Of a stretch of 64,000 nucleotides of DNA, positions 1 to 64,000 are shown one piece after another. The stretch covers positions 1-64,000 of the forward strand of contig JALOLR010000013.1 of the NCBI GenBank assembly GCA_025455885.1, written 5' to 3'. Within the stretch, counting starts at the first letter, position 1. The number at the start of each line of letters is the position of its first letter. A model generated the notes under the pieces. It made no database searches. It saw nothing but the letters and a program-made list of their open reading frames with translations, and was not told the origin of the DNA. Source of the DNA: Acidimicrobiales bacterium. Lineage in GTDB: Bacteria > Actinomycetota > Acidimicrobiia > Acidimicrobiales > Acidimicrobilacustridaceae. A program made the position numbers and the translations under genes.

Positions 1-575
1 GGGATCACCGCCGGGGGGGCGGAGCCGCCGACGACGATGGCCCGGAACGCGGTGGGATCGAAGCGGGCCAGCGCAGTGGGGACGACGGTGGTGAGGGTTG
101 CGCCCCGGCGGGCGGCGTCGGTGACGGCGGCAGCGTCGAACCCTTGGTGTACCTCGAGGGGCACCTCGAGGGTGAGTGCCCGGGTGATGACCGACAGACC
201 GGCGATGTGGGAGACGGGCAGGCAGCACAGCCAGCGGTCGGTCGCCGGGTCGACCCCGAGGGCGACGCTGGTGGCCATTGCCGAGGCCCGCACCGATTCA
301 TGGCTGTGCACGACCCCTTTGGGCACCCCGGTGCTGCCGCTGGTGGGCACCACGAGAGCGTCGCCGTCCTCCACGGGCTCACCCCCCGGGAGCGCGGTTT
401 CGTCCCCGTGGGCGTCGATCATGCGAGTGGGCCGCAGTGCGTCGATGGTGGCCGCGACCGCGGCCGCCGGGAGTCGGTGATCGATCGGCAGCACGGCGTC
501 ACCGCCGTCCCACGCCCGGCGTAGCGCGATGACGAACTCGCCTCCGGTGAGGGCCACAGCCACCAGCTCGCGCAT
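1..575 (-). CDS. menE: o-Succinylbenzoate-CoA ligase (partial, C-terminus beyond window)
   Basis: This is an adenylate-forming ligase that activates o-succinylbenzoate with ATP and CoA in menaquinone synthesis. Translating the minus strand from the ATG at 575-573 gives 191 residues with no stop before the window edge. The signature P-loop TSGSTGVPKG lies at about residues 78-87 and is followed by the family-typical LPVSHIAGL stretch. Seen alone, the P-loop only says acyl-CoA synthetase. The short N-terminus and the company of menA, menD, menF, menG and menH make MenE the best call. The gene lies 25 nt downstream of the beta-helix gene on the same strand. The missing C-terminal part means the hinge and CoA-binding region cannot be checked. 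Confidence 0.85.
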   Translation of the reverse strand, partial: MRELVAVALTGGEFVIALRRAWDGGDAVLPIDHRLPAAAVAATIDALRPTRMIDAHGDETALPGGEPVEDGDALVVPTSGSTGVPKGVVHSHESVRASAMATSVALGVDPATDRWLCCLPVSHIAGLSVITRALTLEVPLEVHQGFDAAAVTDAARRGATLTTVVPTALARFDPTAFRAIVVGGSAPPAVI

Positions 576-600
576 GGAGACCGAGGCTAACGGCGCCCGT

Positions 601-1740
601 TCAGCCGGTGAACCTGGGGGTGGCCTGGGCGGCAGCCGCGGCGGGTGCGGCGGGTGCGGCGGGATCGACAGGAGTGGGTGGGGTCGGCGGGGTGGCGGCG
701 GCGACCTCGACGGCGCCGATGTCGCATGCGCCGTTCTGCGGGCGGGTGATGCCCCGCTGGTCGGTGCCGGTGCAGTCGCCCACGCTGGAGGGGATGGCGT
801 CGAGCAGGGGGCTCCCGGTCTCGGGGAGCATCGTGGCGGTGGGCCCGCCGTTGTCGGCGATTCCGGCCAGCCCGGGGTCGCCGTCGACGTCCTCGGTGTC
901 GGTGGCCGTGTTGAGATCGCAGGACAGGTCGTCGGACCAGTTGTACCCGCCGGAGCTGAGGGAGCTGCTGCAGCTGTCGGCGGCGGCGTCGGCGAGGACG
1001 GTGGCGAAGACACTGCCGCCCGCGGACGCGATCGCGGCGCCGGACCCGCCCGCCTCGTTGCCCGAGAAGGTGGTGTAGCTGACGTCCACGTCCTGTGCGG
1101 CCAGCGCTCCACCGTCGGATGTGGCGGTGTTGCCCTCGAACGTCGAGTTGGTGACGGTGATGGTGCTGTCGCCCGAGTAGACGGCCCCGCCCCTCCCGGC
1201 TTGGTTCCGGGTGAAGGTGGAGCCCGTGATGGTCACGGCCTGGTTGGAGGTCCAGATGGCGCCGCCGTCGTCGTCGGCGGTGTTGTCGACGAAGGTCGAG
1301 TCGTTGACGGCAACCGGTCCGAAGCTCTTGATCGCGCCGGCGCTACCGGTGCGGTTGCCGCCGGTGATGGTGACCTCGTTGAAGGTCAGCTGCTCGATCG
1401 CGTCGTAGCGCATGATGCGCTCGCCGACACAGGTCTGATCGATCGTGGCGCCGTTGCCGTTGATCGTGAGCGGGCCGTTCCCGGCCTGGACCTCGAGGTA
1501 GCCGAGATCGCAATCGGTGAGCTCGTAGGTCTCGCCGGCCACCAGGTTGATGGTGTGGGGCCCGGCCCCCGCAGTGTTGATCTCGTCGATGGCGGCCCGC
1601 AGCGACCCGGCGCCGCCGTCGGCGGTCGTGGTCACGTCGATGGTGTCGGCGCCGGCGACAGAGGGGGCGATCATCACGAGCCCGCTGGCCAGGAGACCGA
1701 GCACCGCCACCCTGCTCGTCGACCGGATCAATGGCTTCAT
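601..1740 (-). CDS. Secreted right-handed beta-helix repeat protein with Pro/Ala-rich tail ending PRFTG
   Basis: This 379-residue protein begins with a classical signal peptide (basic MKPLIRSTSR, hydrophobic core, probable cleavage after SVAGA near residue 30). An N-terminal module rich in TTTADGGAGSLRAAI resembles the start of many surface beta-helix proteins. The middle has repeated NSTFxGNTAxxxGGA-type coils, and the CDIGAVE segment is the usual C-cap of this family. The last ~33 residues are Thr/Pro- then Ala/Pro-rich and end exactly in TPRFTG. The ATG at 1740 was chosen because GAGGTG sits 9 nt upstream. A TTG at 1770 is possible but poorly placed. The tail is similar in style to the end of the PqqD-domain protein at 34397-35017, so it may be modified by the same enzymes. 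Ligand unknown. Confidence 0.8.
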   Translation of the reverse strand: MKPLIRSTSRVAVLGLLASGLVMIAPSVAGADTIDVTTTADGGAGSLRAAIDEINTAGAGPHTINLVAGETYELTDCDLGYLEVQAGNGPLTINGNGATIDQTCVGERIMRYDAIEQLTFNEVTITGGNRTGSAGAIKSFGPVAVNDSTFVDNTADDDGGAIWTSNQAVTITGSTFTRNQAGRGGAVYSGDSTITVTNSTFEGNTATSDGGALAAQDVDVSYTTFSGNEAGGSGAAIASAGGSVFATVLADAAADSCSSSLSSGGYNWSDDLSCDLNTATDTEDVDGDPGLAGIADNGGPTATMLPETGSPLLDAIPSSVGDCTGTDQRGITRPQNGACDIGAVEVAAATPPTPPTPVDPAAPAAPAAAAAQATPRFTG

Positions 1741-1836
1741 CTTTGTACGCACCTCGCCAATGTAGGGCAACTCCTCCCCTCAGGTCCCGGATCGCGGGAT
1801 TCGGCGGACCTCACCCGTGCGGGGCATGCTGCTCGG

Positions 1837-2727
1837 GTGAACGCCTGGATCGAGGGGGCCCGCCCCCGCACCCTGCCGGCGGCGGTGGTGCCGGTCCTGG
1901 TCGGCACCGCGGCTGCGGCCGGGATGGCCGGCTTCGACGGCACGGGCAAGGGCATCGTCGCCTGGCGGTTCGCGGCTGCGCTGGTGGTGTCGTTGGCCCT
2001 GCAGGTCGGCGTGAACTACGCCAACGACTACTCCGACGGCGTGCGGGGCACCGACGACGAGCGGGTGGGGCCGTTGCGTCTGGTCGCCTCGGGCACCAAG
2101 CCCGCCTCGGCGGTGAAGCGGGCCGCCTACCTGGCGTTCACGGTGGCGGGCGCCGCCGGCCTCGCCCTGGCCGCGGCCACGACCTGGTGGCTCCTCGCGG
2201 TGGGCGCACTGGCCATCGCCGCGGCGTGGTTCTACACCGGCGGTCCCCGGCCCTACGGCTACGCCGGGCTCGGCGAGGTCTTCGTGTTCGTCTTCTTCGG
2301 GGTCGTGGCCACCACCGGCTCGGCCTTCGTCCAGATCGAGCGCCTCACCCCCCTCACCGCGGGCGTGTCGGTGCCGGTCGGCCTCCTGGCCACGGCGTTG
2401 CTCGTGGTCAACAACCTGCGTGACATCCCCGGCGACACGGTCGCCGGCAAGCGCACCCTGGCGGTGCGCCTCGGTGACCAGCCCACCCGGATCCTGTACA
2501 CCGCGTTGATCGGCGCCACCTACGTGACGGTGCCGTTCCTCGCCGGCCTCTCCGAACGGCCGCTGGCCGCCGCCGCGCTGTTCACCGTGCTCCTGGCTCG
2601 TCCGCCGGTGCAGAAGGTGCTCGAGGGAGCGAGGGGCCCGGCGCTGATCCCCGTGCTCGGCGCCACCGGACGACTGCAGCTCGTGTTCGGCGTCGTGTTG
2701 GCCGGAGGCCTCTGGATCGGGGCCTGA
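1837..2727 (+). CDS. menA: 1,4-Dihydroxy-2-naphthoate polyprenyltransferase
   Basis: MenA attaches the polyprenyl side chain to 1,4-dihydroxy-2-naphthoate at the membrane, giving demethylmenaquinone. The 296-residue product is almost entirely hydrophobic helices. It carries the UbiA-family Asp-rich motifs NYANDYSDG (about residue 64) and NNLRDIPGD (about residue 190), which bind the prenyl diphosphate through Mg2+. The reading frame is open far upstream, but homology begins with the GTG at 1837 (VNAWIEGARPRTLPAAVVP). A CATGCT hexamer ends 6 nt before that GTG, matching the leaderless pattern seen elsewhere. It is transcribed away from the beta-helix gene. Confidence 0.93.
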   Translation: MNAWIEGARPRTLPAAVVPVLVGTAAAAGMAGFDGTGKGIVAWRFAAALVVSLALQVGVNYANDYSDGVRGTDDERVGPLRLVASGTKPASAVKRAAYLAFTVAGAAGLALAAATTWWLLAVGALAIAAAWFYTGGPRPYGYAGLGEVFVFVFFGVVATTGSAFVQIERLTPLTAGVSVPVGLLATALLVVNNLRDIPGDTVAGKRTLAVRLGDQPTRILYTALIGATYVTVPFLAGLSERPLAAAALFTVLLARPPVQKVLEGARGPALIPVLGATGRLQLVFGVVLAGGLWIGA

Positions 2728-2736
2728 CGAGGCCGC

Positions 2737-3078
2737 TCAGGGTCGGGGCGGCTCGTCGACTCGGACCCGTTCGGGGGTGCCGGGCAGACCGCAGGCGCCG
2801 TCGGACTGCTGGGAGCGCCTGATCAGCCAGAACCCGTAGCCGGTCCCGGCCAGCCAGGTGAGGGTGATCACCGTCCCGGCGAACCAGGCGTGGTCGCGCA
2901 GGACGGCGCCGAACGCGGTGCCGCCGAAGACCGCCGCCAGGGCGGCCAGCGAGAGGGGGAGGTGGCACGGGCAGAGCACGAACGACCAGAGGAGCCACAT
3001 CCGACCCCGCCGCTCCAGCGGCGGGGTGATGCCGACGGCTCCGTCGTCGGCGAACGTCACCGGGGATGGACGCTTCAT
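2737..3078 (-). CDS. Small membrane protein, MerE-like (CPCH motif)
   Basis: This 113-residue protein has two predicted membrane helices. The first is preceded by LCPCHLPLSL, closely resembling the CPCHLPI motif and following AGTxxGAxLxxH region of MerE-type mercury transport proteins. It might move a thiophilic metal or be an unrelated protein that keeps the motif. No merA, merR or merT is visible nearby, so a mercury-resistance role is not supported by context. It lies tail-to-tail with menA. A TACCCT hexamer at 3086-3091 (read on the minus strand) ends 7 nt before the ATG, which supports this start. Confidence 0.6.
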   Translation of the reverse strand: MKRPSPVTFADDGAVGITPPLERRGRMWLLWSFVLCPCHLPLSLAALAAVFGGTAFGAVLRDHAWFAGTVITLTWLAGTGYGFWLIRRSQQSDGACGLPGTPERVRVDEPPRP

Positions 3079-3111
3079 ACCCCGCAGGGTACCCGGACAG
3101 GTGGCCCGGGC

Positions 3112-4695
3112 CTAGCCGGCGTCGCGCAACGCCCGCAGGAAGGTCTTCACGTTGGCCGCCGACTGCTGGAGCCCGTCGGCGACCGTCGGGTAGGTGGCGT
3201 TCTTGGCGTAGACGGCCATGATCAGCCGCTCGCCGCCGGCTGTCGTCATGTAGCCCGCCTCGGCCTGGGTGACGAAGAGCGACGGGCGGGGTGGGAACTG
3301 CCCCTGGGCGCTGGTGCCGCTCTTGGCGGTGATCGTGCCGTCCTCGTCGAGGTCCGGGAGCGCGGCCTCGTAGACCTCGGACCAGGGCTGCGTGGTGGCC
3401 CACGTCAGGTAGTCGACCACGGACTGGGGCGTGGCCGACGAGGGGTCGCTGCCCTCACCGTCGTAGAGCAGCACCTGCTCGGGAGCCACACCGGCGTCCT
3501 CCACGCTGTCGTACATCGGGCCGAGGCCGTCGAGGCAGTCCTTCGAGCCCGCTTCGACCGCGAGGAGGCAGAGCATCGTCTCGGCTCCCCGGTTGTGGCT
3601 GATCTTGAGCACCAGCGTGGCGAAGGTGGACGCCGGGCCCGAGGTGAGCGACGCCACCTGGTTCGCCTCGACGTAGCTCCCCTCCGGCGGGAGGGCGGCG
3701 GCGCTCGCCGTGAGCGGGGCGGTGACCGTCACGCCGGCCCGCTGGAGCGCCTCGATGAACAGCGCCCTCGTGTAGGCGCCCGGGTCCGGGGCGAACACGG
3801 CCAGGTTGTACGGGTCGGCGCCGACGGGGACGCTGCCGGTGAGGACGATCCGGTTGTCGGCGCCGAGCTCGGCGGTGACGTCGGCCTCGCCGTCGGCGGT
3901 GGTGGTGACCTCGTTGACGACCTGGAAGTAGCCCGTCGTCGGGATCACCTGCGTCGCGGCGGGGGCCCCGGCGGCGGTCCCCGCGTCGACGCGGACGTCG
4001 AGCAGGTTGTCGTTCACCATGATCGGGGTGACGACGCCCTCCTTGGTCTCGAAGGGCTCCCACAACCGCTCGTCGACGAGGACGTCGCCGGCCACGGTGG
4101 TGACGCCCGAGGCGACGACCTGCGCGGCGAGGTCGTCCAGCCCGGCCAGAGGGTCGCCCTCCACCGGGGTCGCGAGGGGGGTGGCGTAGGCGTAGACGTG
4201 GTCCGGGGAGTTGAACTGGACGTCGCCGTCGCCGGCACCCACGCCCCGTCCGCCCATGATCATGTCGCCGGCTCCGACGAGCACGAGGTCGCCGGTGAGC
4301 GTGCCGCCGACCGGGGCGGCGGTGGCGTAGACCGGCGTCTCGAGGGTCTGGTCGACGCCGAAGATGTCGAGGTACGTGGCGACGGTGAACAGCTTGGTCG
4401 TCGAGCCGAGGAAGCTGATCTGGTCGGCGTCGGAGGCCCACTTCACGTCACCGCTCGAACGGTCGACGGCCTGGTAGGCCCACGTCCCGTAGTCGTAGGG
4501 GGGGAGGTCGACGACGGCCTGGGCGTCGGGCGGGAGGCTCGGCATGGTGGTGCCGGAGGTCGACTCCGAGTCGTCGGAGGTGCAGGCCCCCAGGAGGAGC
4601 GTCGCGGCGGCCACCAGGGCGGCGCCGATCCGCCATCGGGGAGGTCCGGTCCTGACCGCACCGAGGGTTGTTCGGGGTCCGATCGGATTCGGCAT
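3112..4695 (-). CDS. D-alanyl-D-alanine carboxypeptidase/endopeptidase, peptidase S13 lipoprotein (PBP4/DacB type)
   Basis: This enzyme trims peptidoglycan peptides outside the cell. The 527-residue protein starts with a lipoprotein signal ending in a lipobox (LLLGAC, Cys38), so it should be anchored to the outer face of the membrane. All three penicillin-binding motifs are present: SxxK as STTK at residues 98-101, SxN as SHN in the second half, and KTG as KSG near the C-terminus. The long insert between the first two motifs is typical of S13 enzymes. A TAGAAC hexamer (4702-4707, minus strand) ends 6 nt before the ATG. The gene has no obvious functional link with the menaquinone genes around it. 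Confidence 0.9.
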   Translation of the reverse strand: MPNPIGPRTTLGAVRTGPPRWRIGAALVAAATLLLGACTSDDSESTSGTTMPSLPPDAQAVVDLPPYDYGTWAYQAVDRSSGDVKWASDADQISFLGSTTKLFTVATYLDIFGVDQTLETPVYATAAPVGGTLTGDLVLVGAGDMIMGGRGVGAGDGDVQFNSPDHVYAYATPLATPVEGDPLAGLDDLAAQVVASGVTTVAGDVLVDERLWEPFETKEGVVTPIMVNDNLLDVRVDAGTAAGAPAATQVIPTTGYFQVVNEVTTTADGEADVTAELGADNRIVLTGSVPVGADPYNLAVFAPDPGAYTRALFIEALQRAGVTVTAPLTASAAALPPEGSYVEANQVASLTSGPASTFATLVLKISHNRGAETMLCLLAVEAGSKDCLDGLGPMYDSVEDAGVAPEQVLLYDGEGSDPSSATPQSVVDYLTWATTQPWSEVYEAALPDLDEDGTITAKSGTSAQGQFPPRPSLFVTQAEAGYMTTAGGERLIMAVYAKNATYPTVADGLQQSAANVKTFLRALRDAG

Positions 4696-4764
4696 CGCGG
4701 TGTTCTAGCAGTCGTTCGATGACCGTTCACCCGTGGGCTCGCACGTCATGCTCGCCTCCGGCGG

Positions 4765-5568
4765 TCAGAGCGGCGCGGCGCCGGGGTCGGCCAGCCATCG
4801 CTGCACCGTCGCCGCGGTCCGCTCAGGGGCTTCGAGGTGGGCGGCGTGCCCGGTGTCGGGGACCACCGCCACCCGGGCGTTCTCCCCGATCGCCGCCGCC
4901 ATCCGGCGGGCCAGGTCCGTGAACTTCCTGTCGTCGCCGCCGGCGAGCAGGAGCACGGGCATCGCCAGCCGGTGGAGCTCGTCCCAGAGGGGCCGCTGGG
5001 ACCCGGTCCCCGCCGTCCGCAGGCTCGACGCCAGCCCTCCGGTGGTATTCCGGCGCCGTTCGTCGACGGCGGCGGCGCTGGGGGAGAGGCCGGCGAAGAG
5101 CGGTTGGGCGAGCCACTCCGCGAGGAAGGAGTCGACGCCGACGGCCTCGAGGTGATCGGCGAGACCCTCGTCGGCCGCCCGGCGGGCCGCCCGCTGGGCG
5201 TCGTCGTCGATGCCGGCGGTGGCCCCGATGAGCACCAGCCGGTCGACGAGGTCGGGCCGGGCGAGGGCCAGGTGCAGCGCCAGGCGACCTCCCATCGAGT
5301 AGCCGACGTACGTGGCCCGATGCCCCGACCGCCCGAGCAGGTCGGCACCGCCGACGAGATCGGCGCGGACCGCAGCGGATCCTCCGTGGCCGGGGGCGTC
5401 GACCGCCCACACGTCGTGGTCGGCGGCCAGCAGATCCGCGAAGGGGCCCCAGCAGCGGGCGGTCTGGGTGAACCCGTGCACCAGCACCAGACGATCCGCG
5501 CCGTCCGGGCCGCCCAGGCGCTCGATAGCGAGGCCGTCGTCGCGCGCCGTCGCGTCCGTCGATGCCAT
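4765..5568 (-). CDS. menH: Alpha/beta hydrolase, probable 2-succinyl-6-hydroxy-2,4-cyclohexadiene-1-carboxylate synthase
   Basis: The 267-residue protein is a complete alpha/beta hydrolase. It has the oxyanion-hole stretch LVLVHGFTQTARCW near residue 30, the nucleophile elbow GYSMGG with Ser91, an Asp in AGGDDRKF and a C-terminal His in DTGHAAHLE. MenH eliminates pyruvate from the MenD product. The family is large, and the assignment rests on its position divergent from menD and on the FTQT and RRRNT-like features shared with MenH. Start at 5568 is supported by TACCTT (5576-5581, minus strand) 7 nt upstream. A longer open frame upstream is antisense to menD and is not expected to be translated. 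Confidence 0.8.
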   Translation of the reverse strand: MASTDATARDDGLAIERLGGPDGADRLVLVHGFTQTARCWGPFADLLAADHDVWAVDAPGHGGSAAVRADLVGGADLLGRSGHRATYVGYSMGGRLALHLALARPDLVDRLVLIGATAGIDDDAQRAARRAADEGLADHLEAVGVDSFLAEWLAQPLFAGLSPSAAAVDERRRNTTGGLASSLRTAGTGSQRPLWDELHRLAMPVLLLAGGDDRKFTDLARRMAAAIGENARVAVVPDTGHAAHLEAPERTAATVQRWLADPGAAPL

Positions 5569-5662
5569 GCCGGGGAAGGTAGCGGTCGGCCCCTGCGAGG
5601 GGAACCGTCGGGGGCGCGGCGGGGGCATCAGCGCGACGACGGACGACCGTAGGCTGGCCGCC

Positions 5663-7435
5663 GTGGTCGACGACGCTGCCCCTCTCGCCCCCGACCCGCC
5701 GGGCGGGACGCCCGATGTCGGCGTCCTCAACGCCACGTTCGCGGCGACGCTGGTCGACGAGTGGGTGCGCGGCGGTGTGTCCGACGCCGTGGTCTGTCCG
5801 GGCTCCCGATCGACCCCGCTGGCCCTGGCCCTCGCCGCCGACGGCCGGATCCGGGTGCACGTCCACCACGACGAGCGCGCCGGGGCGTTCCTGGCCCTCG
5901 GGTTGGGTCGGGCCCTCGGCCGGCCGGCCGTGGTGCTCACCACGAGCGGCACCGCGGCCGTGGAGCTGCATCCGGCGGTCGTCGAGGCCGATCTCGACCG
6001 GGTGCCGCTGCTGGCCGTCACCGCCGACCGACCCCCCGAGCTCCGCGACGTCGGCGCCCCCCAGACCGTCGACCAGCAGCACCTGTTCGGCCGGGCGCCC
6101 CGGTGGTTCGCCGATCCGGGCCCCCCCGACGCCGCCGCGGAGGGGACGTGGCGGAGCGTCGCGGCGCGCTCGGTGCTCGAGGCGGTCGGTCCCCGGTCGG
6201 GACCGGTGCATCTCAACCTGCCCTTCCGCGAGCCGCTCCACGGTTCGCCGGCGGCGCTCCCGCCGGGACGCTCGGGGGGCGCCGCGTGGCACGCCCGGCC
6301 CCCGGGTGCCGGGGTGTCCGGCGAGCAGATCGAGGCCGTGGCGGCGTGCCTGCGTCCCGCTGCGGCGCGCGGCCTCATCGTGGTGGGCGGCGCGGTCGCC
6401 GACCCCGCCGGGGTGCTGGCCCTCGCCGACGCGTGGGGCTGGCCGGTCGTGGCCGACCCGCGCAGCGGCTGCCGTGTCGAGCACCCGCTCGTCGTCGCCC
6501 ACGCCGACGCCGTGCTGCGCGTGGACGGGCCGCGGCGCGACGCCACGGCGGTGCTGCGCCTCGGCACGATCCCTGCGTCGAAGGTGGTGGCGAAGTGGTC
6601 GGCTGCGTCGACCGGCCCCCAGGTGGTGGTCGAGGCGGGCGGCGCCTGGCTCGACCCGCACCGCACCGCCGCACTCCTGGTGGCCGCCGAACCGGGCGCA
6701 CTGGCGCGGGGGCTTGCCGGTGTCGCCGAGCCTGCGTCCGCCGATCCCGGGTGGTCGGCCGGGTGGCGGGCTGCCGATGACGCGGTGGCTGCGGTCATGG
6801 CCGCGGAGCTCGACGGCGAGGGGCCGGTCACCGAACCGGGCACGGCCCGTGCCGTGGCCGCGGCGGTCCCGCCCGGAGGTTCGTTGGTGGTGTCGTCCTC
6901 GATGCCGGTGCGCGACGTCGAGTGGTTCGCCGGCTCGCTCCCGGGGGTGACCGTCCACGCCAACCGGGGCGCGAACGGGATCGACGGCGTGGTGTCCACC
7001 GCAGTGGGGGTCGCGCTCGCAGGTGCACCGACCGTGACCCTGGTCGGCGACGTGGCGTTGCTGCACGACACCAACGCGCTGCTGGGCCTCGCAGGGCGTG
7101 ACGTCGATCTGGTGGTCGTGGTGGTCGACAACGACGGCGGGGGCATCTTCTCGTTCCTCCCCCAGGCGGCGGCCCTGGACGCAGACCGGTTCGAGCAGCT
7201 CTTCGGGACCCCTCACGGTGTGGACCTCGGGCGGCTCGCGGCGGCGCACCACCTGGCGCTGCGCACCATCGACACCGCCGAGGCGGTCGGGCCCGCCGTG
7301 GCCCGGGGGCTCGCCGCGGGAGGCGTCCACCTCCTGCGGGTCGTCACCGACCGCGCCCGCAACGTCGAGGTGCACGAGCGTCTGCAGACGGCGGCAGGGG
7401 CCGCGGTCCGCGCCGCCTGCGGCGAGGTGGGTTAG
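5663..7435 (+). CDS. menD: 2-Succinyl-5-enolpyruvyl-6-hydroxy-3-cyclohexene-1-carboxylate synthase
   Basis: MenD is the thiamine-diphosphate enzyme that joins isochorismate and 2-oxoglutarate, committing material to menaquinone. The 590-residue product has the N-terminal pyrimidine-binding domain with CPGSRSTPLALA, the conserved HHDERAGAF stretch with its catalytic Glu, TTSGTAAVELHPAV, and LTADRPPELRDVGAPQT. The C-terminal diphosphate-binding part has GDVALLHDTNALLG followed by VDNDGGGIFSFLPQ. The GTG at 5663 is preceded by TAGGCT (5650-5655) at 7 nt, a leaderless arrangement. The stop overlaps the stop of the convergent DUF4126 gene by a few bases. Confidence 0.95.
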   Translation: MVDDAAPLAPDPPGGTPDVGVLNATFAATLVDEWVRGGVSDAVVCPGSRSTPLALALAADGRIRVHVHHDERAGAFLALGLGRALGRPAVVLTTSGTAAVELHPAVVEADLDRVPLLAVTADRPPELRDVGAPQTVDQQHLFGRAPRWFADPGPPDAAAEGTWRSVAARSVLEAVGPRSGPVHLNLPFREPLHGSPAALPPGRSGGAAWHARPPGAGVSGEQIEAVAACLRPAAARGLIVVGGAVADPAGVLALADAWGWPVVADPRSGCRVEHPLVVAHADAVLRVDGPRRDATAVLRLGTIPASKVVAKWSAASTGPQVVVEAGGAWLDPHRTAALLVAAEPGALARGLAGVAEPASADPGWSAGWRAADDAVAAVMAAELDGEGPVTEPGTARAVAAAVPPGGSLVVSSSMPVRDVEWFAGSLPGVTVHANRGANGIDGVVSTAVGVALAGAPTVTLVGDVALLHDTNALLGLAGRDVDLVVVVVDNDGGGIFSFLPQAAALDADRFEQLFGTPHGVDLGRLAAAHHLALRTIDTAEAVGPAVARGLAAGGVHLLRVVTDRARNVEVHERLQTAAGAAVRAACGEVG

Positions 7436-8055
7436 GCGGTCGGGTCGCCGGCCGGACCGGCGGGAGGACCGCCGGGCGGAGGTCGGCCCCACCGGAGGCG
7501 GCGCCAGGTGCGACGCGCCACCCGGAAGGACACGATCGACACCGTGACGCTGGCCGCGAACAGCACGAGGGTCACGACGCCCGCGACGCGGGGATACGTG
7601 AAGGCGAGTGCCAGGAGCGCGGCGATCAGACCGTCCTCGAGCAGCGAGACGACGACGTTCGAGAACGGTTCGGGCGAGCTGTTCACCGCGGCCCGGACGC
7701 TCGCCTTGGCGACGTGGGAGGAGAAGGCCAGACCGCCGCCGGCGAGGGCCAGCACGACCGGATCGGGGATCGTCGGCCCCACCATCTGGTTCGGGGCCAG
7801 CGCCCCGATGGCGGCCCCGACGGCGGGCCGGATCACGGTGTGCGCCGCGTCCCAGACCGAGTCGAGCCAGGCGACCTTGTCGATGACGAGGTCCACGACG
7901 GCCAGCGCGAGGGCCAACGCGATGAGCCATGGCTGCTGCAGCACGTCGGACGTCTCGATCCACCCGACGCGCCCGGCGATGCCGAGCGCGGCGATCACCG
8001 CGTAGACGCTGATCCCCGCCGACCAGCTCGAGGCCAGCACCGTCCCGAGCTCCAC
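7432..8055 (-). CDS. DUF4126 family membrane protein
   Basis: This is a polytopic membrane protein of about 207 residues. It has four or five hydrophobic helices and a glycine-rich central stretch (LALAGGGLAFSSHVAKASVRAAVN) that I recognise as DUF4126. Its function is not known. The tail is Pro/Gly-rich and cytoplasmic-looking. I chose the GTG at 8055 because TACCGT (8062-8067, minus strand) ends 6 nt upstream. The ATG at 8079 would put that hexamer inside the coding region. It converges with menD and the stop codons overlap, so the two genes probably share a termination region. Confidence 0.7.
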   Translation of the reverse strand: MELGTVLASSWSAGISVYAVIAALGIAGRVGWIETSDVLQQPWLIALALALAVVDLVIDKVAWLDSVWDAAHTVIRPAVGAAIGALAPNQMVGPTIPDPVVLALAGGGLAFSSHVAKASVRAAVNSSPEPFSNVVVSLLEDGLIAALLALAFTYPRVAGVVTLVLFAASVTVSIVSFRVARRTWRRLRWGRPPPGGPPAGPAGDPTA

Positions 8056-8136
8056 GCGCTGACGGTACCCGCCGCCCATCGCGGTCCAGGGCGCGCCGCG
8101 TGGTGGTGGTCGCGCCCGCTGTCGATCCGGCCCTCC

Positions 8137-9420
8137 CTACGGCCGCACCAGGGCCCCAAGGAGGGCCTGGAGCTTGGCCCGCGTCTCGGCCAGCTCCTGG
8201 GCCGGGTCGGAGTCGGCGACCACCCCGACCCCGGCGAAGAGGCGAGCGGTGGTCCCGTCGATCTCCGCAGATCGGATCCCGACCGCCCAGGTGCCGTTGC
8301 CGGCTGCGTCGACCCAGCCCACCGGGCCGGCGTACCGGCCCCGGTCGAGCTCCTCGAGGTCGGCGATCAGGGCCAGCGCGGCGGCACGCGGCGTCCCGCC
8401 CACCGCAGGAGTCGGGTGCAGCGCGGTGACGAGCTCGAGCACCGACGCCGGCGGATCGGACAACCGTCCCTCCAGACGGGTGCCGAGGTGTTGGACGTTG
8501 GCCATGGCCACCACCGACGGCTCGGCCTCCTCGTCGAGGTACGAGCACCAGGGGAGCAGCGTGTCGTGGACCATGTCGATGGTGTGGCGGTGCTCGGCCC
8601 GTGTGTTCGACGAGGCCAGGAGGGATGCAGCCAGCCGGGCGTCCGCGCTGGGGTCGCCGCTGCGGGGGGCCGTCCCGGCCATGGGGTGGGCGGTCACCCG
8701 GTGGCCGCTGCGGGCGACGAGCAGTTCCGGGGTGGCGCCGAGGAAGCCACCGACGCTGAAGAGGTGGCTGGCCGGGTAGCTGCGGCGGAGCTGGTCGAGG
8801 ATCGCCGAGGGCGCCAACGGCTGGTCGGTCCGGACCTCGACGGCTCGGGCCAGCACCACCTTCTCGGCCTCGCCCCGGGCGATGCGCACCGTGGCCTCGG
8901 ACACGGCGTCGCACCACGAGGCCGCGCTGCGCAGGGCCCTCAGCGAGTACTCGCCCGGGCCGGCGTCGGCCGGGTCGAGGCCGGCGTCCCGCGCGAAGCC
9001 GGTGCTGCGGTCGAGACCCCGCCGTACGACCTGGTCCACCTCGTGGCTCGAAGGCTCGTCGTCCGCAGCGGCGATCGTGGTCACCCACCGGGTGCCGTCC
9101 TCGCTCCGGCCGACCACGATCCTCGGGACCACCAGCTCGCCCGCCGCCGACGGAGCGAAGGGCAGGGCGCCGATCGCCACCGGGCCCGAGCCGGGATGGT
9201 GGACGGGGTCGTCGTGGTCGATCGCCGCCAGGCTCGCCGCGACGACGGCGGCGTCGGCGGCGCCGCCCGAACGGGGGACCGGGATCCGCGCCGCGAAGCC
9301 GACCCCCGCCACGCCGACGCGCTCCTTCACGAACACCACACCGTCGTCGCCGGCGACGGCGACGAGGTCGGGGTCGGCGTCGAGGATTCGGGTGCGGGCC
9401 AGCAGGCCGGCGGGGCTCAC
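8137..9420 (-). CDS. menF: Isochorismate synthase
   Basis: MenF converts chorismate to isochorismate, the first step toward menaquinone. The 427-residue protein shows the chorismate-binding family signatures: RGEAEKVVLARAVEV, FSVGGFLGATPELLVARSG, AHPMAGTAPRSGDP, LHPTPAVGGTPR and the terminal YAGPVGWVDAAGNGTWAVGIR. Anthranilate synthase is excluded because trpE is elsewhere and the LHPTPAVGG signature is typical of isochorismate synthases. The GTG start at 9420 overlaps the TGA of menG in GTGA, so translation is probably coupled. The longer open frame upstream lies inside menG and is not used. Confidence 0.93.
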   Translation of the reverse strand: MSPAGLLARTRILDADPDLVAVAGDDGVVFVKERVGVAGVGFAARIPVPRSGGAADAAVVAASLAAIDHDDPVHHPGSGPVAIGALPFAPSAAGELVVPRIVVGRSEDGTRWVTTIAAADDEPSSHEVDQVVRRGLDRSTGFARDAGLDPADAGPGEYSLRALRSAASWCDAVSEATVRIARGEAEKVVLARAVEVRTDQPLAPSAILDQLRRSYPASHLFSVGGFLGATPELLVARSGHRVTAHPMAGTAPRSGDPSADARLAASLLASSNTRAEHRHTIDMVHDTLLPWCSYLDEEAEPSVVAMANVQHLGTRLEGRLSDPPASVLELVTALHPTPAVGGTPRAAALALIADLEELDRGRYAGPVGWVDAAGNGTWAVGIRSAEIDGTTARLFAGVGVVADSDPAQELAETRAKLQALLGALVRP

Positions 9421-10127
9421 CGCTCCGGAATCGTGCGGGTGGCGGTGACGAGCTGGGCGACGCCGGTCGACAACAGCGTGCGCTCGACCTGGTCGAAGCC
9501 GGCCCCCTCGAGCTGGCCGAGCATCACGCTCGGGGCGGGGAGATAGGCGACCGACTTCGGCAGGTAGCGGTACGCCGCCGGGTCGGAGAGCAGGCCCCCG
9601 ACCTTGGGGACCACGGAGCCGAAGTAGATCCCGTGCCCCCAGCGCAGAAAGGCGTTCGGGGGCTCGGCCACCTCGAGAAGGGCGATGCGCCCCCCGGGCC
9701 GCACCGCCCGGGCCAGCTCCGTGAAGAACGCCGGGAGGTCGACGAGGTTGCGCAACGCGAACCCGCACGTCACGCCGTCGAGGCGGCCGTCGGGGACGGG
9801 GAGGCGCAGGATGTCGGCCTGGGCCAGCGGGGCGCCGGTGCGGGCGGCGGCCAGCATGCCGAAGGAGAGGTCGAAGCCGATCGGGCGCAGACCCTGGCCG
9901 CTGAGCTCGCGGCAGAAGTCGCCGGTGCCGCACGCCAGGTCGGCGACCGACGACCCGGGCCGGAGGTGCAGCGACCGCACGGTGCGCCGCCGCCAGCCGA
10001 CGTCCATCCGGAAGGTCATGATCCGGTTGACGAGGTCGTACCGGGGGGCGATGGCGTCGAACATCGACTGCACGGCGACCCGCTTCTCGTCGCCCTCGGG
10101 CAGGTTCTCGGCGTCGATGTCGGCCAC
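9417..10127 (-). CDS. menG: Demethylmenaquinone methyltransferase (UbiE/MenG)
   Basis: This enzyme performs the last step, C-methylation of demethylmenaquinone using S-adenosylmethionine. The 236-residue protein has the UbiE N-terminal signature MFDAIAPRYDLVNRIMTF, the SAM-binding VADLACGTGDF and the second family signature GFALRNLVDLPAFFTELARAVRPGG. PKSVAYLPAP near the C-terminus is also typical. The GTG start at 10127 is preceded on the minus strand by TAGGCT (10134-10139) at 6 nt. menF follows in the same transcript with a 4-bp overlap. Confidence 0.95.
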   Translation of the reverse strand: MADIDAENLPEGDEKRVAVQSMFDAIAPRYDLVNRIMTFRMDVGWRRRTVRSLHLRPGSSVADLACGTGDFCRELSGQGLRPIGFDLSFGMLAAARTGAPLAQADILRLPVPDGRLDGVTCGFALRNLVDLPAFFTELARAVRPGGRIALLEVAEPPNAFLRWGHGIYFGSVVPKVGGLLSDPAAYRYLPKSVAYLPAPSVMLGQLEGAGFDQVERTLLSTGVAQLVTATRTIPER

Positions 10128-10222
10128 GAGCCGAGCCTACGGGTGCCGGTCGACGGTCATGCAGTCCGAGAGCGGCCGGACCCGACCGTCCCGCCCCGCA
10201 GCACCGGACCTAGCCTCGACCC

Positions 10223-11350
10223 GTGGTCAAGGCGCCCCGGGTACGGCTGTTCGGGATTCCGGTGCGGTTCGAGCCGGCCTTCTTCGTGATCGTCTTGCTG
10301 CTCGGCCTGCCCCAGTCACCGGAGTTCGTCGTCAGCTGGGTGGTGATCGCCACCGTCTCGGTGCTGGTCCACGAGCTGGGCCACGCCGTCGCCTTCCGTG
10401 CGTACGGTCTCGACGCCGACGTCGTGCTGCACGGCTTCGGCGGCCTGACCACGGCGGAGGGCACCCTGCCGCCGTCGGGGCGGATCGTGACCAGCCTGGC
10501 CGGACCCCTGTCGGCGCTGGTGCTGTTCGGCCTGCCGGCGCTGCTCCTCGAGCAGTCGGGTTCGGCGCCGGAGGGGGCGGCCGCCACGATCGTCACCCAG
10601 GTCGTGTGGATCAACGTCGGCTGGTCCCTGCTCAACCTCCTGCCCGTGCTGCCCCTCGACGGCGGTCACGTGTTCCTCGCCATCTGCGACGGGCTCACCA
10701 GGGGCCGTGGGCGACGGGCCGCGGAGATCCTGTCGGTGGCGGTCGCCGGCGCCCTCGCCGTCTGGGCGCTGTGGGCGGGTTGGGTGCTGGCGGCGGTGAT
10801 GGCCGGTGGGCTGGCGGCGCTCAACCTGTTCCAGCTGCGCAAGGTCCGCCAGGACGAGCTGGCTGACGTGCTCGACCGGGCCCACCGGTCGCTGTTGGCC
10901 GGTCACCTCGACGACGCCGACGCCGGCCTCGCCCTGGTGGCCGCCGACCGCCCCACGGGGCCGAACCGCGCGCGTCTCGACGAGCTGCGGCGGTGGAGTG
11001 CCGTGTTCCACCACGGAGTGGCCGGATCGACCCCCGCCCCCCCGGGCCTGTCGCCGGCCGCGCCGGCGGCGTCCGGATCGACGGCGGTGCGGGCCGCCGA
11101 GACGCTGGCGGCCGGGCGCCGCGACGAGGGCGTCGCGATGGCGGCGTGGGCCTTCGCGAACGACGACGCCCCACTCGCCAAGAGCCTGCTCGCCGCGGTG
11201 CTGGCCCAGCAGGGCGTGGCCGGGGCCGTGGCCACCGAACTGGTGTTGATGGGCGACGAGGGGCGGGCCGGGGCGCGTCTGCTGTGCGAGCTCCTGCGCC
11301 ACCTCGGCCGTGACGGCGCGGCCGCCCAGGTCGCGGCGGCCATGGGCTGA
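10223..11350 (+). CDS. Site-2 protease family (M50) zinc metalloprotease
   Basis: This is a membrane-embedded zinc protease of 375 residues. The zinc-binding HELGH is at residues 50-54 inside a hydrophobic helix, and the third ligand is in NLLPVLPLDGGH (Asp146). It lacks the CBS or PDZ domains of some relatives. The C-terminal ~150 residues look soluble, Ala-rich and helical, and may act in regulation or substrate binding. The substrate is unknown; S2P enzymes typically cleave anti-sigma factors or signal-peptide remnants. TAGCCT (10211-10216) ends 6 nt before the GTG. Confidence 0.85.
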   Translation: MVKAPRVRLFGIPVRFEPAFFVIVLLLGLPQSPEFVVSWVVIATVSVLVHELGHAVAFRAYGLDADVVLHGFGGLTTAEGTLPPSGRIVTSLAGPLSALVLFGLPALLLEQSGSAPEGAAATIVTQVVWINVGWSLLNLLPVLPLDGGHVFLAICDGLTRGRGRRAAEILSVAVAGALAVWALWAGWVLAAVMAGGLAALNLFQLRKVRQDELADVLDRAHRSLLAGHLDDADAGLALVAADRPTGPNRARLDELRRWSAVFHHGVAGSTPAPPGLSPAAPAASGSTAVRAAETLAAGRRDEGVAMAAWAFANDDAPLAKSLLAAVLAQQGVAGAVATELVLMGDEGRAGARLLCELLRHLGRDGAAAQVAAAMG

Positions 11351-11393
11351 CGGGCCCGGACCCTTCGTGGGGCCTGTGTCACACTGCCCGACC

Positions 11394-12620
11394 ATGGCGA
11401 TCGATTTCACGTTCCCGCCCGAGATCGACGAGATCCGTGGTCGCGTCCAGCGCTTCCTGGACGACGTCGTCCGTCCGGTGGAGGCCCGCGCCGACGCCGA
11501 GGACTGGAGTCGCGACCAGTGGATCGGCGGCATCGTCGAGATGCGCGCCGCTGCGAAGGACGCCGGGTTGTGGCTGCCGCACATGCCCGAGGAGTGGGGC
11601 GGGATGGGGCTCGGCCACGTGGCCATGGCCGCAGTGTCGGCGGAGGCGGGCAAGACCCGCATGGGCCCCTTCGCGCTGAACGCGCAGGCCCCCGACGAGG
11701 GCAACATGCACACCCTCCTGCACTGGGCCACCGACGACCAGAAGGAGCGCTACCTGCGCCCCCTCTGCGAGGGGCGGGCCCGGTCGTGCTTCGCCATGAC
11801 CGAGCCCGACGTCGCCGGGTCGGACCCCACGTTGATCCGCACCCACGCCTACCCCGACGGTGACGAGTGGGTGATCAACGGCCACAAGTGGTTCATCTCC
11901 GGAGCCCGGGGGGCCAGGTTCGCGATCCTCATCGCCCGGACCGAGGACGACCCCGAGCGTCCCCAGGCCGCCAACACCGCCTTCCTCGTCGACATCCCGT
12001 CCGACGGCTGGGAGGTGGTCCGCGACGTCGAGACGATGTCGGGCAGCCACAACCACTGCGAGATCCGGATCACCGACCTGCGGGTGCACCGCGACCAGAT
12101 GCTCGGTGGCCGCGGCCAGGGGCATCTCCTCGGCCAGGCCCGCCTGGGTCCCGCCCGGCTGGCCCACTGCATGCGCTGGATCGGCCAGGCCGAGGTCGCC
12201 CTCGACATGATGGTCGACCGGTCACTGCGCCGCTACGCCCACGGCTCGCTGCTCGCCGAGAAGCAGGGCATCCAGTGGATGATCGCCGACTCGGCGATGG
12301 AGCTCTACCAGTCCAAGTTGATGGTGCTCCACGCCGCCTACCTCGTCGACCACAAGCTCGACTTCACCTCCGAGGTGTCGATGGCGAAGCACTTCGTGGC
12401 CAACAGCCTCAACCGCATCATCGACCGGTCCATCCAGGTCCACGGCGCGCTGGGCTACTCCACCGACACCCCGCTGGCCCACATGGCCCAGCAGGCCCGG
12501 TGGGCCCGCTTCGCCGACGGCGCCGACGAGGTCCACCAGATGCGCATCGCCCAGCGCACCATCGCCGCCTACAAGGACCACGGCACCACCAAGGCGGCGA
12601 CCGGCAAGCTCCCGCTCTGA
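11394..12620 (+). CDS. Acyl-CoA dehydrogenase
   Basis: The 408-residue flavoenzyme has the three-domain acyl-CoA dehydrogenase layout. It shows the FAD/substrate stretch CFAMTEPDVAGSDPT near residue 130, the WVINGHKWFISGA segment and the C-terminal IQVHGALGYSTDTPLAHM region. Residues resemble the ACAD10/11-like subgroup with a QGIQWMIADSAMELY helix. It should oxidise an acyl-CoA at the alpha-beta bond, but the chain length or branching of the substrate cannot be read. The ATG at 11394 is preceded by CACACT at 8 nt, a weaker match to the local promoter pattern. It is followed by the 94-bp tandem repeat. Confidence 0.9.
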   Translation: MAIDFTFPPEIDEIRGRVQRFLDDVVRPVEARADAEDWSRDQWIGGIVEMRAAAKDAGLWLPHMPEEWGGMGLGHVAMAAVSAEAGKTRMGPFALNAQAPDEGNMHTLLHWATDDQKERYLRPLCEGRARSCFAMTEPDVAGSDPTLIRTHAYPDGDEWVINGHKWFISGARGARFAILIARTEDDPERPQAANTAFLVDIPSDGWEVVRDVETMSGSHNHCEIRITDLRVHRDQMLGGRGQGHLLGQARLGPARLAHCMRWIGQAEVALDMMVDRSLRRYAHGSLLAEKQGIQWMIADSAMELYQSKLMVLHAAYLVDHKLDFTSEVSMAKHFVANSLNRIIDRSIQVHGALGYSTDTPLAHMAQQARWARFADGADEVHQMRIAQRTIAAYKDHGTTKAATGKLPL

Positions 12621-12626
12621 CACTCA

Positions 12627-12846
12627 GCTCGGCTCCGCGAGCGTTCGCCTCGCCGGCTTCGCCGAAACGCGGGACCGGTGCTGAGCCTCCTTGCTGGCGC
12701 GGCGTCGGCTGTCTCGTTCGGTTCGGCTCCGCGAGCGTTCGCCTCGCCGGCTTCGCCGAAACGCGGGACCCGTGCTGAGCCTCCTTGCTGGCGCGGCGTC
12801 GGCTGTCTCGTTCAGCTCGGCTCCGCGAGCGTTCGCCTCGCCGGCG
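12627..12846. repeat. 94-bp tandem repeat, 2.3 copies, between two convergent genes
   Basis: Two nearly perfect 94-bp copies (12627-12720 and 12721-12814) are followed by the first ~31 bases of a third (12815-12846). The copies differ at only a few positions. Each contains short inverted repeats, for example GCTCG with CGAGC around a six-base loop. The array starts a few bases after the stop of the acyl-CoA dehydrogenase and ends at the stop of the convergent DMF-like gene. Open frames through it on both strands are by-products of the repeat. It may act as a convergent transcription terminator or be a member of a dispersed intergenic repeat family. Confidence 0.85.
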
Positions 12847-12847
12847 G

Positions 12848-14548
12848 TCAGGGGGCGCGCGTGGTGGTCGGGGACGGGCCCGTCACCGCGCCGATGCCGA
12901 AGTCGGCGAGGTTGTTCACGCTCGGATGGGCGGCGCCGGCGGGCCCGGCGGCGAAGGCGTCGAGCAGGTTCTGGGTGACCTTCTGGAGGCGGCACGGTGG
13001 GCTGGTCTCGACGCCGTCGGGGCAGGCCTCGTCCATCAGCGGGCTCCAGCCGAACGTGCCGGCCGAGAACACCCCCGCTCCGCTCGGGGCGGAGTACCAG
13101 GTGGAGTCGGCGAAGGAGGCTTTGCCCCGGCAGTTCACGGGGGAGTGCGAGATCACCTGGATGTTCTCGGGTGTGGGCACCCCCGGGGTGACCCGGTCGT
13201 ACTCGTTGCCGACCATGTCCTTCACCCGGTCGCCGTTCTCGAACCCTGAGCCGGCGAACATCCACGCTGACGCGTCGCCCACCACCCAGTCGGCCTTCAC
13301 CGGGTTGCACTCGTAGTAGTTGCCGATCAGCGAGCTCTCGGGGTTGGCCGCCGGGGCGTCGCGGAACGATGTGGTGACCTGGGCGTTGTCCTTGCCGTTG
13401 AGGGGGTCCTCGGAAGCCGACCGGTAGTTCACCTCGTGGCGCCGCTCACCGAGCTCGGACGGTTCGAGGCGGATGCGCCGGTAGACGTTGTTGGCCCCGA
13501 AGAAGGCGAGGTTCACACCGGCGTCGCGAGCGCGCTCGAGGCCCTGGCGCATGGCGACGGTGTAGTACTCGTCGTGGCCGGGGATGAGCACGGCCTTGTG
13601 CTGCTGGGCCCGGTCGGGCTGGGCGTCGAGGTCGATGTTGGTCCAGTAGGTGACGTCGTAGCCGAGGCGCTCGAGGAACCAGATGAACTCGAACTCGCGA
13701 CCGAGGAACTCACCTGAGCCGTTGCCGCCGTAGGGCCGGTCGAAGCTCACGACGCGTGCCCGGGTCTCCGATGCGCCGTTGACCCCGGTGTAGAGGTTGG
13801 TGCCGCCCCACGGGTTGTAGGCCTGCCAGGTGGTCACGGCGCTCTGCATGAGCAGGGGAGCGGTGCTGCCGTCGTCGCGCACCACGAGGGGGACGAAGGT
13901 GGCCCCGCCGTCGGAGCTGATGAGCTTGAACAGGTACTGCCCGGGTGGCCACGTGTCGTCGGTCTGCACGGTGAGCGACGGGGCCCACGGGGCCTCGCGC
14001 ATGTTCGTCCTCGAGTCGATCACCGCGCCGGGTTGGTCGACACCGGGTTGGTCAGGGCTGGACCAGATCAGACGTCCGCCGCCGCCGCCGTAGTAGCCGA
14101 TGCGGTAGGCGTCGACGCGCCAGGTGGGGGCCTTGGTCGAGACGTAGAGGGTGACGTCCTCGCCGAAGTCGATGCTGGTGGCATCGGCGAAGCCGCGGAC
14201 CTTGTCCCACATCCTGGGGTCGTCGGGGATCTGCCACTCGGTGGTGCCCGGTCTGGTGTTCTCCTCACGGATCCAGTCCGGCCCGCGGTACTGCTCGATG
14301 CCCGCGCTCGTGTCGGCGTCGACCGCCGCCACCTCGACCCTGGCGTCCCCGCTGGCCTCGCTGGTCGGGGCTTCGGCGGAGGTGGTGGCAGGGGCGGTCG
14401 CGGACGTCGACGCCGCCCGCTCCGAGGGTGCCCGCAGGCCGAACGCGGCGCCCGCGCCGACGACGAGCAACAGGCCCACGGCCAGCGCCCACGCCGTGGC
14501 CTCCCGTCTGCGCATCCGGCGCAGCGACGCTTCGTCGGCGTGGCGCAT
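12848..14548 (-). CDS. Secreted or membrane-anchored N,N-dimethylformamidase beta-subunit-like protein
   Basis: The 566-residue protein starts with a charged N-terminus and one hydrophobic helix (about residues 17-40), then a Thr/Ser/Ala-rich linker, so most of it is extracytoplasmic. The body matches the large-subunit fold of N,N-dimethylformamidase as found in many actinobacterial proteins: YRIGYYGGGGGRLIW, TWPPGQYLFKLIS, WQAYNPWGG, VLIPGHDEYYT and FFGANNVYRRIR. Actual amidase activity is not implied. The usual small subunit is not visible. TACCAT (14556-14561, minus strand) ends 7 nt before the ATG, supporting this start. It lies head-on with the repeat-flanked acyl-CoA dehydrogenase. Confidence 0.75.
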   Translation of the reverse strand: MRHADEASLRRMRRREATAWALAVGLLLVVGAGAAFGLRAPSERAASTSATAPATTSAEAPTSEASGDARVEVAAVDADTSAGIEQYRGPDWIREENTRPGTTEWQIPDDPRMWDKVRGFADATSIDFGEDVTLYVSTKAPTWRVDAYRIGYYGGGGGRLIWSSPDQPGVDQPGAVIDSRTNMREAPWAPSLTVQTDDTWPPGQYLFKLISSDGGATFVPLVVRDDGSTAPLLMQSAVTTWQAYNPWGGTNLYTGVNGASETRARVVSFDRPYGGNGSGEFLGREFEFIWFLERLGYDVTYWTNIDLDAQPDRAQQHKAVLIPGHDEYYTVAMRQGLERARDAGVNLAFFGANNVYRRIRLEPSELGERRHEVNYRSASEDPLNGKDNAQVTTSFRDAPAANPESSLIGNYYECNPVKADWVVGDASAWMFAGSGFENGDRVKDMVGNEYDRVTPGVPTPENIQVISHSPVNCRGKASFADSTWYSAPSGAGVFSAGTFGWSPLMDEACPDGVETSPPCRLQKVTQNLLDAFAAGPAGAAHPSVNNLADFGIGAVTGPSPTTTRAP

Positions 14549-14627
14549 CCGGGCGATGGTAGATGGGGCGTCAGGCGCTCAGGCGCACCCCTCGACGCCC
14601 GGCCCGTGCCCTTCGGGCGCTTCTCCG

Positions 14628-15086
14628 CTACTCGTAGTACCGGAAGATGACCTCGGCGACGCAGCTCGGCTTGGGGGCACCCACGACCTCGTAGGTGAAC
14701 GTCATCGTGACCTGGGCACCGTTGCCGTCGAGCTCCTCCAGCGCGGTCAGCTCGGCGCCGAGACGCAGCTTCGATCCCACCGGCACGGGCGACGGGAAGC
14801 GCACCTTGCCCATCCCGTAGTTGACGGCCATGCGCATGCCCTCGACGCTCACGATGGTGGGCAGGAGGGCCGGGCCGAGCGAGAGGGTGAGGTAGCCGTG
14901 GGCGATCGGTCCGCCGAACGGGCCGTCCTTGGCCCGCTCCGGGTCGACGTGGATCCACTGGTGGTCGCCGGTGGCGTCGGCGAACGTGTTCACCCGCTCC
15001 TGGGTGATCTCGAGCTCGTCGCTGTACCCGAGGTGCTGGCCGACGAGCTCCTTCAACCCGGCGATGCCGGTCACGGTGGTGGTCAT
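14628..15086 (-). CDS. MaoC-family (R)-specific enoyl-CoA hydratase-like protein
   Basis: This is a 152-residue hot-dog-fold protein. The hydratase signature DATGDHQWIHVDPERA (about residues 38-53) contains the catalytic Asp and His, followed by GPIAHGYLTLSL. It probably hydrates a 2-enoyl-CoA, fitting the acyl-CoA dehydrogenases in the window, but the substrate is not evident. TAGGGT (15093-15098, minus strand) ends 6 nt before the ATG. Confidence 0.85.
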   Translation of the reverse strand: MTTTVTGIAGLKELVGQHLGYSDELEITQERVNTFADATGDHQWIHVDPERAKDGPFGGPIAHGYLTLSLGPALLPTIVSVEGMRMAVNYGMGKVRFPSPVPVGSKLRLGAELTALEELDGNGAQVTMTFTYEVVGAPKPSCVAEVIFRYYE

Positions 15087-15117
15087 CTCCCGACCCTACC
15101 TGCGGCGGCGGAGCGTG

Positions 15118-15483
15118 CTACTTGAACCAGATGCGCTGGTAGTCGCGGCTCATGGGGTGCAGCAACAGCGCGAAGAGTGCCACCGGGAACAACAGGTTGA
15201 TGATCAACCCGATGTCGAAGATCGACCCCAGGCCCTCGGAGGTCAGGAACAGGATGTACGGCAACAGCCCGAGGCCGGCCACGCCGACACCGAGCCAGTA
15301 GGCCCACTTCCTCTCGTTGGCGATCCCGAAGCCGGCCGCCGCCTGGCCCACGACGATGATCAGCCCGAGGACGGAGAAGACCTGTCCGAAGAGCACGCCG
15401 AACGCCGCGTTGATGTAGAGCAGGAAGACGGCGATCTGCAGCGTCTGGGGCTGGCCAGGGTTCGTCCACCTGCGGGTTTCCAT
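15118..15483 (-). CDS. Hypothetical four-helix membrane protein
   Basis: This 121-residue protein has about four hydrophobic segments and short charged ends. It begins METRRWTNPGQPQTLQIAVFL and ends with a basic DYQRIWFK tail. I do not recognise the family, although similar proteins with a WTNPGQPQTLQ-like start appear in actinobacteria. It starts just upstream of the rlmN stop. CATACT ends 6 nt before its ATG on the minus strand, so it likely has its own promoter. No function can be assigned. Confidence 0.7.
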   Translation of the reverse strand: METRRWTNPGQPQTLQIAVFLLYINAAFGVLFGQVFSVLGLIIVVGQAAAGFGIANERKWAYWLGVGVAGLGLLPYILFLTSEGLGSIFDIGLIINLLFPVALFALLLHPMSRDYQRIWFK

Positions 15484-15487
15484 CGGG

Positions 15488-16564
15488 TCAGTATGGCGGG
15501 CCGGGGGTCGGATGTGGAGGTCGCGGTCCGATCGACACCGGGGTTGCCTCGTGGGCGGCGCGCAGCTGGCCGCAGGCCGCGTCGATATCGGTGCCCCGGT
15601 TGGCCCGCACCGTCGCGTTCACCCCGACGGCCCGGAGCTGGTCGCGGAACGCCGCCACCCGCTCGGGGGGCGAGCCGGTCGTGGGCCAGCCGGGTGTGAC
15701 GTTGAGCGGGATGAGGTTGACGTGGGCGCGCAGCGAGCGGGCGTAGTCGGCCAGCTCGTCGACGTCGGAACGGCGGTCGTTGACGCCGTCGATGAGCGCC
15801 CACTCGAACGACAGCCGGCGGTTCTTGGTCTCCAGGTAGGTGGCGCAGGCGGCGTGGAGGTCGGCGAGGGGGTAGCGGCGGTTGACGGGCACCAGCTCGT
15901 CGCGCAGGGTGTCGTTGGCGGCGTGGAGCGACACCGCGAGGTTGACCGGGAGGGACTCGGCGGCGAGGCGTCGGATGCCCGGCACGATGCCGACCGTCGA
16001 GATGGTGAGGTGCCGGGCCCCGATCCCGAGGTCGTCGTGCATCCGGGTCACGGCCGCCCACGTGCGGTCGTAGTTGGCGAGTGGCTCGCCCATCCCCATG
16101 AACACCACGTTCGACACGCGGCGGGGCGGGTCGCCGGCGGCCGCGTGGCGCCAGGCCTCCACGACCTGTTGGACGATCTCGCCGACGGTGAGGTGGCGTT
16201 GGAAGCCGGCCTGGCCGGTGGCGCAGAACCCGCACCCCATGGCGCAGCCGGCCTGGGTGCTGACGCACACCGTCGAGCGGTCGGGATAGTGCATGAGGAC
16301 CGTCTCGACGGTGGCGCCGTCGTCGAGCTCCCACAGCCACTTCACCGTCTCGTCACCGTCGGCGCGCGACTCGGCGACGGGGCGCAGCGCCGACGGGAGC
16401 TCCGCGTCGAGCCGGGCCCGCAGCGCCGTGGGCAGGGTGGTCAGCTCGTCGGGGCGACGACGTTCGGCGTAGAGGCCCCGCCAGACCTGGTCGACCCGGT
16501 AACGGGGTTCGCCGGCGAGGAGCCCGGCGAGCTCGTCGCGGTCGAGGTCGTAGCGGGTGGGCAC
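15488..16564 (-). CDS. rlmN: 23S rRNA (adenine2503-C2)-methyltransferase RlmN
   Basis: RlmN is a radical-SAM enzyme that methylates A2503 of 23S rRNA, and in some bacteria A37 of tRNA. The 358-residue protein has the iron-sulfur motif CAMGCGFC with Cys107, 111 and 114. The family stretches VVFMGMGEPLANYD, LTISTVGIVPGIRRLA and LAVSLHAANDTLRDELVPVN are also present, with a C-terminal Cys in DAACGQLR. The start is a GTG at 16564, nine bases after the stop of the MshD-like gene, so it is probably co-transcribed. Confidence 0.95.
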   Translation of the reverse strand: MPTRYDLDRDELAGLLAGEPRYRVDQVWRGLYAERRRPDELTTLPTALRARLDAELPSALRPVAESRADGDETVKWLWELDDGATVETVLMHYPDRSTVCVSTQAGCAMGCGFCATGQAGFQRHLTVGEIVQQVVEAWRHAAAGDPPRRVSNVVFMGMGEPLANYDRTWAAVTRMHDDLGIGARHLTISTVGIVPGIRRLAAESLPVNLAVSLHAANDTLRDELVPVNRRYPLADLHAACATYLETKNRRLSFEWALIDGVNDRRSDVDELADYARSLRAHVNLIPLNVTPGWPTTGSPPERVAAFRDQLRAVGVNATVRANRGTDIDAACGQLRAAHEATPVSIGPRPPHPTPGPPY

Positions 16565-16573
16565 CTGCTCACG

Positions 16574-17188
16574 CTAGCGACCGCCCTGCGGTCGCTCCCA
16601 CCAACGGTGGCTGGAGTGGGGGGTGAACCCGAGGTCGGCGTAGAGGCCCCGGGCAGCGACGTTGGTGGACTCGACGTGCAGCATCCCGTGGCGCAGGCCC
16701 TGGTCGGCCAGGTGGCGCAGGCCGGCCAGCGTGAGGGCCCGCCCGAGACCGAGGCCGTGGAAGTCGGGGTCGACGGCGATCACGTAGATCTCGCCGAGGG
16801 CGGGGTCGTCGTCGCTCGCGGGGTGGACCTTGGTCCAGCAGAAGCCGGCCAGGCGCCCCTCGCGCTCGTGGAGCAGGAACCCGTCGGCGTCGAACCATGG
16901 TTCCGCCTCGGCGGATCGGAGCTCGGCGGGCGTCCATCCCGACTGGTCGGGGTGCCATGCGAAGGCCCGGTTGTTGACGGCCAGGAACGCGTCGTCGTCG
17001 ATGCCGGGGCGGAACGGTCGGAGCCCGATCGGGTCCGGTTCCGCGGCCGGGAGCGGGCACCGGAGCTGGAGCACCTCACGTACGAGCACCAGCCCGGCGG
17101 CCGCCGCTGCTGCGTCGTGGTCGGCGTCGACCGGTTCGGCGTCCAGGGCGATCAGGTCGCCGTCGGCGTTTCGCGTCTCGTGCACCAC
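16574..17188 (-). CDS. MshD-like (mycothiol synthase) GNAT acetyltransferase, apparently a half-length form
   Basis: The 204-residue protein matches the catalytic C-terminal half of mycothiol synthase: LRPFRPGIDDDAFLAVNNRAF, GEIYVIAVDPDFHGLGLGRAL (acetyl-CoA-binding motif A) and HVESTNVAARGLYADLGFT. Typical MshD has two GNAT domains in about 300 residues. Here the first ~40 residues are a low-complexity remnant, so the N-terminal GNAT domain is missing or very eroded. MshD acetylates the cysteinyl-glucosaminyl-inositol precursor of mycothiol. Whether the short form does this is uncertain. TAGGGT (17196-17201, minus strand) ends 7 nt before the GTG. Confidence 0.75.
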   Translation of the reverse strand: MVHETRNADGDLIALDAEPVDADHDAAAAAAGLVLVREVLQLRCPLPAAEPDPIGLRPFRPGIDDDAFLAVNNRAFAWHPDQSGWTPAELRSAEAEPWFDADGFLLHEREGRLAGFCWTKVHPASDDDPALGEIYVIAVDPDFHGLGLGRALTLAGLRHLADQGLRHGMLHVESTNVAARGLYADLGFTPHSSHRWWERPQGGR

Positions 17189-17279
17189 CCGGGCGACCCT
17201 AGGGCCTCGGTCGCGTCATCGGCGGCGACGCCGCGGGCCGTCTCGAAGGGTCGTCCCGACCCACCGCTAGCCTCGCCCG

Positions 17280-17921
17280 ATGGCCCGTCCGAGAAGCCCG
17301 AAGGGGCGCGCCCGGGAGGTGCGACTCCGCCTCGACGCCGAGTACCCCGACGCCCGGTGCGAGCTCGACCACCGCAACCCCTACGAGCTGCTGGCGGCCA
17401 CGATCCTGTCGGCGCAGTGCACCGACGCCCGGGTCAACATGGTCACCCCGGCGCTGTTCGCCCGCTTCCCCTCGCCCGAGGACCTCGCCGTCGCCGATCC
17501 GGGTGAGGTCGAGGAGCTGGTGCGCTCGACGGGGTTCTACAAGAACAAGACCAGGAGCCTGATCGGGATGGCCCAGGCCCTCGTCGACCGCTTCGACGGC
17601 GAGGTGCCCGGCGCCATGCGTGACCTCGTGACCGTGCCCGGCGTGGGCCGAAAGACGGCCAACGTGGTGCGCAGCGTGGCCATGGACCTGCCGGGGCTGC
17701 CGGTCGACACCCACGTGCTGCGCCTCTCGGGCCGTCTGGGTCTGACGACCGAGACCGACCCGGTGAAGGTCGAGCACGTCCTGAACCCGATGGTCCCGGC
17801 CGCCGACCGGGGCCGATTCAGCCTGTTGTTGATCCTGCACGGCCGCCGGGTCTGCGTGGCCCGTACCCCCCGTTGCGGCGACTGCGTGCTGTCCGACTTC
17901 TGCCCGTCCAGCCGAGTGTGA
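17280..17921 (+). CDS. nth: Endonuclease III
   Basis: This bifunctional DNA glycosylase/AP lyase removes oxidised pyrimidines. The 213-residue protein has the helix-hairpin-helix VPGVGRKTANVV with the catalytic Lys, the catalytic Asp in VDTHVLRL, and the C-terminal [4Fe-4S] cysteines arranged C-x6-C-x2-C-x5-C. The length is normal for the family. TAGCCT (17268-17273) ends 6 nt before the ATG, which indicates a leaderless message. Confidence 0.95.
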   Translation: MARPRSPKGRAREVRLRLDAEYPDARCELDHRNPYELLAATILSAQCTDARVNMVTPALFARFPSPEDLAVADPGEVEELVRSTGFYKNKTRSLIGMAQALVDRFDGEVPGAMRDLVTVPGVGRKTANVVRSVAMDLPGLPVDTHVLRLSGRLGLTTETDPVKVEHVLNPMVPAADRGRFSLLLILHGRRVCVARTPRCGDCVLSDFCPSSRV

Positions 17922-18065
17922 CGATCTCGATCGGCTGGCGGGGATCGTGACGGATGCGGAGACCGCCGGGTCGACCCGACGCCGGAGCAGGCTTCGGTGC
18001 TGCCGACCTGACGTGTCCCGTCGGCCCGAGTGCACATGGGCGAGGAATACGGGTAGGGTCCTCGG

Positions 18066-18163
18066 CGTCAGGTTCCCGCCACCTGACATCGGCGACACAC
18101 ATGGGATCCGCCGCCCAGTGTCGCCCCGCCGACGCCCCCTTCGAGGGGCGTCGGCCTCTTTTT
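18066..18163 (+). ncRNA. Candidate structured small RNA with three hairpins
   Basis: A promoter-like pair (TGCACA at 18031-18036 and TAGGGT at 18054-18059, 17 nt apart) is followed by three hairpins with no open frame of note. Hairpin 1 has a perfect 7-bp stem (18067-18073 with 18081-18087). Hairpin 2 has an 8-bp stem (18091-18098 with 18118-18125) extended by TGGG/CCCA. Hairpin 3 is an 11-bp terminator followed by T's. The unit lies between nth and a 64-aa gene that has its own promoter downstream of the terminator. I cannot match it to a known RNA family by eye; it could also be an attenuated leader. Confidence 0.55.
18128..18163 (+). terminator. Rho-independent terminator
   Basis: A perfect 11-bp GC-rich stem (18128-18138 with 18145-18155) with a six-base loop is followed by CTCTTTTT. 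It is the only textbook intrinsic terminator with a clear T-run that I see in the window. It ends the candidate small RNA and insulates the downstream 64-aa gene. Confidence 0.85.
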
Positions 18164-18199
18164 CGCCCTGGCGGGCGATCGACGGCCCATACTGCCGAC

Positions 18200-18394
18200 G
18201 TGGACTCCGAACGCGCCCAGCTGTCGTCGGCCAGCACGACCCTCGAGGAGCTCGTCGCCAAGGTCACCGCGGTGGGGGAGCGCCTCCACGCCGACGGCGA
18301 GGAGTCCCTCGCCCACGAGCTGTTCGAGGTCGAACGGGCGCTGCGGGGAGCTGATCGGCGCCTGCGCGGCGTCACCGTGCGCATGCGCGGCTGA
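18200..18394 (+). CDS. Hypothetical 64-aa helical protein
   Basis: This small acidic, helical protein (MDSERAQLSSASTTLEELVA...) has heptad-like spacing and probably forms a coiled coil. I chose the GTG at 18200 because CATACT ends 6 nt upstream, the same leaderless arrangement as neighbouring genes, and because it starts just after the terminator of the small RNA. The frame stays open further upstream only through the RNA region. It resembles the 97-aa protein at 50403-50696 in style but not obviously in sequence. Function unknown. Confidence 0.6.
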   Translation: MDSERAQLSSASTTLEELVAKVTAVGERLHADGEESLAHELFEVERALRGADRRLRGVTVRMRG

Positions 18395-18461
18395 CCGTCA
18401 CGCACGATCCGGGCTCGAACCGGCGCCGGGGTCCGACGGGTGCGGCAGTAGCGTTCGATCC

Positions 18462-19796
18462 GTGTTGACGCGACTCGACCTGCGCGGGGTGACCGGCGAT
18501 CCCGCCGCCCACCTGCCCCGCCCCGACCCCGGCGGGGAGGGCCCGGTGGCCGCGGTGAAGGAGATCGTCGCCGACGTTCGGGCCCGGGGCGACGTCGCGC
18601 TCAGGGAGCTCACCGAGCGCTTCGACGGCGTGAGCCTCGACCACCTGCGGGTCGACCCGGCCGAGGTCGCCGACGCGCTGGCCACCTCGCCCGCCGACCT
18701 GGTCGCCGCCCTCACCGAGGCCCGTGACGCCGTCGAGGCCTTCCACCGCACCCAGCTGGCCGCCCCGCACTCGTTCACCCGGGCCGGCATCCGCGTCGAC
18801 GGTCTGACGGTCCCCGTCGACCGGGCCGGGTGCTACGTGCCCGGCGGCCGTGGCGCCTACCCGTCGACGGTGCTCATGACGGCGGTGCCGGCCAGGGTCG
18901 CCGGGGTGCCCGAGGTCGTGCTGTGCGTACCACCGGACCGCACCACCGGAAGGGTGGCCCCGGCCACCCTGGCCGCGGCCGCCCTCGCCGGCGTCGACGA
19001 GGTCTACGCGGTGGGCGGTGCCCAGGCCATCGCCGCCCTGGCCCACGGCACCGAGTCGGTGCCTCGGGTCGACGTGATCGTCGGACCGGGCAACGTCTAC
19101 GTGGCGCTCGCCAAACGGGAGGTCGCCGGGCAGGTCGGTGTGCCCACCGCATTCGCCGGTCCGTCGGAGATCGTGGTGGTCGCCGACTCGGGTGCGCCCC
19201 CCGACTTCGTCGCCGTGGACCTGATGGTCCAGGCCGAGCACGGACCCGACGGGCTGTCGTGGCTCGTCACCTGGGACCCGGCCGTCGCCGACGCCGTCGA
19301 CGCGGCCCTCGCCCGACTCGTCGCCGCAGCCCCCCGGCGCGAGGAGATCACCGCCACCTTCGCCACCGGCGGCTTCTGCGCCCTCGTGGAGGGGCCGGAG
19401 GCGGCCATGGCGGTCGTCAACCGCATCGCCCCCGAGCACCTCGAGCTGATGGTCCACGACCCCGATGCCCTGGTCCCGATGGTCCGCCACGCCGGGGCGG
19501 TGTTCTGCGGCCCGATGGCCCCCGCCTCGATCGGTGACTACGTCGCCGGCCCCAGCCACGTCCTGCCCACCTTCGGCAGCGCCCGCTACGGCAGCGCCCT
19601 CACCGTGGCGGACTTCACCAAGCAGGTCCACGTCGTGCACGTCGACGACGCCGGCTTCCGTCGCGCCGCGCCGGTGGTGGCCGCCATCGCCCGCGCCGAG
19701 GGGCTCTCGACCCACGCCGAGTCGGTCGACCTGCGCCTGCGCACCCTCGACGCTCTCGCCGCCGCCAACCCGTCCGCCGCACGGGTGACGCCGTGA
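18462..19796 (+). CDS. hisD: Histidinol dehydrogenase
   Basis: HisD oxidises L-histidinol to histidine in two NAD-dependent steps. The 444-residue product has the family signatures PVDRAGCYVPGGRGAYPST, GGAQAIAALAHGTESVPRVDVIVGPGN, AGPSEIVVVAD, and IAPEHLELM with the zinc-binding and catalytic His/Glu. It opens the histidine operon. TAGCGT (18449-18454) ends 7 nt before the GTG at 18462. The stop overlaps the hisC start as GTGA. Confidence 0.96.
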   Translation: MLTRLDLRGVTGDPAAHLPRPDPGGEGPVAAVKEIVADVRARGDVALRELTERFDGVSLDHLRVDPAEVADALATSPADLVAALTEARDAVEAFHRTQLAAPHSFTRAGIRVDGLTVPVDRAGCYVPGGRGAYPSTVLMTAVPARVAGVPEVVLCVPPDRTTGRVAPATLAAAALAGVDEVYAVGGAQAIAALAHGTESVPRVDVIVGPGNVYVALAKREVAGQVGVPTAFAGPSEIVVVADSGAPPDFVAVDLMVQAEHGPDGLSWLVTWDPAVADAVDAALARLVAAAPRREEITATFATGGFCALVEGPEAAMAVVNRIAPEHLELMVHDPDALVPMVRHAGAVFCGPMAPASIGDYVAGPSHVLPTFGSARYGSALTVADFTKQVHVVHVDDAGFRRAAPVVAAIARAEGLSTHAESVDLRLRTLDALAAANPSAARVTP

Positions 19797-20857
19797 TCTC
19801 GCCCCGCGACGACGTCGCCCTCATGGAGGGGTACCACTCGGCCCAGGTCGACGTGGCCGTGCGCCTCAACACCAACGAGTCCCCCGAGCCGCCCCCCGCC
19901 GAGTGGATCGACGAGGTCGTCGACGCGGCGCGCCGCATCGAGTGGCACCGCTATCCCGACCGCGCTGCGCTCGAGCTGCGCACCGCCGTCGGAGAGCTCC
20001 ACGGGGTGGGCCCCGAGCAGGTCTTCGTGGCCAACGGCTCCAACGAGGTCCTCCAGACGCTGCTGCTCACCTACGGCGGACCCGGCCGCACCGCCGCCAT
20101 GTGGGAACCCACCTACGCGCTCCACGCCCACATCGCCCGGCTCACCGGTACCGGCGTCGTCGCCGGTGAGCGGGCTGCCGACCACGCCGTCGATCTCGAC
20201 GAGGTGCGCCGCGTCGTCGCCGAGGCCTCGCCGTCGGTCGCCTTCCTGTGCTCGCCCAACAACCCGACCGGTCTCGTCGACTCCGAGGCCACCGTGCGGG
20301 CCACCCTCGACCTCGTGGCCGACGCCGGCGGCATGCTCGTCGTCGACGAGGCCTACGGGCAGTTCGCGCCGTGGTCGGCGCTCGGGCTCGTCGCCGACGA
20401 CGTCCCCCTCGTCGTCACCCGCACGTTCTCCAAGACCTGGTCGATGGCCGCCGCCCGGCTCGGGTACCTGATCGGCCCGGCCGAGGTCGTGGTCGAGCTC
20501 CACAAGGTCGTCCTGCCCTACCACCTCGACGCGCTCAAGCAGGCCGCCGGGCTCACCGCCGTCGCCCACCGCGCCGAGATGGAGGCGCGCGTCGCTCGCC
20601 TGGTCGAGGAGCGCGGCCGTCTCGTGGCCCGGCTCGCCGAGCTCCCCGTGGACGTGTGGCCCTCGGGGGCCAACTTCGTGCTGTTCCGACCCCGACCCGT
20701 CCCCGGCGACGAGACGTGGCGGCGTCTCGTCGACAAGTCGGTCCTGGTGCGCGACTGCTCGTCGTGGCCCCGACTCGACGGGTGCCTGCGGGTCACCGTC
20801 GGCACCCCCGAGGAGGACGACCTCTTCCTCTCCGCCCTCGAGGAGATCCTCTCGTGA
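19793..20857 (+). CDS. hisC: Histidinol-phosphate aminotransferase
   Basis: HisC is a PLP-dependent class I aminotransferase acting before histidinol phosphatase. The 354-residue protein has RLNTNESPEPPP near the N-terminus, FLCSPNNPTGLV for substrate/PLP binding, and TRTFSKTWSMAAARLGYLIG with the Schiff-base Lys in SKT. It overlaps hisD and hisB by 4 bp each (GTGA), indicating translational coupling. Specificity for histidinol phosphate rests on operon position. Confidence 0.95.
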   Translation: MISPRDDVALMEGYHSAQVDVAVRLNTNESPEPPPAEWIDEVVDAARRIEWHRYPDRAALELRTAVGELHGVGPEQVFVANGSNEVLQTLLLTYGGPGRTAAMWEPTYALHAHIARLTGTGVVAGERAADHAVDLDEVRRVVAEASPSVAFLCSPNNPTGLVDSEATVRATLDLVADAGGMLVVDEAYGQFAPWSALGLVADDVPLVVTRTFSKTWSMAAARLGYLIGPAEVVVELHKVVLPYHLDALKQAAGLTAVAHRAEMEARVARLVEERGRLVARLAELPVDVWPSGANFVLFRPRPVPGDETWRRLVDKSVLVRDCSSWPRLDGCLRVTVGTPEEDDLFLSALEEILS

Positions 20858-21468
20858 ACGCCCATCGCCCCGATCCCGACCGCCGTGCCGCCGAGGTGGC
20901 CCGCACCACCTCGGAGACCGACATCGCCATCGAGCTCGACCTCGACGGCGGCACCACGGTCGAGGCCACCACCGGTCTGCCGTTCTTCGACCACATGCTG
21001 AGCCAGCTCGGCCGCCACGGGGGCTTCGACCTCGTCGTGCGGGCCACCGGCGATCTGGAGATCGACGCCCACCACACCGTGGAGGACGTGGGCATCGCGC
21101 TGGGGGAGGTGTTCCGGGCCGCGGTGGGCGACAAGGCCGGCATCCGGCGCTTCGGGTCGGTCCGGGTGCCTCTCGACGAGGCTCTCGTCGACGTGGCCCT
21201 CGACCTGTCCGGACGCCCCTACCTGCACTACGAGGTCGACTTCCCCGGCGAGAAGATCCTGGGCGATCCGCCGTTCGACCCTCAGCTCGTCGAGGAGTTC
21301 TGGCGGGCCTTCGTGGTCGCCTCGGCGATCACCCTGCACGTCACCTCCGTCCGCGGTCGCAACACCCACCACCTCGTGGAGGCCACGTTCAAGGGCGTCG
21401 CCCGGGCGCTGCGCGACGCGGTGCGCGTCGAGGGGTCCGGCGTGCCCTCGACCAAGGGCGTGCTGTGA
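20854..21468 (+). CDS. hisB: Imidazoleglycerol-phosphate dehydratase
   Basis: This is the monofunctional manganese dehydratase (204 residues), without the phosphatase domain found in enterobacterial HisB. The duplicated His-rich metal sites are clear: GLPFFDHMLSQLGRHGGFDL with DAHHTVEDVGIALG, and GRNTHHLVEATFKGVARALR near the C-terminus. The GTG at 20854 overlaps the hisC stop. The longer open frame upstream lies inside hisC. Confidence 0.96.
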   Translation: MNAHRPDPDRRAAEVARTTSETDIAIELDLDGGTTVEATTGLPFFDHMLSQLGRHGGFDLVVRATGDLEIDAHHTVEDVGIALGEVFRAAVGDKAGIRRFGSVRVPLDEALVDVALDLSGRPYLHYEVDFPGEKILGDPPFDPQLVEEFWRAFVVASAITLHVTSVRGRNTHHLVEATFKGVARALRDAVRVEGSGVPSTKGVL

Positions 21469-22124
21469 GCGCTGTGGAGGGGTCGGGCGGCCAGGTCGGG
21501 CCGCTGGTGGCGGTGCTCGACTACGGGATCGGCAACCTGCGCTCGGCGCAGAAGGCGCTCGAGACGGTGGGTGCCGACGCGCGGCTCACCGCCGACCCCG
21601 CCCTCGTGGCCGATGCCGACGCCGTCGTCCTCCCCGGGGTGGGCGCGTTCGGGGCGTGCATGAGCGCGTTGGGGTCCGCCGGCCTCGACGAGGTCGCCGT
21701 CGCCGCGGTGGCATCCGGGCGGCCGTTCCTGGGTATCTGCGTCGGGATGCAGATGCTCTACGACGGTTCCGACGAGTCGCCCGGTGTGAGCGGGCTCGGT
21801 GTGCTTCCCGGGGTGCTGCGCCTCCTGCCCGACGGCGTCAAGCGGCCCCAGATGCAGTGGAACCTGCTCGAGGTGCGGCGCCCGTCGGCGATGTTCGCGG
21901 CCGTGCCCGACCCGGTGTGGGTGTACTTCGTCCATTCCTACGCCGCTCCCCTCGGTCCCGACGTCGTCGCCACCTGTGACTACGGCGGGCCCGTCCCCGC
22001 CGCGGTGGAGCGGGGCCCCCTGTGGGCCACGCAGTTCCATCCCGAGAAGTCGGGTACGACCGGGCTCGACCTCCTGCGCGGGTTCGTGGCGGCGGCCCGC
22101 ACCGGCGTGGCGGCCGGCGCATGA
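21465..22124 (+). CDS. hisH: Imidazole glycerol phosphate synthase, glutamine amidotransferase subunit
   Basis: HisH hydrolyses glutamine and passes ammonia to HisF. The 219-residue class I amidotransferase has the nucleophile in FLGICVGMQMLYDGS and the His/Glu pair in ATQFHPEKSG, with DYGIGNLRS at the N-terminus. It overlaps hisB (GTGA) and hisA (ATGA). Its partner hisF lies one gene beyond hisA, separated by a methyltransferase. Confidence 0.96.
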   Translation: MSAVEGSGGQVGPLVAVLDYGIGNLRSAQKALETVGADARLTADPALVADADAVVLPGVGAFGACMSALGSAGLDEVAVAAVASGRPFLGICVGMQMLYDGSDESPGVSGLGVLPGVLRLLPDGVKRPQMQWNLLEVRRPSAMFAAVPDPVWVYFVHSYAAPLGPDVVATCDYGGPVPAAVERGPLWATQFHPEKSGTTGLDLLRGFVAAARTGVAAGA

Positions 22125-22864
22125 TGGAGCTGTTCCCGGCCATCGACGTCCGCGACGGGCGCTGCGTGCGGCTCTACCAGGGCGACTACGACCGCGAGAC
22201 CGTGTACCACGACGACCCGGTCGAGCAGGCCCGCTCGTTCGCGGCAGCGGGTGCGCCGTGGATCCACGTGGTCGATCTCGACGCCGCCCGAACCGGACTC
22301 CCGGTCAACCGCGCGGTCATCGCCGAGATCGCCGCGGGGGTCGACGTGCCCGTCCAGACCGGCGGGGGCGTGCGGGACGAGGCCGCCGCCGAAGCGCTGT
22401 TCGAGGCGGGCGTGCGCCGCGTCGTCGTCGGCACCGCCGCCCTCGAACAGCCGGCGCTCGTCGCTCGGCTCGCGGCCCGCTTCCCGGTGGCCGTCGGCCT
22501 CGACGCCCGGGGCCGCGAGGTGGCCGTCCGAGGTTGGGAGAAGGGTTCGGGCCGTGACCTGCTCGACGTCGCCACGGAGTTCGCCGACGTCGGCGTCGAG
22601 GCGTTGGTGGTGACCGAGATCGCCCGGGACGGCACCTTGGCCGGCCCCGACCTGGACGGGCTGGCCGAGGTGCTGGCGGCGTCGCCGCTCCCGGTGGTGG
22701 CGTCCGGGGGCGTGGGCGACCTCGCCGACCTCGCCGCCCTCGCCGCGCTGCGTGCCGGCGAGCGCTCGTTGGCCGGCGTCATCGTCGGCAAGGCCATCTA
22801 CGAGGGCGCCTTCACCGTCGAGGCCGCCCTCGCCGCTCTCGACCCGTCGCCCCGAACGGCCTGA
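22121..22864 (+). CDS. hisA: Phosphoribosylformimino-5-aminoimidazole carboxamide ribotide isomerase (HisA/PriA)
   Basis: This TIM-barrel isomerase (247 residues) shows FPAIDVRDGRCVRLYQGDYDRETVY, VQTGGGVRDE and VTEIARDGTLAGPDL with catalytic Asp residues and phosphate-binding loops. In actinobacteria the orthologue PriA often also acts as phosphoribosylanthranilate isomerase. A separate trpF is present here at 31482, so a dual role is not needed. Start ATG at 22121 overlaps the hisH stop. Confidence 0.93.
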   Translation: MMELFPAIDVRDGRCVRLYQGDYDRETVYHDDPVEQARSFAAAGAPWIHVVDLDAARTGLPVNRAVIAEIAAGVDVPVQTGGGVRDEAAAEALFEAGVRRVVVGTAALEQPALVARLAARFPVAVGLDARGREVAVRGWEKGSGRDLLDVATEFADVGVEALVVTEIARDGTLAGPDLDGLAEVLAASPLPVVASGGVGDLADLAALAALRAGERSLAGVIVGKAIYEGAFTVEAALAALDPSPRTA

Positions 22865-22899
22865 CGGGCCTCCGGGACGCTCCCCGTACACTCCGCCTC

Positions 22900-23556
22900 A
22901 TGGACGCCGACGCCTGGAACGAGCGCTACGACACGGCCGAGCTGATCTGGTCGGGTGAGCCCAACCAGTTCCTGCCCCCCGAGGTCGACGGCCTCAGCCC
23001 GGGTCGGGCCCTCGACCTCGCCACGGGGGAGGGCCGCAACGCCGTGTGGCTGGCCACCCAGGGGTGGCAGGTCACGGGGGTCGACTACTCGTCGGTCGGG
23101 ATCGACAAGGCCCGTCGGCTCGCCGCCGAGCGTGGCGTCGAGGCCTCCTTCGTCGTCGCCGACGCCACCGCGTGGACGCCCCCCGCCGACGGCTTCGACC
23201 TGGTGATCGTCTTCTACCTGCAGCTCCCCGCCGACCAGCGGAGAGCCGCGGTGGCCACCGCGGTGCGCGCCCTCGCCGCCGGTGGCACCTTCCTGCTCGT
23301 GGCCCACGACCTGCAGAACCTGGCCGAGGGCTACGGCGGTCCCCAGGACGCGGTCGTGCTCACCACCTCGGAGGCGATCGTCGACGACATCGCCGCCGCC
23401 TGCCTGGACTTCGGGGTCGAGCTCGTGGTCGAGCGCGCCGAGCGGGTCGACCGGGTCGTGGCCACACCCGACGGTGAGCGGGTCGCACTCGACACGCTCG
23501 TCCGGGCGAGGCGACTCGACGTGGCGCCCGCCGATTCGGTTCCCCCGCCGGGGTGA
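22900..23556 (+). CDS. Class I SAM-dependent methyltransferase inside the histidine operon
   Basis: This 218-residue protein has a Rossmann-type SAM site ([16 protein letters not shown], near residue 40) and [14 protein letters not shown], resembling TehB-like small-molecule methyltransferases. It sits between hisA and hisF and overlaps the hisF GTG by 4 bp. TACACT (22887-22892) ends 7 nt before its ATG, so hisF may be expressed from this internal promoter. No link to histidine chemistry is apparent and the substrate is unknown. Confidence 0.8.
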
Positions 23557-24329
23557 GGACCGCTCGGGTCATCCCCTGTCTCGACGTCGACGCCGGACGC
23601 GTCGTCAAGGGCGTCAACTTCGTGGGCCTGCGCGACGCCGGCGACCCCGTCGAGCTGGCCGCCCGCTACGACGCCGAGGGGGCCGACGAGCTGGTCTTCC
23701 TCGACATCACCGCGTCGTCGGACCGGCGCGACACCATCGTCGACGTGGTCCGCCGCACCGCCGAGCAGGTCTTCATCCCCTTCACGATCGGCGGCGGGAT
23801 CCGCACCGTCGACGACGCCCGCCGACTCCTGCGCGCCGGGGCCGACAAGGTGTCGGTGAACACCGCGGCCGTCGAGCGCCCCGCGCTGGTGGCCGAGATC
23901 TCCGCCGAGTTCGGCAACCAGTGCGTCGTCGTGGCCATCGACGGGCGTCGGCGCCGGGATGCCGACGGCGCGCCGGGCGAGGGCTGGGAGGTGTTCACCC
24001 ACGGCGGGCGGACTCCCACTGGCCTCGACGTCGTCGAATGGGCACGAGAGGCGGAACGGCTCGGGGCCGGGGAGATCCTGCTCACCTCGATGGACCGTGA
24101 CGGCACCCGCGACGGCTTCGACGTCGAGCAGACCGCGGCGGTGGCCGACGCCGTCGGGATCCCGGTGATCGCGTCCGGCGGCGTCGGTACCCTCGACCAC
24201 CTCGTGGAAGGCGTCACCGAGGGTCGCGCCGATGCCGTGCTGGCGGCGTCGATCTTCCACTTCGGCGAGCACACCGTCCACGAGGCCAAGGCGCACATGC
24301 TCGCTGGCGGCGTTCCCGTCCGCCCCTGA
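23553..24329 (+). CDS. hisF: Imidazole glycerol phosphate synthase, cyclase subunit
   Basis: HisF combines ammonia from HisH with PRFAR to give imidazole glycerol phosphate and AICAR. The 258-residue TIM barrel begins [23 protein letters not shown] with the catalytic Asp, followed by [14 protein letters not shown] and [14 protein letters not shown] with the second Asp. The GTG start overlaps the preceding methyltransferase stop. It converges with the alpha/beta hydrolase. Confidence 0.96.
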
Positions 24330-24333
24330 GCAC

Positions 24334-25005
24334 TCAACAGTTCGGAGAAGGGGGAGGGGGAGGGGCGAGGGAGGCCGCGAACTCGATGACGAGGCGGGCG
24401 GCGGCGTCGGTGCGTCCGACGAGGAAGTGGTCGGCGCCGGCCACCACCTCCACCCGGGTGTTCGTCCATGTCGCGGTGGCCTCCCGGGCCGATGCCGGCG
24501 ACCGGAACTCGTCGTGCTCCGGCACGATCAGCAGCTTCGGCCGGACGTCCCGGGCCACGGCCGCGTAGTCGGCGGTGGGGCGGATCCGCATCGGCGCGGC
24601 GATCAGCACCCACCCGTCGAGGCGATCGTCGAGGACGGTGAGCGACACGTCGGCGCCGAAGGACCAGCCGCACAGCACCAGTGGCCGCCGGTCGGTCCGC
24701 TCGGTGAGCGCGTCGATGGCCGCCTCCACGTCCAGGCGCTCGTCGACGCCGTGGCCGTGGGAGCCCTCGCTTCCTCCGACGCCTCGGAAGTTGAACCGCA
24801 GGGCTGCCAGCCCGGACTCGGGCAGCACCCGGAACAGCTCGCTGGTCACGAGCGACGCCATCGAGCCCCCGTGGAGCGGATGGGGGTGGGCGAGCACCAC
24901 CGCGCCGACGGTCTCCGCCGTGGCGGGGCAGCGCACCTCCGCCTCGAGGTTCAGCCCGTCGCCCGTCGCCAGTCGCAGGGAGGTGGTGGCGAGGTCGTCG
25001 GGCAC
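24334..25005 (-). CDS. Alpha/beta hydrolase, dienelactone-hydrolase-like
   Basis: The 223-residue protein has [14 protein letters not shown] followed by [14 protein letters not shown], the nucleophile elbow CGWSFGAD, and a late Asp/His pair (VPEHDEF and GADHFLVG). This is the CocE/NonD-type hydrolase pattern found in many bacteria; the substrate is unknown. The GTG at 25005 was chosen because TACCGT (25014-25019, minus strand) ends 8 nt upstream. The C-terminus is a short Pro-rich tail. Confidence 0.8.
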
Positions 25006-25012
25006 AGGGCGA

Positions 25013-25024
25013 GACGGTACCGTC
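25013..25024. promoter_or_regulatory. Palindromic bidirectional -10 element
   Basis: GACGGTACCGTC is a perfect 12-bp palindrome lying between two divergent genes whose start codons are only 25 bp apart (25005 and 25031). Read on either strand it gives TACCGT, ending 7 nt before the GroES-like GTG and 8 nt before the hydrolase GTG. Both fit the leaderless spacing of the window, so opposite polymerases would compete for the same bases. Confidence 0.55.
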
Positions 25025-25030
25025 CCTGCG

Positions 25031-25402
25031 GTGACCCCACCGAGCTCCGACATGGCCCCCGACGACGCCTCCGCTCCCGACAGCCTCGACAAGCTGCCGA
25101 TCCAGATGCTCAACGACCGGATCCTCGTCCAGACCGCCCGGGCCGAGGGCGAGCGCCGCTCGACCGGCGGCATCCTCATCCCGGCCACGGCCCAGATGGG
25201 CAAGCGCCTGGTGTGGGCCGAGTGCGTCGCCGCCGGCCCCAACGTGCGTTCCATGCAGCCCGGCGACCAGGTCCTCTTCAACCCCGAGGACCGCTACGAG
25301 GTCGAGGTCCGCGGCGACGACTACATCATCCTGCGTGAACGCGACGTGCACGCCGTGGCCGCCAAGCGCCTCGAAGAGGGCAGCACCGGCCTCTACCTCT
25401 AG
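25031..25402 (+). CDS. GroES-family co-chaperonin-like protein
   Basis: The 123-residue product has an acidic N-terminal extension of about 25 residues, then a Cpn10-like fold: LNDRILVQ, a mobile-loop-like region ([19 protein letters not shown]), [16 protein letters not shown] and [13 protein letters not shown]. No groEL is adjacent, so this is likely a divergent paralogue rather than the main GroES. The GTG at 25031 follows the palindromic promoter at leaderless distance. hisI follows 48 bp downstream. Confidence 0.8.
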
Positions 25403-25450
25403 CCCGCCAACCCGTTCGCGGCCCGGCCACCCCGCCGGTACCCTCGCACC

Positions 25451-25822
25451 ATGCCCGTGAGCACGCCCATCGCCTTCACCGACGACCAGCTCGAGGCCGT
25501 CACCTACAACGCCGACGGCCTCGTGCCCGCCATCATCCAGGAGGAGGGCACCGGGCAGGTGCTGATGATGGCGTGGATGAACGCCGAGTCGCTGCGCAAG
25601 ACCCTCGAGACCGGTCGCACCTGGTTCTGGAGCCGGTCGCGCCAGGAGTACTGGTGCAAGGGCGAGACCTCCGGCGACCGCCAGTTCGTCCGATCCGGCT
25701 CCTACGACTGCGACGGCGACACCTTGTTGTTCGTCGTCGAGCAGGAGGGCAAGGGCGCCTGCCACACCGGCCACTACTCCTGCTTCTTCTCGCCGTTCGG
25801 GCCCGCCGCCGACGCCTCGTGA
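25451..25822 (+). CDS. hisI: Phosphoribosyl-AMP cyclohydrolase
   Basis: HisI opens the purine ring of phosphoribosyl-AMP. The 123-residue protein contains the conserved [30 protein letters not shown] with a zinc Cys, and the metal-binding DCDGDTLLF and [10 protein letters not shown] motifs. It is monofunctional, with no HisE domain. TACCCT (25439-25444) ends 6 nt before the ATG. hisG and hisE are not in this window. Confidence 0.95.
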
Positions 25823-25826
25823 ACCG

Positions 25827-27383
25827 GTGATCCGTCCCACCCGGGAGGAGTTCCACGCCTGGGCGGCCGAGTTCACGGTCGTCCCGGTCTGGCGCGAGCT
25901 GCTCGCCGACCTCATCACCCCCGTCGCGGCCTTCGCCCGGCTGTGCGGGGACGACGAGCCCGGCTTCCTCCTCGAGTCCGTCGAGCACGGCGAGCGGTGG
26001 AGCCGATGGTCGTTCGTGGGCCGCAACCCGCTGGCCACCATCGTGTCGAGGGACGGCGCACTGGTCGTCGAGGGCGACCTGCCCGACGACCTCCCTCTCG
26101 ACGACGGCGTGCTCGGCGCGATCGAGTGGCTGCTCGGTCGGTACCGGTCACCGGTCGTCGAGGCGCTCCCGCCCCTGCACGGCGGGCTCATGGGCTACCT
26201 CGGCTACGACGTCGTCCGGGAGGTCGAGCACCTCCCCGACGTGCCGAGCGACGTCACCGGGTACCCCGACGCCGTCCTGTCGGTCATCGGTCAGCTCGCC
26301 GCCTTCGACCACTTCCGCCAGCGCGTCACGCTCATCGAGAACGTGCTCGTACCGGCCGACGCCGATGCCGCCACGCTCGATCGGCTCTACGACGACGCCC
26401 TGGTCCGCCTCGACCGGTTGGCGGCCGACGGCGCCCGCCCGCTGTCCGAACCGATGGTCGATCCGCCCGATGCCGAGGCCGCCGCGCCCGACGTGGTCTC
26501 GTCGATGGACACCGACACCTTCCACCGGGCCGTCGAGGTCGCCAAGGAGCACATCCTCGCCGGCGACATCTTCCAGGTGGTGCTGTCCCAGCGCTACTCC
26601 TTCGACCTCGGTGCCGACCCGTTCGACGTCTACCGGGTGCTGCGCCAGGTGAACCCGAGCCCCTACATGTACTTCGTGCGCACCCCGACGGTGAGCCTCG
26701 TCGGGTCGTCGCCCGAGCCGATGGTGAAGCTCGTGGACGGACGGGTGATCTCCCGGCCCATCGCCGGCACGCGGCGCCGTGGCCGGACCGAGGCCGACGA
26801 CAAGCGCCTCGGCGCGGAGCTGCGGGAGCACCCCAAGGAGGTCGCCGAGCACGTGATGCTGGTGGACCTCGCTCGCAACGACGTCGGCCGGGTGGTGCGC
26901 TTCGGCACCGAGCAGGTCGACGAGATGATGGTGCTGGAGCGCTACAGCCACGTGATGCACCTCACCTCGCAGGTGTCCGGCGAGCTCGCCGCGGGGCGCA
27001 CGCCCATCGACGTGCTGCGAGCCACGCTCCCCGCGGGCACGGTGTCGGGCGCCCCCAAGGTGCGGGCCATGCAGATCATCGACGACCTCGAGCCGGTGAA
27101 GCGGGGTCCGTACGCAGGCGTGGTCGGCTACATCGACTTCTCGGGCACGATCGACACCGCACTGGCGATCCGCACCCTGATGGTCGGCCCGGACGGTCGC
27201 GCCCACGTGCAGGCCGGGGCCGGCATCGTGGCCGACAGCGTGCCCGAGCACGAGGACCTCGAGTGCCGGAACAAGGCCGGCGCGCTGCTGGCCGCCATCC
27301 CCGGCGCCCGGTCCCTCACCGCCGCCCGCCGGGCGGCTGCAGGTGGCGACGGCGAGGGCGGCGCGGGGCGGCCGGTCCTCTAG
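25827..27383 (+). CDS. trpE: Anthranilate synthase component I
   Basis: TrpE makes anthranilate from chorismate, using ammonia supplied by TrpG. The 518-residue protein has the LLES feedback-inhibition element near residue 50, [70 protein letters not shown] and the terminal [15 protein letters not shown] blocks. The amidotransferase TrpG and phosphoribosyltransferase TrpD are not nearby. No leader peptide or attenuator was found between hisI and trpE, which are only 4 bp apart. Confidence 0.95.
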
Positions 27384-27431
27384 GCCCGGGCGGGGGGTTG
27401 GTTCGGTGGCGCGCGCTGCGACACTGTCGGG

Positions 27432-28394
27432 ATGCATCCCGCCGACCCGCCCGCCGTCGCCGCGGGCTTCGACGCCCTCGTCGGTGCAGGGGCCACGGCC
27501 GTCACCGAACGAGACCTCGTCCCCGTGGTGGGCCCCGACAGCGGCCGGTACCTCCAGGGCCAGTTGAGCCAGGAGGTCGTGGCCCTCGGCGACGGTGCCT
27601 CGGCGTGGTCGCTGCTGCTCCACCCCACCGGCAAGGTCCAGTCGTGGCTCCGCGTCCACCGGGTGGCCGACGACGCCTACGCGCTCGACGTGGATGCCGG
27701 GTACGGCGACGCGGTCGTCGCCCGCCTGTGCCGCTTCCTCCTGCGCACCGAGGCCGAGGTCGGCGAGGCGGAACGTCGTGTCGTGCTCTCCCGCCGCCAC
27801 GGCGCCGGGCACGTCGAGCTCGGTCGCGACCCGGCCGGGGTCGCCGCCGGTGCGCTCGCCGGGGTGGTGGTCGGCCCTGGGGTCGCCGGCATCGACCGCA
27901 TCCTCCCGGCGGGGACGACCATCGACCTCGCCGAGTCGGCCGCCGAGGCCGACGGCGACGTCGTGCCCCGTGCCGCCCTCGAGCGGTACCGCATCGTCCA
28001 CGGCCTCCCGGCCATGGGCGCCGAGCTGACCGACGACACCATCCCCGCCGAGGCGGGCGGGTGGCTCGTCGAGACGTCGGTCAGCTTCACCAAGGGGTGC
28101 TACACGGGCCAGGAGCTCGTGGCCCGCATCGACAGCAGGGGCAACACGGTGCCCCGTCCGGTTCGCGTCCTGCGCTTCGACGACGCGCCGGGCGGTGAGC
28201 CGATCCCGGGGTCGACGGTACGCCTCGACGACAAGGAGGTGGGCGTGGTCACCAGCGTCGCCCCCTCGCTCGGTCCGGGGCATCCTGCGGTGGCCCTGGC
28301 CACCGTCGCCCGGGCCGTCGCGGTGGGCACCACCGTGTCGGTCGGGCCGGAGGCGACGCCCGCCGTCGTCGCCGACCCGGCGAGCGACGGCTGA
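27432..28394 (+). CDS. ygfZ: Folate-binding protein YgfZ/IBA57-like
   Basis: This tetrahydrofolate-binding protein helps in iron-sulfur cluster assembly or repair. The 320-residue product has the diagnostic signature KGCYTGQELVARID near residue 218, preceded by VETSVSFT. The fold is that of glycine-cleavage T-protein, but the strongly conserved Cys motif marks YgfZ. GACACT ends 6 nt before the ATG. It lies between trpE and other trp genes without an obvious functional link. Confidence 0.9.
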   Translation: MHPADPPAVAAGFDALVGAGATAVTERDLVPVVGPDSGRYLQGQLSQEVVALGDGASAWSLLLHPTGKVQSWLRVHRVADDAYALDVDAGYGDAVVARLCRFLLRTEAEVGEAERRVVLSRRHGAGHVELGRDPAGVAAGALAGVVVGPGVAGIDRILPAGTTIDLAESAAEADGDVVPRAALERYRIVHGLPAMGAELTDDTIPAEAGGWLVETSVSFTKGCYTGQELVARIDSRGNTVPRPVRVLRFDDAPGGEPIPGSTVRLDDKEVGVVTSVAPSLGPGHPAVALATVARAVAVGTTVSVGPEATPAVVADPASDG

Positions 28395-28413
28395 CCCCCC
28401 GTAAGGTCGGGCG

Positions 28414-28959
28414 ATGGCCGGCGATCCCACGCACTACGACGTGCTCGACGTCGCCCCGGGGGCGACGCCCGCCGAGATCCGCGCCGCCTACCTCGCCCTC
28501 GCCCGGGCCCACCACCCCGACTTCCACACGACGTCCTCAGCCGCCACCCGCGCCGCCAACGAGCGGGAGATGCAGCTGGTCAACGAGGCATGGGCGGTGC
28601 TCGGCGACGAGCGTCGGCGCCGGGAGTACGACGACGAGCTGCGACGCCGCCGCCGTGACGAGCGGCGGCCCGGCGCGGCGAGCTACGACTTCACGCCCAT
28701 CGACGACGACGACACCGACTACGCCGCGCTCCTCGACGACGAGCCGGTCGGCGACGGCGCCACCGTGTCCCGGGGGCTCCAGATGCTCCCGGCCGTCGGC
28801 GTCCTCGGAGGGTTGGGCGTCCTCGTGCTCGGGATGTTGCTGCGCACCACCTTCTTCCTCGCGTTCGGCGTCGCGGCGGTCGTGATCGGCGTGCTGGCGT
28901 TCGTCGCCACGCCGGTGGTCGCCGTCATGCGCTCCTACCGCAGCGACCCCGAGGGCTGA
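28414..28959 (+). CDS. J-domain protein with two C-terminal membrane helices
   Basis: Residues 7-75 form a J-domain with the HPD motif (HHPDFH) that stimulates Hsp70 ATPase. A charged, acidic linker follows, then two hydrophobic helices near residues 125-170. It has no zinc-finger or substrate-binding domain, so it is not DnaJ itself. It probably recruits DnaK to the membrane. TAAGGT (28402-28407) ends 6 nt before the ATG. Confidence 0.85.
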   Translation: MAGDPTHYDVLDVAPGATPAEIRAAYLALARAHHPDFHTTSSAATRAANEREMQLVNEAWAVLGDERRRREYDDELRRRRRDERRPGAASYDFTPIDDDDTDYAALLDDEPVGDGATVSRGLQMLPAVGVLGGLGVLVLGMLLRTTFFLAFGVAAVVIGVLAFVATPVVAVMRSYRSDPEG

Positions 28960-29009
28960 GCCGGAACGGGCGAACCCCGCTTCGGACGAGAGCGCTAGGG
29001 TCCCCGACC

Positions 29010-29324
29010 ATGGCACAGACCTCGCTGTTCGTGAAGATGGTGGCCCAACCCGGCAAGCGCGACGAGATGGTGGCCGCGCTCGAGACGATGCTCCCGCAGG
29101 TGGCCGACGAGGAGGGGACGCTCGTCTACTCGTTCCACCTCGATGCCGGCGACGAGAACACGGTGTGGGTCTTCGAGCTCTACACCGATGCCGACGCCCT
29201 CGGCGTGCACGGTGGCAGCGACGCCATGGCGACCTGCTTCGGCCTGCTCGGTCCGCTCTTCGCCGAGCCGCCGATGATGGTCATGGCCACGCCCACCGCG
29301 GGAGCGAAGGGCCTTCCCAGCTGA
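29010..29324 (+). CDS. ABM-domain quinol monooxygenase-like protein
   Basis: This 104-residue ferredoxin-like-fold protein of the antibiotic biosynthesis monooxygenase family has the expected FVKMVAQPGKRDEMVAAL start and YSFHLDAGDENTVWVFELYTD centre. Such proteins oxidise quinols or other small aromatics, or degrade haem; which one cannot be told. TAGGGT (28996-29001) ends 8 nt before the ATG. Its TGA overlaps the trpC start as CTGA. Confidence 0.8.
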   Translation: MAQTSLFVKMVAQPGKRDEMVAALETMLPQVADEEGTLVYSFHLDAGDENTVWVFELYTDADALGVHGGSDAMATCFGLLGPLFAEPPMMVMATPTAGAKGLPS

Positions 29325-30112
29325 CGACCTACCTCGACCGCATCCTGGTCGCCCATCGGGCCGCGGCTGCGGCCGACGAGCGGCCCGAGGGGCCGTTGCT
29401 CGACCGGGCCCGCGCCGCGGCACCGGCACGCGGCTTCCGCGCCGCACTCGACGCCGTGGCGGCGTCGGGTGACGTCGCGGTGATCGCGGAGGTGAAGCGA
29501 CGGTCCCCGTCCAAGGGGGACCTGGCCCCTGACCTCGACGCCGCGGCGTTGGCCCGGGAGTACGCGGCCGGGGGAGCGGCCGCGCTGTCGGTGCTGACCG
29601 ACGCCGAGTTCTTCGGGGCCCGCCCGGACGACCTCACCCTGGCCCGCGGGGCCTGCCCTCTCCCGGTGCTGCGCAAGGACTTCACCGTCGACCGCCGCGA
29701 CGTGCTCGACGCCCGCATCATGGGCGCCGACGCGGTGCTGTTGATCGTGGCGGCGCTCGACCAGTCCGAGCTCGTCGACCTGCTCGACCTGGCCCGCCAG
29801 GTCGGGCTCGACGTCCTCGTCGAGATCCACGACGAAGCCGAGCTGGCCCGCGCCGTCGACTGCGGGGCCGACCTGGTGGGGGTCAACCAGCGCGACCTCG
29901 TGACCTTCGCGGTCGACACCGACCGGGCGGTCCGCATGGCCGCGGCGATGCCCGCCGGCGTGGTGCGCGTCGCCGAGAGCGGCATCACCGGTCCCGACGA
30001 TGCGACGGTGCTGGCCGCGGCCGGCTACCACGCCGTGCTCGTGGGCGAGTCCCTCGTCACCTCCGGCGACCCTCGTGCCGGCGTCGCCGGGTTGCGAGCC
30101 GCCCGGCGCTAG
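29321..30112 (+). CDS. trpC: Indole-3-glycerol phosphate synthase, apparent CTG start
   Basis: TrpC closes the indole ring from CdRP. The 263-residue TIM barrel has VIAEVKRRSPSKGDL, AAALSVLTDAEFFG, PVLRKDFTVD, VEIHDEAELARA, VGVNQRDL, VAESGI and VLVGESLV. Homology begins LTTYLDRIL directly after the preceding stop. The only start-like codon there is CTG at 29321, overlapping the ABM stop as CTGA. The next in-frame upstream start is a GTG at 29165, inside the ABM gene. I infer CTG initiation by coupling. Confidence 0.9.
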   Translation: MTTYLDRILVAHRAAAAADERPEGPLLDRARAAAPARGFRAALDAVAASGDVAVIAEVKRRSPSKGDLAPDLDAAALAREYAAGGAAALSVLTDAEFFGARPDDLTLARGACPLPVLRKDFTVDRRDVLDARIMGADAVLLIVAALDQSELVDLLDLARQVGLDVLVEIHDEAELARAVDCGADLVGVNQRDLVTFAVDTDRAVRMAAAMPAGVVRVAESGITGPDDATVLAAAGYHAVLVGESLVTSGDPRAGVAGLRAARR

Positions 30113-30178
30113 CGATCGGACCGGGCCGGCGCGATCGGGCGTCCTACACTCCGGACGCCCGATCAGCGAGGAGTCCCC

Positions 30179-31432
30179 ATGACCCGTTTCGTCCTTCCCG
30201 AGGCGCAGCTCCCGACCGCCTGGTTCAACATCCTCCCCAGGCTGGCCGAGCCGCTCGACCCACCTCTCCACCCGGGTACGCGCGAGCCGGTGACCCCTGA
30301 CGACCTCGCGCCGTTGTTCCCGATGGCCCTCATCGAGCAGGAGATGTCGCCCGCCCCGTGGATCGACGTCCCCGGCGAGGTGCTCGACATCCTGAAGCTC
30401 TGGCGCCCCACCCCGCTCGTGCGGGCCACCCGCCTCGAAGCGGCGCTCGGCACGCCGGCGCGCATCTACTTCAAGGACGAATCGGTCTCGCCGGCCGGTT
30501 CGCACAAGCCCAACACCGCCGTGCCCCAGGCCTTCTACAACAAGCAGGAGGGCGTCACCCGTCTCACCACGGAGACCGGCGCCGGTCAGTGGGGAACGGC
30601 CCTGTCGTTCGCCACCGCGCAGTTCGACATGGAGTGCATGGTGTACATGGTGCGGGCGTCGTACGACCAGAAGCCGTACCGCAAGATCATGATGGAGATC
30701 TGGGGTGGGGAGGTCGTGCCCTCGCCGATCGACGACCCCACCAGCCCGGGGTCGCTCGGCGCGGCCATCTCCGACGCGGTGCGCGACTGCGTGGGCCGGG
30801 ACGACTCCCACTACGCCCTCGGCTCGGTGCTCAACCACGTCTTGCTGCATCAGACCGTCATCGGCCTCGAGGCCAAGGAGCAGCTCCAGCTGGCCGGTGA
30901 GGACCTCCCCGACGTCGTGATCGCCCCGTGCGGCGGCGGCTCCAACCTCGGAGGTCTGGCGTTCCCGTTCGTCCCCGACGAGGGCGTGCGCATCGTGGCC
31001 GTCGAGCCCGAGTCGTGCCCGACCCTCACCGCCGGGCGCTTCGAGTACGACTTCGGTGATGTCGCCGGCATGACCCCGCTCATGCCGATGTACACCCTCG
31101 GCCACGACTTCATGCCCCCGTCCATCCACGCCGGGGGACTGCGCTACCACGGCGACTCCCCGATCGTCTCGAAGCTCGTGAAGGACGGCCGCATCGAGGC
31201 CGTGGCGCTGCCCCAGAGCAAGGTCTTCGACGCCGCCATCCAGTTCGCCAACACCGAGGGCAAGGTGGCCGCCCCCGAGGCGGCCCACGGCATCCGGATC
31301 GCCATCGACGAGGCGCTCGCCGCCAAGGAGACGGGCGAGGAGAAGGTGATCCTCTTCAACTACTGCGGTCACGGCCACCTCGACCTCGCCGCCTACGACG
31401 ACTACCTGCACGGTCGTCTCGTCGACGGCTGA
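30179..31432 (+). CDS. TrpB-like tryptophan synthase beta chain (TrpB2 type)
   Basis: The 417-residue PLP enzyme has the TrpB2-type N-terminus ([24 protein letters not shown]). The Schiff-base Lys is in [11 protein letters not shown], followed by [15 protein letters not shown] and the phosphate loop [10 protein letters not shown]. TrpB2 proteins condense indole and serine, often without a TrpA partner. A conventional trpB lies beside trpA at 40504, so this locus has both forms. The ATG is preceded by GAGGAG about 6 nt upstream, one of the few clear ribosome-binding sites here. Confidence 0.92.
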
Positions 31433-31481
31433 CGGATCCATCCGGAGCGCCGCCGGGCCCCGGCGATACCGTGGCACTCCG

Positions 31482-32201
31482 ATGTTCGTCAAGATCTGCG
31501 GGACCACCAACCTCGCCGATGCGCTGATGTCCGTGGCCATGGGCGCCGACGCGATCGGGTTCGTCATGGCCCCGTCACCGCGGCGGATCGAGGCCGACGA
31601 GGTCGGCCGCATCCTCCGCGAGGTCCCCGACGACGTCCTCACGGTGGGCGTGTTCCGTGACGAGTCCGCCCAGTACATCGTCGACGTGGTCACCGAGACG
31701 GGCCTGCGGGGCGTCCAGCTGCACGGGCGGGAGTCCCACGGTGAGGCCAGCTGGATCCGGGCGCGGGTGCCGTTCGTGGTGCAGGCCTTCGGAGCGGGTG
31801 ATCCCCGTCTCGACCGCGTCGACGACTACGACGTCGACGCGGTGCTGCTCGACTCGTCCACGCCGGGGTCGGGGCGGACCTTCGACTGGTCCCTCGTGGG
31901 CGACCTCCCCCGCCGCCGGCGCGTCCTGCTCGCCGGGGGCCTCCGGCCCGACAACGTCGCGGCAGCCGTCGCCGCCGTCCGGCCCTGGGGGGTCGACGTG
32001 GCGTCCGGCGTCGAGTCCTCGCCCGGGCGCAAGGACGTGAGGTCGGTGCGGCGCTTCATCGCCGAGGCGAACCGGGCGGCCGACCTGCCGACGGCGACGG
32101 CGCCGTTCGACGACGCTGCCGACGAGACCGGCGATCCGCGGGACGAGGGCGAGCCCACGCACGACACCGACACCCTGCAGCTCTTCGACGAGCGTCGTTG
32201 A
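31482..32201 (+). CDS. trpF: Phosphoribosylanthranilate isomerase
   Basis: TrpF catalyses the Amadori rearrangement before TrpC. The 239-residue TIM barrel begins MFVKICGTTNLADAL with the catalytic Cys, then VGVFRDES, VQLHGRES, LLDSSTPGSGRTFDW with the catalytic Asp, LLAGGLRPDNV and DVASGVESSPGRKD. About 30 C-terminal acidic residues extend past the usual end. TACCGT lies about 9 nt before the ATG. It is the last trp gene before the glycosylation cluster. Confidence 0.94.
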   Translation: MFVKICGTTNLADALMSVAMGADAIGFVMAPSPRRIEADEVGRILREVPDDVLTVGVFRDESAQYIVDVVTETGLRGVQLHGRESHGEASWIRARVPFVVQAFGAGDPRLDRVDDYDVDAVLLDSSTPGSGRTFDWSLVGDLPRRRRVLLAGGLRPDNVAAAVAAVRPWGVDVASGVESSPGRKDVRSVRRFIAEANRAADLPTATAPFDDAADETGDPRDEGEPTHDTDTLQLFDERR

Positions 32202-32241
32202 GCGCACGCTGCAGTCGGCAGCGTTCCTCCTCGGCACCGCA

Positions 32242-32321
32242 GAGGTCACACGTTCGAGACCTCAGTCGGCGTCTCCTCGTGACCGGCCTCGACCCGTCGG
32301 TGGGAGACCTCGCCCGAGGTC
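32242..32321. terminator. Two inverted repeats between convergent trpF and hydroxylase gene
   Basis: GAGGTC/GACCTC (32242-32247 with 32258-32263) and GACCTCG/CGAGGTC (32306-32312 with 32315-32321) form hairpins in the 124-bp space between two convergent genes. They share the same arm sequence and could also pair with each other. Neither has a T-run, so function as a bidirectional terminator is only inferred. Confidence 0.35.
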
Positions 32322-32325
32322 GACC

Positions 32326-34368
32326 TCAGGACTGGTCCCGGCACACCCCTTCCAGGGTGCGAAGCCAATCGGTCGGGCGGTAGTGCAGGAACAACGACGC
32401 GTAGTAGCGGCCGCGCAGAGGATGGGGCCGGCCGTGGGGGAGCTTCGCTCCCTCGTACAGCAGCATCTGGCCCGGTTCGAGGTACACGTCGTGGCATTGG
32501 CCCTCACGGTCCTCCACCACGAGCGGCCAAGGTTCGTCCACATCGGCGCCGACGTGGACGATGGAACTGATCACGTGGGTCTCGTAGCGGTCGTTGTGGC
32601 GGATCAGCGTCTGACCCTCTCGGTAGACCCTGAGTCCGTAGTGCGCGGTGGGCTCCAGCGGCGCCTGGTACCACTGCTCGTGCATCGACTTCAGCTCCTC
32701 GATCACCCAGGCGCCGAGCTCGCCGACGTCGATGAACGAAGGCATCCCGTCGGGCAGGAAGTGGTCGTCGGTGGTCTCGTCGGGGGCTGATGCCGCCCGG
32801 GCGGCGAGGACCTCGGCGAGCCGCTCTTGGACATCGGCAGGGGTGGTCACCACCCGGAACCCGTCGGCGGTCAGTGCCGGGAGGAGTTGGTGCTGGAGAT
32901 CGGTGCGTCGATCGGCGTCCCCGGTGAAGACCTCGGCGGGGGACTTGGTTCGCCTGGCCCAGAACACGATCGTGAACCGTCGGTCCTCGAAGCGGTCACC
33001 GGGGACGTGAACGGGGCGGACCTCGTGGGGCACATGGCTGTCGAAGACCACGAGGGTGTTGTCCTTCGGGGCCACCTCGGTGAAGGTGTCCGCAGCCTCG
33101 ATGACCCCGCCCACGTCGACGGTGTCGAAGAGTCGGAGCTCGCCACCCGAGAAGGCTTGTGGCTCACGGTTGAAGTAGTAGACCGCGCTGATGACGCGAG
33201 CCGCGACATCCGGACCGGCGGCGTCGACGTGCAGTCCGAAGTGGTCGCCGTCACCGTGCACGGTGAGCTGGCGCTCGATCGAGCCGAGTCTGAACCACTC
33301 GATGCCGAGCTCTCGACGGATGTGGGGGAGCAGGCCGACGAGTCGACCCTCGAACAGATCCCAGACCTTGTCGACATCGAAGTCCGTCTGTGATCGGCGC
33401 AGGTGGATGTGGTCGTCGAGCGGTTCGTCGGTGAGGACCTTGCTGGGGCTGAGATCGGCCTCCCGTGACAGCGCATGGTCGAGAAGACGACGGTGTTCCT
33501 CGGGAGTCAGGAGGTCGTCGAAGCGCAGGTGGCGGGCCCGGGTGACCTTCGCTTCGAACGCGGCCACCGCGGGCCGGGTCTCGGTGTCGTCGGGCGGCGC
33601 CTGGAGCTCGACCATCGGCTGTTGCTCGGCTCGGAGGAGCATGTCCGCAGCCAGGCCGTCCGCATCGGATGCCGCGCCGCGGAGCAGGACCAGGTGCGGT
33701 GCGAGCCGGCCGAGCAGGGACCTGGCCGCTGGAGCTCGTTGCTGGTTCGGCACCACGTGCTCGAGCAGAGCGAGCGCGGCACGGGCACCGGTGACCTCGA
33801 CCAGGTCCGGGTCGGGCTCGACCGCGACCACGAGCATCAGGGGTGCGGGTCGCGGTGAACCCGGCTCGTCGCGTTCCCTCGGGTCCGGGTCGGCGCAACC
33901 GCCCCCCACGAGGATCGGGAGGACGTGACCGGATCGGTCGAGGACCGCGAGACCGATCGAGAGCAGGGTTGCACCCGCTCTGACGAGCGCGTCGATCAGA
34001 GCCGGCGACTCGTCTGATCCGACGACAATGATGCCGCGACCGTGCCACGCGACGGCGCTGGCCCTCGCGACCACCAAGTCGGGACGCCGACGGTGCAGGC
34101 CGTCGAGGAGATCGGTGAGGAGCGCTCGGATGACGACGTCCCCGGCGACGTTGTGTCGCAACCCGCCATGCCCTCGCTCGAGCCCGTAGTGGTCGGGAGC
34201 ACGGCCGGTGACCTCGTAGCGCACTGCCGGTGCACCCGAGAGCACAGGCAGGGGCCCGTTCAGTCGGTCCGTGAGGGGTGCTCGCAGCTCCTCGGGCAGC
34301 ACGATCGAGGCCACGAAGCCATCGACCTCCACCAGCAGTTCGCGCCCTGGTGTCGCGTGTGTGTCCAT
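32326..34368 (-). CDS. Degenerate HprK-like domain fused to two 2-oxoglutarate/Fe(II) (prolyl hydroxylase-type) domains
   Basis: This 680-residue protein has three parts. Residues ~10-230 follow the HprK/PEPCK-like pattern (ARASAVAWHGRGIIVVG..., then ALVRAGATLLSIGLAVLD), but the P-loop lysine is gone (GSDESPALI), so it is probably a non-catalytic scaffold. Residues ~280-475 are a prolyl-4-hydroxylase-type dioxygenase with Fe ligands His380, Asp382 and His448 and a 2-oxoglutarate Arg in RRFTIVFW. Residues ~540-670 look like a second such domain with HND (His591, Asp593), LPHG (His645) and Arg654. The adjacent upstream gene encodes a Pro-repeat protein, its likely substrate. I chose ATG 34368; the frame extends to 34422 but overlaps that gene. 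Which domain hydroxylates proline is inference. Confidence 0.75.
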   Translation of the reverse strand: MDTHATPGRELLVEVDGFVASIVLPEELRAPLTDRLNGPLPVLSGAPAVRYEVTGRAPDHYGLERGHGGLRHNVAGDVVIRALLTDLLDGLHRRRPDLVVARASAVAWHGRGIIVVGSDESPALIDALVRAGATLLSIGLAVLDRSGHVLPILVGGGCADPDPRERDEPGSPRPAPLMLVVAVEPDPDLVEVTGARAALALLEHVVPNQQRAPAARSLLGRLAPHLVLLRGAASDADGLAADMLLRAEQQPMVELQAPPDDTETRPAVAAFEAKVTRARHLRFDDLLTPEEHRRLLDHALSREADLSPSKVLTDEPLDDHIHLRRSQTDFDVDKVWDLFEGRLVGLLPHIRRELGIEWFRLGSIERQLTVHGDGDHFGLHVDAAGPDVAARVISAVYYFNREPQAFSGGELRLFDTVDVGGVIEAADTFTEVAPKDNTLVVFDSHVPHEVRPVHVPGDRFEDRRFTIVFWARRTKSPAEVFTGDADRRTDLQHQLLPALTADGFRVVTTPADVQERLAEVLAARAASAPDETTDDHFLPDGMPSFIDVGELGAWVIEELKSMHEQWYQAPLEPTAHYGLRVYREGQTLIRHNDRYETHVISSIVHVGADVDEPWPLVVEDREGQCHDVYLEPGQMLLYEGAKLPHGRPHPLRGRYYASLFLHYRPTDWLRTLEGVCRDQS

Positions 34369-34396
34369 CGACGTGGCCGTCAGGCCATCGGAAGGT

Positions 34397-35017
34397 TCAG
34401 CCAGTGAACTTCGGCGAGGCATTCACCGCGGTCGCCGCGTCCGCTTCGGCGTCGGGGTCCACCGCCGCCGGTGCGGGGGCTGGTGCCGGTGCCGGTGCCG
34501 GTGCGGGGGCCGGTGCGGGGGCCGGTGCCGGTGCGGGGGCTGGGAACGGTGCGGGGAACGGTGCGGGGAACGGTGCCGGGAACGGTGCTGCCGCCGGCGG
34601 GGGAATGGGGGCGCCGGGTGCGGTCTGCGCGTCGGCACGGCTGGGCGAGGTGACGATCGACTCGACGATCGGGAGCGCCACCGCGGCAGCAGCCGCGGTC
34701 AGACCCAGCTTCTTGATGAGCTCGCGGCGGCCGATGGTCGGGACGCCGACCACGCCGGTGTCGATCAGCCCGCTGTCCACGAGCTCCTCGATGGCGAGCT
34801 CGACCACCTGGGCGTCCGGCGCGAGGCCGGTCGCCGCGGCGACCAGCGGGACCATGTCGGCGATCGTCGTCTTCCCGTCGCAGTGGTCCCAGACGACGGC
34901 CGCCGCCTCGTTGAGGGCATGCGCCTCACCGGTGACGTCGTTGAAGGCGAGGAGCTCGGTGGGCGTCCGCTCGACGAGGATGCCGTCGGTGCGGATCGGG
35001 CGGCTGTTCAGATCCAT
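34397..35017 (-). CDS. PqqD-domain, membrane-anchored Pro/Ala-repeat protein ending PKFTG (candidate hydroxylase substrate)
   Basis: This 206-residue protein starts with a PqqD-like winged-helix domain (residues ~5-88: FNDVTGEAHALNEAAAVVWDHCDG, ELAIEELVDSGLI). GRRELIKKLG and one hydrophobic helix (~104-122) follow, ending near SRADAQ, like a twin-arginine or internal signal segment. The rest is exported: PFPA x4 (145-160), PA x12 (161-184), an acidic DPDAEADAA stretch and the C-terminus NASPKFTG. The repeats recall arabinogalactan-protein modules, where alternating Ala-Pro is hydroxylated and glycosylated. Start at 35017 is fixed by TACGGT (35025-35030, minus strand) 7 nt upstream. The hydroxylase gene follows 28 bp downstream. 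Confidence 0.75.
   Translation of the reverse strand: MDLNSRPIRTDGILVERTPTELLAFNDVTGEAHALNEAAAVVWDHCDGKTTIADMVPLVAAATGLAPDAQVVELAIEELVDSGLIDTGVVGVPTIGRRELIKKLGLTAAAAAVALPIVESIVTSPSRADAQTAPGAPIPPPAAAPFPAPFPAPFPAPFPAPAPAPAPAPAPAPAPAPAPAPAPAAVDPDAEADAATAVNASPKFTG
34466..34585. repeat. In-frame tandem repeats encoding PFPA x4 and PA x12
   Basis: On the minus strand four 12-bp units encode Pro-Phe-Pro-Ala and are followed by twelve 6-bp units encoding Pro-Ala, with synonymous variation between CCG/CCC and GCA/GCC. All units are multiples of three, so changes in copy number would lengthen or shorten the Pro-rich stalk without a frameshift. Confidence 0.85.
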
Positions 35018-35024
35018 GGGCGGA

Positions 35025-35030
35025 ACCGTA
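35025..35030 (-). promoter_or_regulatory. -10 hexamer of the PqqD-protein gene
   Basis: Read on the minus strand this is TACGGT, ending 7 nt before the ATG at 35017. It lies in the 32-bp gap after the O-fucosyltransferase-like gene, so the substrate/hydroxylase pair likely has its own leaderless transcript. Confidence 0.5.
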
Positions 35031-35049
35031 CAACGGATGCCGGCGGATT

Positions 35050-36159
35050 TCAGGGGTCCCTGAGGCGAGCCTCCGGCCACTCGCGCATCCACGCCAGCGC
35101 CGCGGGGTCGACCGGGTACCCGAGGCGGTTCCAGGTGAAGGGTCCGTCGACGACCGGCAGGTAGGTGCAGCGCTCGAAGCGAGTTCCGCCTCCCAGGAAG
35201 TCAGCGGTGAACATGAACGGCTCGAGCGGGTCGGCGAGGTGGCGTCGGCGGTGGATGATGCCGGTGAACGTGCTCGCGAAGGTGCCGACGAAGCTGTCGG
35301 CTCGGGCCGCCACCTCCTGGGTGACCATCGCCAGCGCCGAGTCGTCGTGTCGCTCCAGTTCGGCGAAGCGCGCTCGCCACACCGGATCGTCGAGCAGGTG
35401 CTGGGAGAGGAACACCACGTCGCCGAAGTGGGAGCGGAGGGGCTTGAACACGTCGGAGTCCGGGTCGGCCTCGGTGCAGACCACCAGCCGCTCCTCCGAC
35501 GGCAGGACCGCCGCCAGGTTGTCGCGGATCATCCACGGCGTGACCCGTCGGTAGTCGGGAACCCCGACGAGGTGGTCGGTGCGTCGGATGTGGACGGCGT
35601 TGAACCGACCGAGCTCGGCGGCCACCGAGCTCGCCAGCTCCCGGTAGGGACGCTTCGGTCGGATCTGCTCCAGCAGCGAGAACACCTCGCGGCGCCGGTC
35701 CGGTCGCAGGTGGAAGAAGTACGAGTACGAGGCGAGGCCGCGTGCGGTGAGGTCGAGGATCGGTGCGTCGGCCCAGTCGGGATCGAAGGCGACGGTCGGG
35801 CGCCCGTGGGCGAAGGCGGCGGCACACTCCTCGTCCTGCGGACCTGTCGGACCATCGGCGTAGGCGACCTGGTAGAGGTCCGGCCAGTCGACGGTGAGCA
35901 CCGGATGCGCGCCCACGAGCTGGTCGTAGTCGTCGTCGCCGAGCACCGTGACCGGGAGGTCGAACAGATCCCGGAGGCTCGAGGCCGTCCCCGCATCCAC
36001 GCCGTCGAGCGCCGGTCGCGGCCCCCAGCCGATCGGCGAGTCGACCGGGAGCGACAACGCGCGATCGCTGAGGTGGGCGAGTCCGACCCCGATCTCGAGC
36101 GCCATCAGCTTGTTCGAGAGGTAGCCGACGTCCTCGGCCATTCGGAGCACCCGTACCAC
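35050..36159 (-). CDS. O-fucosyltransferase-like glycosyltransferase
   Basis: The 369-residue protein resembles the GDP-fucose protein O-fucosyltransferase/NodZ superfamily. It has an HIRRTDH motif (residues 190-196) that contacts the donor, a downstream VVCTEADPDSDVFKPLRSHFG strand, and a C-terminal ADSFVGTFASTFTGIIHRRR block (about 287-306). Such enzymes use GDP-L-fucose or other GDP-sugars, which fits the GDP-mannose 3,5-epimerase in the cluster. It has no signal peptide and should act in the cytoplasm. The GTG at 36159 is preceded by TAGGCT (36166-36171, minus strand) at 6 nt. The exact donor and acceptor are unknown. Confidence 0.7.
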   Translation of the reverse strand: MVRVLRMAEDVGYLSNKLMALEIGVGLAHLSDRALSLPVDSPIGWGPRPALDGVDAGTASSLRDLFDLPVTVLGDDDYDQLVGAHPVLTVDWPDLYQVAYADGPTGPQDEECAAAFAHGRPTVAFDPDWADAPILDLTARGLASYSYFFHLRPDRRREVFSLLEQIRPKRPYRELASSVAAELGRFNAVHIRRTDHLVGVPDYRRVTPWMIRDNLAAVLPSEERLVVCTEADPDSDVFKPLRSHFGDVVFLSQHLLDDPVWRARFAELERHDDSALAMVTQEVAARADSFVGTFASTFTGIIHRRRHLADPLEPFMFTADFLGGGTRFERCTYLPVVDGPFTWNRLGYPVDPAALAWMREWPEARLRDP

Positions 36160-36165
36160 CCGGCG

Positions 36166-36192
36166 AGCCTACGGCGCATCCGTCGGTACTCT
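36166..36192. promoter_or_regulatory. Divergent promoter pair of two glycosyltransferase genes
   Basis: Minus-strand TAGGCT (36166-36171) ends 6 nt before the O-fucosyltransferase-like GTG. Plus-strand TACTCT (36187-36192) ends 6 nt before the GlcNAc-transferase-like ATG at 36199. The start codons are 39 bp apart, so the two transcripts should be tightly linked in regulation. Confidence 0.5.
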
Positions 36193-36198
36193 CCGGCC

Positions 36199-37209
36199 AT
36201 GGCCGGCGCGAGCGAACCGCTGATCTTCGTGGCGCTGGCGTCCTACTGCGAGCCGGAGCTCGCGCTCACGATCGAGGACTGCCTGCGTCGGGCCGAGCGT
36301 CCCGACCGGCTGCGCTTCGGCGTCCTCCACCAGTTCGACGAGGACGGCCCGCCGGAGATCGGCGAGGACTGCTTGGCTCACCTCGCCGAGGATGATCGCT
36401 TCCGCATCGTCGTCCGTGACCACCGCGAGAGCAAGGGCGGATGCTGGGCCCGTCACTGGGTGCAGGGCCTCTACGAGGGCGAGGAGCTCACGCTCCAGGT
36501 CGATGCCCACACGCGGTTCGCCGACGGCTGGGACGCCCGGCTCGTCGAGATGATGGAGGAGCTCCCCTCGGAGCGGCCGCTGATCACCGGATTCCCTCCC
36601 CCCTACTTCCGTGCCGACGGCGTCGACCTCGTCGATCGGACCGCCGTCGAGCGGGTCCCGTCCGTGCGAGTGGTGCACTGGTCCGACGAGGGGTGGATCC
36701 ACCATCCGACCGAGCACATCGAACACACCAGGCCTGCGCCCCGGCGCACCAGGGTCCTGTCAGGGGCCTTCGTCTTCGCCCCCGGCTCCTGGATCACCGA
36801 CGTCCGCCAGGATCCGTCCCACATCTACACGGGTGAGGAGTTCGCGCTGACCCTGCGCTCGTTCACGCACGGCTACGACCTCTTCGAGCCGACCCAGGTG
36901 GTGGTCTGGCATCGCAGTCATCCCACCACGAACCGGAAGTGGATCGGCGACGCCCCCAGTGGCCTCGTCGGTGCCCGCCAAGGCCGGGCCTACGCCCGCC
37001 TCCGGCTGCTCCTCGCCGGTGACCCCGACCGGCGGCTCGGGTCCTACTCCCTGGGTTCGGAGCGGACGCTCGACGACTACCACCGGTTCTCGGGCCTCGA
37101 CTGTCGGACCCGAACGATCCACCCCGACGCCTTCGCAGGGATCCCGCCCGACTCGATGACGATCACCGCCCCGCCTCAGGAGACGCGCCGCGGGTCCGCG
37201 GACTTCTGA
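36199..37209 (+). CDS. GlcNAc-transferase-like protein (Skp1 hydroxyproline GlcNAc-transferase family, PF11397)
   Basis: The 336-residue protein follows the pattern of the family whose known member adds GlcNAc to hydroxyproline of Skp1 in Dictyostelium. FVALASYCEPELALTIEDCL is at the N-terminus. GGCWARHWVQGLYEGEELTLQ then leads into VDAHTRFADGWD (residues 101-112), the DxD-like QxDSHxRF motif of the family. ITGFPPPYF and IYTGEEFALTLRSFTHGYDLF follow. It has no signal peptide. TACTCT 6 nt upstream fixes the ATG. Its 3' end overlaps the convergent HPAT-like gene by 34 bp. Hydroxyproline as acceptor is inferred from the neighbouring hydroxylase. Confidence 0.75.
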   Translation: MAGASEPLIFVALASYCEPELALTIEDCLRRAERPDRLRFGVLHQFDEDGPPEIGEDCLAHLAEDDRFRIVVRDHRESKGGCWARHWVQGLYEGEELTLQVDAHTRFADGWDARLVEMMEELPSERPLITGFPPPYFRADGVDLVDRTAVERVPSVRVVHWSDEGWIHHPTEHIEHTRPAPRRTRVLSGAFVFAPGSWITDVRQDPSHIYTGEEFALTLRSFTHGYDLFEPTQVVVWHRSHPTTNRKWIGDAPSGLVGARQGRAYARLRLLLAGDPDRRLGSYSLGSERTLDDYHRFSGLDCRTRTIHPDAFAGIPPDSMTITAPPQETRRGSADF

Positions 37210-38027
37210 TCCACGGCGTCGGCCAGGATCGTGAGCAGATCACGGCAGTAGTCGAGCCGGGCCTCGGCCGGATCGACGCCGATCGGCTCCCATGGTCGGT
37301 AGTCGCGCTTGGACCACAGCGGCCGGCCATCGTGGGCCTCGACGGTCTGGCAGTAGTGGATGATCGGCGCCCCCGCCACCACGTCCTCGGGCCAGTTCAT
37401 CCACGCAGTCATCGCCTCGGTGACCAGGTCGAGACCGTCGGCGGCCAACGCGCCCACCAACGCGTACATGTCGCTCTCCCACCGCCCGGTCGCTTCCCGA
37501 ACGACGGCCGTCAGCTCGATCCAGCGGGGGAGGATCCGCTCGAGGTCGGCGGTGTGGACGAGGCCGGGCCAGGTCACTGCCGGGAGGTCGCCGGCATCCG
37601 ACCCGATGGCGTCGGCCACGACCCGGGCGGGGGCGCTGGTCGGGTGGAAATCGAGCCACCGCTGCAGCGTCGCGGTCCCTGCGACCGCCCGCCCTGGCAC
37701 TCGAGCTCGGAACACCATGTCGGGGTCGAGGATCAGTACCGTGCCGACCGGTCGCTCCTCCTCCAGCCACTCGAGCAGGGAGAACAGCCGGTTGTAGGGC
37801 GGGTAGCGATCGCCGGTGGCGGGGTGGACGTTCGGCGCGTCGGTCGCCACGACCCGCGCGTGGACGTGATCGGGCACCGGTCCTCCGTCAGGGGTGGCGA
37901 CCAGACGCACGAACTCACCGGGTTGTCCCACCTGCTTCCAGGTGTGGATCAGCAGCTGGCACTGCCAGTTGACCGAGGGGGCGGTGTCGGTGCACACGAC
38001 CGAGTAGAGCGATTCCCGAGCGGTCAT
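37176..38027 (-). CDS. Plant HPAT/SGT-like glycosyltransferase (Hyp O-arabinosyl / Ser galactosyl transferase superfamily)
   Basis: The 283-residue protein closely follows the plant peptidyl-serine galactosyltransferase and hydroxyproline O-arabinosyltransferase pattern. It begins YSVVCTD, then NWQCQLLIHTWKQVGQPGEF (residues 20-39), HPATGDRYPPYNRLFSLLEWL (68-88) and the acidic VLILDPDMVFR (D101, D103), which should bind the metal and nucleotide sugar. A later WESDMYALVGALAADGL resembles the helix after the catalytic site. Plant relatives decorate extensins. Start ATG at 38027 overlaps the 61-aa ORF stop (ATGA), so it is coupled to the GT77-like gene. The sugar transferred cannot be deduced. 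Confidence 0.65.
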   Translation of the reverse strand: MTARESLYSVVCTDTAPSVNWQCQLLIHTWKQVGQPGEFVRLVATPDGGPVPDHVHARVVATDAPNVHPATGDRYPPYNRLFSLLEWLEEERPVGTVLILDPDMVFRARVPGRAVAGTATLQRWLDFHPTSAPARVVADAIGSDAGDLPAVTWPGLVHTADLERILPRWIELTAVVREATGRWESDMYALVGALAADGLDLVTEAMTAWMNWPEDVVAGAPIIHYCQTVEAHDGRPLWSKRDYRPWEPIGVDPAEARLDYCRDLLTILADAVDQKSADPRRVS

Positions 38028-38209
38028 GACGAGGAGAGGGCGATCCGGCGTCGGGCCGAGGGCTCCGGCCGACGACGACCGGTCGACGGTCGGCGGCTCC
38101 GGGACGATCGCAGGAAGAGGGCAGTGGGATGCTCGGCGAACCGACGGGTCGTCTCCGGATCGTACATCGGCACGTTCCTGGGCTGGAGTGGGCCGAGCCG
38201 ACCGATCAT
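38024..38209 (-). CDS. Small 61-aa ORF coupled to both neighbouring glycosyltransferase genes
   Basis: This ORF begins at an ATG that overlaps the TGA of the GT77-like gene (ATGA) and ends with a TGA that overlaps the ATG of the HPAT-like gene (ATGA). Such double 4-bp overlap is good evidence for a real coupled gene. The product begins MIGRLGPLQPRNVPMYDPET and has an Arg/Ser/Pro-rich C-terminal half, without membrane segments. I do not recognise it. It may be a small partner of the transferases or simply a translation bridge. Confidence 0.5.
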   Translation of the reverse strand: MIGRLGPLQPRNVPMYDPETTRRFAEHPTALFLRSSRSRRPSTGRRRPEPSARRRIALSSS

Positions 38210-39213
38210 GGCAGGCCGAATCGCTCGATCTTCGCGAGCTTCTCCGCGGGGTCGCGTGTCCACGAGTAGTGGATCACCACGCCGTCGGACCGCCACCGGT
38301 GCGCCGCCGGACTCAGGCCGTCCACCAGGTCGAAGAGGTGGCCGTTGAGGTACTCCGACTCGGGGAGCACCTGCACCCGCACCTGGTTGTAGGCATGGAA
38401 TCGTTCGAGGACCCGATTCAGCACGAGCTGCTCGCTGCCGAGGTGCACGATCGAGGCGGCGTTGCCCACCACCGTCGCCCACAGGCTGCGGGTGGCGTCA
38501 CCGGCCCGCACGTGCACGAATCCCGAGTTCACGTGCAGCGGTGCGAAGTGCGGATTGGGACCGTCGTGCATGACGAGCACGTCGGCATCCGTCTCGCGCC
38601 CGGCCAGATCGGCGATGGGGTCGCGGAGCCAGATCAGGTCGACATCCTGGAAGAGCACGACCTGTGCCACGTGCAGGGCGTCCCACGTGGCCACCGATTT
38701 CCAGGGCACCAGGCGCGAGAAGCGGGCGTCGTTCCAACCGACGACCGAGCCCAGCCGGTCGCAATCCTCGACGTTGGCGGCCACCGACGTCAGGCCGAGC
38801 TGGCGGCAGCGCCGATCGGTATCGAGATCGAGGGCGACGATGACGGTGCGGGACCGCACCTCGATCGATCTCTCGTCACAGGAGGACAACCAGCGCTCGA
38901 GGAACGGCAGGAACGGGGCGTTGCAGACCGACACGACCAACGTCCGAGGGTGATCGAGGGCCGCCACCGCCTGGTGCCACGCGTCCGCCCGTCGGGGGCC
39001 GTCGACGTTCAGCATGTCGACGAACATCTGCCGTGTCTCGTCGATGCCGAGGGGACGGGGGTCGGGCAGGAGACCGAGCTCCGCGTCCAGGATGCGGACC
39101 AGGTTCGGGTTGACGGCCGCCTCCTGCGCCACCGAGGGCGCGTGCATGGCCATTCCCGCCATCGTCACCCGGTCGTCGAGCCCCACGACCCACGGCCAAC
39201 GGACATCGTCCAC
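38206..39213 (-). CDS. GT77-like nucleotide-diphospho-sugar transferase (PF03407-like)
   Basis: The 335-residue protein resembles the GT77 family, which includes plant RRA/XEG113 extensin arabinosyltransferases and Skp1-modifying AgtA. Visible features are VIVALDLDTDRRCRQLGL (about 124-140), RLVPWKSVATWDALHVAQVVLFQDVDLIWL with the metal-binding DVD at 190-192, VNSGFVHVRAGD and SEQLVLNRVLERF. GTG at 39213 is preceded by TACCGT (39220-39225, minus strand) at 6 nt. The longer open frame to 39420 overlaps the divergent epimerase and is not used. Donor sugar unknown. Confidence 0.7.
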   Translation of the reverse strand: MDDVRWPWVVGLDDRVTMAGMAMHAPSVAQEAAVNPNLVRILDAELGLLPDPRPLGIDETRQMFVDMLNVDGPRRADAWHQAVAALDHPRTLVVSVCNAPFLPFLERWLSSCDERSIEVRSRTVIVALDLDTDRRCRQLGLTSVAANVEDCDRLGSVVGWNDARFSRLVPWKSVATWDALHVAQVVLFQDVDLIWLRDPIADLAGRETDADVLVMHDGPNPHFAPLHVNSGFVHVRAGDATRSLWATVVGNAASIVHLGSEQLVLNRVLERFHAYNQVRVQVLPESEYLNGHLFDLVDGLSPAAHRWRSDGVVIHYSWTRDPAEKLAKIERFGLP

Positions 39214-39219
39214 CCGTCG

Positions 39220-39225
39220 ACGGTA
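39220..39225 (-). promoter_or_regulatory. -10 hexamer of the GT77-like operon
   Basis: Minus-strand TACCGT ends 6 nt before the GTG at 39213. It lies in the 172-bp space between the GT77-like gene and the divergent epimerase, whose own TACGGT is at 39371-39376, about 9 nt before its GTG. Confidence 0.5.
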
Positions 39226-39385
39226 CCGGTCGGGAGTTCGGCCTCGTTGCCGTGGCCGCCCGGCGTCGCCATGACGCCCTCGCCCGAGCCGGTCGAACAG
39301 GCAGGCCTCCCCGGCTGTCGCCGTCACGGGACGAGAGCTGGGGCCGAGGACGAGCCGTACGACCATGGGATACGGTCGCCGGCTT

Positions 39386-40360
39386 GTGAAGGTTCTTGTC
39401 GCCGGTGCCGGCGGGTTCATCGGTGGTCACCTCGTGGCGTCGCTGCTGGCCGACGGCGTCGACGTGCGTGCAGTCGACCGCAAGCCCCGGGTCGAGTGGC
39501 TCCAGTGCTTCGCCGACGCCGAGAACGTGACGGTCGACCTCGACAGCGCGTCGACGTCGGCTGCGGCCGTGGCCGGGTGCGACCGGGTGTTCAACCTGGC
39601 GTGCGACATGGGAGGGATGGGCTTCATCGAGCTGAACAAGGCCCTCTGCATGCGGTCGGTGCTCACCAACACCCACCTCATCGCCGCCGCCGTGGACGCT
39701 GAGGTCGACCGCTACTTCTTTGCGTCGACCGCCTGTGTGTATCCCCAGAGCCGGCAGGACACCACCGCTCCGGTCGCTCTCTGCGAAGACGATGCGTACC
39801 CGGCCGATCCCGAGGACGGCTACGGGTGGGAGAAGCTGTTCAGCGAACGGATGTGCCGACACCACGCGGAGGACTTCGGCTTGGACGTGCGCATCGCCCG
39901 TTTCCACAGTGTCTACGGACCGCACTGCACCTGGCAGGGCGGGCGGGAGAAGGTCCCGGCCGCGATCTGCCGGAAGGTGGCCGAGGCCGCCGCCGACGGC
40001 GTGGACGAGATCGAGGTGTGGGGCGACGGCGAGCAGCGCCGCAGCTTCCTCTACGTCGACGACGCCATCGTCGGGGTGCGTCGCCTGATGGACTCCGAGG
40101 TGTCGGATCCGATCAACATCGGGTCCGCGGAGATGGTGAGCATCAACGACCTGATCGATACGGTGAGTGCGGTGGCCGGTGTCGCACTCGCCCGTCGCCA
40201 CGATCTCTCGGCCCCCCAGGGGGTCCGCGGTCGATCGAGTGACAACACGATGGTGCGCGAACGACTCGGCTGGGAGCCGACCACGACCCTGCGGGAGGGC
40301 ATCGAGCCCACGTACCGGTGGGTCGCCGCGCAGCTGGGGACCGGGACCGTCGAGCCGTAG
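39386..40360 (+). CDS. GDP-mannose 3,5-epimerase-like NAD-dependent epimerase
   Basis: The 324-residue short-chain dehydrogenase/epimerase has the NAD motif GAGGFIG (7-13) and the catalytic YGWEK (Tyr146, Lys150). It also has a set of signatures I associate with plant GDP-mannose 3,5-epimerase: [11 protein letters not shown] (72-81), [58 protein letters not shown] and GVRGRSSDN. Such an enzyme would supply GDP-L-galactose, and GDP-L-gulose as an intermediate. It probably feeds the GDP-sugar transferases of the cluster. GTG at 39386 was chosen because homology begins there. It is transcribed toward trpB. Confidence 0.82.
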
Positions 40361-40503
40361 CCGATCGGTCTGCTCGGGTGGGGAGCAGGGCTGACCCGCG
40401 CCGACCCAACCGTCCTTTCCGAGTTCCCCCTCCCGTCCGGGGCGACCTACCCTCCGCGAGTCCGTCCCGTCCCCGTCGTCGCCCACCACCGAGGTGCGTT
40501 CCC

Positions 40504-41661
40504 ATGGCCCTGTCCGAACCCTCTGCGAGCGGGCGCTTCGGCGAGTTCGGCGGGCGATTCGTACCCGAGACGCTGGTGCCGGCCTGTGAGGAGCTGGAGC
40601 GGGCCTTCCGCTCGGCGTGGGGGGACCCGGCGTTCCGCGGCGAGCTCGACGGCCTCCTGGCCGACTACGCCGGCCGCCCGTCCCCGCTCACCGAGTGCAC
40701 CCGCCTCTCCGAGGAGCTCGGCGTGCGCGTCCTGCTGAAGCGCGAGGACCTCAACCACACCGGCAGCCACAAGATCAACAACGTGCTCGGCCAGGCCCTG
40801 CTCGCCCGGCGCATGGGCAAGACCCGCCTCGTCGCCGAGACCGGGGCAGGCCAGCACGGCGTCGCCACCGCCACCGCGGCAGCCCTGCTGGGCATGGAGT
40901 GCATGGTCTACATGGGTGAGGTCGACATGGGCCGCCAGCAGCTCAACGTCTTTCGCATGCGCCTCCTCGGCGCCGAGGTCGTCCCGGCCGTGTCGGGCAG
41001 CCGGACCCTCAAGGACGCCGTCAACGAGGCCATGCGGGACTGGGTGGCCACCGTGGCCACGAGCCACTACTGCCTCGGTTCGGTGATGGGCCCGCACCCC
41101 TACCCGTGGATGGTCCGGGAGTTCCACACCGTGATCGGCACCGAGGCCCGGGCGCAGTGCGCGGAGCTCCTCGACGGTGGTGTCCCCGACGTGGTGACCG
41201 CGTGCGTGGGCGGCGGCTCCAACGCCATCGGCATCTTCTCGGGCTTCGCCGACACCGACGCCGAGCTCGTGGGCGTCGAACCGGCCGGCGGCGCGGCCGT
41301 CGGGCGGGGCGTGCCCGGCGTGGTGCACGGGATGAAGAGCTACCTCATGCAGGACGAGTTCGGGCAGGTGCAGGAGGCGCACTCCATCTCCGCCGGGCTC
41401 GACTACCCCGGGGTCGGGCCGGAGCACTCGTTCCTCTCCTCGATCGGCCGGGCCCGCTACGAGCAGGTCACCGACGCCGAGGTGATCGACGCCTTCCAGC
41501 TGCTGAGCCGCACCGAGGGCATCATCCCGGCGCTCGAACCCGCGCACGCGCTGGCCTGGATCAGCCGCGACCGGGCCGCCCTCGCCGGGCGCACCGTGTT
41601 GTTGAACCTCTCGGGGCGAGGCGACAAGGACGTCGGCCAGATGATGGAGATCCTCGGTTGA
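40504..41661 (+). CDS. trpB: Tryptophan synthase beta chain (TrpB1 type)
   Basis: This conventional TrpB (385 residues) has [15 protein letters not shown], the PLP Lys in [57 protein letters not shown] and LSGRGDKD. It pairs with the adjacent trpA, unlike the TrpB2 form at 30179. The stop overlaps the trpA TTG. The 143-bp space upstream separates it from the epimerase and shows no clear TAnnnT at leaderless distance. Confidence 0.96.
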
Positions 41662-42485
41662 CCACCGAGGGCTCCGAGGCCGCCCCCGGGGTCCCGGTCG
41701 CACCGCAGGAGTGGGGCACCCTCGAGCGGGCGCTGCGGGCGGCCCGCGACACCGGGCGCAAGCTGCTCGTCCCGTACGTCACCGGTGGGTTGGGCGACGA
41801 CTGGCCCGACGTGGTGCGCGCCGTCGCCGACGCCGGCGCCGACGCCATCGAGATCGGGGTGCCCTTCTCCGACCCGGTGATGGACGGACCCGTCATCCAG
41901 GCCGCCAGCGAGCGGGCGTTGGCCTCCGGTGCCACGCCGCCCTCGATCCTCGACCGCCTCCGCCACATCGACGCGGGCGTCCCGATGGTGGTGATGACCT
42001 ACTACAACGTCGCCTTCCGGGCCGGGCACCACCGGTTCGCAGCGTCGCTGGCCGCCGCCGGGGTCAGCGCGGCGATCCTCCCCGACCTCCCCCTCGAGGA
42101 ATCCGGCCCGTGGGCCGCCGCCGCCGACGCCGCCGGCGTCGAGACGGTGATGCTCGCCGCACCCACCGCTCCCGACGCTCGGCTGCCCCGTATCGCCGCC
42201 CGCAGCCGGGGCTTCGTCTACGCCGTCGGCCTCCTCGGGGTCACCGGGGAGCGCGACGAGCTCGCCGCCTCGGCGCTCGACATCGCCGGGCGGGTGAAGG
42301 CGGTGACCGACAAGCCGGTGCTGGTGGGTGTCGGGGTCTCCAACGCCGCCCAGGCGGTCGAGGTGAGCGAGGTGGCCGACGGCGCGGTGATCGGCTCGGC
42401 GCTGATGCGGCGGATCCTCGACGGCGAGGGACCGGCCGGCGCGGGCGCCTTCATCGCCGGGGTCCGGGCCGCCCTCGACGGCTGA
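41658..42485 (+). CDS. trpA: Tryptophan synthase alpha chain, TTG start
   Basis: TrpA cleaves indole-3-glycerol phosphate and channels indole to TrpB. The 275-residue TIM barrel has [33 protein letters not shown] with the catalytic Glu and Asp, [21 protein letters not shown] and [11 protein letters not shown]. It starts at TTG overlapping the trpB stop (TTGA), since no ATG or GTG is available before homology begins. Confidence 0.95.
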
Positions 42486-42490
42486 GGGCC

Positions 42491-43636
<1,146 letters not shown>

Positions 43637-43673
43637 GCGACGAGGGTAGGCCACCCGCCGCTAGCGTGACCGG

Positions 43674-43721
43674 GTGGTGGCGACCCGCACATCGGCGGCC
43701 CGGCAGGGGCATCGGACGTGA
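43674..43721 (+). CDS. Possible 15-aa leader ORF upstream of truncated haemoglobin
   Basis: TAGCGT (43662-43667) ends 6 nt before a GTG at 43674, the exact leaderless arrangement of this genome, but that GTG opens a 15-codon frame (MVATRTSAARQGHRT) rather than the haemoglobin gene. Its TGA overlaps the haemoglobin GTG as GTGA, so the haemoglobin may be translated by coupling. It could be chance; no regulatory residue pattern is evident. Confidence 0.3.
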   Translation: MVATRTSAARQGHRT

Positions 43722-44140
43722 CCGGCACGGCCGAGGAGCAACCGCTCTTCGAGCGGGTCGACGGCGAGGCGTTCTTCGTCGGGCTCGTCGATCGCTTCTA
43801 CACCGGCGTGATGGCCGACCCGGTGCTCGCTCCGCTCTACCCGCCCGACGACGTCGAGGGTGCCAAGGAGCGCCTCGCGGGCTTTCTCGTGCAGTTCTGG
43901 GGCGGCCCGACCACCTACAGCGACCGCCGTGGGCACCCCCGGTTGCGCATGCGGCACGCTCCGTTCGTCATCGGACCCGCCCAGCGCGACGCCTGGTTCC
44001 GTCACATGGCCACCGCGGTCGGCGGGGCCGTCGAGGCGGGCGAGCTCTCGACGGACGACGAGGCCCGGATGCTGGCGTACTTCCACCGGGCCGCCGAGCA
44101 CATGGTGAACCAGCCCCCGGACCCTGTCCCTCGGGCGTGA
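43718..44140 (+). CDS. glbO: Group II truncated haemoglobin
   Basis: The 140-residue protein has the group II signature FWGGPTTYSDRRGHPRLRMRHAPFVIG with the proximal-side His in RMRHAPF, and DAWFRHM afterwards. Such proteins bind O2 or NO and often interact with membranes or respiratory redox. The gene follows a possible 15-aa leader ORF and lies divergent from an acyl-CoA dehydrogenase. Confidence 0.9.
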   Translation: MTGTAEEQPLFERVDGEAFFVGLVDRFYTGVMADPVLAPLYPPDDVEGAKERLAGFLVQFWGGPTTYSDRRGHPRLRMRHAPFVIGPAQRDAWFRHMATAVGGAVEAGELSTDDEARMLAYFHRAAEHMVNQPPDPVPRA

Positions 44141-44258
44141 AATCCACCACCCCGGCGGAGAATGGCACCATGCTGTGCACGACAAGGGTGATGCCGTCGC
44201 CCGAACCGCCCGCCCGTGGTCGACACGCAGTGCCTCCCCGGGCCTACAGGAGGATCCA

Positions 44259-44546
44259 ATGACGAAGTCCGAGCTCATCGCCGAGATCGCCGAGCGCACC
44301 GGCGTTGCCAAGGCCGATGTCGAGAAGTCTCTCAAGGCGTTCGAGGAGGTCGCCAACGAGGTCGTCGCCAAGGGCACCGAGAAGCTGACCCTTCCGGGGT
44401 TCCTCAGCTTCGAGCAGACCACCCGCTCCGCCCGCACCGGTCGCAACCCCCAGACCGGCGAGACCATCCAGGTGCCGGCCAGCAAGGCCGCCAAGGTCAC
44501 CGCCGGGTCGAAGCTCAAGGCCACCGCCAAGGCCGCCAAGATGTGA
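44259..44546 (+). CDS. HU-family nucleoid protein
   Basis: The 95-residue DNA-binding protein begins MTKSELIAEIAERTGVAKAD and has the dimer-forming helices and GFLSFEQTTRSARTGRNPQTGE beta-arm of HU, with a short basic Ala/Lys tail. It lacks the long C-terminal histone-like extension of mycobacterial HupB. A strong AGGAGG lies 6 nt before the ATG, one of few Shine-Dalgarno sites in the window, fitting high expression. Confidence 0.93.
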   Translation: MTKSELIAEIAERTGVAKADVEKSLKAFEEVANEVVAKGTEKLTLPGFLSFEQTTRSARTGRNPQTGETIQVPASKAAKVTAGSKLKATAKAAKM

Positions 44547-44582
44547 GCCGGCGGCCCTCCGGGGTCGCCGTCGTCGAGCATG

Positions 44583-44616
44583 GCCGAAGGGAGCGTCGTC
44601 CGACGCTCCCTTCGGC
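44583..44616 (+). terminator. Long GC hairpin after HU gene
   Basis: GCCGAAGGGAGCGTCG pairs perfectly with its complement 44601-44616 around a two-base loop (16 bp, or 15 bp with a 4-nt loop). It lies 36 bp past the HU stop. There is no T-run, so it is a terminator of the T-less type or an mRNA stabiliser. Confidence 0.6.
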
Positions 44617-44661
44617 GCGTCCGGGCCGGCGTGTCGGACCTCCCCCGCTAGATTCGGCGCC

Positions 44662-45125
<464 letters not shown>

Positions 45126-45129
<4 letters not shown>

Positions 45130-45548
45130 CCGCACTGCGCCCGCCGGCGGAGGTCCTCCCGCACCGGCCACCGTTCCTGCTGCTCGACGAGGTCACCGAG
45201 CTCGCCGTCGGCCGGTCCGCCGTCGGGCGTTGGGCCCTCACCGGGGAGGAGAGCTTCTTCGCCGGTCACTTCCCGGGCCGGCCCACGCTGCCGGGGGTGC
45301 TGATGCTCGAGTCGATCGCCCAGCTCGGCGCCTACGCGGTCCTCTCCGACCCGGCGTTCGCCGGACGGCTACCGCTCTTCGGTGGGGTCGACAAGGCCCG
45401 CTTCCGACGCCAGGTCGGCCCGGGCGACGTGCTCGTCGTGGAGATCGAGCTGGGTCGGATGTCGGCGCGCGCCGGGAAGGGCCACGGGCGGGCGCACGTC
45501 GCGGGGGAGACGGCCTGCGAGGCCGATCTGCTGTTCGTGTTCGCCTGA
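45126..45548 (+). CDS. fabZ: 3-Hydroxyacyl-ACP dehydratase
   Basis: FabZ dehydrates beta-hydroxyacyl-ACP. The 140-residue hot-dog protein has the catalytic pair in LPHRPPFLLLDEV and HFPGRPTLPGVLMLESIAQLG. It overlaps the bcp stop (GTGA) and is convergent with fabF, completing the elongation set except for an enoyl-ACP reductase, which is not visible here. Confidence 0.92.
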
Positions 45549-45576
45549 CGCGCCGTCCCGCTGCCCCGGTCGGGGC

Positions 45577-46758
45577 TCAGGCGTCGGGCGGGCCGAGGAC
45601 GATGCACCCGTTGTGGCCGCCGAAGCCGAAGCTGTTCGACAACGTCGGGCCCGGGGTCCACGGTCGGGCCTCGCCGACCACGAGGTCGATCGGGGCCATC
45701 TCCGGGTCGGGGTGCTCGAAGCCCGCGGTGGGCGGGATGAGGCCCTTCTGGATCGAGAGCACCGTCGCCACCGCCTCGAGCGCTCCGGCGGCCCCGAGCG
45801 AGTGGCCGGTGATCCCCTTCAGCGAGGTCACCGCGGGCCCCGGCGTGCCGAACACCTTGGCGATGGCCTCGGCCTCGGCGGCGTCGTTGAGCGGGGTCGA
45901 CGTGCCGTGGGCGTTGATCTGGGTGATCTGCTCGGGACGCAGGCCGGCGTCGGCGAGTGCCAGCTCGATGCAGGCGATGGCTCCGGCGCCGCCCGGGGAG
46001 GGGGCGGTGATGTGGTGGGCGTCGGCCGTGGAGGCGGCGCCGAGGACCTCGGCGAGGATGGTCGCACCGCGGGCCCGGGCCGTCTCCCACTCCTCGAGCA
46101 CCAGCACGCCGGCGCCCTCGGCCATCACGAACCCGTCACGGTCACGATCGAACGGTCGGGACACCCCGCTGGCCGACATCGCCGTCATGTTCGTGAAGCC
46201 GGCGATGCAGGTGGCGGTCATCGTGGATTCGGAGCTGCCCGTCACGACGGCATCGCAGCGGCCGTACGCGATGAGCCGATAGGCGTTGCCGATGGCCTGG
46301 GTGCCGGCGGCGCACGCGGTGCAGGTGTTCTCGCAGGGGCCCTGGTAGCCGTAGCGCATGGACACCGCAGCCGACGCGGCGTTCGCCATGAGCATCGGCA
46401 CCATGAACGGGCTGACCCGCCGCGGTCCCTTGTGCTCGTGGACGAGCACCTGCTCCTCGAGGGTGGTGAGCCCCCCGATGCCGGTGCCGATCCACGTGCC
46501 GATGCGCAGCGGGTCGGCGGCGAGGTCGCCGGACTGCGCGAGGGCCTCGGCGGCGGCGGCCAGCGCGAACTGGGCGAAGCGGTCGGTGCGGCGGGCCTCC
46601 TTCGGGTTGTCGAAGGCGACGTCCATCGGATCGAAGTCGACGACGTGGCGGAGGCCGACGGGTGCCGGGCCGAGGAGGCCCTCCCAGAAGGCCTCGGCGC
46701 CGATGCCACAGGGGCTGACGACGCCGACGCCGGTGACGGCGACGCGGCGCTCGGCCAT
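45577..46758 (-). CDS. fabF: Beta-ketoacyl-ACP synthase II
   Basis: FabF elongates acyl-ACP with malonyl-ACP. The 393-residue product has the active-site Cys in NTCTACAAGTQAIG, the two His in NAHGTSTPLND and SNSFGFGGHNG, and SLKGITGHSLGAAGALEA. Its ATG at 46758 overlaps the acpP stop by one base (TGATG), indicating coupling. It is the last gene of the fabD-H-G-acpP-F set. Confidence 0.95.
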   Translation of the reverse strand: MAERRVAVTGVGVVSPCGIGAEAFWEGLLGPAPVGLRHVVDFDPMDVAFDNPKEARRTDRFAQFALAAAAEALAQSGDLAADPLRIGTWIGTGIGGLTTLEEQVLVHEHKGPRRVSPFMVPMLMANAASAAVSMRYGYQGPCENTCTACAAGTQAIGNAYRLIAYGRCDAVVTGSSESTMTATCIAGFTNMTAMSASGVSRPFDRDRDGFVMAEGAGVLVLEEWETARARGATILAEVLGAASTADAHHITAPSPGGAGAIACIELALADAGLRPEQITQINAHGTSTPLNDAAEAEAIAKVFGTPGPAVTSLKGITGHSLGAAGALEAVATVLSIQKGLIPPTAGFEHPDPEMAPIDLVVGEARPWTPGPTLSNSFGFGGHNGCIVLGPPDA

Positions 46759-46994
46759 CAGGTCTTCGAGGTGATCAGCGCGAAGGCCTGACCGACCGTC
46801 TCGATGTCCTCGAGCTCGGATTCGTCGACGGTGACGTCGAACTCCTCCTCGAGGGCCATGACCAGCTCGACCAGGTCGAGGCTGTCGGCGTCGAGGTCGT
46901 CGCCGAACTTCGCCTCCATGGTGACCTGCTCGGGGGTCACGTTGAGAAGGTCGACTGCGCACTTGCGGAAGCGCTCGAAGGGATCGTCACTCAC
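46758..46994 (-). CDS. acpP: Acyl carrier protein
   Basis: This is a 78-residue acidic carrier with the phosphopantetheine serine in DADSLDLVELVMALEEEF. It has the usual four-helix composition. An AAGGAG lies 7 nt before the GTG start, a clear ribosome-binding site that fits the high demand for this protein. Confidence 0.95.
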   Translation of the reverse strand: MSDDPFERFRKCAVDLLNVTPEQVTMEAKFGDDLDADSLDLVELVMALEEEFDVTVDESELEDIETVGQAFALITSKT

Positions 46995-47072
46995 GGGTTG
47001 CTCCTTGTCGGGTCGGCACGACGGTAGCCGTGCCGGGGGTCGGGATCGGGCCGAGTCGGGGGACGGCGAGGA

Positions 47073-47789
47073 TCACGTGGCCCCCATGCCGAGGCCCCCG
47101 TCGACGGGGAGGACGGCGCCGGTTATGTAGCCGGCGTCGTCGGAGGCGAGGAAGGCCACTGCGGCGGCGACCTCGCCGGGCTCGGCGAGGCGACCGAGGG
47201 GCACTGCATCGGCGATGGCGGCGCGGGTGTCGTCGGCGACCGCCGCGAACATGTCGGTGGCGACGGGCCCGGGGGCGACGACGTTCACGGTGATCGAACG
47301 GGATGCGAACTCGCGGGCCAGGGAGCGGGCCAGGCCGACGAGGCCGGCCTTGGACGCCGCGTAGTTGGCCTGTCCGGCCTGGCCCGTGCTGCCCACCACG
47401 GACCCGACGAAGACGATGCGCCCGAAGCGGGCCCGCATCATCTTGGCGACGGCGCGCTTCGCCACCCTGAACCCACCGGTCAGGTTGGCGTCGAGCACTG
47501 CGGTGAAGTCCTGCTCGCCCATGCGCAGCACCAGCATGTCGGCGGTCATCCCGGCGTTCGAAACGAGGATCTCCACGGTTCCCCACGTCTCCTCGACGCG
47601 GCTGAACGCCGCGTCGACCTGCTCGGTGTCGGTGACGTCGCAGGGCAGGCAGAGCCAGTCGTCGGGGATGTCGCCCGGCAGCTCGGAGCGGTGCGTGATC
47701 GCCACCCGATGGCCCGCGGCGGCGAGCGCCTCGGCGCAGGCGCGGCCGATGCCCTTGTTGCCGCCGGTGACCAGCGCGACCCGGCTCAT
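47073..47789 (-). CDS. fabG: 3-Oxoacyl-ACP reductase
   Basis: This 238-residue short-chain dehydrogenase has the NADPH motif TGGNKGIGRA, NAGMTAD, the catalytic Ser and YAASKAG (Tyr/Lys), and the tail GYITGAVLPVDGGLGMG. Specificity for ACP substrates comes from the neighbouring fab genes. It overlaps fabH by ATGA. Confidence 0.92.
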   Translation of the reverse strand: MSRVALVTGGNKGIGRACAEALAAAGHRVAITHRSELPGDIPDDWLCLPCDVTDTEQVDAAFSRVEETWGTVEILVSNAGMTADMLVLRMGEQDFTAVLDANLTGGFRVAKRAVAKMMRARFGRIVFVGSVVGSTGQAGQANYAASKAGLVGLARSLAREFASRSITVNVVAPGPVATDMFAAVADDTRAAIADAVPLGRLAEPGEVAAAVAFLASDDAGYITGAVLPVDGGLGMGAT

Positions 47790-48766
47790 GTTCCGCGGCG
47801 CCGATCGGCGGGATCGGGCCAGCGCAGCACCGCCGACGCCCAGCTCATCCCGGCCCCGAAGCCGATCATGAGCACGAGGTCGCCGGGCCGGACCCGTCCG
47901 CCGTCGAGGGCGTCGACGAGGGCGAGGGGGATCGACGCCGAGGAGGTGTTGCCGGTGGAGTGCAGCACCATGGCCACCTTGTCCGTGGAGATGTCGAGGC
48001 GCTGGCAGGCGGCCTCGATGATCCGGACGTTCGCCTGGTGGGGCACGACCAGGGCGATGTCGTCGGCCGTCACGCCGGCGGCGTCCATCGACGCCTTCGC
48101 CGACGCGACCATCACCGTGACGGCCTGGCGGAAGACCTCCCGGCCGTTCATCTGCATGAACCCGCCGATGGGCGCGTCGAGGAGCTCGCGGAGCGACCCG
48201 TCGGAGCCGAGGTCGAAGGAGAGGAGCTGGTCGCCCGCCTCGGTCGCCTCGATCACCACCGCGCCTGCGCCGTCTCCGAAGAGGATCGCGGTGTTCCGGT
48301 CGTCCTGGTCGGTGATCCGACTCATCGTCTCGGCCCCGATGAGCAGCACCCGCCGCATCCCCATGGCGATGAGCCCGTGGGCGTGGACGAGGCCGTAGAC
48401 GAAGCCGGAGCAGGCGGCGTTGAGGTCGCTCGCCCCGCCCCGGATCCCCAGCTCGTCCTCCACCTGGGAGGCGGTGGACGGCACCTGGTAATCGGGGGTG
48501 CAGGTGGCCAGGAGCAGGTAGTCGATGTCGGCGCCCGTGAGGCCGGCCGCGTCCAGGGCCTGCCGGCCGGCGTCTGCGGCGAGCGCCGCCGTGGTGCTCC
48601 CGTGGCGGCGCTCCTTGATGCCGGTGCGCTCGGTGATCCACTCGTCGGTGGTGTCGAGCCGCGCCTCGTAGTCCTGGTTGGTGACCACCAGGTCGGGCAG
48701 TGCGGTCCCCCAGGCGACGATGGCCGCTCCCGTCGCGCGCCGGTGGGTGGTGCCCGGATCCGTCAC
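47786..48766 (-). CDS. fabH: Beta-ketoacyl-ACP synthase III
   Basis: FabH starts fatty-acid synthesis by condensing an acyl-CoA with malonyl-ACP. The 326-residue protein has the Cys in LNAACSGFVYGL, His in VPHQANVRII and Asn in STGNTSSASIP, plus DEWITERTGIKERR. The GTG overlaps the fabD stop (GTGA). The long upstream open frame lies inside fabD. Confidence 0.95.
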   Translation of the reverse strand: MTDPGTTHRRATGAAIVAWGTALPDLVVTNQDYEARLDTTDEWITERTGIKERRHGSTTAALAADAGRQALDAAGLTGADIDYLLLATCTPDYQVPSTASQVEDELGIRGGASDLNAACSGFVYGLVHAHGLIAMGMRRVLLIGAETMSRITDQDDRNTAILFGDGAGAVVIEATEAGDQLLSFDLGSDGSLRELLDAPIGGFMQMNGREVFRQAVTVMVASAKASMDAAGVTADDIALVVPHQANVRIIEAACQRLDISTDKVAMVLHSTGNTSSASIPLALVDALDGGRVRPGDLVLMIGFGAGMSWASAVLRWPDPADRRRGT

Positions 48767-49938
48767 GATGCTCGCAACCAGGCGATCGGCTGGCTGGCGG
48801 TGACGCGCTCGCCGTCGACGGCCAGCATGCCCATGACGACCCCCGCGAAGGGCGAGCGGACCTCCTCGGCGCCCACGGTGCCGAGGACGGAGCCGGGGAC
48901 GACCTCGGTGCCGGTGGCGGCGTCGTCGGCCGGGGTGAAGACCCCGGCGGCGGGGCTGACCACGATCCGCTCGGTGGCGAAGAGGTGCTCGCCCTCGTGG
49001 ACCCCGGCGCCGGCGGCGCTCGGCACGGCGAGCGTGGAGAGGAGCTTGTCGAGGTCGTCGGGAGTGGAGACCGACAGGGTGGTGGCCCCCTGCACGGTTC
49101 TCTTGGCCATGCCGGTGAGCACGTTGCCCGGACCGAGCTCGACGTACACCGTGGCGCCGTCGTCGGCGAGGTGGAGGAGCGACTGGCGCCACCGGACCGG
49201 GCTGCACAGCTGCGCGCCCAACAGGGTCGCCCAGTCGGCGGGATCGGGGTGGGCCCGGGCGTCGACGTTGGCGTAGACCCCGATGTCGGGTGACCGGAGC
49301 TCGACGGCGGCGATCGCCTTGCGCAGGCGGTCGCGGGCCGAGGCCATGAACGGGGTGTGGAACGCCCCGCTCACGGCCATCGGCATGACCTTCTTGGCGC
49401 CCAGTGCGCGGGCTTCCTCGGCGACGTCCTCGACGGCCTCGGGGCTCCCGGCGACGACGACCTGTCCGGGAGCGTTGTAGTTCGCCACCCAGACGTCGCC
49501 ATCGACCCGGGCGCAGGCGATCTCGACGTCGTCGTCGTCGAGGCCGAGCACGGCGGCCATGGTGCCGGTCCGGTCGGTCGCGGCGGCGCGCATCGCCGCA
49601 CCCCGCTCGGCGACGAGGCGCACGCCCTCCTCGAGGGAGAGCGCCCCGCAGGCGACCAGGGCGGTGTACTCGCCGAGGCTGTGGCCGGCGGTGGCCGCCG
49701 GCTCGACGCCCACCCGCTCCACGGCGTCGAGCACGACGAGGCTCGTGACGAAGGTGGCGAGCTGGGCGTTGTCGGTCTCCTTCAGCTCGTCGGCCTCGGC
49801 CTGGAGCAGCAGGCGGGCCACGTCGCGATCGAGGACCGAGGAGGCCTCGTCGACGATCTCCCACGACGGGTGGTCGCGCCACGGCTCACCCATGGCGGGC
49901 TTCTGGGAGCCCTGTCCGGGGAAGGTGAAGACGATCAT
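48763..49938 (-). CDS. fabD: Malonyl-CoA:ACP transacylase with C-terminal degenerate biotinyl/lipoyl-like domain
   Basis: FabD moves malonyl groups from CoA to ACP. The 391-residue protein has FPGQGSQKPAMG, the GHSLGEY elbow with Ser87 and SGAFHTPFM with His194, ending its normal domain near residue 305. About 80 extra residues follow. Their end (VRSPFAGVVMGMLAVDGERVTASQPIAWL) has the beta-hammerhead pattern of biotinyl/lipoyl domains, but Gly370 replaces the modified Lys, so it cannot be lipoylated or biotinylated there. GGGAGGT lies upstream of the ATG. Confidence 0.9.
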   Translation of the reverse strand: MIVFTFPGQGSQKPAMGEPWRDHPSWEIVDEASSVLDRDVARLLLQAEADELKETDNAQLATFVTSLVVLDAVERVGVEPAATAGHSLGEYTALVACGALSLEEGVRLVAERGAAMRAAATDRTGTMAAVLGLDDDDVEIACARVDGDVWVANYNAPGQVVVAGSPEAVEDVAEEARALGAKKVMPMAVSGAFHTPFMASARDRLRKAIAAVELRSPDIGVYANVDARAHPDPADWATLLGAQLCSPVRWRQSLLHLADDGATVYVELGPGNVLTGMAKRTVQGATTLSVSTPDDLDKLLSTLAVPSAAGAGVHEGEHLFATERIVVSPAAGVFTPADDAATGTEVVPGSVLGTVGAEEVRSPFAGVVMGMLAVDGERVTASQPIAWLRAS

Positions 49939-50068
49939 CGGTGGCTGGGGACCTCCCGGCGAGGGGGACGGTGCGCTCGGAGCGACGGGGCGTGGGTGTG
50001 ACCGCCGCCGCGGTCGGGACGTTTCATCGGCGGCGAGGTGGACCGGGGGCGCCCCGCGGGGTGGCGGG

Positions 50069-50230
50069 TCATCGGGCGTCCCTCCCGCCGTAGACGGCGG
50101 TGAAGGACGCGTGGTTGTGCTCCATGATCCGACGTCGCACCGCGGCGACGGCGACGACGAGGACGATGGCGACGGCGGCGGAGGCGAGCCCCCGGACCCC
50201 CGGTCGCCGTGGAGCGGACATGGTCGACAT
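50069..50230 (-). CDS. Small hypothetical single-helix membrane protein next to tRNA
   Basis: The 53-residue frame begins MSTMSAPRRPG, has one hydrophobic helix (LASAAVAIVLVVAVAAV) and a short basic C-terminus. It starts 4 bp after the 3' end of the tRNA-Leu gene on the same strand. No promoter or ribosome-binding site of its own is clear, so it may be co-transcribed or may not be real. Confidence 0.4.
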   Translation of the reverse strand: MSTMSAPRRPGVRGLASAAVAIVLVVAVAAVRRRIMEHNHASFTAVYGGRDAR

Positions 50231-50233
50231 GAG

Positions 50234-50317
50234 TGCGGCGGGAGGGATTCGAACCCTCAAGCCCTTGCGGGCAGCGGGGTTTGAGCCCGCCCTGTATGCC
50301 GGTTCCAGCACCGCCGC
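50234..50317 (-). tRNA. tRNA-Leu (anticodon CAA)
   Basis: Read on the minus strand this 84-nt unit folds fully: a 7-bp acceptor stem (GCGGCGG with CCGCCGC), a D-arm with a CTG/CAG stem, and a 5-bp anticodon stem around CTCAAAC (anticodon CAA). A long variable arm GCCC-GCAA-GGGC and a T-arm GAGGG-TTCGAAT-CCCTC complete it. The long variable arm and anticodon indicate leucine. CCA is not encoded. Confidence 0.92.
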
Positions 50318-50402
50318 GTGCGATGAGGAGCAGGCTCACGGTAGCGCCGGTCACGTGGGGGTCTCCGGCTACCGATCGGTAACCGCCGTAGACTCCTCGA
50401 CG

Positions 50403-50696
50403 ATGAGCAGGGCCATGGTCGAGAGACGCCTGTCCGACGTCGCCGTGAAGCTGAAGGAACTGCGTCGCGAGCTGTCGGTGAGCGACGAGCAGCTGGCCCA
50501 CCTGGCCGACGAGGCCGACGACGCCCGGCTCAGGTCGCTCGTGTCGGAGACCCCGCTGGCCGAGCGCGAGCACCGTGAGGCCTCCCGGCACGCCGAGGCG
50601 ATGGGGCGCCACCGGGCCGATGTCGTCGCCGACATCGCCCGGCTCGAGCGCCTCCAGGACGAGCTGCTCGACAAGCTCCTCGACGCCGGTTCCTGA
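50403..50696 (+). CDS. Hypothetical coiled-coil protein
   Basis: This 97-residue protein is almost all charged helix with heptad-like Leu spacing (MVERRLSDVAVKLKELRREL...) and probably dimerises. TAGACT (50389-50394) ends 8 nt before the ATG, supporting a leaderless start. It stands immediately before pdtaR but is separated from it by a hairpin terminator. The family is not recognised. Confidence 0.7.
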   Translation: MSRAMVERRLSDVAVKLKELRRELSVSDEQLAHLADEADDARLRSLVSETPLAEREHREASRHAEAMGRHRADVVADIARLERLQDELLDKLLDAGS

Positions 50697-50716
50697 TCGC
50701 CGCTCCCCGATCGGGA

Positions 50717-50749
50717 CACCGCGCCCGCGCCCGGGGGGCGGGCGCGGTG
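50717..50749 (+). terminator. GC hairpin between coiled-coil gene and pdtaR
   Basis: A perfect 12-bp stem (50717-50728 with 50738-50749) encloses a nine-base loop. It lies 8 bp before the TAGCCT promoter of pdtaR, so it can end upstream transcription. No T-run follows. Confidence 0.6.
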
Positions 50750-50769
50750 GGTCCGGTAGCCTCGCCCGA

Positions 50770-51354
50770 GTGTCGACCAGAGTCGTGATCGCGGAGGACG
50801 AGGCCATCATCCGCCTCGACCTGAAGGAGACCCTCCTCGAGGAGGGCTACGAGGTGGTCGGCGAGACGGGGCGTGGCGACGAGGCCGTCGAGCTCGTCAA
50901 GGCCCACTCGCCCGACATCGCCATCCTCGACATCAAGATGCCGGGTCTCGACGGGCTGTCGGCCGCCCGGGAGATCGCCGGCGAACGCCGGGCGGCGGTG
51001 CTCGTCCTGACCGCGTTCAGCCAGCGCGACCTCGTCGAGCAGGCCCGCGACGCCGGGGCGCTCGCCTACCTCGTCAAGCCGTTCCAGCGCAGCGAGCTCG
51101 TCCCCGCCATCGAGGTGGCGATCGGGCGCTTCCGGGAGATGAAGGCGCTCGCCGAGCAGGCCCAGAGCCTCGAGGAGCAGCTCGAGACCCGCAAGGTCGT
51201 CGACCGGGCCAAGGGGATGCTGATGGACGGCCACGGCCTCTCCGAGGCCGACGCCTTCGGCTTCGTCCAGCGCACGGCGATGCAGCAGCGCCTCACCATG
51301 AAGGCCGTGAGCGAGCGCATCATCGCCGGTGAGCTGGCCCCGCCCTCGTCGTGA
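50770..51354 (+). CDS. pdtaR: ANTAR-domain response regulator (PdtaR type)
   Basis: The 194-residue protein has an N-terminal receiver domain (VVIAEDEAIIRLDL, phospho-acceptor Asp54 in ILDIKMPG, Lys in LVKPF) and a C-terminal ANTAR RNA-binding domain (KVVDRAKGMLMDGHGLSEADAFGFVQR). Such regulators bind paired hairpins in mRNA leaders and release attenuation when phosphorylated. The partner kinase is not in the window. TAGCCT (50757-50762) ends 7 nt before the GTG. Confidence 0.92.
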   Translation: MSTRVVIAEDEAIIRLDLKETLLEEGYEVVGETGRGDEAVELVKAHSPDIAILDIKMPGLDGLSAAREIAGERRAAVLVLTAFSQRDLVEQARDAGALAYLVKPFQRSELVPAIEVAIGRFREMKALAEQAQSLEEQLETRKVVDRAKGMLMDGHGLSEADAFGFVQRTAMQQRLTMKAVSERIIAGELAPPSS

Positions 51355-51364
51355 GGCGCGACCG

Positions 51365-54058
51365 ATGACCACGTTGATGCTGATCGACGGGAACTCGCTC
51401 GCCTACCGCGCCTTCTTCGCCCTGCCCACCGACCTGGCCACCGCGTCGGGCCAGGTCACCAACGCGGTCTTCGGCTTCACGTCGATGCTCGTCAACCTGG
51501 TGCGCGACCACCGGCCCGACCATCTCGCGGTGGCCTTCGACCGACCCGAGCCGACGTTCCGCCACGAGGCGCTCGCGTCCTACAAGGCCAACCGCACAGA
51601 AGCCCCGGACATCCTGCGCCAGCAGCTCGGCCTGGTGCGCCAGGTCGTCGAGGTCCTCCACGTCCCGGTGCTCGAGGCGCCCGGCTACGAGGCCGACGAC
51701 ATCATCGCCACCCTCGCCACCCAGGCCCGTGACCGCGGTGACGACGTCCTCGTCGTCACGGGGGACCGCGACAGCTACCAACTCGTCGAGGACCCCCACG
51801 TTCGGGTGCTCTACAACCGCCGCGGTGTCTCCGACTACGCGCTCTACGACGAGGCGGGCATCCTCGAGCGGACCGGCGTGCCGCCCACGAGCTACCTCGA
51901 GTACGCGGCCCTGCGCGGCGACCCGTCCGACAACCTCCCGGGGGTGCCCGGAGTGGGGGAGAAGACCGCCGCGAAGCTCATCACCACCTATGGCGGCATC
52001 GACGGGATCTTCGAGCACCTCGACGAGCTGACCCCGAAGCTGCGCGAGAACCTCGGCGCGGCCGAGGCGGCGGTGCGCGGCAACGCCGTCGTCATGGAGC
52101 TCGTGCGTGACGTCCCTCTCGACGTGGAGCTCGACGAGCTGGGCTTCGGCGACTACGACCTCGACGAAGTCCGCCAGCTCTTCGACTTCCTCGAGTTCCG
52201 CACCCTCTACGACCGCCTCCTCGAGGCGCTCGCCGCGACGGGCGCCGCCGTCCCGGCGGCCGGCGGACCCGGGCTCGCCGTCGTCGAGGCGGAGCGCAGC
52301 GACCTGTCGACCGTCGACGACGCGGTCGGCGTGCTCCGGGCCCTCTCCGACGGCGACGGGCTGCTCGCCGTGGCCGCGTCGTGGGTGGGCCAGGAGGGCC
52401 GCTCGCCGCTCGAGGGCCTGGCGCTGGTGACCGACGCCACGACGGCCGACGTGGCCTGGATCTCGGCCGCCACGCTGGCTGCCCCGGAGGTCCGGGCGGC
52501 GCTCGCCGACCTCGTGGTCGACGGGGGTCGCCCGGTCGCCGCCCACGGCGCCAAGGCGCTCGTGCGCAGCCTCCACGAGCTCGGCGTCGACCTGCGCAGC
52601 CTCGCCCTCGACACCATGATCGCCGCCTACCTCCTCGATCCGGCCGAGGCGCGCTACGCGCTGGGCGAGCTGCTCGAGCGCTACGCGCAGGCCCAGCTCC
52701 CCGAGGAGGTCGCCGAGCTCGACGGGCGGCTCGACTTCGGCGGCGACGCGGAATCCGACGGGCAGGTCGCCGCCCGTCACGCCCTCGCGGTCGCGACGCT
52801 CGCTCCGCCTCTGCTCGACGCGCTCGACAGCCGGGGCCTGCGGGCGCTGCTCGACGACATCGAGATGCCGCTCGTCCGGGTCCTCGCCCGGATGGAGATC
52901 GTCGGCGTCGGCGTCGACGTCGACGAGCTGCGCCGTCTCAGCGAGGAGTTGGGCGCCGAGTGCGAGCGCCTTCGGGTCGAGATCTGCGCCGATGCCGGTG
53001 AGGAGTTCAACGTGAACTCCACCGTCAAGCTCCGCGAGATCCTCTTCGACCGGCTGGGCCTGACCCCCCAGAAGAAGACCAAGACGGGGTACTCGACCGA
53101 CGCCGCCACCCTCGAGAAGCTGCGCGGCGAGCACCCGATCGTGGAGCACCTGCTCGCCTATCGCGAGGTCGAGAAGCTCCGCTCGACCTACGGCGAGGCG
53201 TTGTTGGCCGAGGTCGGCCCGGACGGGCGGATCCACGCCACGTTCAACCAGACGGTGGCCCGCACGGGTCGTCTCAGCTCCGACGCCCCGAACCTGCACA
53301 ACATCCCGGTGAGGACCGAGATCGGCCGGTCGTTCCGCAAGGCGTTCGTGCCCGCTGAGGGCTTCCGGTTCCTCGTCGCCGACTACAACCAGATCGAGCT
53401 GCGCTGCATCGCCCACCTGGCCGAGGACCCCGGGCTGATCGAGGCCTTCGAGTCGGGCCGCGACATCCACACCGCGACGGCCGCCGAGGTCTTCGGCGTG
53501 GACTCCGCGGCGGTCACCTCCGAGCAGCGCGCCAAGGCCAAGATGGTGAGCTACGGGTTGGCGTACGGGATGGAGGCCTACGGCCTGGGGCAGCGCCTCG
53601 GCATCCCCACGGGGGAGGCGCAGACGATCCTGGACGCCTACTTCGTCGCCTTTCCGTCGGTGCAGGCCTACATGGACCGCACGGTGGAGGAGGCTCGTGA
53701 GCGGGGCTACACCGAGACGCTGTTCGGGCGGCGGCGTCAGATCCCCGAGCTCTCCTCGTCGAACTTCCGGATCCGCCAGGCCGGGGAGCGCCAGGCGATG
53801 AACGCCGGGATCCAGGGTCTCGCCGCCGACATCTTCAAGGTGGCTCTCGTCCGCCTCGACCGGGCGCTCGCCGAGCTGGGCGGCGAGAGCCGGCTCATCC
53901 TCCAGGTGCACGACGAGGTGATCGTCGAGGTGAGGCCGGTCGAGCTCGAGCAGGTGACCTCGGCCGTGGTCGAGGCGATGTCGGGCGCCTTCTCGTTGCG
54001 GGTCCCGCTCGAGGTGAACCTCAGCGTGGGCGACTCGTGGGCGGAGGCCAAGGGATGA
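51365..54058 (+). CDS. polA: DNA polymerase I, proofreading site apparently lost
   Basis: The 897-residue protein has the N-terminal 5'-3' exonuclease (MLIDGNSLAYRAFFALP, DRDSYQLV, RGDPSDNLPGVPGVGEKTA). The C-terminal family A polymerase has VADYNQIELRCIAHL (motif A), RAKAKMVSYGLAYGM (motif B) and LQVHDEVIVEV (motif C). In the central region the DxE motif needed for 3'-5' exonuclease is replaced by LLAVAASWVG, so proofreading should be absent, as in Taq and mycobacterial PolA. The ATG at 51365 follows pdtaR by 10 bp. Confidence 0.96.
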   Translation: MTTLMLIDGNSLAYRAFFALPTDLATASGQVTNAVFGFTSMLVNLVRDHRPDHLAVAFDRPEPTFRHEALASYKANRTEAPDILRQQLGLVRQVVEVLHVPVLEAPGYEADDIIATLATQARDRGDDVLVVTGDRDSYQLVEDPHVRVLYNRRGVSDYALYDEAGILERTGVPPTSYLEYAALRGDPSDNLPGVPGVGEKTAAKLITTYGGIDGIFEHLDELTPKLRENLGAAEAAVRGNAVVMELVRDVPLDVELDELGFGDYDLDEVRQLFDFLEFRTLYDRLLEALAATGAAVPAAGGPGLAVVEAERSDLSTVDDAVGVLRALSDGDGLLAVAASWVGQEGRSPLEGLALVTDATTADVAWISAATLAAPEVRAALADLVVDGGRPVAAHGAKALVRSLHELGVDLRSLALDTMIAAYLLDPAEARYALGELLERYAQAQLPEEVAELDGRLDFGGDAESDGQVAARHALAVATLAPPLLDALDSRGLRALLDDIEMPLVRVLARMEIVGVGVDVDELRRLSEELGAECERLRVEICADAGEEFNVNSTVKLREILFDRLGLTPQKKTKTGYSTDAATLEKLRGEHPIVEHLLAYREVEKLRSTYGEALLAEVGPDGRIHATFNQTVARTGRLSSDAPNLHNIPVRTEIGRSFRKAFVPAEGFRFLVADYNQIELRCIAHLAEDPGLIEAFESGRDIHTATAAEVFGVDSAAVTSEQRAKAKMVSYGLAYGMEAYGLGQRLGIPTGEAQTILDAYFVAFPSVQAYMDRTVEEARERGYTETLFGRRRQIPELSSSNFRIRQAGERQAMNAGIQGLAADIFKVALVRLDRALAELGGESRLILQVHDEVIVEVRPVELEQVTSAVVEAMSGAFSLRVPLEVNLSVGDSWAEAKG

Positions 54059-54885
54059 GCTCCCCCGACGACCCGGTGGTGCACTGGTTCGAGGAGGTCG
54101 CCGACCACCTCGGCGAGGCCTATCTGCGGTATTCGTTCACGAAGGGGACCGAGAACGAGGTGGCCTTCCTCGTCGAGGAGCTGGGTCTGGCGCGGGGCGA
54201 TCGTGTCCTCGACGTCGGGTGCGGACCCGGCCGCCACGCCCATGCGCTGGGGCGACGGGGCATCGAGGTCGTCGGGGTCGACGTGTCCGAGCGGTTCCTG
54301 GCCATCGCCCGCGACGGGGCTCCCGACGGGGTGACCTTCGTGCGCGCCGACGCCCGCCGGCTCACCTACGACGCCGAGTTCGACGCGGTGATCTCCCTCT
54401 GCCAGGGGGCCTTCGGCCTCGCCGGCGGGGGGCCGGGCACCGCGGTGGCCGCCGACGTGGCCGACGGGCTGGTGCCGGGCATCGCCCCCGGGGCCGGGCC
54501 CGGCGCCCGGGCGGGCGATCCCGACGTCTCGGTGCTCGACGGGATGGCCCGGGCGCTGCGCCCGGGCGGGCGCCTCGCGTTGTCGGCGTTCTCGGCGTAC
54601 TTCCAGGTGCGGTACCTCGAGCACACCGACAGCTTCGACGTCGCCGCCGGGGTCAACCACGAGCACACCACCGTCCGCTCGCCCGACGGCGTGGAGGCCG
54701 CGGCCGAGCTCTGGACCACGTGCTTCACCCCGAGGGAGCTGCGGTTGATGGCGGTGCGGTCCGGTCTGCGGGTCCGTGACCTCTGGTCGGTGACGCCCGG
54801 CGACTACGCGAGGCGGGACCCGGATCTGGACCATCCCGAGTTCCTCATGGTCGCGGTGACCGGAGCGAGCCGGCCGCCCACCTGA
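54055..54885 (+). CDS. Class I SAM-dependent methyltransferase
   Basis: The 276-residue protein has LDVGCGPGRHAHALG and VVGVDVSERFLAIA as SAM-binding motifs, and FDAVISLCQGAFGL as the post-motif. Before the FTPRELRLM region there is a Gly/Pro/Ala-rich insert (about residues 120-165). It overlaps the polA stop by ATGA. Its substrate is unknown; the family resembles small-molecule methyltransferases found next to polA in other actinobacteria. Confidence 0.8.
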   Translation: MSSPDDPVVHWFEEVADHLGEAYLRYSFTKGTENEVAFLVEELGLARGDRVLDVGCGPGRHAHALGRRGIEVVGVDVSERFLAIARDGAPDGVTFVRADARRLTYDAEFDAVISLCQGAFGLAGGGPGTAVAADVADGLVPGIAPGAGPGARAGDPDVSVLDGMARALRPGGRLALSAFSAYFQVRYLEHTDSFDVAAGVNHEHTTVRSPDGVEAAAELWTTCFTPRELRLMAVRSGLRVRDLWSVTPGDYARRDPDLDHPEFLMVAVTGASRPPT

Positions 54886-54924
54886 GGTCGCGCCCCGGTC
54901 GATGGGGTGCCGGCGGGGTCGGGT

Positions 54925-55003
54925 TGCTACCCTTTGCGGCTGACGTGCGCGCCCGCGCACGCCTCGTCCCGCCCGGTGGGTCACCCTGCCGGGCTCGAGT
55001 CCC
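54925..55003 (+). promoter_or_regulatory. rpsA promoter and leader with 6-bp hairpin
   Basis: An extended -10 (TGCTACCCT, 54925-54933) is followed by a leader of about 60-70 nt before the rpsA GTG at 55004. The leader has a hairpin GTGCGC-GCCC-GCGCAC (54945-54960). S1 is known to repress its own translation in other bacteria, so this hairpin may take part, but that is inference. Confidence 0.45.
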
Positions 55004-56464
55004 GTGTCCGAAGAGAGCCCTACCTTGTCCGAGCAGGTCGACGCCGTCACCCACGACGACGCCACTCCCGAGTCCACCGCCCGCACCGCCACCCTGACCG
55101 TCGACGCACCGACGGGCATGGGGAGCTTCGACGACGAGGGTCGCTACGTCCCCCGTCAGGTGGTCGAGGACGACCTCGCCGGTCTCTCGCTCGACGAGGC
55201 CTACACGGCCTCGATGGTCCAGGTCGAGGACGGGCAGATCGTGGAGGGCACCGTCGTCAAGGTCGATCGCGACGAGGTGCTGCTCGACATCGGCTACAAG
55301 TCCGAGGGCGTCATCCCGTCACGGGAGCTGTCGATCCGCAACGACGTCGATCCCGCCGAGATCGTCGCCCTGGGCGACCAGATCGAGGCCCTCGTCCTCC
55401 AGAAGGAGGACAAGGAGGGCCGTCTCGTCCTGTCCAAGAAGCGGGCCCAGTACGAGCGGGCCTGGGGGACGATCGAGCGCATCAAGGAAGAGGAAGGCGT
55501 CGTCGAGGGCCCGGTCATCGAGGTGGTCAAGGGCGGCCTCATCCTCGACATCGGGCTGCGCGGCTTCCTCCCGGCGTCGCTCGTCGAGCTGCGTCGGGTG
55601 CGCGACCTCGCCCCCTACGTGGGTCGCCGGCTCGAGGCCAAGATCATCGAGCTCGACAAGAACCGCAACAACGTCGTGCTGTCCCGACGGGCATGGCTCG
55701 AGGAGACCCAGAAGGAGCAGCGCGAGGACTTCCTCGCCAACCTCAAGCCCGGCGAGGTGCGTCGCGGCACCGTCTCGTCGGTCGTGAACTTCGGGGCGTT
55801 CGTCGACCTCGGCGGGATGGACGGCCTCGTCCACGTCTCCGAGCTCTCCTGGAAGCACGTCGACCACCCCGGCTCGGTGGTGGCCGTCGGCGACGAGATC
55901 GACGTGCAGGTCCTCGAGGTCGACCTCGACCGTGAGCGCATCAGCCTGTCGCTGAAGGCCACGCAGCAGGACCCGTGGCAGGAGTTCGCCTCCAACCACC
56001 AGGTGGGCGAGCTGGTCTACGGACGGGTCACCAAGCTCGTCCCCTTCGGCGCCTTCGTGCAGGTGGGCGACGGCATCGAGGGCCTGGTGCACATCTCCGA
56101 GATGTCGGCGCACCACGTCGACCTCCCGGAGCAGGTCGTGACCCCCGGCGAGGAGCTGTGGGTGAAGATCATCGACCTCGACCTCCAGCGGCGCCGCATC
56201 AGCCTGTCCATCAAGCAGGCCGCCGAGGGCGGCATCGTGGCCGCCGAGTACCAGGAGCACTTCGGCGAGCACGCCTACGACGACGAGGGCAACTACATCG
56301 GCTTCTCGGCCGAGGTCGAGTCGAGCGAGGGCCAGGAGGCGTGGGCGGAGTACTACGCCGAGCACGGTGGTCCGGAGGCGTCCGACGACACGGCGACCCC
56401 CGACCCGGCCGAGGCGACCACGGACGACGGCGGCGTCGACGCCGAGGGTGAAGAGCAAGCCTGA
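55004..56464 (+). CDS. rpsA: 30S ribosomal protein S1
   Basis: S1 helps ribosomes bind mRNA. The 486-residue protein has an acidic N-terminal extension followed by four S1 RNA-binding repeats (starting near GQIVEGTVVKVDRDEV, EGVVEGPVIEVVKGG, GEVRRGTVSSVVNFGAF and GELVYGRVTKLVPFGAF), then an acidic C-terminal tail. Four repeats is usual for actinobacteria, fewer than the six of E. coli. GTG at 55004 follows the leader; a later in-frame TTG is possible. Confidence 0.95.
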   Translation: MSEESPTLSEQVDAVTHDDATPESTARTATLTVDAPTGMGSFDDEGRYVPRQVVEDDLAGLSLDEAYTASMVQVEDGQIVEGTVVKVDRDEVLLDIGYKSEGVIPSRELSIRNDVDPAEIVALGDQIEALVLQKEDKEGRLVLSKKRAQYERAWGTIERIKEEEGVVEGPVIEVVKGGLILDIGLRGFLPASLVELRRVRDLAPYVGRRLEAKIIELDKNRNNVVLSRRAWLEETQKEQREDFLANLKPGEVRRGTVSSVVNFGAFVDLGGMDGLVHVSELSWKHVDHPGSVVAVGDEIDVQVLEVDLDRERISLSLKATQQDPWQEFASNHQVGELVYGRVTKLVPFGAFVQVGDGIEGLVHISEMSAHHVDLPEQVVTPGEELWVKIIDLDLQRRRISLSIKQAAEGGIVAAEYQEHFGEHAYDDEGNYIGFSAEVESSEGQEAWAEYYAEHGGPEASDDTATPDPAEATTDDGGVDAEGEEQA

Positions 56465-56603
56465 CGTCCGCGGCGCCACGATGTCGTCGCCGTCAGCATC
56501 ACGACGCTCACGGACCGATTCCGAGTTGCCCCGTCGCGCCCTCGCACGCCGGGCGGACCGCGATCGCCAGGGGGCTCCGGGCGGGGCGAGATCCACGAAC
56601 CGC

Positions 56604-56631
56604 TAAGTCCGGGGGTGAGAACGGCCGAAAG
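56604..56631 (+). promoter_or_regulatory. Sigma-28/WhiG-like promoter of the tad pilus operon
   Basis: TAAG (56604-56607) and GCCGAAAG (56624-56631) are 16 bp apart, close to the WhiG/FliA consensus TAAA-N15-GCCGATAA. It lies in the 283-bp region between rpsA and cpaB, which contains no gene. The remaining leader (about 110 nt) is GC-rich with several possible hairpins and ends in an AGAGGA ribosome-binding site. No riboswitch consensus was recognised. Confidence 0.45.
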
Positions 56632-56747
56632 AGGAAAGGCGTGATCGGCGGTCGTCGGTCGCACCCAACCCCGGGCGCCGCTTCCCAGCGCCGACCGGGG
56701 CGCTCGAACCCCCGTCAGGTGGCGGGTCCCCGGAGAAGAGGACGTAC

Positions 56748-57563
56748 GTGAGCTCGCGCAGAACCCTGATCCTGATCGGCGCCATCGTTCTCGGTGTGAT
56801 CGCCGCACTCCTGCTCTTCAACTACGTCCGCGGCATCGAGGACCGAGCCAACGACAACGCCCGCCGCGTCGACGTCTTCGTCGCCAAGCAGGACATCGCC
56901 CGGGGCACCCCTGGCGAGACGGCGGCCAGCGAGGGCGCCATCGACCGGGCCAAGATCCCCCAGGAGTTCCGGCCGGCGAGCGCCATCACCACCACCGACG
57001 AGCTCCAGCGCAAGGTGGCCCTCTTCGCTATCCCGGCCAACGCGACCATCGTCCAGGGCATGTTCGTCGACCCGGCCCAGACCCAGATCAGCTTCCGGGC
57101 CCGCCTCCGCAACCCCCAGCACGTCGCCGTCTCGATCTCGACCGACCAGGTCCGCGGCGTCGGCGGCTTCCTCGTGCCCGGCGACGAGGTGAACCTCATG
57201 GTGTTCAGCGACGTGCAGGACCCGAGCACCAGCCCGACCGCCGCAGCCAGCGCCCTCCCGACCGTCGGGCGCTACCTCTACCAGAAGGTGCAGGTGCTCG
57301 CCGTGGGCGAGAACACGCTGCTCGCCCCCGGTGAGACGGCCCCGGAGGAGGAGACCACCAACAACGGCATCATCACCTTCAACGTCCCGGCGGTGGCGGC
57401 ACAATGGATCGCGGCCGCCCAGGAGAACGGTGGGATCTACCTCAGCCTCGTGGGCCCGGACTACACCCCCGAGGCGCTGCCCGCCCCCGACCCGAACGCG
57501 CCGCTGCCGGGTGAGGATCCCGCGCAGATCACCCCCTATGGTCCGACCGGCAACGAAGAATAG
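56748..57563 (+). CDS. cpaB: Flp pilus assembly protein CpaB/RcpC
   Basis: The 271-residue protein has one N-terminal hydrophobic helix and then an SAF-like domain (VFVAKQDIARGT, IPANATIVQGMFV), followed by VAVSISTDQVRGVGGFLVPGDEVNL typical of CpaB. It probably lies outside the membrane as part of the Flp pilus export complex. The Pro-rich C-terminus is low complexity. The GTG is preceded by AGAGGA. Confidence 0.88.
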   Translation: MSSRRTLILIGAIVLGVIAALLLFNYVRGIEDRANDNARRVDVFVAKQDIARGTPGETAASEGAIDRAKIPQEFRPASAITTTDELQRKVALFAIPANATIVQGMFVDPAQTQISFRARLRNPQHVAVSISTDQVRGVGGFLVPGDEVNLMVFSDVQDPSTSPTAAASALPTVGRYLYQKVQVLAVGENTLLAPGETAPEEETTNNGIITFNVPAVAAQWIAAAQENGGIYLSLVGPDYTPEALPAPDPNAPLPGEDPAQITPYGPTGNEE

Positions 57564-57575
57564 GCAGGACATCAC

Positions 57576-58808
57576 GTGACACGGCCCTTCTCCGGCGAAC
57601 CAGGTGACGGCCTCCCGAGCCCGGGAGCGCCCGCCGCCGGCGGGGGCGCGCCCCGGATCGGCGTCGCCGTCATCGACAACGATCAGGCCACCCGCTCCCG
57701 GCTCGCCATGCAGCTCGGCAACGGCACGGTGGCCTTCGGCTCCATCGCCGAGCTGGGCTCGTCGTTGACCGGCGCGCCCGTGGTGGCGGTCCTGGGCCCG
57801 TCGTTCGCCGCCAACGAGGAGCTCGTGTCCGCCGAGCAGCTGCTCGCCGCCCGCCGCGAGGTCGGCGCCATCATGGTCACCGACGAGCTGTCCACCGAGC
57901 TGCTCCAGCGGGCGCTGCGCGCCGGGGTGAAGGACGTCCTCCAGGCCCCTGTCGACAGCACCCAGTTCGATGCCGCGGTGCAGCGGGTCGCCAACGGGCT
58001 CGTCGCCGCGCCGGTGTCCTCGGCGAGCGCCGGTGCCGAGGTGCTCGGCGACGGCGAGCTGGGTCGGGTCATCATGGTCTTCTCGACCAAGGGCGGGTCG
58101 GGGAAGTCGGTCATCGCCTCCAACCTCGCCGTGCTGCTGGCCGAGCGGAGCGAGAAGCCGGTCGTCCTGGTCGACGCCGACCTGCAGTTCGGCGACGTGG
58201 CGGTGATGCTCAAGCTGGCCCCGCAGCACACCATCGTCGACGCGGTGAGCGCGCTCGACCGGCTCGACTCCCAGTTCCTCCACCAGTTGCTCACCGAGCA
58301 CCAGCCCGAGAACCTCCTCGTGCTCCCCGCACCCCTCGAGCCGGCCTTCGCCGACCAGATCGGGGCCACCGAGATGGTGGGGATCGTCGAGACGCTGCGC
58401 ACGTTCGCCGGGTTCGTCGTGATCGACACCCCCGCCTACTTCAACGACGTCGTGCTCGGCCTCATCGAGGTCAGCGACGACGTCCTGCTCGTGGCGGGCA
58501 TGGACATCCCGAACATCAAGAACGTCAAGATCGGCCTCCAGACGCTCCGCCTCCTCAACACCCCGATGGAGAAGCTCCGGCTCATCCTCAACCGGGCGAA
58601 TTCGAAGGTGCGACTCGACGTCTCCGAGGTCGAGCGAACCCTCGGGGTGCAGGCCGACGCCCTCATCCCGAGCGACATCGTGGTCCCCCAGTCCGTCAAC
58701 CGGGGCGAGCCCGTCGTGACCGCGGCTCCCAAGTCGGGCGTCACCAAGGCGTTCGAGCAGCTGGCCGATCTCTTCATCCCCACCCCGGCGAAGAAGCGGC
58801 GCAAGTGA
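57576..58808 (+). CDS. tadZ: CpaE/TadZ-type pilus localisation ATPase
   Basis: The 410-residue protein has an atypical receiver-like domain (about residues 25-130) followed by a ParA/MinD-type ATPase with the deviant Walker A KGGSGKS, DADLQFGD and VVIDTPAYFND. TadZ positions the Flp secretion machine at the pole. It is followed 40 bp later by the secretion ATPase. Confidence 0.88.
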   Translation: MTRPFSGEPGDGLPSPGAPAAGGGAPRIGVAVIDNDQATRSRLAMQLGNGTVAFGSIAELGSSLTGAPVVAVLGPSFAANEELVSAEQLLAARREVGAIMVTDELSTELLQRALRAGVKDVLQAPVDSTQFDAAVQRVANGLVAAPVSSASAGAEVLGDGELGRVIMVFSTKGGSGKSVIASNLAVLLAERSEKPVVLVDADLQFGDVAVMLKLAPQHTIVDAVSALDRLDSQFLHQLLTEHQPENLLVLPAPLEPAFADQIGATEMVGIVETLRTFAGFVVIDTPAYFNDVVLGLIEVSDDVLLVAGMDIPNIKNVKIGLQTLRLLNTPMEKLRLILNRANSKVRLDVSEVERTLGVQADALIPSDIVVPQSVNRGEPVVTAAPKSGVTKAFEQLADLFIPTPAKKRRK

Positions 58809-58848
58809 CCGCCCCCGCTCCACGCCCGCGTCACACGAGGTAGGCGAC

Positions 58849-60204
58849 ATGTCCCTGTACAAGCGACTCCACGACGTCCAGGCCGCACCCGCCTCGGGCA
58901 GCAACCGCCGAGACCCGGTGCTCGACGAGCTGCGCCAGCGGATCCACCACAACCTGATCGACGACCTCGGGCCGATCATCTACGACAAGCGACTCTCCGA
59001 GGACGACCTGCGCAAGCGGGTCAACGAGCAGCTCCACGCCGCCCTGGCCCAGGAGCGGGCGCCGCTGTCGGCGGCCGACAAGGCCCAGCTCATCCAGGAC
59101 GTCTCCGACGACATCCTCGGCTACGGCCCGATCGACCGGCTCCTGAAGGACGACGACATCACCGAGGTGATGGTCAACGGCCCCGAGGCCGTCTACGTCG
59201 AGCGCAACGGCAAGATCGAGCTCTCCTCGGCGACGTTCGTCGACGAGGTCCACCTCCGCCGCATCATCGACAAGATCGTCGGCGAGATCGGCCGTCGCGT
59301 CGACGAGTCGAACCCCCTCTGCGACGCCCGCCTCCCCGACGGCTCCCGTGTCAACGCCGTGGTGCACCCCCTCGCCATCGGCGGGCCGTTCCTCACCATC
59401 CGGAAGTTCTCCCGCGAGAAGCTCCAGATCGACGACCTCATCCGCTACGGCACGCTCAACGCCCACGCCGCCCGCTTCCTGCAGGCCTGCGTCGTCGGTC
59501 GGCTCAACGTGATGGTCTCCGGCGGCACCGGGACGGGGAAGACGACGACGCTGAACGTGCTCTCGTCGTTCATCCCCGAGACGGAGCGGATCGTCACCGT
59601 CGAGGACGCGAAGGAGCTCCAGCTCCACCAGGACCACGTCCTCTCGCTCGAGGCACGGCCGTCCAACATCGAGGGGCGCGGCGAGGTCACGATCCGCGAC
59701 CTCGTGAAGAACTGCCTCCGCATGCGGCCCGACCGGATCGTGGTGGGGGAGTGCCGCAGCGGCGAGGCCCTCGACATGCTCCAGGCGATGAACACCGGCC
59801 ACGACGGCTCGTTGACCACCGTGCACTCGAACAGCCCCCGCGACACCCTCGCCCGCCTCGAGACCCTGGTGCTCATGGCCGGGTTCGACCTGCCCGTCCG
59901 CGCCATCCGGGAGCAGGTGGCTTCGGCACTCGACCTGATCGTCCACCTCAGCCGTCTCCGCGACGGCACCCGGCGGATCACCCACGTCACCGAGGTCCAG
60001 GGCATGGAAGGCGACGTCATCACCCTCCAGGACATCTTCCTGTTCGACTTCGGCATGGGGGTCGACGAGCAGGGCCGGTTCAAGGGCCACCTCAAGGCGA
60101 CCGGCGTGCGTCCCAAGTTCGCCGAGAAGCTCGCCGACCTCGGGATCCGCCTCGGCCAGGAGGTCTTCCAGCCGGAAGCCTTCGCCCGCCGGGCGTCGGT
60201 CTGA
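58849..60204 (+). CDS. tadA: Flp pilus secretion ATPase CpaF/TadA
   Basis: The 451-residue protein is a type II/IV secretion ATPase with GPIDRLLKDDDITEVMVNGPE, Walker A GGTGTGKTTTLN, the Asp box in VTVEDAKELQL, Walker B IVVGECRSGEALDMLQAMNTGHDGSLTT and the His box. It powers assembly of Flp pili in the cytoplasm. The order cpaB-tadZ-tadA-tadB-tadC is normal for tad loci. Confidence 0.94.
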   Translation: MSLYKRLHDVQAAPASGSNRRDPVLDELRQRIHHNLIDDLGPIIYDKRLSEDDLRKRVNEQLHAALAQERAPLSAADKAQLIQDVSDDILGYGPIDRLLKDDDITEVMVNGPEAVYVERNGKIELSSATFVDEVHLRRIIDKIVGEIGRRVDESNPLCDARLPDGSRVNAVVHPLAIGGPFLTIRKFSREKLQIDDLIRYGTLNAHAARFLQACVVGRLNVMVSGGTGTGKTTTLNVLSSFIPETERIVTVEDAKELQLHQDHVLSLEARPSNIEGRGEVTIRDLVKNCLRMRPDRIVVGECRSGEALDMLQAMNTGHDGSLTTVHSNSPRDTLARLETLVLMAGFDLPVRAIREQVASALDLIVHLSRLRDGTRRITHVTEVQGMEGDVITLQDIFLFDFGMGVDEQGRFKGHLKATGVRPKFAEKLADLGIRLGQEVFQPEAFARRASV

Positions 60205-60205
60205 G

Positions 60206-62212
60206 GTGATGGACGTGACCGCGACCCCGTCGTCCGCCCGACGTCTCGTCGTGCCGCTCGCCACGGTGGTGGCGGTCCTCGTCGCCGTGTCGGCGATCGC
60301 GCTGCCCAGCGGCCGGGTCGGCGCCCAGTCGTCGTCCACGCTGGTGCTGCGTGCCGTCGACACCGTCGAGCCGGCGTCGTCGAGCCTCCAGTTCCTCTGG
60401 ACCGGATCGCCGGCGGACGCCGCCGACGCCACCCTCACCGAGAACGGCTCCGCGATCGAGACCGACGCCGCTCGCCCGCTGCCGACCTCCACGCCGATGT
60501 CGATCGCGTTGGTCTTCGACACGTCCGAGGCGATGGACTCCAGCGGTGCGCTCATCGAGGCGAAGGAGGCGGCCAAGGAGTGGATCGAGGGCCGGGAGGG
60601 CGCGCAGGTCGGCGCGCAGGCGTTCGCCGTCTACGTCGCGGCGGACACCGGGGTCCAGTTGCAGGGGTACACGACCGACACCGAGCGTCTCGTCGAGACC
60701 ATCGACCGCATCGCCCCCCCGGCGACCGAGGAGGCCCGCGGCGAGGCCGCCGTGTGGTCGGCGATCGCCCAGGCCGCCCAGAGCCTCGAGGACCGGCCCG
60801 GGAGCCAGCCCAGCATCGTGGTCATGACGGGCACGAACGACTCGGTGACCGGATCGACCACCCGCGCCGTGGCCCGGGGAGCCGTCAGGTCGTCGGGTGC
60901 CGCCGTCTTCGCGGCCGAGCTCCTCGGCGCCGGCCTCGACCCGGGGTCGCTCGACGCCCTGGTCCGGTCGAGCGGGGGACTCGTGTTCAGCACCGACCAG
61001 GGTGGCGAGTTCGGCACCGCGGTCGCCGACATCGGCGAGGCGGTCAGCGCCCAGCAGTACGAGCTGGGCTTCGCGTCCCCCACCGAGCTGGGGTCCGTGG
61101 CGGACATGACGCTGCAGGTCGGCGACCAGACGGCCACCGCCTCGGTCGTCGTCGGCTCCGCCGTCCGCGGCACCGACGCCCTCAACCCGACGATCATCCC
61201 GGCCAGCGGTGGCGTCGGCTTCCTCCAGGGCAACCTCGGACTGATCCTGCTCGTCGTGGTCGCGCTCCTCGCCGTCGGGCTCCTCGCCTACGGCGTGTTC
61301 ATGCTGTTCGTCCGCGAGGACCGCCTGGCCGCGGTGCTGAGCCCGTACGAGTCCACCGCGGCGGTCGCCACCCCTGTCGACGACGACGGCGGCGACTCGG
61401 CACTGGCCCGTACCGCGATCATGCAACGGGCGGTGGCCATCACCGAACAGGTCGCCACCGACCGGGGCGTGCTGGTCCGCGCCGAGAACGCGCTCGAGCG
61501 GGCCAACCTGCCGCTGCGCGCCGGCGAGGCGCTGTTGTTCTACGTGCTGCTCGTGGTGATCGCCACCGTCCTCGCCCTCGTCGTGAGCGGAAGTCTCCTC
61601 CTCGGCCTGATCGTCGGCGTCGTCGCGGCGCTCGTGCCGGTCGGCACGGTGAACTTCCTCGCCGCCCGGCGCCGCAAGCAGTTCATGGCGCTGCTCCCTG
61701 ACACGCTCACCCTCCTGGCCAGCACGCTGCGAGCCGGCTACTCGCTCATGCAGGGCGTCGAGGCGGTCGCCGAGGAGGTGTCCGAGCCGATGGGCCTCGA
61801 GCTGCGGCGGGTGGTCACCGAGGCCCGCCTCGGCCGGCCGCTCGAGGAGGCCCTCGACGGTACCGCCGAGCGCATGGCCAGCCCGGACTTCGCGTGGGCG
61901 GTCATGGCCATCCGCATCCAGCGGGAGGTCGGCGGCAACCTCTCCGAGCTGTTGATGACGGTCGCCGACACGATGATCGAGCGCGAGCGGCTCCGGCGGG
62001 ACGTCCAGTCGCTCACCGCCGAGGGCCGGGTGAGCGCCATCGTCCTGGGGCTGCTCCCGGTCGGCCTCGCCGCGGTGATGTTCGTCATCAACCCCGACTA
62101 CTCCCGCCAGCTCATCGACACCACGCTCGGCAACGTGATGCTGGTCGCGGCCGTGCTCTCGATGCTGGCCGGCTTCCTGTGGATGAAGAAGATCATCGAC
62201 ATCGAGATCTGA
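60206..62212 (+). CDS. tadB: TadB-like inner-membrane protein with N-terminal von Willebrand A domain
   Basis: The 668-residue protein has a signal-like helix, a vWA domain (about 90-280: SIALVFDTSEAMDSSG with the DTS MIDAS-like start, then IVVMTGTNDSVTG), a linker, and one transmembrane helix near residue 340. The T2SSF domain of TadB follows (TLTLLASTLRAGYSLMQGVEAVAEE, REVGGNLSELLMTVADTM) with more helices. Ordinary TadB is about half this size, so this is a fusion. The MIDAS lacks the usual DxSxS (DTSEAM). GTG 60206 or ATG 60209 may start it. Confidence 0.85.
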   Translation: MMDVTATPSSARRLVVPLATVVAVLVAVSAIALPSGRVGAQSSSTLVLRAVDTVEPASSSLQFLWTGSPADAADATLTENGSAIETDAARPLPTSTPMSIALVFDTSEAMDSSGALIEAKEAAKEWIEGREGAQVGAQAFAVYVAADTGVQLQGYTTDTERLVETIDRIAPPATEEARGEAAVWSAIAQAAQSLEDRPGSQPSIVVMTGTNDSVTGSTTRAVARGAVRSSGAAVFAAELLGAGLDPGSLDALVRSSGGLVFSTDQGGEFGTAVADIGEAVSAQQYELGFASPTELGSVADMTLQVGDQTATASVVVGSAVRGTDALNPTIIPASGGVGFLQGNLGLILLVVVALLAVGLLAYGVFMLFVREDRLAAVLSPYESTAAVATPVDDDGGDSALARTAIMQRAVAITEQVATDRGVLVRAENALERANLPLRAGEALLFYVLLVVIATVLALVVSGSLLLGLIVGVVAALVPVGTVNFLAARRRKQFMALLPDTLTLLASTLRAGYSLMQGVEAVAEEVSEPMGLELRRVVTEARLGRPLEEALDGTAERMASPDFAWAVMAIRIQREVGGNLSELLMTVADTMIERERLRRDVQSLTAEGRVSAIVLGLLPVGLAAVMFVINPDYSRQLIDTTLGNVMLVAAVLSMLAGFLWMKKIIDIEI

Positions 62213-62219
62213 GGACGAG

Positions 62220-63140
62220 ATGCTGCTCATCGGACTGTTCCTGCTCGCCGCGGCGATCATCCTGGTCATCTACGTCATCGGCTCCCAGGCCGACGAGAAG
62301 GCGGTCGTGCGCTCCTCGCTGCGCCAGCTCCAGGGCTACGAGGTCGAGAACGTCCGCGACCAGGAGCTGCTCGTCCCGCTGCGCGACCGCACGGTCACGC
62401 CGGTCCTCGCCGGCCTGACCAGCGTCGGCCGGCGGTTCACCCCGACCGGCTACGTCGACCAGGTCCGCAAGAAGTTCGTCTACGCCGGTGAGCCCCGGGC
62501 CGACGCCGTCGACCGGTTCCTCGCAGTGCGGGTGCTCACGGTGGCGTTCATCCCCCTGGCGTTCGCCCTCGTGTACTTCTGGAACCCGTTCGGTCTCGAG
62601 GGGCTGCTCCAGTTCGGGGTGTTCGCCCTCCTCACGGCGGCGCTGTTCCTCGGCCCCGACGCCTGGCTGAGCCGGAAGGTCGACGCCCGCCAGCTGGAGC
62701 TGCAGCGCAAGCTGCCCGACGTCCTCGACCTGCTCACCATCTCGGTGGAGGCCGGTCTGGGCTTCGAGCAGGCCCTCGACCGCACGATCGCCGCCGTCCC
62801 GGGCGCGCTGTCCGAGGAGTTCGCCCGGATGCTGGGCGAGGTGCGCGCCGGTGCCAGTCGCGCCGACGCCCTGCGGGCGCTCGACACCCGCACGAACGTC
62901 CCCGAGGTGAGGTCGTTCGTGCTGGCCATCCTCCAGGCCGACACCTTCGGTGTGTCCATCGGGCGGGTGCTGCGGGCCCAGGCCGACGAGATGCGGGTGA
63001 AGCGGCGCCAGCTGGCCCAGGAGCGCGCCCAGAAGGCCCCGGTGAAGATGCTGATCCCGATGGTGTTCTGCATCTTCCCGGCGCTGTTCGTCGTGGTCAT
63101 CGGCCCGGCGATCATCAACATCCGTGAAGCCTTCTCCTGA
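62220..63140 (+). CDS. tadC: TadC-like type II secretion F-domain protein
   Basis: The 306-residue protein has an N-terminal helix, two central helices, the T2SSF domain (KLPDVLDLLTISVEAGLGFEQALDRTI, TFGVSIGRVLRAQADEMR) and a C-terminal hydrophobic segment. It partners TadB as the membrane platform of the Flp machine. It begins 7 bp after tadB. The following gene overlaps its 3' end by 17 bp. Confidence 0.92.
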   Translation: MLLIGLFLLAAAIILVIYVIGSQADEKAVVRSSLRQLQGYEVENVRDQELLVPLRDRTVTPVLAGLTSVGRRFTPTGYVDQVRKKFVYAGEPRADAVDRFLAVRVLTVAFIPLAFALVYFWNPFGLEGLLQFGVFALLTAALFLGPDAWLSRKVDARQLELQRKLPDVLDLLTISVEAGLGFEQALDRTIAAVPGALSEEFARMLGEVRAGASRADALRALDTRTNVPEVRSFVLAILQADTFGVSIGRVLRAQADEMRVKRRQLAQERAQKAPVKMLIPMVFCIFPALFVVVIGPAIINIREAFS

Positions 63141-64000
63141 GGCGGGGCCGGCGGACGCTTCCGACGGCCCCGTCGCCGCGCCTCGGCGGTCGGGTGGGCG
63201 GGGCCCCTCGCTGGCCACGGTCGTCGGTGCCGTCCTCGCGCTGTGGGGGGCCTACATCGGCTCGGCGGCGCTGTCGGACAACAGCTTCCTCACGCACCTC
63301 GCCACCGGCCGCCTGATCCTGCGCGACGGCGCCATCCCCCGTGTCGATCCCTACACGTTCACCGCCGGCGGTGAGCCCTGGGTGGTGCAGAGCTGGTTGG
63401 CGTCGCTCGGCTACGCCGCCGTCGAGCGCGCCGGAGGCATCGACGGGGTCCGCCTGCTCCTCACCGCGGTGACCGTCGCCCTCGTGGTGATCGTCTGGAT
63501 GCTCACCCGACCGACGGACGGCCTCGTCGCCCGGTTCGCGGTGGCGGCATCGGCGGTGGCGGTGGGGGCGGCCACGTGGGGCCCTCGACCGCTGATGTTC
63601 GGGCTGCTGCTCCTCGCGCTGACCCTCCTGGTCGTGGAGCGCCGGATCACCCCCTACGTGCTCGTCGTCGTCTTCTGGTGCTGGGTCAACGTGCACGGCT
63701 CGTTCCCGCTCGGGTTGGCCGCCCTTGCCGCCCTCGCCGTGGGTGCACGGCTCGACGGCATTCGTCGTCCCGACGAGCTCCGCTACCTGCTCTGGGCGGC
63801 GGTGGGGACGGCGGCGGGTGCCCTCAACCCGCTGGGGCCGACGTTGCTGGTGTTCCCGGCCCGCCTCCTCGATCGACAGGACCTGTTCTCGTACGTGATC
63901 GAGTGGCAGTCGCCCGACTTCTCGGGCGCGTCGGGGCGGGTCTTCCTGGTGCAGCTGGTCGCCGGGATCGTGCTCCTCGTCCGGGTGCCCCGATGGCGCA
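63124..64000 (+). CDS. Polytopic membrane protein, partial (runs off window)
   Basis: The frame opens with the GTG at 63124 (VKPSPEAGPADAS) and runs to the window edge without a stop, giving 292 residues so far. After a Pro/Ala-rich cytoplasmic start come many hydrophobic helices. THLATGRLILRDGAIPRVDPYTFTAGGEPWVVQSWLAS near residue 60 is a pattern I know from actinobacterial membrane proteins that look like GT39/PMT-type glycosyltransferases. The function is unproven. No ATG occurs before the hydrophobic region, hence the GTG choice. Confidence 0.6.
   Translation, partial: MKPSPEAGPADASDGPVAAPRRSGGRGPSLATVVGAVLALWGAYIGSAALSDNSFLTHLATGRLILRDGAIPRVDPYTFTAGGEPWVVQSWLASLGYAAVERAGGIDGVRLLLTAVTVALVVIVWMLTRPTDGLVARFAVAASAVAVGAATWGPRPLMFGLLLLALTLLVVERRITPYVLVVVFWCWVNVHGSFPLGLAALAALAVGARLDGIRRPDELRYLLWAAVGTAAGALNPLGPTLLVFPARLLDRQDLFSYVIEWQSPDFSGASGRVFLVQLVAGIVLLVRVPRWR

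Follow-up and report, generated by a model that had tools for sequence, protein, structure and literature searches.

The 64,000-nucleotide stretch of Acidimicrobiales DNA analysed here (the window) contains an island of seven intact genes at 32326-40360, lodged in the trpF-trpB interval. It is flanked by genes for TrpF (31482-32201), TrpB (40504-41661) and a second TrpB-type protein (30179-31432), which were identified from reading the ORFs alone and bear out the location given in the first-pass annotation. The seven-gene inventory of that annotation was likewise recovered, with Pfam family matches; trp genes beside the cluster as a general feature were unseen in the related loci that we read. 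Members of the island use both strands and therefore do not constitute a single operon. Their GC3 (0.83-0.90) is slightly lower than that of the neighbouring trp genes (0.94-0.96), a shift that is compatible with, but no proof of, acquisition of the cluster. Rfam models gave no match anywhere in the 64-kb window.

The first gene (32326-34368, reverse strand) encodes a fusion protein in which an N-terminal HprK-like domain with a degenerate P-loop (33556-34368) precedes a pair of 2OG-Fe(II) oxygenase domains. The first oxygenase domain (32944-33540) matches 2OG-FeII_Oxy_3 (PF13640, E 2.5e-19), and its predicted model (residues 6-204) has a PHD2/Tpa1/P4H-like fold, with VIA-align Z scores of 15-17 to PHD2, P. 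putida P4H and Tpa1. Its HxD...H triad for iron and its basic residue for 2OG (H109/D111/H177/R193) are invariant in 5/5 orthologues. The second domain (32371-32868, boundaries approximate) retains the HxD...H signature: H320, D322 and H374, in aligned-fragment numbering, are invariant across 5 sequences, giving an iron-binding pattern without an assigned 2OG-binding basic residue. The best sequence match of the oxygenase is a protein prolyl hydroxylase (6t8m, E 7.5e-10); its closest folds are PHD2, P. putida P4H and Tpa1/OGFOD1, the last of which ranks top in Foldseek and has the same two-domain build. The family match, the iron/2OG residues and the prolyl hydroxylases among the best sequence and fold matches uphold the earlier recognition of tandem prolyl-hydroxylase-type domains. 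Hence, we regard the enzyme as a candidate protein prolyl hydroxylase, with proline as its presumed target residue. In two relatives (G084 and G229) the HprK-like part is a stand-alone gene with an intact P-loop (GKS/GKST), which is lost in the window; the HprK-like proteins of relatives match TIGR04352 (E 1e-18 to 7e-12).

The adjacent gene (34397-35017, reverse strand) encodes the proposed substrate. It is characterized by a PqqD domain (34763-34945; PF05402 match G000:C13:34763-34945, E 6.2e-7, passing the cut-off), followed by a twin-arginine signal with an AxA-type site (SRADAQ; 34634-34732), and a 75-aa tail (34400-34624; 36% Pro) of (PAPF)n/(AP)n repeats that ends in VNASPKFTG, the last five residues forming a C-terminal PKFTG tag (34400-34414). 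The RR pair is invariant across a 9-member alignment of PqqD-Tat proteins. TIGR01409 scores residues 1-131 at 18.5 bits against a cut-off of 16.7 (the full ORF, at 16.1, falls slightly under), and 5/10 PqqD-Tat members tested pass it. The gene had initially been described as a Pro-repeat membrane protein: the Pro repeat stands, but the PqqD domain and Tat signal had been missed, and the invariant RR, the AxA site and TIGR01409 led us to reject a plain membrane stalk and to prefer a Tat precursor. Most PqqD-Tat relatives end in a tag of the PKFTG kind, as do some 14 further proteins encoded in the source genome, mostly of exported type. Ser and Thr are absent from the window repeat and from that of another genome with this gene pair, G202. 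O-glycans on the window repeat would therefore need hydroxyproline (Hyp), the only evident O-glycan site in both repeats.

The remaining genes encode four putative glycosyltransferases and a nucleotide-sugar epimerase. One transferase (36199-37209, forward strand) is a member of the Skp1 Gnt1/GT60-type family PF11397 (E 8.5e-47, 160.7 bits against a cut-off of 21), whose orthologues retain a QVDAH motif; the Skp1-type GlcNAc transferase-like enzyme proposed earlier is thus supported as a family assignment. Similarly, the GT77-like enzyme (38206-39162, reverse strand), with a homologue in G229, is assigned at the Pfam level to PF03407 (Nucleotid_trans; E 1.3e-20, 74.7 bits against a cut-off of 22). 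The predicted HPAT/SGT-like enzyme (37176-38027, reverse strand) passes the curated cut-off of the HPAT family PF23452 (E 9.7e-8) here and in two other genomes, with modest scores of 32.2, 28.6 and 26.1 bits against 23.9; its model is poor (pLDDT 55), and fold comparison gave weak GT-A matches only. An O-FucT-like enzyme (35050-36159, reverse strand) is a more qualified case: its PF10250 match is remote (E 1.5e-5, 25.2 bits) and lies, like a second match at 24.3 bits, below the cut-off of 31.5, but an HxRRxD motif, which we take to be that of GDP-fucose enzymes, is present in three orthologues (HIRRTD in the window, HLRRSD and HLRRTD). The epimerase (39386-40360, forward strand; Epimerase Pfam E 2.7e-42) has as its best match the Arabidopsis GDP-mannose 3,5-epimerase (2c59, E 2.6e-87, full-length). 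Alignment with 2c59 shows conservation of the Cys in ACVYP and the Lys in GGREK, presumably the catalytic residues, and the original assignment is probably correct. We dropped a missing GDP-fucose supply as an argument for GDP-L-galactose, since GDP-mannose 4,6-dehydratase is present in the source genome.

The island recurs in distantly related genomes. The tandem oxygenase and a PqqD-Tat-repeat protein are paired at five loci in four genomes: the window, G084 (contigs C30 and C43, joined by inference), G229 (C32 and, separately, C20) and G202 (C200). The two genes are adjacent wherever both sit on one contig, and presumably in G084 as well. G084 and G229, both other Acidimicrobiia, combine the tandem oxygenase and a Pro/Thr-repeat protein with HPAT, PF11397 and O-FucT-like genes, and with the source genome are the three of the four paired genomes that hold these transferases. 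The tandem oxygenase was found in 2/395 genomes of the class (source and G084), a count that leaves out two matches to single-domain 2OG proteins, and HPAT in 2/198 genomes of the order (the same two). A search of genome contigs with the HPAT profile returned only two loci, one of them G084; G229 was discovered solely via HPAT, yet carries two oxygenase/repeat-protein loci. Co-occurrence elsewhere, proposed earlier as a check, is therefore borne out, with hydroxylase, repeat protein and transferases recurring together where each is rare. Orthologues are 43-52% identical, and the conservation is therefore old. Tails beside the tandem enzyme are (AP)n, (APTGAPTS)n and (PTPFPTPY..)n; the visible tail in G084 is Thr-rich with 11% Pro, and a GDP-mannose 3,5-epimerase orthologue lies near the PqqD gene there. 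In L021, a PqqD-Tat protein with no 2OG gene beside it, the tail is (GSSS)n and contains no Pro. G202 (93% complete) has the oxygenase and an (AP)n protein, but zero PF11397, HPAT, O-FucT-like and PF03407 matches, and its contig ends inside the repeat. In G018, PF11397 adjoins a 2OG-like gene, and searches for HPAT and O-FucT gave no match.

The family assignments, the conservation of catalytic residues, the Tat signal and the recurrence are established. The best explanation, which we consider probable, is hydroxylation followed by O-glycosylation of the PqqD-Tat-repeat protein by the island enzymes. The PqqD domain at the N-terminus, whose fold is of the RiPP-recognition-element type, would draw in the cytosolic modifying enzymes in cis. 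The tandem oxygenase would act on the prolines in the Pro/Ala repeat, converting them to Hyp. An HPAT-family and/or PF11397 enzyme may then place the first sugar on Hyp, with possible extension by the GT77-like and O-FucT-like enzymes and GDP-L-galactose or GDP-L-gulose as the likely donor supplied by the epimerase. The decorated chain would leave via Tat and be cut after AxA by signal peptidase, removing the PqqD leader, so that the extracellular product would be a Pro-rich, glycosylated chain with PKFTG at its C-terminus. The island is a candidate Hyp-glycosylation cluster, a reading that is partly supported. Of the dedicated pathway that the first-pass annotation envisaged, recurrence of the gene set where each gene is rare favours the core, whereas the membrane stalk and a firm O-FucT assignment did not survive. 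Counting against the pathway are G202, with its gene pair but no matching transferase; the Thr-rich tail of G084 and the inferred joining of its two contigs; the modest HPAT scores and poor HPAT model; the breadth of 2OG substrates; the two-strand layout; and G018.

In the source genome, loci of exopolysaccharide type likewise carry PqqD, HprK-like and NTP_transf_5 genes, and Pro/Ala-rich linkers ahead of a PRFTG end are common among the exported proteins. This raises the alternative that the transferases and epimerase make a lipid- or polysaccharide-linked glycan, that the PqqD/HprK-like parts come from a peptide system of exopolysaccharide type, and that the Pro tail is just a flexible spacer. 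We consider this unlikely: the PF11397, HPAT and O-FucT families are known best for acting on proteins, it is not obvious what an oxygenase of prolyl-hydroxylase type would do in the assembly of a lipid glycan, and the adjacency of oxygenase and repeat genes (on single contigs, and presumably in G084) speaks against it. A RiPP-like pathway that yields a modified peptide natural product, with the PqqD domain acting for a separately encoded small precursor, seems to us improbable. PqqD is a leader-binding fold, there are weak TIGR04353/TIGR04248 matches, and HprK-like kinases are tailoring enzymes for some lasso peptides; however, no separate precursor was noticed on reading the loci by eye, neither the window cluster nor its relatives showed a recognisable radical-SAM or cyclase gene, and the PqqD domain is fused to an exported tail in all members of the set. 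Least probable, and very much so, is an unrelated target of the oxygenase beside a mere glycan island: the 2OG family acts on many substrates and Tpa1/OGFOD1, its first Foldseek match, targets a ribosomal protein, but the oxygenase is repeatedly adjacent to the repeat protein and fused to the HprK-like domain of a PqqD system, and single-domain 2OG genes adjoin other PqqD-Tat proteins.

Hydroxylation followed by glycosylation of the repeat protein would have parallels in several known systems. In plants, the innermost arabinoses are handled in turn by HPAT and the GT77 enzymes RRA/XEG113 (PMC4132260). Plant extensin/AGP Hyp O-glycosylation (P4H, HPAT GT95, RRA/XEG113 GT77, SGT) shares with the island its enzyme families, logical order and exported Pro-repeat substrate, but operates in the ER/Golgi, whereas the bacterial island would rely on a PqqD leader acting in cis in the cytosol, with export via Tat, and adds the PF11397 and O-FucT-like enzymes. 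The protist Skp1 pathway (PhyA prolyl hydroxylase, Gnt1 GT60) has in common a cytosolic PHD2-type hydroxylase and a PF11397 transferase (PMC6939170, PMC8724618), but targets Skp1 and uses PgtA, in contrast to the exported repeat protein and HPAT/GT77-type enzymes here. The HPr-rel-A system (TIGR04352 HprK-related kinase A, TIGR04353 PqqD peptide chaperone) shares the PqqD and HprK-like parts, and in G084 an NTP_transf_5 neighbour; unlike in that system, the island PqqD is fused to a Tat signal and tail, the HprK P-loop is lost in the window, and the equivalog cut-offs are unmet (TIGR04352 at most 67 against 200 bits; TIGR04353 at most 29 against 35 bits). We know of no Hyp-directed transferase set in the Bacillus system of prolyl 4-hydroxylase and BclA glycosylation. 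That system does share a bacterial P4H and a glycosylated repeat surface protein (PMC8968730).

Descriptions of Hyp-linked glycans come from plants, green algae and protists (PMC8724618); according to a review, the majority of bacteria are unable to make hydroxyproline (PMC8968730). In open-access papers on HPAT/GT95 in bacteria, on the glycosylation of Hyp and on PqqD together with Tat, we found no description of this system and no report of bacterial Hyp glycosylation. The same PqqD-Tat-tail design stands in relatives beside other enzymes (single 2OG, GT2-GT25, sulfotransferase). Tentatively, and with somewhat less than even confidence, we suggest that Acidimicrobiia possess a modular surface-protein platform in which a PqqD domain is joined in cis to a Tat signal and to a repeat tail of variable sequence, with interchangeable enzyme sets alongside, the leader directing modification and being removed at export; the window would represent its Hyp-glycan version. 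The sets seen are the tandem candidate prolyl hydroxylase with putative transferases acting on Hyp, single 2OG enzymes, GT2-GT25 fusions and sulfotransferases. If the proposed pathway is correct, a bacterial cluster of hydroxylase, HPAT-, Gnt1- and GT77-type enzymes beside a single, clear candidate for their substrate would be relevant to the origin of these families and might be a source of soluble cytosolic enzymes for Hyp-glycoprotein production in bacteria, and the PqqD-Tat-tail design would represent a new coupling of modification to export.

The seven genes that the first-pass annotation proposed as a bacterial hydroxyproline (Hyp) O-glycosylation cluster at 32326-40360 are all present and intact. 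On the minus strand, these code, in reading order, for: a GT77-like PF03407 protein (38206-39162); an HPAT-family protein (PF23452; 37176-38027); an O-FucT-like protein (35050-36159); a protein combining a PqqD domain, a Tat signal and a repeat tail (34397-35017), the proposed substrate; and a 680-aa protein with an HprK-like domain and tandem 2OG oxygenase domains (32326-34368). The latter three genes are spaced by ~30 bp. The plus strand carries the genes for a PF11397 (Skp1 Gnt1/GT60-type) glycosyltransferase (36199-37209) and an epimerase (39386-40360). The enzyme families claimed for them stand above Pfam cut-offs for 2OG-FeII_Oxy_3, PF11397, PF23452, PF03407 and Epimerase, as does PqqD, whereas O-FucT falls below its cut-off. 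A full-length alignment pairs the epimerase with GDP-mannose 3,5-epimerase of Arabidopsis, and the ACVYP Cys and GGREK Lys are both conserved. The cluster and trpF are flanked by two TrpB-type genes (30179-31432 and 40504-41661). Judged by the HPr-rel-A system's own cut-offs, the cluster does not belong to that system.

The repeat protein has its PqqD domain at residues 25-85 and a Tat signal, which starts with an RR pair invariant in an alignment of nine members and terminates in an AxA-type site; TIGR01409 exceeds its cut-off in five of ten PqqD-Tat members tested. The remaining 75 residues form the tail (36% Pro, 37% Ala), which ends in PKFTG and whose (PAPF)n/(AP)n part is free of Ser and Thr. 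If any cluster enzyme O-glycosylates this repeat, hydroxylated proline would be the sole evident acceptor. The candidate hydroxylase retains H109, D111, H177 and R193 in its first domain and H320, D322 and H374 in its second across five aligned orthologues. Its top sequence match of solved structure is the prolyl 4-hydroxylase 6t8m (E 7.5e-10), and its AlphaFold model (mean pLDDT 67.5; mostly >80 over the first-domain core) matches Tpa1/OGFOD1, PHD2 and P. putida P4H; a common fold with prolyl hydroxylases, as modeled, does not prove the substrate. The HprK-like domain (33556-34368) is fused to the oxygenase and its P-loop is degenerate, as in G202, a genome of the same family; in G084 and G229 it is a separate protein with an intact P-loop. 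The fused domain likely has a scaffolding role.

The expected recurrence of hydroxylase, repeat protein and transferases was borne out in G084 and G229, but no transferase was detected in G202. In G084 (an Acidimicrobiaceae MAG of the same order and a different family), contig C43 (CAJWHS010000043.1) starts shortly ahead of an HprK-like gene, which is followed by tandem 2OG, O-FucT-like and HPAT genes and, on the opposite strand, PF11397, NTP_transf_5 and sulfotransferase genes. Its contig C30 begins within a PqqD-Tat-(TTAATTVAP)n gene, adjoined by a large PF11397-containing transferase and an epimerase orthologue; given these starts, the two contig ends are probably adjacent, split within the repeat. 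G229 (Acidimicrobiales MAG CALGZB01), found through its HPAT only, has this gene flanked by two PF11397 genes, with a PhyH-type oxygenase gene adjoining them (L030:11848-13092). Its other contigs carry: HprK, tandem 2OG and PqqD-Tat-(PT-rich) genes (C32); O-FucT-like, HprK, tandem 2OG and PqqD-Tat-(APTGAPTS)n genes (C20); and one PF03407 gene (C77). On a 4.8-kb contig, G202 encodes an HprK-2OG fusion, 78% identical in its oxygenase part, beside an (AP)n tail ending in KASPRYTG; searches of this genome for transferases, including PF11397, O-FucT-like and PF03407, returned zero matches. In G018, of another family of the order, a PF11397 gene is divergent from a 2OG-like gene (L092), with no HPAT or O-FucT-like matches in that genome. 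Since each family is rare in background genomes (tandem oxygenase in 2 of 395 genomes of the class; HPAT in 2 of 198 of the order, the identical pair; PF11397 in 2 of 61 relatives), their joint presence in G229 too is unlikely to be due to chance, though three genomes remain a small sample.

The sequence shows the gene families, catalytic residues, signal and recurrence; we infer a substrate, modified residue, sugars and order of steps for the favored, putative pathway, wherein the modifying enzymes would be recruited in cis, prolines of the tail hydroxylated, sugars added to Hyp, the modified chain exported via Tat and the leader removed. The O-FucT-like enzyme may use GDP-L-fucose (the genome encodes a GDP-mannose 4,6-dehydratase) or GDP-L-galactose made by the epimerase. 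The main weaknesses of this proposal are the missing transferases of G202, the Thr-rich tail of G084 and the draft genomes' contigs that break within repeats. Plant HRGP glycosylation likewise employs HPAT and then GT77 (PMC4132260), and the protist Skp1 pathway a PHD2-like hydroxylase and then Gnt1 (PMC6939170, PMC8724618); unlike both, the cluster adds a bacterial PqqD/HprK front end. Searches of open-access literature found no description of a bacterial Hyp-O-glycosylation cluster.

Genome-wide, a restricted DNA pattern for the C-terminal P-[RK]-F-T-G motif matches 16 times (reversed control: 2 matches), with some 14 of the 16 lying at ORF ends, mostly of secreted-looking proteins with a Pro/Ala/Thr-rich linker (sites noted: window 604-1779; L045:2900-3667; loci L100-L113). 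This end resembles a tag for sorting or anchoring at the C-terminus, but one that dispenses with the usual TM helix; we know of no tag of this type in the literature. One such locus in the window's own genome (L100, C1 near 46924) codes for a long collagen-like (GPTGPTGPT)n protein ending in TPRFTG, a possible additional substrate of a prolyl hydroxylase.

PqqD-Tat proteins with other tails occur in genus g2 of the window's family, adjoining either a single-domain 2OG enzyme (L024, L025, L027, L029) or a GT2-GT25 fusion (L022, L023, L026); GT25 includes the collagen hydroxylysine galactosyltransferases. At L021 in G202, a (GSSS)n-tailed version neighbors sulfotransferase and HprK-like genes. 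Most such proteins end in PxFTG or PxYTG. This modularity points to an unchanging PqqD leader and an enzyme set that would be fitted to the type of tail.

Follow-up and report, generated by a model that had tools for sequence, protein, structure and literature searches.

A candidate bacterial hydroxyproline-rich-glycoprotein pathway centered on a double oxygenase with an HprK-related pseudokinase domain

Repeat proteins bearing O-glycosylated hydroxyproline have been described in plants, algae and protists. The Skp1 system of Dictyostelium and Toxoplasma uses a cytoplasmic prolyl hydroxylase followed by a GlcNAc-transferase that acts on the hydroxyproline; this transferase belongs to the PF11397 family. 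In plants and green algae, the hydroxyproline-rich glycoprotein (HRGP) pathway operates in the ER and Golgi and yields arabinogalactan proteins (AGPs) and extensins; it employs prolyl 4-hydroxylase (P4H), HPAT and the arabinose-extending enzymes RRA and XEG113. HPAT belongs to GT95, RRA and XEG113 to GT77, and HPAT has a relative in the serine galactosyltransferase SGT1 of GT96 (PMC8012813). The HprK-related kinase A/PqqD systems (TIGR04352, TIGR04353) and the paeninodin-type RiPP kinases supply a comparison for the remaining parts of the locus. HprK-like kinases, together with discrete RREs, act on RiPP precursors, and LppK phosphorylates the substrate in a RiPP pathway (PMC13381572).

The locus described here lies in a stretch of 64 kb from an Acidimicrobiales genome, which as a whole we call the window. 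It has in common with the HRGP pathway a P4H-like oxygenase, HPAT-family and GT77-type enzymes, and a repeat protein whose prolines are clustered, non-contiguous and placed after A, S or T. It differs in being bacterial, in the PqqD tag on its candidate substrate, in a hydroxylase that is doubled and fused to an HprK pseudokinase, and in having a Tat-like segment where plants use the ER and Golgi. As with Skp1, the proposed order is cytoplasmic prolyl hydroxylation and then a PF11397-family enzyme, but Skp1 involves a single hydroxyproline and oxygen sensing, whereas here a repeat tail would be meant for export. An HprK-related domain and a PqqD partner are shared with the HprK-related/PqqD systems; unlike those, the kinase motifs of the window protein are lost, it is fused to oxygenases, PqqD sits within the candidate substrate, and scores to the NCBIfam equivalogs are nil or below cut-off. 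The searched literature, with subscription papers outside that search, yielded neither a published description of such a system nor a bacterial hydroxyproline-glycosylation cluster; as far as that literature goes, the cluster is made of known families in an arrangement so far unreported. The features are as follows, with G057, G084 and G239 denoting genomes from three other families of the order.

32202..40503, no strand: whole island between trpF (31482-32201) and trpB (from 40504), delimited by comparison with the same-genus genome G127
32353..32901, minus strand: second oxygenase-type domain (residues ~490-672; H591, D593, H645, R647; invariant HxD...HxR; PHROG 2954, E 7e-20)
32929..33531, minus strand: 2OG/Fe(II) oxygenase domain 1, prolyl-4-hydroxylase-like (residues ~280-480; PF13640, E 2.3e-19; PDB 6t8m, E 3e-11)
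33619..34347, minus strand: HprK-related pseudokinase domain, kinase motifs lost (residues ~8-250, matched core 80-246; HMM of four separate homologues, E 1.8e-8, and alignments)
34397..35017, minus strand: candidate substrate, PqqD plus a Tat-like RRELIKKLG segment plus a (PFPA)n(PA)n tail (PF05402, E 6e-7; repeat count)
35050..36141, minus strand: O-fucosyltransferase-like (O-FucT-like) glycosyltransferase, encoded upstream of PqqD (PF10250 below cut-off, E 1.5e-5; POFUT2 4ap5, E 0.002)
36199..37209, plus strand: PF11397 glycosyltransferase (E 5.5e-48; conserved in G057, G084 and G239)
37176..38027, minus strand: HPAT-family (hydroxyproline-O-arabinosyltransferase) glycosyltransferase (PF23452, E 9.7e-8, over cut-off at 32.2 vs 23.9 bits)
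38206..39162 (likely start), minus strand: PF03407 Nucleotid_trans glycosyltransferase, GT77-like (E 1.3e-20; homologue in the G057 cluster)
39392..40360, plus strand: GDP-mannose 3,5-epimerase, probable donor-sugar supply (PDB 2c59, E 1.4e-86)

The island is 8.3 kb long and is absent from G127, where trpF and trpB stand 111 bp apart (L053:4340-5005 and 5117-6274). A second TrpB-like gene at 30179-31432 (+) lies in the trp gene run of the window besides trpB (40504-41661), and it is present in G127 too.

The fused gene runs on the minus strand from 34368 to 32326 and encodes 680 amino acids, with its start at ATG 34368 or the in-frame ATG 34422 and its stop at 32326; several stops rule out a plus-strand reading of the same interval. 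There is one copy in its own genome. The two C-terminal parts have coding-type GC by codon position (0.74/0.42/0.83 and 0.74/0.41/0.87). A first-pass annotation had described the product as an HprK-like part fused to two oxygenase domains and had proposed an HMM search of each third. Sequence searches match the N-terminus to an HprK-related profile, domain 1 to PF13640 and domain 2 to PHROG 2954; the architecture largely stands, with the qualifications that the annotation left the strand unstated and that the arginine of domain 2, whose HxD...H is present, is non-canonical. The two oxygenase domains are not a recognizable internal duplication, as profile comparison shows no similarity between them.

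The HprK relationship is visible only through closer homologues. Bare Pfam, NCBIfam and PDB searches of the N-terminus return no HprK match, and the negative reading they invite was overturned by an HMM of four HprK-related proteins that relatives encode separately, beside the double oxygenase. This HMM matches the N-terminus with a score of 31 bits (E 1.8e-8 when 2234 sequences are searched), against a best E of 1.2 among controls consisting of 2000 shuffles and the other window frames, which bears out the earlier call of an HprK/PEPCK-like N-terminus. Against NCBIfam HprK_rel_A (TIGR04352) the separate proteins reach E values from 7e-12 to 1e-18, with scores of 45-67 bits under a curated cut-off of 200 bits; the fused protein has no TIGR04352 match in the NCBIfam search and so falls short of that equivalog cut-off. 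The absence of the Walker A lysine, also part of the earlier call, is confirmed by alignment, the window having GSDES-PAL where relatives have GRSxxGKS[ST]L. The active-site histidine is replaced by R102, and S137-I-G stands in place of the SDE that holds the acidic pair of SDEY. An active kinase's Walker A (GxxxxGK[ST]), histidine and acidic pair are found in L012, L013, L014 and L016 and are gone from the fused protein, and by sequence the label of HprK-like pseudokinase is correct.

Oxygenase domain 1 has the full HxD...H triad and the following arginine (H380, D382, H448, R464), as had been claimed for it. It was the profile of the domain-1 family that matched the prolyl 4-hydroxylase 6t8m, and the nearest solved relatives are prolyl hydroxylases: 6t8m, 4iw3 (Pseudomonas PPHD) and EGLN1. 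The corresponding claim for domain 2 survives in part. Its HxD...H (H591, D593, H645) is invariant in alignments across bacterial and phage relatives; the only fixed arginine near the triad is R647 at +2, against the usual +9/+10, and a tyrosine occupies +10. Because of this tyrosine at the usual position of the 2OG-binding arginine, the activity of domain 2 is probable but less secure than that of domain 1. In the window protein it has no Pfam match, and phmmer against the PDB found no oxygenase; in a phage homologue, PF13661 weakly matches the HxD strand (E 0.016). Phage members of PHROG 2954 bear both the names "2OG-Fe(II) oxygenase" and "ferrochelatase". The latter is rejected for domain 2 as a likely mislabel, since members keep HxD...H and the same gene is entered as a 2OG oxygenase in some records. 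The ferrochelatase label in cyanophages is probably an annotation error.

The gene directly upstream, on the same strand and 28 bases away, encodes the PqqD-repeat protein, in agreement with the earlier remark that PqqD and HprK-related proteins are encoded side by side. Its PqqD domain scores 30.1 bits to PF05402 (cut-off 23.4), and its 78-residue tail contains 27 prolines and little serine. The Tat-like segment lies inside the protein, behind PqqD; its TIGR01409 score of 16.1 bits is just under the cut-off of 16.7 that is exceeded in L012. Each of the four double-oxygenase genomes encodes a proline-repeat PqqD/Tat-like protein, on a separate contig (L059) in G084. The repeats vary by locus: PTGAPTSAPT in L012, PTSAPT in L013, PTPAPTPAPT in L014 and TTAATTVAP in L059. 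Most prolines in the tails of the window, L012, L013 and L014 are non-contiguous, stand two or four residues apart and follow an A, S or T, a pattern similar to the clusters of non-contiguous proline sites in plant AGPs. Tails of these proteins reach more than 350 residues, and that of L013 includes non-repeat stretches. In G226 and G246, of the same family as the window genome, a single oxygenase of the domain-1 type lies beside a PqqD/Tat-like/bacterial-Ig protein (L033:1255-2100 (-) and L034:8422-9390 (+)).

The full-length double oxygenase is rare. It occurs in four of the 397 genomes of the order, and among 346 genomes sampled from the phylum only the window's own has it. In the other three carriers, G239, G057 and G084, it adjoins a separate HprK-related gene of ~270 codons with an intact active site (FVHAGVV; PGRSxxGKS; YYSDEYAV). 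In these three distant relatives the HprK part is thus separate and intact, so that the window holds a fused and decayed version of it. All four carriers also have an HPAT relative (on another contig in G239), and none turned up in ~350 other genomes (six further profile-search genomes and 345 sampled from the phylum) or in IMG/VR, phage and plasmid records. PF23452 is over cut-off in two of the 397 genomes, both times within a double-oxygenase cluster. The O-FucT-like gene is conserved beside the double oxygenase in L012, L014 and L016, and in G057 the O-FucT-like and HPAT parts form one reading frame (L014:9810-12101).

Several neighboring observations concern individual relatives. A 965-residue protein combining a sulfotransferase-like part with PF11397 adjoins the cluster at L012:1284-4181 (-) and hints at sulfated glycans in that relative. 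G057 has a second double-oxygenase copy (L014:15601-16887 (+)) lacking the HxD pattern and arginine of domain 1 (HSHVVGD; VYFA), possibly a pseudoenzyme. At L007:1549-3415 (-), a single oxygenase lies beside a TfuA-like protein, recognized by eye only, which suggests another RiPP-type setting.

What would the pseudokinase be for? The separate HprK gene beside the double oxygenase in relatives indicates that HprK and the double oxygenase work together. Elsewhere in the same genome, on contig C1, a PqqD-HprK fusion protein with an intact Walker A is encoded (L055:6089-7585 (-)), which points to PqqD and HprK as partners. In the window, PqqD is carried by the repeat protein and HprK by the hydroxylase. 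The simplest reading is that HprK would bind PqqD and so unite oxygenase and tail; the pseudokinase probably docks the hydroxylase on the PqqD tag, and the docking scaffold proposed in the first-pass annotation gains support. Lost catalysis in a retained domain fits a purely docking role, although decay could account for it alternatively. In the relatives, the active HprK may also phosphorylate the substrate, by analogy with LppK. The same contig encodes a second protein that combines a PqqD domain, here weak, with an intact HprK-related kinase (L055:8455-9726 (+)); a Tat-signal-like protein follows it.

We consider the cluster, more than the single gene, to be the more interesting unit, as a candidate bacterial hydroxyproline-rich-glycoprotein pathway. 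The presence of HPAT-family, PF11397 and GT77-type enzymes together points to O-glycosylation of hydroxyproline as its purpose. With somewhat better than even confidence, judging from sequence, we assign the fused protein as the hydroxylase of such a system, docked by its pseudokinase on the PqqD-tagged repeat protein. The HprK-related domain, kept for docking, would grip the PqqD head of its neighbor, and both oxygenase domains, working in the cytoplasm, would hydroxylate the prolines of its PA/PFPA tail, domain 1 by homology and domain 2 on the presumption that it is active. The HPAT-, PF11397-, GT77- and O-FucT-type enzymes would then put sugars on the hydroxyprolines before export, with the epimerase making a donor, possibly GDP-L-galactose for the O-FucT-like enzyme. 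The modified tail would leave by way of the Tat-like segment, the PqqD head probably being cut off like a RiPP leader, and signal peptidase may process the tail. The predicted end product is a small surface glycoprotein like plant AGPs or extensins.

Several points count against this pathway. The hydroxylation target could be another residue or a sugar instead of proline. Since GT95 is related to SGT1 of GT96, family membership does not fix the donor and acceptor of the HPAT-family enzyme. The O-FucT-like enzyme is under its Pfam cut-off, the full set occurs in four genomes only, and the Tat-like segment of the window is both internal and marginal in score. Because relatives have an intact HprK, the original role may have been to phosphorylate, and the window copy may simply be decaying. 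Taken to its end, this last point makes the N-terminal domain a functionless remnant left after gene fusion and loss of an ancestral kinase step, as the loss of every kinase motif and an identity of 22-27% to relatives would allow. We think this unlikely, since the domain has kept 268 stop-free codons with coding-type GC (0.84/0.49/0.81), and conservation persists at several core positions and in its C-terminal AAL and RG motifs.

It is also conceivable that the oxygenases and glycosyltransferases act on a surface polysaccharide or other sugar, the PqqD-repeat protein serving only as a membrane-anchored scaffold or unmodified spacer. The PqqD-HprK proteins at L055 do lie in a polysaccharide export/glycosyltransferase locus. 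Among the PF03407, O-FucT-like and PF11397 families, not all are specific for proteins. Set against this are the peptide prolyl hydroxylases as closest PDB matches of domain 1, the proline-repeat PqqD protein in every double-oxygenase genome, the known hydroxyproline transferases in both the HPAT and PF11397 families, and an island that showed no polymerase, no flippase and no initiating glycosyltransferase; together they make the polysaccharide an improbable target. A RiPP-type pathway would treat PqqD and the Tat segment as a leader and cut the hydroxylated repeat to a small secreted peptide. PqqD and HprK-like proteins do act as partners in RiPP pathways (PMC13381572), and a lasso-peptide plasmid locus of Azospirillum oryzae (L036:5007-7321) has PqqD, a related single 2OG oxygenase and a "hypothetical" protein that is HprK-related. 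The island, however, contains no peptidase, cyclase or peptide exporter that we could find, and the long tails, with the non-repeat stretches of L013, are as expected of a surface protein, so we hold a RiPP product to be very unlikely.

If the candidate glycoprotein pathway is real, the presence of an HPAT-family enzyme in a bacterial cluster would inform the question of where the plant, algal and protist enzymes came from. We give even chances to the wider proposal that bacteria have a self-contained pathway of this kind, independent of or ancestral to that of plants, in which a RiPP-style PqqD tag on the substrate and a dead HprK on the hydroxylase take the place of the ER and Golgi in uniting enzyme and proline-repeat substrate. 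The cluster would also provide a compact set of genes with which bacteria could be made to produce AGP-like glycomodules. For the widespread and poorly explained HprK-related/PqqD pairs, it supplies a testable proposal: HprK as the grip on the enzyme side and PqqD as the tag on the substrate side.

The 2OG oxygenases of cyanophages and other phages are the remaining point of comparison, PHROG 2954 being the family of domain 2. Three IMG/VR phage contigs (L073-L075) encode double oxygenases of 395-398 residues with the same domain order and 28% identity. The gene order is double oxygenase, radical SAM/SPASM, PF11397 glycosyltransferase (L073:4400-7319, L075:81-3009). Unlike the window cluster, these contigs have the radical SAM/SPASM gene in between and virion genes around, and no HprK, PqqD or proline-repeat protein was seen on them; thus, the pairing of oxygenase and PF11397 recurs independently without PqqD or HprK. 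The position of the L073 and L075 rows among virion genes suggests a possible hydroxylation and glycosylation of a virion protein.
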